DNA of 13,600 bases from Limnohabitans sp. (GTDB lineage: Bacteria; Pseudomonadota; Gammaproteobacteria; Burkholderiales; Burkholderiaceae_C): positions 1 to 13,600 of the forward strand of contig JAKFXJ010000176.1 of NCBI GenBank assembly GCA_021731425.1, read 5' to 3'. The notes under the pieces are model-generated. The model had not been told where the DNA came from. It saw nothing but the letters and a program-made list of their open reading frames with translations, and searched no databases. Positions within the stretch are counted from its first letter, which is position 1. Each line of letters starts with the position of its first letter. The position numbers were made by a program, and so were the translations under genes. Positions 1 to 13,600 of the stretch are shown in pieces.

Positions 1-3000
1 TGCGCAATGCCGACACCTTGACTGGTGCCTATTTGGGCGGGCGCAAACAAGTGGGCCTAGGCTTCAAGCGCATGGTGAGCGATAGCACGCCGCGTTTGAT
101 TTTGGAAGGCGCACGCGAGCACAACTTGCAAAACATCAGCGTGGACTTTCCGCTGCAGCGCCTGGTCACCATCACGGGTGTCAGCGGCTCGGGCAAATCG
201 AGTTTGATCCAAGACGTGCTGGCCCCGGCCCTGATGCGCCACTTTGGCAAAGCCACTGAAACCCCCGGTGCTCACGACCGCCTGCTGGGGGCCGACCACC
301 TGAGCGATGTGGTGTTTGTGGACCAATCACCCATAGGCAAAACCGCGCGTTCCAACCCGGTGAGTTATGTGGGCGCATGGGACGCGATTCGCGAAATTTT
401 TGCGACTGCCCCTTTGTCACGCCAGCGGGGCTACACGGCCAGCAAGTTCAGCTTCAACGGTGGCGATGGCCGCTGCCCCACCTGCGGCGGTTCGGGCTTT
501 GAGCATGTTGAGATGCAGTTTTTGAGCGACGTGTATTTGCGTTGCCCCGACTGCGATGGCAAACGCTACCGCCCTGAGATTCTGGAGATCACCGTCGAGC
601 GCCAAGCCCTGGGCCAGGCACAGCCGCGCCACCTGAACGTGGCCGACGTGCTGGACTTGACGGTGAGCGAAGCTGCCGCCTTGTTCGCACAAGACCGCGA
701 CGTGATCCGCGCCCTGCAGCCCATCGTCGATGTGGGCTTGGAGTACGTGAAGCTGGGCCAGCCCGTGCCCACCTTGTCGGGCGGTGAGGCGCAGCGCCTC
801 AAGCTCGCGGGCTTTTTGGCCGAGGCCGCCAAGAGCGCGTCCAAGAGCCGCCAGAGTCTGGCCCGCAAAGGCACGCTGTTTTTGTTTGACGAGCCAACCA
901 CGGGTCTGCACTTTGACGACATCGCCAAGCTCATGCGGGCTTTGCGCAAGCTGCTCGAAGCGGGGCATTCGCTCATCGTCATTGAGCACAACTTGGATGT
1001 GATTCGCGCCAGCGATTGGCTGATCGATCTGGGGCCTGAAGGTGGCTATGCTGGAGGGCTGATCGTGGCAGAGGGTACGCCCGATGATGTTCGCCAACAT
1101 GCGACATCGCATACGGGGCTGGCGCTGCGCGAGTATGCCGAGTCGATGGGCGAGGTGTTGGGTGTGGCTGAGCGTTTGGGTGCGGATTTGTACGTTGGTG
1201 GGGGCGAGGCTGTGGTGTCAGCGGGTTCCTCATACGGCGGGCGTACGCCAAAATCGTCACCCGCTGACACCGCAGCCTCGCTCTCGAGAGCTTTGGGTCA
1301 TGAGGGCGCAGGACTTTCCAGTGGAACTCATCAACGCGCACCCGTGTTGAACAACAACATCCAGATCATCAACGCCAAAGAACACAACCTCAAAAACCTG
1401 AGCGTCAACATCCCGCGTGGCAGCTTCAACGTGGTCACGGGCGTGAGTGGTTCCGGCAAATCCACATTGGCGTTTGACATCTTGTTCAACGAAGGCCAGC
1501 GCCGTTATTTGGAAAGCCTGAACGCCTACGCCCGAAGCATCGTGCAGCCCGCTGGCCGCCCCGAGGTGGATGCGGTGTACGGCATTCCGCCTACCGTGGC
1601 GATTGAGCAGCGCTTGTCGCGCGGCGGCCGCAAATCCACCGTGGGCACCACCACCGAGGTCTGGCATTTCTTGCGTTTGCTTTATGTGAAGCTGGGCATT
1701 CAGCATTGTGTGCACGACAACACGCCGGTGCAACCGCAAACGCCCGACAGCATCATCGCGCAGCTGATGACGCAGTTCCGGAGCCAACACATCGGCCTGC
1801 TGGCCCCCTTGGTCAACAACCGCAAAGGTGTTTATACCGAATTGGCCGATTGGGCCCGGCCGCGGGGTTACACCCACTTGCGTGTGGATGGCGACTTTTT
1901 GCCCACACAAGGTTTTCCGCGCATCGACCGCTTCAAAGAGCACAACATTGAACTGCCCGTGGCCAGCCTCGATGTGCTGCCGTCCAACGAAACCGCCCTG
2001 CGCCAAGCCCTGAGCAAAACACTGGAACACGGCAAAGGCGTGGTGCATGTGCTGAGCGATCTGGACGGCTTGCGCGAAGCCATGTTCAGCGGCGAGTCCA
2101 CCGCCCGCATTGGGCAGCACCGCGTCTTTTCGACACTGCGGGCTTGCCCGGCCTGCGACACCTCGTATGCCGAACTCGACCCGCGCTTGTTCTCGTACAA
2201 CAGCAAACACGGCTGGTGCCCCGACTGCGTGGGCACGGGCGTCAAGCTCAGCAAGGATGAGCGCAAAGTCTTTGACGACTCGGTGCAAGACGACAAGGAC
2301 AAAGGCCGCGAGAAAACCTTTGCCGAACCCGAGATCGAAGACTTGGCCAACGTGGCCTGCCCCAGCTGCGAAGGCACCCGCCTGAACGCCACGGCGCGTG
2401 CCGTGCGCTTGGGTTCGGCGCCTGGCCAGGGCTGGCGCATCACCGACATCGCCAGTTTGTCGGTCACCGATGTGCGGCATTGGGTGGACAAGTTGCAGCT
2501 CACCGGCCGTGACGCTGACATCGCCCGCGACTTGGTGCCCGAGATCAAAAGTCGCCTTGAATTCCTCGAAGAAGTGGGTCTGGGTTACCTCACGCTCGAT
2601 CGGGGGGCACCCACGCTATCAGGCGGCGAGGCGCAGCGCATCCGCTTGGCCGCGCAACTCGGCAGCAACTTGCAGGGCGTGTGTTACGTGCTGGACGAAC
2701 CGACCATTGGTTTGCACGCCCGCGACAACCAGATCTTGCTCAATGCCCTGCACAAGCTGGGCGAGAAAGGCAACACGTTGGTGGTGGTGGAGCACGATGA
2801 AGACACGATTCGCCGTGCTGACCACATCATCGACATTGGCCCGAGTGCGGGCAAACGCGGTGGCCGTTTGGTGGCACAAGGCTCGGTGGCTGATATCACG
2901 GCTTCTGCCGATTCACAAACCGGCCGCTATTTGTTGCACGCGATGAAGCATCCGATGCATGTTCGCAGGTCGGTGTCGGTCTCGTCACGGGGCGACGGGC

Positions 3001-4142
3001 TGGACTCCTCATATGGCGGGGGTACGCCAAAATCGTCGCCCAGCCCATCACCCCATGCCGAGACATTGGCGTCGCCGATGCAATGGCTCACGCTCACAGG
3101 GGCCAACCTGCACAACTTGCGCCAAGTCGATGTGCAGGTCCCGCTCAAACGTCTGGTGGCCGTCACCGGCGTCAGTGGCTCCGGCAAATCCACCCTGGCC
3201 CGCGATGTGCTGCTGGCCAACGTGCAGGCGCTGGTCAGCCAGCGATCCACATTCGCAGGCCGCACCGCACAAGACGCAGGTCAGCGTGTGGCCTTGACGG
3301 CGTGCAGCGATGTGCAAGGCTTTGAGACCATCGACCGCGTGCTCGAAGTCGACCAAACCCCGATTGGCAAAACACCGCGTTCCTGCCCGGCCACCTACAT
3401 CGGCTTTTGGGACACCATCCGAAAACTGTTTGCCGAAACCCTGGAGGCCAAAGCCCGTGGCTACGCCGCCGGGCGCTTCAGCTTCAACACCGGCGAAGGC
3501 CGCTGCCCCAGCTGCGAAGGGCAGGGCATGCGCACCATCGAGATGAGCTTCCTGCCCGATGTGAAAGTGCCTTGCGAAACTTGCCGAGGAGCCCGCTTCA
3601 ACCCCGAAACCTTGGCGGTGACTTGGCGTGGCAAGAGCATTGGTGATGTGCTGCAAATGGAAGTGGACGAAGCGGTGGACTTTTTTGCCAGCATGCCCAG
3701 CATCGCGCACCCGCTGCAGTTGCTCAAGGATGTGGGCTTGGGATACCTGACCTTGGGTCAGCCTTCACCCACGCTCAGCGGTGGCGAGGCGCAGCGCATC
3801 AAGTTGGTGACCGAGCTGACCAAAGTGCGTGACGAGGTGGGCAAACGTGGCAACAAAGCGCCACACACCCTGTATGTGCTGGACGAGCCCACCGTGGGCC
3901 TGCACATGGCCGACGTGGACAAGCTGATCAGCGTGCTGCACCGTTTGGTGAACGCGGGCCATAGCGTGATCGTGATCGAGCACGATTTGGATGTGATCGC
4001 TGAAGCCGACTGGGTCATTGACCTGGGGCCGGAAGGCGGCAACGCGGGTGGCCGCATTGTGGCGGCCATGACGCCTGAGGCGCTGGTGCGTTTGGGCACC
4101 CACACGGGGGTGGCACTCGGGCCGGTGTTGGCCCGGACTTGA
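1..4142 (+). CDS. uvrA: Double-length (tandem) UvrA-type excinuclease ABC ATPase, 5' truncated by window edge
   Basis: This is an UvrA-family DNA-damage recognition ATPase of the fused double-length form; UvrA loads UvrB in nucleotide excision repair. The frame is open to the left edge (codons from base 3 read RNADTLTGAYLGGRK, the usual UvrA module-linker sequence), so the TTG at 18 is internal. Residues are counted from that TTG. The end of unit 1 has Walker A GVSGSGKS near 54-61, a zinc module (C153, C156, C176, C179), LSGGEAQR near 253 and Walker B FLFDEPTTGLH near 288. Unit 2 (about 448-1374, 927 residues, close to a normal UvrA) has Walker A near 475 and 1051, zinc pairs C710/C713 and C734/C737, a UvrB-binding-like region about 565-700, LSGGEAQR near 867 and 1253, the second zinc module C1163/C1166/C1186/C1189, and switch histidines in VEHD/IEHD. 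All three visible ATPase modules look intact. Two linkers (about 372-445 and 975-1020) contain hairpin repeats. It could be a paralogue alongside a normal-length UvrA elsewhere. Confidence 0.95.
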   Translation, partial: RNADTLTGAYLGGRKQVGLGFKRMVSDSTPRLILEGAREHNLQNISVDFPLQRLVTITGVSGSGKSSLIQDVLAPALMRHFGKATETPGAHDRLLGADHLSDVVFVDQSPIGKTARSNPVSYVGAWDAIREIFATAPLSRQRGYTASKFSFNGGDGRCPTCGGSGFEHVEMQFLSDVYLRCPDCDGKRYRPEILEITVERQALGQAQPRHLNVADVLDLTVSEAAALFAQDRDVIRALQPIVDVGLEYVKLGQPVPTLSGGEAQRLKLAGFLAEAAKSASKSRQSLARKGTLFLFDEPTTGLHFDDIAKLMRALRKLLEAGHSLIVIEHNLDVIRASDWLIDLGPEGGYAGGLIVAEGTPDDVRQHATSHTGLALREYAESMGEVLGVAERLGADLYVGGGEAVVSAGSSYGGRTPKSSPADTAASLSRALGHEGAGLSSGTHQRAPVLNNNIQIINAKEHNLKNLSVNIPRGSFNVVTGVSGSGKSTLAFDILFNEGQRRYLESLNAYARSIVQPAGRPEVDAVYGIPPTVAIEQRLSRGGRKSTVGTTTEVWHFLRLLYVKLGIQHCVHDNTPVQPQTPDSIIAQLMTQFRSQHIGLLAPLVNNRKGVYTELADWARPRGYTHLRVDGDFLPTQGFPRIDRFKEHNIELPVASLDVLPSNETALRQALSKTLEHGKGVVHVLSDLDGLREAMFSGESTARIGQHRVFSTLRACPACDTSYAELDPRLFSYNSKHGWCPDCVGTGVKLSKDERKVFDDSVQDDKDKGREKTFAEPEIEDLANVACPSCEGTRLNATARAVRLGSAPGQGWRITDIASLSVTDVRHWVDKLQLTGRDADIARDLVPEIKSRLEFLEEVGLGYLTLDRGAPTLSGGEAQRIRLAAQLGSNLQGVCYVLDEPTIGLHARDNQILLNALHKLGEKGNTLVVVEHDEDTIRRADHIIDIGPSAGKRGGRLVAQGSVADITASADSQTGRYLLHAMKHPMHVRRSVSVSSRGDGLDSSYGGGTPKSSPSPSPHAETLASPMQWLTLTGANLHNLRQVDVQVPLKRLVAVTGVSGSGKSTLARDVLLANVQALVSQRSTFAGRTAQDAGQRVALTACSDVQGFETIDRVLEVDQTPIGKTPRSCPATYIGFWDTIRKLFAETLEAKARGYAAGRFSFNTGEGRCPSCEGQGMRTIEMSFLPDVKVPCETCRGARFNPETLAVTWRGKSIGDVLQMEVDEAVDFFASMPSIAHPLQLLKDVGLGYLTLGQPSPTLSGGEAQRIKLVTELTKVRDEVGKRGNKAPHTLYVLDEPTVGLHMADVDKLISVLHRLVNAGHSVIVIEHDLDVIAEADWVIDLGPEGGNAGGRIVAAMTPEALVRLGTHTGVALGPVLART
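1204..1281. repeat. Hairpin repeat copy A: 23-base inverted repeat around a conserved 32-base centre, in frame inside uvrA
   Basis: The left arm 1204-1226 (starts GCGAGGCTG, ends CAGCGGGT) is the reverse complement of the right arm 1259-1281 at 22 of 23 positions; the only mismatch is T1213 against G1272. The loop 1227-1258 is the 32-base centre shared with copy B. Inside it GGCG (1236-1239) can pair with CGCC (1246-1249), and 1240-1249 is a 10-base palindrome GGCGTACGCC. The element is 78 bases, exactly 26 codons. The centre is translated as SSYGGRTPKSSP. It lies in the linker between the first and second UvrA units, a position that should tolerate extra residues. An uninterrupted inverted repeat this long is not expected by chance in a coding region. 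Mobility is inferred, not shown. Confidence 0.85.
2979..3064. repeat. Hairpin repeat copy B: 25-base imperfect inverted repeat around the same 32-base centre, in frame inside uvrA
   Basis: The left arm 2979-3003 (starts GTCTCG, ends GGGCTGG) pairs with the right arm 3040-3064 at 21 of 25 positions; the mismatches are at 2985, 2988, 2993 and 2996. Three of the four are C against A on the plus strand, so they become G-U wobbles in a minus-strand RNA. The 32-base centre is 3006-3037 and differs from copy A at only two positions (T3014 for C1235, G3021 for C1242). It is read in the same frame, giving SSYGGGTPKSSP. The arms share no evident sequence with those of copy A. The GGCG/CGCC mini-stem of the centre is kept (3015-3018 with 3025-3028). 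The element lies in the linker between the two ATPase modules of the second UvrA unit. Confidence 0.8.
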
Positions 4143-4164
4143 GGACGCAAAGGCCCGATATGAT
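4139..4164 (+). promoter_or_regulatory. Possible sigma70 promoter for the TpsB-like gene
   Basis: TATGAT at 4159-4164 matches the -10 consensus at five of six bases. TTGAGG at 4139-4144, overlapping the uvrA stop, is the best -35 candidate, but the 14-base spacer is short. A start near 4171 would leave a leader of about 29 bases before the ATG at 4200. The gap from the uvrA stop is only 57 bases, so read-through from uvrA is also possible. Confidence 0.3.
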
Positions 4165-4199
4165 TCTCGATGATTTGAAGAATGACGGGAGTGCATGCC

Positions 4200-5882
4200 A
4201 TGGGTAAAGAATTGACAGAGCATTGGCGCAGCAGTGCAGCAGCGATGCTGGTGCTCGGTGGGGCTTTGTGCAGCCCACTTTCTTGGGCGCAAGCCGATCC
4301 TGCAGCCGCTCAGAAAAATCTGGAGCAGTTGGGCGCACAGTTGCGCGAACGCGTGCTGCCCAAGCCCGTGGTGTACGCGGACACCTTGGGTTTGGAGGCC
4401 AACACGCCCGTGGCGCATCTGGTGGCGGTTCAGGTAAAAAGTGCGGTTTTGTCGCGCACCATTGACCGTTATTGGCAAGGCCGCATCGGGCGTGCAGTGT
4501 CGGTGGACGAGTTGCGTGCATTTCACGGCTGGTTTTATGAACGCGCTGCCCAAGAGGGCTACATGGCCTACGCCAAAACCGAGGTGGTGAAAGTCAACGG
4601 TGGCGAGCAACTTAACATCCAGGTCATGCAGCCCAAAATCAACAGCGTGCGTGTGCTTGCGCCTGGCAGTGCGCAGGCCAACCCTTATTTAGAGCGCGTG
4701 CAAAACCGCATGGGCCAAGTGTTCAAGGCGGGGCAATCGCTGGACACCTTGGCCCTGGACCAGGTGCTCGATTCGGCCAGCTACGATCTGCCCATCGAAC
4801 TGGAAGCCACCTTGCGTGCTGTGGGCCCCGAGTTGCTGGACCTGGTGATCACCCTCACGCCCGCCATCGCCATGCCGGGCCAAACCTCCTCGGGTGTGGT
4901 GCAGGTGAACAACCATGGCCTTCGCCAATATGGACAAACCCAGCTGCTGACCGCCTTGACTGTGGGCATGCCGGAGGTCAAGGCGCAGCTGTCCTTGTTG
5001 GCACAAGCATCAGATGGCGTGGCCTATGCGCGGGCCGATTACGAGGGCCTGTTACCTGCATGGGGTTCTCGTTGGTCGGTGTTTGGCACCCATTCGCGCA
5101 GCCAATCGGTGCTGGAGGGGGTGGCGGCCACAGAGGGTGATGCCACCGAACTGGGCCTGGGGCTGAGCCGCATCCTGGGGGGCAACCGCGACCTGGTTTT
5201 TAAAGGGCATCTGGAGTTGGCCAGCCGCGAGAGCGAGAGCCGCTTGCAGGCTACCGGGGCTCAGCTGACAAGTATCGAGGACCGTCAACTGCGTTGGCGC
5301 TTGGTGGTGGACAACGAGCGCCTGTCTCCCCACCCTGTGCGGGCAGAGTTGGGTCTCGTGTGGGGGCAGTACCCACAGCCCGTCAGTGCAGCGGTGCCTC
5401 AAGGGGCTTACAGCCGGGCCAGTTTTGCGGTGAAGACACAAACGCCTCTGAGCGCGAGTGGGTCCCTGAAATTGACAGGCCGCCTGCGTGGCCAATGGGC
5501 CAGCCGCAATCTGGATTCCTACAACCAGATCACCTTGGGTGGCATCAATGGGGTAAGGGCCTACACCAGTGCCGACGGTTCCGGTGACCACGGTGCTTTG
5601 GCCAGCCTGGAGCTGACGCAGACCCTCAGCCCTGTGATGTCCATCACAGCCTTCTACGATGGGGGTCAGGTGCAGGCGCAGGCCGAGCCCTTGAATGCGT
5701 CGGCCATCAACCGTTATGCGCTGCAAGGTGCAGGGTTGCAATTGCAAGGGCGCTATTTCCAGTTGCACTACACCCTGACCTGGGCTAAAGCCTTGGGTGA
5801 CTATGAAGCTTGGGTGCCGAGCAACATCGAGTCCCATGCCGGCAACAGCCGCGTGAACTTGTCGGTGAGTTACCTGTTCTGA
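4200..5882 (+). CDS. Outer-membrane transporter of the TpsB/FhaC/ShlB (two-partner secretion) type
   Basis: This 560-residue protein resembles two-partner secretion TpsB transporters, which pass a large TpsA exoprotein across the outer membrane. Residues 1-32 form a signal peptide: a charged start, hydrophobic AAAMLVLGGALC, and likely cleavage after SWA or SWAQA. A charged helix follows (about 35-50), then two POTRA-like regions (about 60-135 and 140-215), then a beta-barrel to the terminal phenylalanine. The stretch LGGINGVRAYTSADGSGDHG (near 445) matches the conserved barrel motif LGG...VRGY/F...SGDxG, with alanine where glycine is usual. Family length is about 550-590, so it is complete. 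The ATG at 4200 is preferred over 4182 because GGGAG (4187-4191) lies 8 bases before it. No TpsA gene is adjacent, so the substrate is unknown. A more general Omp85-superfamily role is the alternative. Confidence 0.85.
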   Translation: MGKELTEHWRSSAAAMLVLGGALCSPLSWAQADPAAAQKNLEQLGAQLRERVLPKPVVYADTLGLEANTPVAHLVAVQVKSAVLSRTIDRYWQGRIGRAVSVDELRAFHGWFYERAAQEGYMAYAKTEVVKVNGGEQLNIQVMQPKINSVRVLAPGSAQANPYLERVQNRMGQVFKAGQSLDTLALDQVLDSASYDLPIELEATLRAVGPELLDLVITLTPAIAMPGQTSSGVVQVNNHGLRQYGQTQLLTALTVGMPEVKAQLSLLAQASDGVAYARADYEGLLPAWGSRWSVFGTHSRSQSVLEGVAATEGDATELGLGLSRILGGNRDLVFKGHLELASRESESRLQATGAQLTSIEDRQLRWRLVVDNERLSPHPVRAELGLVWGQYPQPVSAAVPQGAYSRASFAVKTQTPLSASGSLKLTGRLRGQWASRNLDSYNQITLGGINGVRAYTSADGSGDHGALASLELTQTLSPVMSITAFYDGGQVQAQAEPLNASAINRYALQGAGLQLQGRYFQLHYTLTWAKALGDYEAWVPSNIESHAGNSRVNLSVSYLF

Positions 5883-5919
5883 GGTTCACGCCTGTGCTGC
5901 TCGGCGCCTTGTAGTCCGC

Positions 5920-7107
5920 TCAGTTAATGATTGGGCTGGCCTCAGCGACCAGTCGCCACAAAGAAGTCACTTCGGCAGCCCGGGCGGCATGCAGTGGATC
6001 GGTCTCATCGCTGGCTTTGCTGTGGACTGGTTTGACGTCCATGCGGCCCAGCACCTGCAGGCCCGCTTGCGAGATCCAGCCGAGCAATTGTTCGCGGGTG
6101 CGCAGGCCCAGGTGCTCTGCCAGGTCCGACAAAATCAACCAACCTTCGCCGCCCGCGCACAGGTGTTCGGGCAGGCCGCTCAAGAAGCCCTGGAGCATCT
6201 GGCTGCCTTCGTCGTAGACGGCTTGCTCCAGCAAGGACGTTGCGCGTGCGGGCAGCCAAGGCGGGTTGCACACCACCAAGGCGGCTCGGCCAGGCGGGAA
6301 CAAATCGGTCTGCAGCAATTGGACCTGGTTTTGCAGGCCCAGGCGCTGCAGGTTGTCGCGGGCACAGGCCAAAGCACGTTCAGACAAGTCGCTGCCCACC
6401 ACCTGGGCGGCCCCTCGCCGGGCCAACAAGGCCGACAGCACACCAGTGCCTACCCCAATGTCAAAAGCCACCGAATGCGTCTTCATGGCATCCGGCCAAG
6501 GGGCCTTGGCCACCAGTTGCACATACTCACCACGCACGGGCGAAAACACGCCGTAATGCGGGTGGATGCGCAAATTCTCACCCAGGGCGGGAACTTCGAC
6601 CCCGTTCTTGCGCCACTCGAAAGATCCAATCACCCCTTGCAGGCCGCGCAGCGACACAACCCGGTGTTGGCCGTCTGCGGGTCCCCAGGCCTGCTGGCAA
6701 GCGGTTTGCACACCCGGGGCCCGGCGCAGCGCGATGCTGTAGTCGGGTTGCAGCTCGATCAGGATTTGGCCCAGCACGCGGGCGCGTTGAGACTGCGCCT
6801 GGCGGTGGGCATTGAAGACGGTGGGGGTCGGGTGGGCATTGTCACTGGCTTTGACTTTTGCTGGTTTTTTGCGTGCTGGGCGGTCCAGTCGGCGTTTGAG
6901 CGCCTGAAGCAGCTGTCGGGCATTTTGAAAGTCACCACGCCACAGCAAACCCGTGCCTTCACAGGCTAGGCGGTAAGCGGTGTCGGCGTTCAGGGTGTCA
7001 TCCACCACCATCACCTTGCTGGGGGGGCGGGCCCCGTGGTCAGCCACCCAAAGCGCGCTGCGGGGTTGGCCATCTTCAAGCCAAGTGAGGGAGGCCGGTG
7101 GGGTCAT
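5920..7107 (-). CDS. Class I SAM-dependent methyltransferase with NPPW motif, substrate unknown
   Basis: This 395-residue protein carries a class I (Rossmann-fold) methyltransferase domain in its C-terminal half. The SAM-binding motif DIGVGTG is at about 216-222, an acidic motif in VVGSDLSE follows near 240, and NPPW is at about 281-284. NPPY/NPPW is typical of enzymes that methylate a planar nitrogen (HemK/PrmC, RsmC, RlmG, N6-adenine enzymes), so RNA, DNA or a protein glutamine is a plausible substrate. GVFSPVRGEYVQLV (about 187-200), just before the SAM motif, is like the segment that precedes it in RsmC and HemK relatives. The N-terminal region (1-180) matches no family I can name and includes a basic stretch with RPARKKPAKVK near 77-87 that might touch nucleic acid. 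It is divergent from the glycosyltransferase gene and convergent with the TpsB-like gene. The start at 7107 has no strong ribosome-binding site. Confidence 0.82.
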   Translation of the reverse strand: MTPPASLTWLEDGQPRSALWVADHGARPPSKVMVVDDTLNADTAYRLACEGTGLLWRGDFQNARQLLQALKRRLDRPARKKPAKVKASDNAHPTPTVFNAHRQAQSQRARVLGQILIELQPDYSIALRRAPGVQTACQQAWGPADGQHRVVSLRGLQGVIGSFEWRKNGVEVPALGENLRIHPHYGVFSPVRGEYVQLVAKAPWPDAMKTHSVAFDIGVGTGVLSALLARRGAAQVVGSDLSERALACARDNLQRLGLQNQVQLLQTDLFPPGRAALVVCNPPWLPARATSLLEQAVYDEGSQMLQGFLSGLPEHLCAGGEGWLILSDLAEHLGLRTREQLLGWISQAGLQVLGRMDVKPVHSKASDETDPLHAARAAEVTSLWRLVAEASPIIN

Positions 7108-7256
7108 GAGAAATCGCGGCCCTGTGACCGGTGTGCTGTAGAGGCTGCATCATAGCGGTCGCTGTGCGGGCTGCGGCGAACACCCGTTCCGTCTTGGGCT
7201 GCATGGCTGCAGGCAAAATAGCGCTTGTGGATACACCCAATCAGATCAGTCAGCCC
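7108..7256. promoter_or_regulatory. Divergent intergenic region with weak promoter candidates in both directions
   Basis: This 149-base region separates the methyltransferase (leftward) from the glycosyltransferase (rightward). On the minus strand TATGAT (plus-strand 7149-7154) is a good -10 for the methyltransferase, about 40 bases before its start, but no good -35 is seen at the right distance. On the plus strand CAAAAT (7214-7219) is a possible -10 for the glycosyltransferase. Just before it a short inverted repeat, CTGCA-TGGC-TGCAG (7199-7212), could be an operator, though this size can arise by chance. Alternative glycosyltransferase starts (7131 GTG, 7203 ATG, 7227 GTG) also lie here. 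Confidence 0.3.
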
Positions 7257-8204
7257 ATGCCCGCGCCCAGCACGACCTTTGTGTCTTCCTCGGAGAATGT
7301 GGCTGTGTTGGTGCCCACTTACAACCCAGGTCCTTTGTGGCTTGATTTTCTGGCGGGTTTGCAGGCGCAAACGCCGCCGCCTGCGCATTGCTGGGTGTTG
7401 GATTCGGAGTCCACCGACGGCAGTTTGGCCCAGACCGCGCAGGCTGGCATCGTGGTCCATGCAGTGGAGCGCAAGCGCTTCAACCATGGCGGCACCCGCC
7501 AATGGGGCATCGATCTCTTGCCCGCCGGGGTGGAGTTTGTGGTGTTCCTCACACAGGATGCGGTGTTGGCCGATCCCGAGGCCATTGGGCGTTTGTTGTC
7601 CGGTTTTACAGACCCTGAAGTGGCTGCCGTGTATGGACGCCAATTGCCCCACCCACAGGCCAGCGCGATTGCTGCGCACGCCCGGCAATTCAACTACCCG
7701 GCGCAGAGCCAAACCCGGCGCTGGTCCGACAAGGAAAGTCTGGGCATCAAGACCTGTTTCTTGTCCAATGCCTTTGCGGCTTACCGTTTGTCGGCGCTGC
7801 GCGAGGTGGGGGGCTTCTCGACCCGTGTGATTGTGGGCGAGGACACGCATTTGGCCGCTCGCCTGTTGCAGCAGGGCCATGCGATTCGTTACGAAGCGCA
7901 GGCACTCGTTTATCATTCGCATAATTATTCTTTGACCAGCGAATTTGCACGCTACTTTGACACGGGCGTGTTCCACCACGATGAAAACTGGATGATCCGG
8001 GACTTTGGCAAAGCGGGCCGCGAGGGCTTCAGGTTTTTGAAATCGGAGATTCGCTTTTTGATTCGGCACGCACCTGGGCGCTTGCCCGAAGCGATGTTGC
8101 GCACCGCGCTCAAAGCGCTGGCGTATCGCTTGGGCTGCATGCACCCGCGCTGGCCTTTGGCCCTCAAAAAACAGCTGTCCATGCACAAAGGGTTCTGGGC
8201 GTGA
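7257..8204 (+). CDS. Family 2 glycosyltransferase, rhamnosyltransferase-like
   Basis: This GT-A fold family 2 glycosyltransferase probably adds a sugar (rhamnose is the usual annotation for this subgroup) to a lipid-linked glycan at the cytoplasmic side of the membrane. Counting from the ATG at 7257 (315 residues), VAVLVPTYNPG (15-25) starts the nucleotide-sugar fold, DSESTDGS (49-56) is the first acidic motif, FLTQDAV (97-103) matches the TQDA motif of rhamnosyltransferase-like enzymes, and GEDTHLAARLL (194-204) holds the likely catalytic-base region. The frame stays open upstream to a GTG at 7131, with other in-frame starts at 7203 and 7227. I chose 7257 because it gives a normal family length and leaves room for a leader after the CAAAAT at 7214, but no clear ribosome-binding site decides it. 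Its stop overlaps the start of the sugar-phosphate transferase gene (GTGA), so the two are probably translated together. Confidence 0.88.
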   Translation: MPAPSTTFVSSSENVAVLVPTYNPGPLWLDFLAGLQAQTPPPAHCWVLDSESTDGSLAQTAQAGIVVHAVERKRFNHGGTRQWGIDLLPAGVEFVVFLTQDAVLADPEAIGRLLSGFTDPEVAAVYGRQLPHPQASAIAAHARQFNYPAQSQTRRWSDKESLGIKTCFLSNAFAAYRLSALREVGGFSTRVIVGEDTHLAARLLQQGHAIRYEAQALVYHSHNYSLTSEFARYFDTGVFHHDENWMIRDFGKAGREGFRFLKSEIRFLIRHAPGRLPEAMLRTALKALAYRLGCMHPRWPLALKKQLSMHKGFWA

Positions 8205-9685
8205 AGCATTCCGAGACATCAGCCCCTTTGGCCTCGCCCCTGTCTGTTTCACACCTCACCCTGATGCAGGTGCGCTTGTCCAAGCTCGCCATTTTGCTGG
8301 GCGATGCGCTGGCCATGGCCTCGGCTTTTCTGCTGTCTTTGTGGTTGACCGTCGCTGTGGTGGCGCCGCCCGGAATGTCCTTCAAAGTCTGGTGGGTCGG
8401 ACAGGATGGTCAGCGATTTTTGGCCTGGGGCGTGATCGGCTTATTAGGTCTGGTTTTGCTCTTGACCCGCTACCAGCACTACAGCGACCGCCGCCCCGTG
8501 TGGGACGAGTTGGGTGACTTTTTCCGTCTGGTGGGTGTGCTGGCCTTGATGGACATGGCCTTGGTGGCCGTGACCCGCTGGAACGCTTCGCGCCTGTGGT
8601 GGCTGCTGTCTTGGTTGTTGGTCTTGCTCATGCTGGTGCTGATGCGGCATTTGACGCGCCAAATTCTCAAGCGATTTTCGCTCTGGTACCGGCCCACGGT
8701 CATCATTGGCATTGGCCCCAATGCCGAGGAGGCGGCGCTGGCCTTGAACAGCCAGCCCGAGTTGGGGTTTGCGGTCAGGGGCTTTGTCGACGCGGGTGGC
8801 GCAGCCGGTCAGGCTTCGGACAAGACCTACCCGCGCTTGCGGGCATTGGATGTGGGGCCGTATGCAAAAGCGCCGGGCATACAGTGGGTCATTGCCCTCG
8901 AGCATGCCCAATCGGAACAGCGCGAACAATGGCTGCGGCAATTGGCCCAATGGGGGGCGCCCGACATCAGTGTCATTCCGGCCATGCGGGGTGTGCCTTT
9001 GCATGGCACCGACATGTCGCACTTTTTCTCGCACGAAGTGGCCTTGCTGCGGATGCGCAACAATTTGCGCAGGTGGCCTGCAAGGCTGACCAAGAGGCTG
9101 TTCGACACCTTGGCTGCGTTCATGCTGCTGATCTTGCTCAGCCCGGTCTTTTTGCTGGTGGCTGGGGCCATCCGGCGCGATGGCGGCCCGGCTTTGTTTG
9201 CGCACCCCCGAATCGGCAAAAAAGGCCGGGTCTTCAACTGCTACAAGTTCCGCACCATGGTGGTCGATGCTGAACAGCAGCTGGAGCAATTGCTGCAGCG
9301 GCAACCCGAATTGCGCAAACAGTGGCAGCAAGAACACAAGCTGCGCTCAGATCCACGCATCAGCCCCTTGGGCCGTTGGTTGCGGCACAGCAGCTTGGAC
9401 GAACTGCCCCAGTTGCTCAATGTGATCCGGGGTGAGATGAGCCTGGTGGGGCCTCGGCCCGTGGTGCGCAGCGAACTGCCGCGCTACGGCGATCAGGTGG
9501 GTTATTACCTGATGGTGCGCCCAGGCATGACCGGCTTGTGGCAAGTCAGCGGGCGCAACGATGTGGACTACGACACCCGTGTCTACCTGGACAGTTGGTA
9601 CGTCAAGAACTGGTCGCTGTGGCACGACCTGGTGATTCTGTTCAAGACCGTTTCGGTGGTCATGTCGCGCCAAGGCGCTTATTGA
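8201..9685 (+). CDS. WbaP-type polyprenyl-phosphate sugar-1-phosphate transferase
   Basis: This 494-residue integral membrane protein is of the polyisoprenyl-phosphate hexose-1-phosphate transferase family. It would start exopolysaccharide, capsule or O-antigen synthesis by moving a sugar-1-phosphate from a UDP-sugar to undecaprenyl phosphate. Hydrophobic segments at about 28-53, 73-90, 107-125 and 132-148 form the N-terminal membrane part. A Rossmann-like region follows (166-270, starting VIIGIGPNAEEAAL). The catalytic domain begins at TKRLFDTLAAF (297), with a re-entrant helix about 304-324, KFRTM (349-353), SLDELPQ (398-404, acidic pair), SLVGPRP (414-420) and RPGMTGLWQVSGR (440-452). Length agrees with WbaP (about 475-495), longer than the catalytic-only enzymes. 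The GTG start at 8201 overlaps the upstream stop and has AAAGGG at 8187-8192, 8 bases before it. The exact sugar (galactose or glucose) cannot be told from sequence. No polymerase or flippase gene is in the window. Confidence 0.92.
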   Translation: MKHSETSAPLASPLSVSHLTLMQVRLSKLAILLGDALAMASAFLLSLWLTVAVVAPPGMSFKVWWVGQDGQRFLAWGVIGLLGLVLLLTRYQHYSDRRPVWDELGDFFRLVGVLALMDMALVAVTRWNASRLWWLLSWLLVLLMLVLMRHLTRQILKRFSLWYRPTVIIGIGPNAEEAALALNSQPELGFAVRGFVDAGGAAGQASDKTYPRLRALDVGPYAKAPGIQWVIALEHAQSEQREQWLRQLAQWGAPDISVIPAMRGVPLHGTDMSHFFSHEVALLRMRNNLRRWPARLTKRLFDTLAAFMLLILLSPVFLLVAGAIRRDGGPALFAHPRIGKKGRVFNCYKFRTMVVDAEQQLEQLLQRQPELRKQWQQEHKLRSDPRISPLGRWLRHSSLDELPQLLNVIRGEMSLVGPRPVVRSELPRYGDQVGYYLMVRPGMTGLWQVSGRNDVDYDTRVYLDSWYVKNWSLWHDLVILFKTVSVVMSRQGAY

Positions 9686-9708
9686 GCCGCTCTTTTTAAG
9701 CCGCTCGA

Positions 9709-10503
9709 TCAGCCACGCGGCGCACCCGCCAGCAGCCGCTGCGCCAGCTCGGCAAACCCAGCCCCACGGGGCTGTTGTGTGACATAGCGTGGCTTGAAAC
9801 GCAATTGCGGCAGAAAGCGGGCGATGTTGGCCACCCCCACGCTGATCGGGAAGTGCTCAAACATCACCTGGTCGTTGGTGGAGTCTCCCACATAAACCCA
9901 TTGCTGCCACTCTTCGTCCAATTGGCGTGCGCACAGCTCGCGCAAGATCCAGCGGGCCCCGCTCAACTTGTGGTGTTCGCCAAACCAGCCGTTGATGTGG
10001 ATGCTGCTGACGGTGGCCACCATGCCGGCGCTGCGCATGATGCGCACCACCTCGTCAATGGCCGCGGCTGGCAAATGTGTGAACTCGCTGTGGTCGATGG
10101 CGATGTCGGTTTCACGGCCTGCACTGTCCTGTGCCAAAGCGGCGCCGGGCACCTCGCGCACGATGCGTGCGGCCACTTCCTGCATGCGTGTCCAATTCTC
10201 TGTTCGCACAGCTTCGCTTTGTTGGTAAATGGCCCGGGGTTTGCCGTCGGCTTGGGGCAGCCAGGCCGCTGCACCGTTTTCGGCGACCAGCGCATCCACG
10301 GGCCAGGTTTGGGCGAAATCGCGGCTCCAGCCCATGGGTCGCCCGGTGATGGGGACGACCATGAGGCCAGCTTGTTTCAGCGCGTTCAGTGCCTGCAAGG
10401 CATCGGCCGTGATGGCGCCCTCGGTGGTCAGGGTGTCATCGATGTCGGTGAACACGCCCAGCCAGGGCTGGGGTGGGCGCTGCCAATGCGACAGGTCCAG
10501 CAT
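9709..10503 (-). CDS. HAD-superfamily IIB phosphatase, mannosyl-3-phosphoglycerate phosphatase-like
   Basis: This 264-residue cytoplasmic hydrolase is of the HAD superfamily with a IIB-type cap. Motif I is FTDIDDTLT (18-26), with D20 the expected phosphorylated nucleophile and D22 the acid/base. Motif II is in PITGRP (51-56), a lysine suited to motif III is in HHKLSG (177-182), and motif IV is GDSTND (206-211). The AENGA stretch (74-78) is typical of Cof/MPGP-type phosphatases. The closest named relatives I recall are the mannosyl-3-phosphoglycerate phosphatase/YedP group, but the substrate cannot be fixed from sequence. It starts 11 bases after the metF stop, on the same strand, and is the last gene of the ahcY-tlyA-metF group. 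It is convergent with the WbaP-type gene across 23 bases. Confidence 0.85.
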   Translation of the reverse strand: MLDLSHWQRPPQPWLGVFTDIDDTLTTEGAITADALQALNALKQAGLMVVPITGRPMGWSRDFAQTWPVDALVAENGAAAWLPQADGKPRAIYQQSEAVRTENWTRMQEVAARIVREVPGAALAQDSAGRETDIAIDHSEFTHLPAAAIDEVVRIMRSAGMVATVSSIHINGWFGEHHKLSGARWILRELCARQLDEEWQQWVYVGDSTNDQVMFEHFPISVGVANIARFLPQLRFKPRYVTQQPRGAGFAELAQRLLAGAPRG

Positions 10504-10514
10504 GCCGCCGTGCG

Positions 10515-11360
10515 TCAGTAGGTCAGCGAGTTCAGGCGCTGGACGATGGCCAAGGTGGGTGCGCTCTGGTTCATGGTGTAGAAGTGGATAGCCGGTACAC
10601 CGCCGTTGATGAGTTGCTCACACAGGTCGCTCACCACATCGAGGCCAAAGGCCTTGATCGACTCCGCATCGTCGCCATAGGCTTGCAGGCGAAGCCGGAT
10701 CCAACGCGGGATCTCAGCGCCGCACGCGTCCGAAAAACGCAGCAACTGCGACGAACTGGTGATGGGCATGATGCCGGGCACCACGGGCACATCCACACCC
10801 AATTTGTAGGCGTCGTCCACAAAGCGGAAGTACGCGTCGCTGTTGTAGAAGTATTGCGTGATGGCCGAATCGGCACCGGCTTTCACCTTGGTGGCAAAGG
10901 CCTGCAAATCGGCCTCGGGCGATTTGGCTTGGGGGTGAATTTCGGGGTAGGCGGCCACTTCGATGTGGAAATCGTCACCGGTCTCGGCGCGAATGAACGC
11001 CACCAGATCGCTGGCGTAGTGGAACTCGCCGCCTGCGCCATAGCCACTGGGCAAGTCGCCCCGCAAAGCCACCAGGCGCTTGACACCCATGGCCTTGAGT
11101 GTGGCCAACTCTTCGCGCACCGAAGCCTTGCTGGCACCAATGCACGAAAAATGCGAGGCTGCGGCCACGCCTTCGGCCTGGATCGCGCCCACGGTGGCAA
11201 ACGTGCCCTCTTGGGTGGAGCCGCCAGCGCCGTAGGTCACCGAGCAAAACTCGGGCTTCAGGCTGTAGAGTTTCTCGCGCACACCCCGCAATTTTTCGGC
11301 GCCTTCGGGCGTTTTGGGTGGAAAAAATTCCAGGCTGATCGGCAGATTCAAACCAGACAT
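10515..11360 (-). CDS. metF: 5,10-methylenetetrahydrofolate reductase (MetF)
   Basis: MetF is the flavoenzyme that reduces 5,10-methylenetetrahydrofolate to 5-methyltetrahydrofolate, the methyl donor for methionine synthase. The 281-residue product is a TIM-barrel protein of normal length (E. coli MetF has 296). Family motifs are SLEFFPPKT (9-17, with the conserved glutamate), VTYGAGGST, ALRGDLP, AAYPEIHP, ITQYFYN, PGIMPI and the terminal HFYTMN region. The frame is open further upstream to 11435, but that part overlaps tlyA. The ATG at 11360 is chosen because GAAGGTG (11366-11372) lies 5 bases before it and the MetF homology begins there. It lies 16 bases after tlyA and 11 before the HAD gene, as part of the ahcY operon. 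Together with AhcY it links one-carbon folate to the methyl cycle. Confidence 0.97.
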   Translation of the reverse strand: MSGLNLPISLEFFPPKTPEGAEKLRGVREKLYSLKPEFCSVTYGAGGSTQEGTFATVGAIQAEGVAAASHFSCIGASKASVREELATLKAMGVKRLVALRGDLPSGYGAGGEFHYASDLVAFIRAETGDDFHIEVAAYPEIHPQAKSPEADLQAFATKVKAGADSAITQYFYNSDAYFRFVDDAYKLGVDVPVVPGIMPITSSSQLLRFSDACGAEIPRWIRLRLQAYGDDAESIKAFGLDVVSDLCEQLINGGVPAIHFYTMNQSAPTLAIVQRLNSLTY

Positions 11361-11376
11361 CACAACACCTTCAAAT

Positions 11377-12225
11377 TCAATAGTCGTTGGCCTTGGCATA
11401 GGCCTTGGCGGCCAGATCGGCCTCGTGCGCCACACGCGTGGCCTCCCGAGCGGGCATCACCGCAGCGGGGTCGGGCCAGCAGGCCTGCACAAAAAATTCA
11501 CGGTTGCCGTCACCGCCCGCAATGGGGCTGTCCAGCCATGCGGTGACCTTCATGCCCAGTTCGGTCAAAGCCGTGCGGACACGGTTTTCAATGAATGGGA
11601 AATGTGTGTCGTCTTTCACGATGCCGCCCTTGCCCACCTGACCCGGTTGCAATTCAAACTGGGGTTTCACCAGCATGAGCAACTGGCCCGTGGGTTTGAG
11701 CAAATGCACCACGCCCGGCAGCACCAGCGTGAGCGAAATGAAGGACACATCGCCCACCATCAGGTCAAAGCCTTCCAGCGCATCGGGGATGCGCTCGTCA
11801 CCGGGCTCGAGCTCGCGGGCGTTCACGCCTTCGATGCAGAACACCCGCTCGTCTTGGCTGATGCGCGGGTGCACCTGGGCATGGCCCACGTCAATGCCCA
11901 CCACCTCGGCCGCGCCGTGTTGCAACAAACAGTCGGTGAAGCCCCCCGTGCTCTGACCCACATCCAGACAACGCAAGCCGTCCACCTGCACGCCGGTGGC
12001 CTTCAAAGCCCCTTCGAGCTTCAAGCCACCGCGTGAGACATAACGCGACTCTGCATCGTCGAGCAGCTGCAGGGCAGCGCTTTCGGGCACCTCGTCGCGG
12101 TTTTTGACGATGGCACGCCAATTCCCGTCGGGCTGCTGCCATTTCACGCCCCCGGCGATCAGTCGCTGAGCTTGGGAGCGAGAAGCGGCCAGGCCGCGCT
12201 CGACAAGAAGTTGGTCAATGCGCAT
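11377..12225 (-). CDS. tlyA: TlyA-family rRNA 2'-O-methyltransferase (S4 domain plus FtsJ-like domain)
   Basis: This 282-residue protein has the TlyA/hemolysin-A layout. An S4 RNA-binding domain (about 1-60, starting MRIDQLLVERGLAASRSQAQ) precedes an FtsJ/RrmJ-type methyltransferase domain. LDVGQSTGGFTDCLL (87-101) is the SAM-binding motif. K69 (RGGLKL), D159 (VGDVSF), K187 (LVKPQFE) and E243 (GGDGNREFF) match the K-D-K-E catalytic set of 2'-O-methyltransferases. In mycobacteria TlyA methylates 16S and 23S rRNA and affects capreomycin sensitivity; many relatives are annotated as hemolysins, but the fold says methyltransferase. The gene begins 9 bases after the ahcY stop and ends 16 bases before metF, so all three are likely one transcript. 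The start is fixed by homology, as no strong ribosome-binding site precedes it. The exact RNA target here is unproven. Confidence 0.93.
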   Translation of the reverse strand: MRIDQLLVERGLAASRSQAQRLIAGGVKWQQPDGNWRAIVKNRDEVPESAALQLLDDAESRYVSRGGLKLEGALKATGVQVDGLRCLDVGQSTGGFTDCLLQHGAAEVVGIDVGHAQVHPRISQDERVFCIEGVNARELEPGDERIPDALEGFDLMVGDVSFISLTLVLPGVVHLLKPTGQLLMLVKPQFELQPGQVGKGGIVKDDTHFPFIENRVRTALTELGMKVTAWLDSPIAGGDGNREFFVQACWPDPAAVMPAREATRVAHEADLAAKAYAKANDY

Positions 12226-12234
12226 GCGTGGTTT

Positions 12235-13600
12235 TTAATAGCGGTAAGTGTCGGCTTTGTAGGGGCCGTTTTTGGACACGCCGATGTAAGACGCTTGCTC
12301 GTCGCTCAGTTCGGTCAGCATGGCGCCGACTTTCTTCAGGTGCAAACGAGCGACCTTCTCATCGAGGTGCTTGGGCAGCACATAGACCTTGCCGGACTCG
12401 TACTGGTCTTGTTTGGTGAACAGTTCGATCTGGGCGATGGTCTGGTTGGCGAACGAAGACGACATCACGAAACTGGGGTGACCAGTGGCGCAACCCAGGT
12501 TCACCAAGCGGCCTTTGGCCAGCAGGGTGATCTTCTTGCCATCGGGGAAGATGACGTGGTCGACTTGCGGCTTGATTTCGTCCCATTGCAATTTTTCCAG
12601 CGAAGCGACGTCGATCTCGTTGTCGAAGTGACCGATGTTGCAAACGATGGCTTCGTCCTTCATGGCGGCCATGTGCTCGTAACGGATCACGTTTTTGTTG
12701 CCGGTGGCCGACACAAAAATGTCGCACTTGTCAGCAGCGTATTCCATGGTCACCACTTTGAAGCCTTCCATCGCGGCTTGCAGGGCGTTGATCGGGTCGA
12801 TCTCGGTCACCCAGACTTGGGCGCTCAAGGCACGCAAAGCTTGGGCCGAACCCTTGCCCACGTCACCGTAACCGGCAACCACGGCCACTTTGCCAGCGAT
12901 CATCACGTCGGTGGCGCGTTTGATGGAGTCCACCAAAGATTCGCGGCAGCCATACAGGTTGTCGAACTTGCTCTTGGTCACCGAATCGTTCACGTTGATG
13001 GCGCGGAACATCAGGCTGCCCTTGGCGGCCATCTCGTTCAGGCGCAGCACGCCGGTGGTGGTCTCTTCGGTCACGCCGATGATCTGCGCACCCTTGCGGC
13101 TGTACCAGGTCGGGTCCACGGCCAGCTTGGCCTTGATGGCATTGAAGAGGCAGGTCTCTTCTTCGCTGGTGGGGTTGGCGATCAAGGACGCGTCTTTTTC
13201 GGCACGCTTGCCCAGGTGCATGAGCAAGGTGGCGTCGCCGCCGTCGTCCAAGATCATGTTGGGGCCTTCGCCGGGTGTGCCCGCTGCGCCGAAGTCAAAA
13301 ATGCGGTGGGTGTAGTCCCAGTAGTCGGCCAGGGTTTCGCCCTTGATGGCGAACACGGGCGTGCCCTTGGCTGCAATAGCGGCAGCGGCGTGGTCTTGTG
13401 TCGAGAAAATGTTGCAAGAGGCCCAACGCACGTCAGCGCCCAAGGCTTGCAAGGTCTCGATCAGCACGGCCGTTTGAATGGTCATGTGCAGCGAACCGGT
13501 GATGCGAGCACCCTTCAAAGGCTGGGCCTTGTTGAACTCTTCGCGGATGGCCATGAGGCCGGGCATTTCGGTCTCGGCGATTTTGATTTCTTTGCGGCCC
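12235..13600 (-). CDS. ahcY: S-adenosylhomocysteine hydrolase (AhcY), 5' truncated by window edge
   Basis: This is adenosylhomocysteinase, which reversibly splits S-adenosylhomocysteine into homocysteine and adenosine, relieving product inhibition of methyltransferases and feeding methionine resynthesis. The open frame continues to the window edge: codons before the ATG at 13566 read [11 protein letters not shown], normal AhcY sequence, so that ATG is internal and only the first few dozen codons are missing. Visible landmarks are [29 protein letters not shown], the substrate-site region [19 protein letters not shown], the NAD-binding [26 protein letters not shown], and the C-terminal KADTYRY that reaches into the neighbouring subunit of the tetramer. 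The extra segment around [12 protein letters not shown] is typical of bacterial and plant-type enzymes. It is the first visible gene of the ahcY-tlyA-metF-HAD operon. SAH riboswitches often precede ahcY in betaproteobacteria, but that region is outside the window. Confidence 0.97.

Follow-up and report, generated by a model that had tools for sequence, protein, structure and literature searches.

A family of hairpins in which the internal loop is constant across genera, while inner and outer stems vary yet stay paired, is spread across Comamonadaceae, for example in Limnohabitans, Malikia and Rhodoferax. We favour, with a probability of about 55%, the reading that these are REP-like, putatively mobile DNA hairpins recognised through their internal loop. 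The loop holds, whereas the stem sides change from copy to copy and still match each other; this suggests that something in the cell reads shape and loop, and not the sequence of the stem.

Extent and layout of the hairpin family

The window, which is the whole stretch of 13,600 nucleotides that was analysed, is an entire contig of the source genome, and the uvrA frame at its start reads through two copies of the hairpin, both situated in linkers of this giant gene (Table 1). The preliminary description of this DNA had reported two elements sharing a 32-base centre between inverted-repeat arms, and both observations hold. The centres at 1227-1258 and 3006-3037 are identical at 30 of their 32 bases, and no such match arose when the window was shuffled 200 times by dinucleotides. 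The arms of copy 1 (1204-1226 and 1259-1281) are complementary at 22 of 23 positions (96% over 23 nt) and those of copy 2 (2979-3005 and 3038-3064) at 22 of 27, by hand count on the sequence. As single-stranded DNA both copies fold better than their shuffles on the two strands, with z = -8.3 and -7.9 for copy 1 and z = -3.4 and -6.6 for copy 2, the plus strand of the latter being the weaker.

Table 1. The uvrA frame of the window and the parts of its two hairpins
Feature	Position	Strand	Basis
uvrA reading frame, both hairpins in frame, 5' end beyond contig	3..4142	+	ORF list; NCBIfam UvrA models
Copy 1 (uvrA site s1), outer stem left arm	1204..1226	+	inverted repeat; fold
Copy 1, internal loop 5' side TCCTCATAC	1227..1235	+	sequence; family alignment
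Copy 1, inner hairpin GGCG-GGCGTA-CGCC	1236..1249	+	fold; inner stem variable in relatives
Copy 1, internal loop 3' side AAAATCGTC	1250..1258	+	sequence; family alignment
Copy 1, outer stem right arm	1259..1281	+	inverted repeat; fold
Copy 2 (uvrA site s2), left arm	2979..3005	+	sequence; arm pairing; fold
Copy 2, internal loop 5' side TCCTCATAT	3006..3014	+	centre comparison
Copy 2, inner hairpin GGCG-GGGGTA-CGCC	3015..3028	+	fold
Copy 2, internal loop 3' side AAAATCGTC	3029..3037	+	centre comparison
Copy 2, right arm	3038..3064	+	sequence; arm pairing; fold

A search of the source genome for the centre with up to 3 mismatches (the strict centre) returned four copies, all with self-complementary arms. 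The two beyond the window lie on a second contig, 171 nt apart and in opposite orientation, and map to the upstream half of uvrA. We refer to these upstream sites as s3 and s4, and to copies 1 and 2 as s1 and s2; in genome G008 a single reading frame of 2214 aa contains all four hairpins.

The strict centre matches in 41 of 90 genomes of the genus and is missing from the other 49, which makes the uvrA hairpins dispensable in the long run. In a draw from the family it was found in 4 of 399 genomes, all four from the same genus (6 drawn), and in none of the 393 non-genus genomes. The loci that were fetched place it in uvrA and also upstream of recQ, next to a gene that we take to be queC. A relaxed centre (CTCAT..GGTA..AAATCGT) is present in 79 of the 90 genus genomes, none of which matches its reversed control; in a second family draw it occurs in 18 of 299 genomes, 4 of them of the same genus, against 1 for the control, and several of the non-genus matches look like chance. 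The closed pattern CCTCATR..AAATCGTYRCCC matches all 21 chosen genomes and its control none. Scanning named genomes gave at least 116 stretches, and the 80 listed loci come from Limnohabitans, Malikia, Rhodoferax, Hydrogenophaga, Curvibacter, Hylemonella, Comamonas and Comamonadaceae or Burkholderiales bins. Five listed loci (L315, L326, L334, L335 and L373) are in bins labelled Akkermansia muciniphila or Chitinophaga pinensis, which are probably mislabelled.

The unit of about 85 bp is built of a long outer stem, an internal loop with sides KCCTCATR and AAATCGTY, and a short, variable inner hairpin (CTGG-GGTA-CCAG, CGG-GGTA-CCG, GCG-GGTA-CGC, GTGG-GGTA-CCAC, GGC-GA-GCC, GCGC-GA-GCGC and others). 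Copies are dispersed in both orientations and frequently form inverted pairs about 120-370 nt apart. At two loci, L171 (Malikia uvrA, near 1661, 3659 and 5416) and L176 (genome G088), short tandem repeats such as TGCTCC stand directly outside or within the hairpin arms; hairpins may promote slippage.

Stem pairing and constraint

At the first loci collected, 148 of 152 distinct copies have an outer stem score of at least 8, a value reached at 11 of 20,000 random places, a null that may itself contain a few real elements. The outer stem measures 22-31 bp in 134 of the 152, and their 5' arms are rich in G (G 1956, C 774, T 629, A 511). A looser pattern collection gave the same score or better in 206 of 230 copies. 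Across the 86 distinct copies listed from the independent named-genome scan, from which copies cut by contig ends are excluded, own-arm pairing averages 0.91 over 17 unforced positions, compared with 7.26/17 (43%) when each left arm is set against the right arms of other copies, and at least 12 of the 17 positions are paired in every one of the 86. Arm identity between these copies is 0.42. Shuffles, random places, the named-genome scan and the re-dealt arms described below together rule out chance pairing. The observation from which the work started, a constant loop on an inconstant stem, is thus confirmed and more extensive than had been stated.

The outermost bases of the loop covary as well. 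In 337 copies, related copies being counted separately, the states of K..XY are T..TC (259), G..TT (27), G..GC (25), T..TT (8), A..GT (8), G..TC (5) and others (5), and of the 36 copies with G at X, 33 have Watson-Crick partners at K and Y. The common state, which on the opposite strand sets GA opposite GA, could correspond to tandem sheared pairs.

The two window copies do have dissimilar arms, as had been claimed, but elsewhere the claim fails: alignable arm subfamilies, namely the type A arms, a gtgtgtgaggggatgcggcgggt group and a gtcattgaaagggcaaggggcgggt group, recur at unrelated loci. Since homologous arms are found at unrelated loci, the arms travel with the element, and the earlier suggestion that the stem is made from local DNA on insertion is not supported. 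The interpretation first offered is partly supported as a whole.

To describe how arms change, we compared paralogous and orthologous copies. Type A elements, found in the Limnohabitans clade of G007 and G010, carry GGGGTCAGATCAACATTAATT-like ends; when a locus with three of them was compared by BLAST with 12 relatives, each genome gave 5-82 matches, and most of those listed are about 149 bp long. The stems of 34 type A copies comprise 918 cells, of which 24 depart from Watson-Crick pairing. Pairing at positions 8-27 is 0.971; re-dealing the right arms lowers it to 0.549 (500 shuffles, maximum 0.649), and sliding the arms to at most 0.394. Among pairs of copies that differ at 1-2 positions, 19 differences are pair-for-pair, 8 are one-sided and 7 are of other kinds; the corresponding counts are 186, 31 and 18 at 3-5 positions, 1528, 145 and 108 at 6-10, and 3052, 210 and 236 at more than 10 (L234, of unsure register, was dropped). 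Both-sided changes that preserve pairing therefore dominate among paralogs at every distance.

The uvrA orthologs are mostly one-sided. Both-sided and one-sided differences number 84 and 813 at s1, 746 and 1119 at s2, 22 and 449 at s3, and 62 and 538 at s4, in 22-27 genomes per site out of 33 that were selected for having the centre. The rows used lie no more than 60 nt from the expected site and have one of the listed centre forms, and two (G065 and G005) were moved manually to a different site; the uvrA alignments comprise 26, 22, 21 and 25 genomes. The same mismatches persist over species, at s4 position 19 in 23 of 27 genomes and at s3 position 21 in 18 of 22. Mending in place is thus not general in uvrA and is insufficient as the sole explanation of paired arms.

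A third comparison used the spacer between two genes, boxA and boxB, where the stem is perfect (25/25) in 13 of 19 ortholog rows and exists in the versions cagttgacagaggaagg, cagtcgtcaaaggcagg, cagttgacagagcaagg and cagttggcagagaaagg. Both-sided differences (394) exceed one-sided ones (209), in a rough count that includes two rows that are not strictly orthologous: G009, which is a neighbouring hairpin, and G000, a chimera. The 19 rows come from 23 genomes, after exclusion of G074, G071, G007 and G010, where the hairpin is absent. The hairpin of G000 (L289) looks like two adjacent copies fused by loss of the DNA between them, and in G009 (L293) the first hairpin has one arm of each version. 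Arms therefore change jointly between copies and at some sites, and singly at others.

Between genomes, the identity of arms and centre is 0.92-0.98 at s1, s3 and s4, whereas that of the linker 27-60 nt away falls to 0.19 (left) and 0.58 (right) at s1, 0.27 and 0.48 at s3, and 0.52 and 0.75 at s4; the far left flank is 0.81-0.82 identical. Site s2 is weaker, with 0.72 and 0.81 in the arms, 0.93 in the centre and 0.68 and 0.28 in the linker. Because the sample was found by its centre, conservation of the uvrA centre is partly by construction, which leaves the value of the arms unaffected. The boxA-boxB hairpins were found by their flanking genes. There CCTCAT is 1.00 identical (partly by construction), the AAATCGT stretch 0.90, the inner hairpin 0.71 and the arms 0.92 and 0.88, next to flanks of 0.58 (boxB side) and 0.24 (opposite side). 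This pattern is consistent with selection acting on the loop and on the pairing. The preliminary description had raised the option that a hairpin is selected for the one loop it presents; this is supported, as loop and pairing are held where nearby DNA diverges, though short of proof.

Some uvrA sites are empty, decayed or occupied by another repeat. At s1, other palindromes stand in G002 (L043) and G017 (L098) where relatives have the loop hairpin; that of G002 resembles a dimer of CGTC-type REPs (TGTCATTCC..GGAATCCA / TGGATTCCC..GATGACA), and the s1 linker seems to be a landing place for several kinds of repeat. Also at s1, G001 (L099) and G004 (L100) have decayed copies whose centres, judged by eye, are mutually inverted, a possible sign of template switching or of recombination between arms.

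Candidate readers of the hairpin

We propose that a predicted DNA-binding or DNA-processing protein would use the internal loop to read the hairpin or cruciform once extruded. If recognition used the loop only, stems would need pairing alone. Stem mismatches would be corrected through template switching, repair inside the hairpin or passage through a single-stranded intermediate, with the arms moving together, and the family would spread by a single-strand route like that of REPs and REPINs. Such a reader is suggested to recognise the shape of the hairpin and its loop, and not the sequence of the stem. An analogy is that, in the excerpted text of PMC8266576, TnpA-REP requires a conserved bulge in the REP stem, and the upper stem can be replaced by its complement.

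A more specific reading, which we hold only tentatively, is that heredity of the hairpin resides in half a stem. One arm would template the other in the folded single-stranded state, a putative transposase or host protein would read only the internal loop, and established copies, above all those in uvrA, would be kept by selection on the loop. If so, stems could drift freely and yet always match.

Covarying stems around fixed unpaired bases are the usual mark of a structured RNA, and copies are located in transcribed genes and spacers. The hairpin could accordingly be a processing site, stabiliser or terminator in the transcript, with the loop bound by an RNA-binding protein or RNase. We consider this unlikely. 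Sites s3 and s4 stand in opposite orientations within one frame, an arrangement kept over 22-27 genomes, and a reader of RNA would face two different loops in the same transcript. Crude gene calls around the 122 copies in the listed named loci place 56 inside ORFs of at least 200 aa, 12 between converging, 20 between diverging and 16 between same-way genes, and 18 at edges. Besides uvrA, leucyl-tRNA ligase is among the frames that bear copies, as are two less certain cases, formate dehydrogenase alpha and an HscA-like frame. An Rfam search of 7 sources with copies gave 20 matches, all below the gathering threshold, and a known RNA family was set aside. The opposite orientations of s3 and s4, the recurring inverted pairs and the mixed gene contexts thus favour a reader at the DNA level.

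Somewhat less probable still is that nothing reads the hairpin. The family would then be a mobile repeat that is no longer active; template switching (quasipalindrome correction) alone would keep its arms alike, and its loops would be similar only through recency. Template switching is described, in the parts of PMC8604942 and PMC8794818 drawn on here, as homogenising arms and inverting spacers, in line with the inverted centres of G001 and G004 and with the both-sided changes at boxA-boxB. However, the loop is maintained over genera while inner and outer stems change, hairpins are retained beside an unalignable linker in uvrA, and drift there is one-sided.

Mobility and relation to known repeats

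How the DNA hairpins might move is clearest for type A. A Y1_Tnp match is present in 24 of 24 genomes tested, and GGGGTCAGA repeats occur at 23 of 30 Y1 loci, in both orientations at 19 of the 23. At 8 of the 30 loci, all from the G007/G010 clade, the repeat beside the Y1 gene reads GGGGTCAGATCAACATTAATT, the same as the ends of type A, and both ends are present in 35 type A copies. Since these ends are the REPs beside a RAYT gene, type A is a REPIN built around the loop hairpin, and that RAYT probably moves type A in this clade. The loop hairpin itself occurs at 0 of the 30 Y1_Tnp loci (within about 1.5 kb), and GGGGTCAGA ends are absent from the uvrA arms examined, including those of the window copies. 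The family of the window as a REP of the resident RAYT is therefore unsupported.

Two further arrangements were seen near these genes. A Y1_Tnp fragment lies 1.5-2 kb downstream of s2 in G008 (L224) and G014 (L225), and in G008 it has nearby TTTGTAGGAGCC.. inverted repeats resembling GTAG REPs. At L179, L257 and L261, type A elements stand beside a motif, CTGATCGTTTKTACAG, that recurs at successive genes, some of which look by eye like toxin-antitoxin genes; the arrangement is reminiscent of cassette arrays.

A clean empty site was sought in uvrA, at the type A places of G007 and at boxA-boxB, and only deletions, symmetric trims and unalignable spacers were found. At s2, comparison of G020 with G040 makes one arm appear local, and a deletion at a shared TTTG is equally possible. 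In G074 (L437) the boxA-boxB spacer has just the outer 8-10 bp of each stem, joined, and a similar, symmetrically trimmed type A remnant lies near 1200 of L257 in G044; both trims could reflect processing of the hairpin tip. That the loop element inserts at the centre of pre-existing palindromes, every stem being host DNA, might account for these two remnants and recalls the other REPs reported inside palindromes (in excerpts of PMC3733652), but it is very improbable given the G-rich 5' arms, the homologous arms at unrelated loci and an arm sequence in G074 common to its full-hairpin relatives G001, G011 and G077, for which symmetric trimming is simpler.

CGTC-tagged REPs are among the known repeats nearest to this family. 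According to the portions of PMC3733652 used here, these are short hairpins, frequently in inverted dimers, that lie between genes or in frame within them, including uvrA; their tag is often CCTC, A-T pairs stand at the stem foot and no transposase is adjacent. The inner hairpin of the present family reads CCTC-AT..AT-CGTC, and a transposase association is similarly lacking at the 30 Y1_Tnp loci. The same portions of PMC3733652 give the CGTC REPs a stem of 8-9 bp, a loop of 4-5 nt and a CCA tail, features that the family copies lack, and place the tag outside the hairpin. Here the inner stem has about 2-5 bp, the CCTC-AT and AT-CGTC motifs flank the inner hairpin yet lie within the long outer stem, and stem sequence is variable. 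As for GTAG REPs, there is no GTAG in KCCTCATR..AAATCGTYRCCC and none at a fixed place in the copies examined, and a conserved stem is excluded by the low arm identity.

REPINs are inverted REPs around a hairpin spacer in which compensatory changes are common (as excerpted from PMC3116915), so that this part of our observations is not new. In the sections drawn on of PMC3116915, PMC8266576 and PMC3686654, REPINs and RAYTs involve recognition of a folded single-stranded hairpin by its tag and its bulge. Judged by their ends, type A copies are themselves REPINs, and they alone in the family. REPINs, as far as these sections describe them, keep the REP ends and vary the spacer, whereas the present family keeps the loop at the tip, and the window copies have neither REP ends nor a place near the RAYT loci examined. 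The Rickettsia palindromic elements, also palindromes in frame in genes, differ in conserving stem sequence; we set them apart by description and by their classification as REPs, RPE-4 and RPE-6 being CGTC REPs in the excerpts of PMC3733652.

REPs, REPINs, REPs in uvrA and repair of stems by template switching are already known. The layout of a fixed loop on a free but paired stem did not appear in Rfam or in the portions of the literature searched, where the core strings of the family led only to one unrelated paper and titles point to no Limnohabitans uvrA repeats of this kind. The statement in the preliminary description that no named family has this layout stands to that extent, although the construction is like that of REPs and REPINs. 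Fungal mitochondrial double-hairpin elements, which we liken to the family by description only, are mobile and have variable paired regions, but are organellar and consist of two tandem hairpins.

In these hairpins the usual conservation of bacterial palindromic repeats is reversed, with the loop fixed and the stem free but paired. They make two questions testable, namely what reads DNA hairpins by shape, and whether selection or template switching makes the arms of a palindrome change together. They are also a strong case of repeats retained in the linkers of uvrA, where REPs had already been noted in other phyla, and of hairpins more conserved than the gene that surrounds them.
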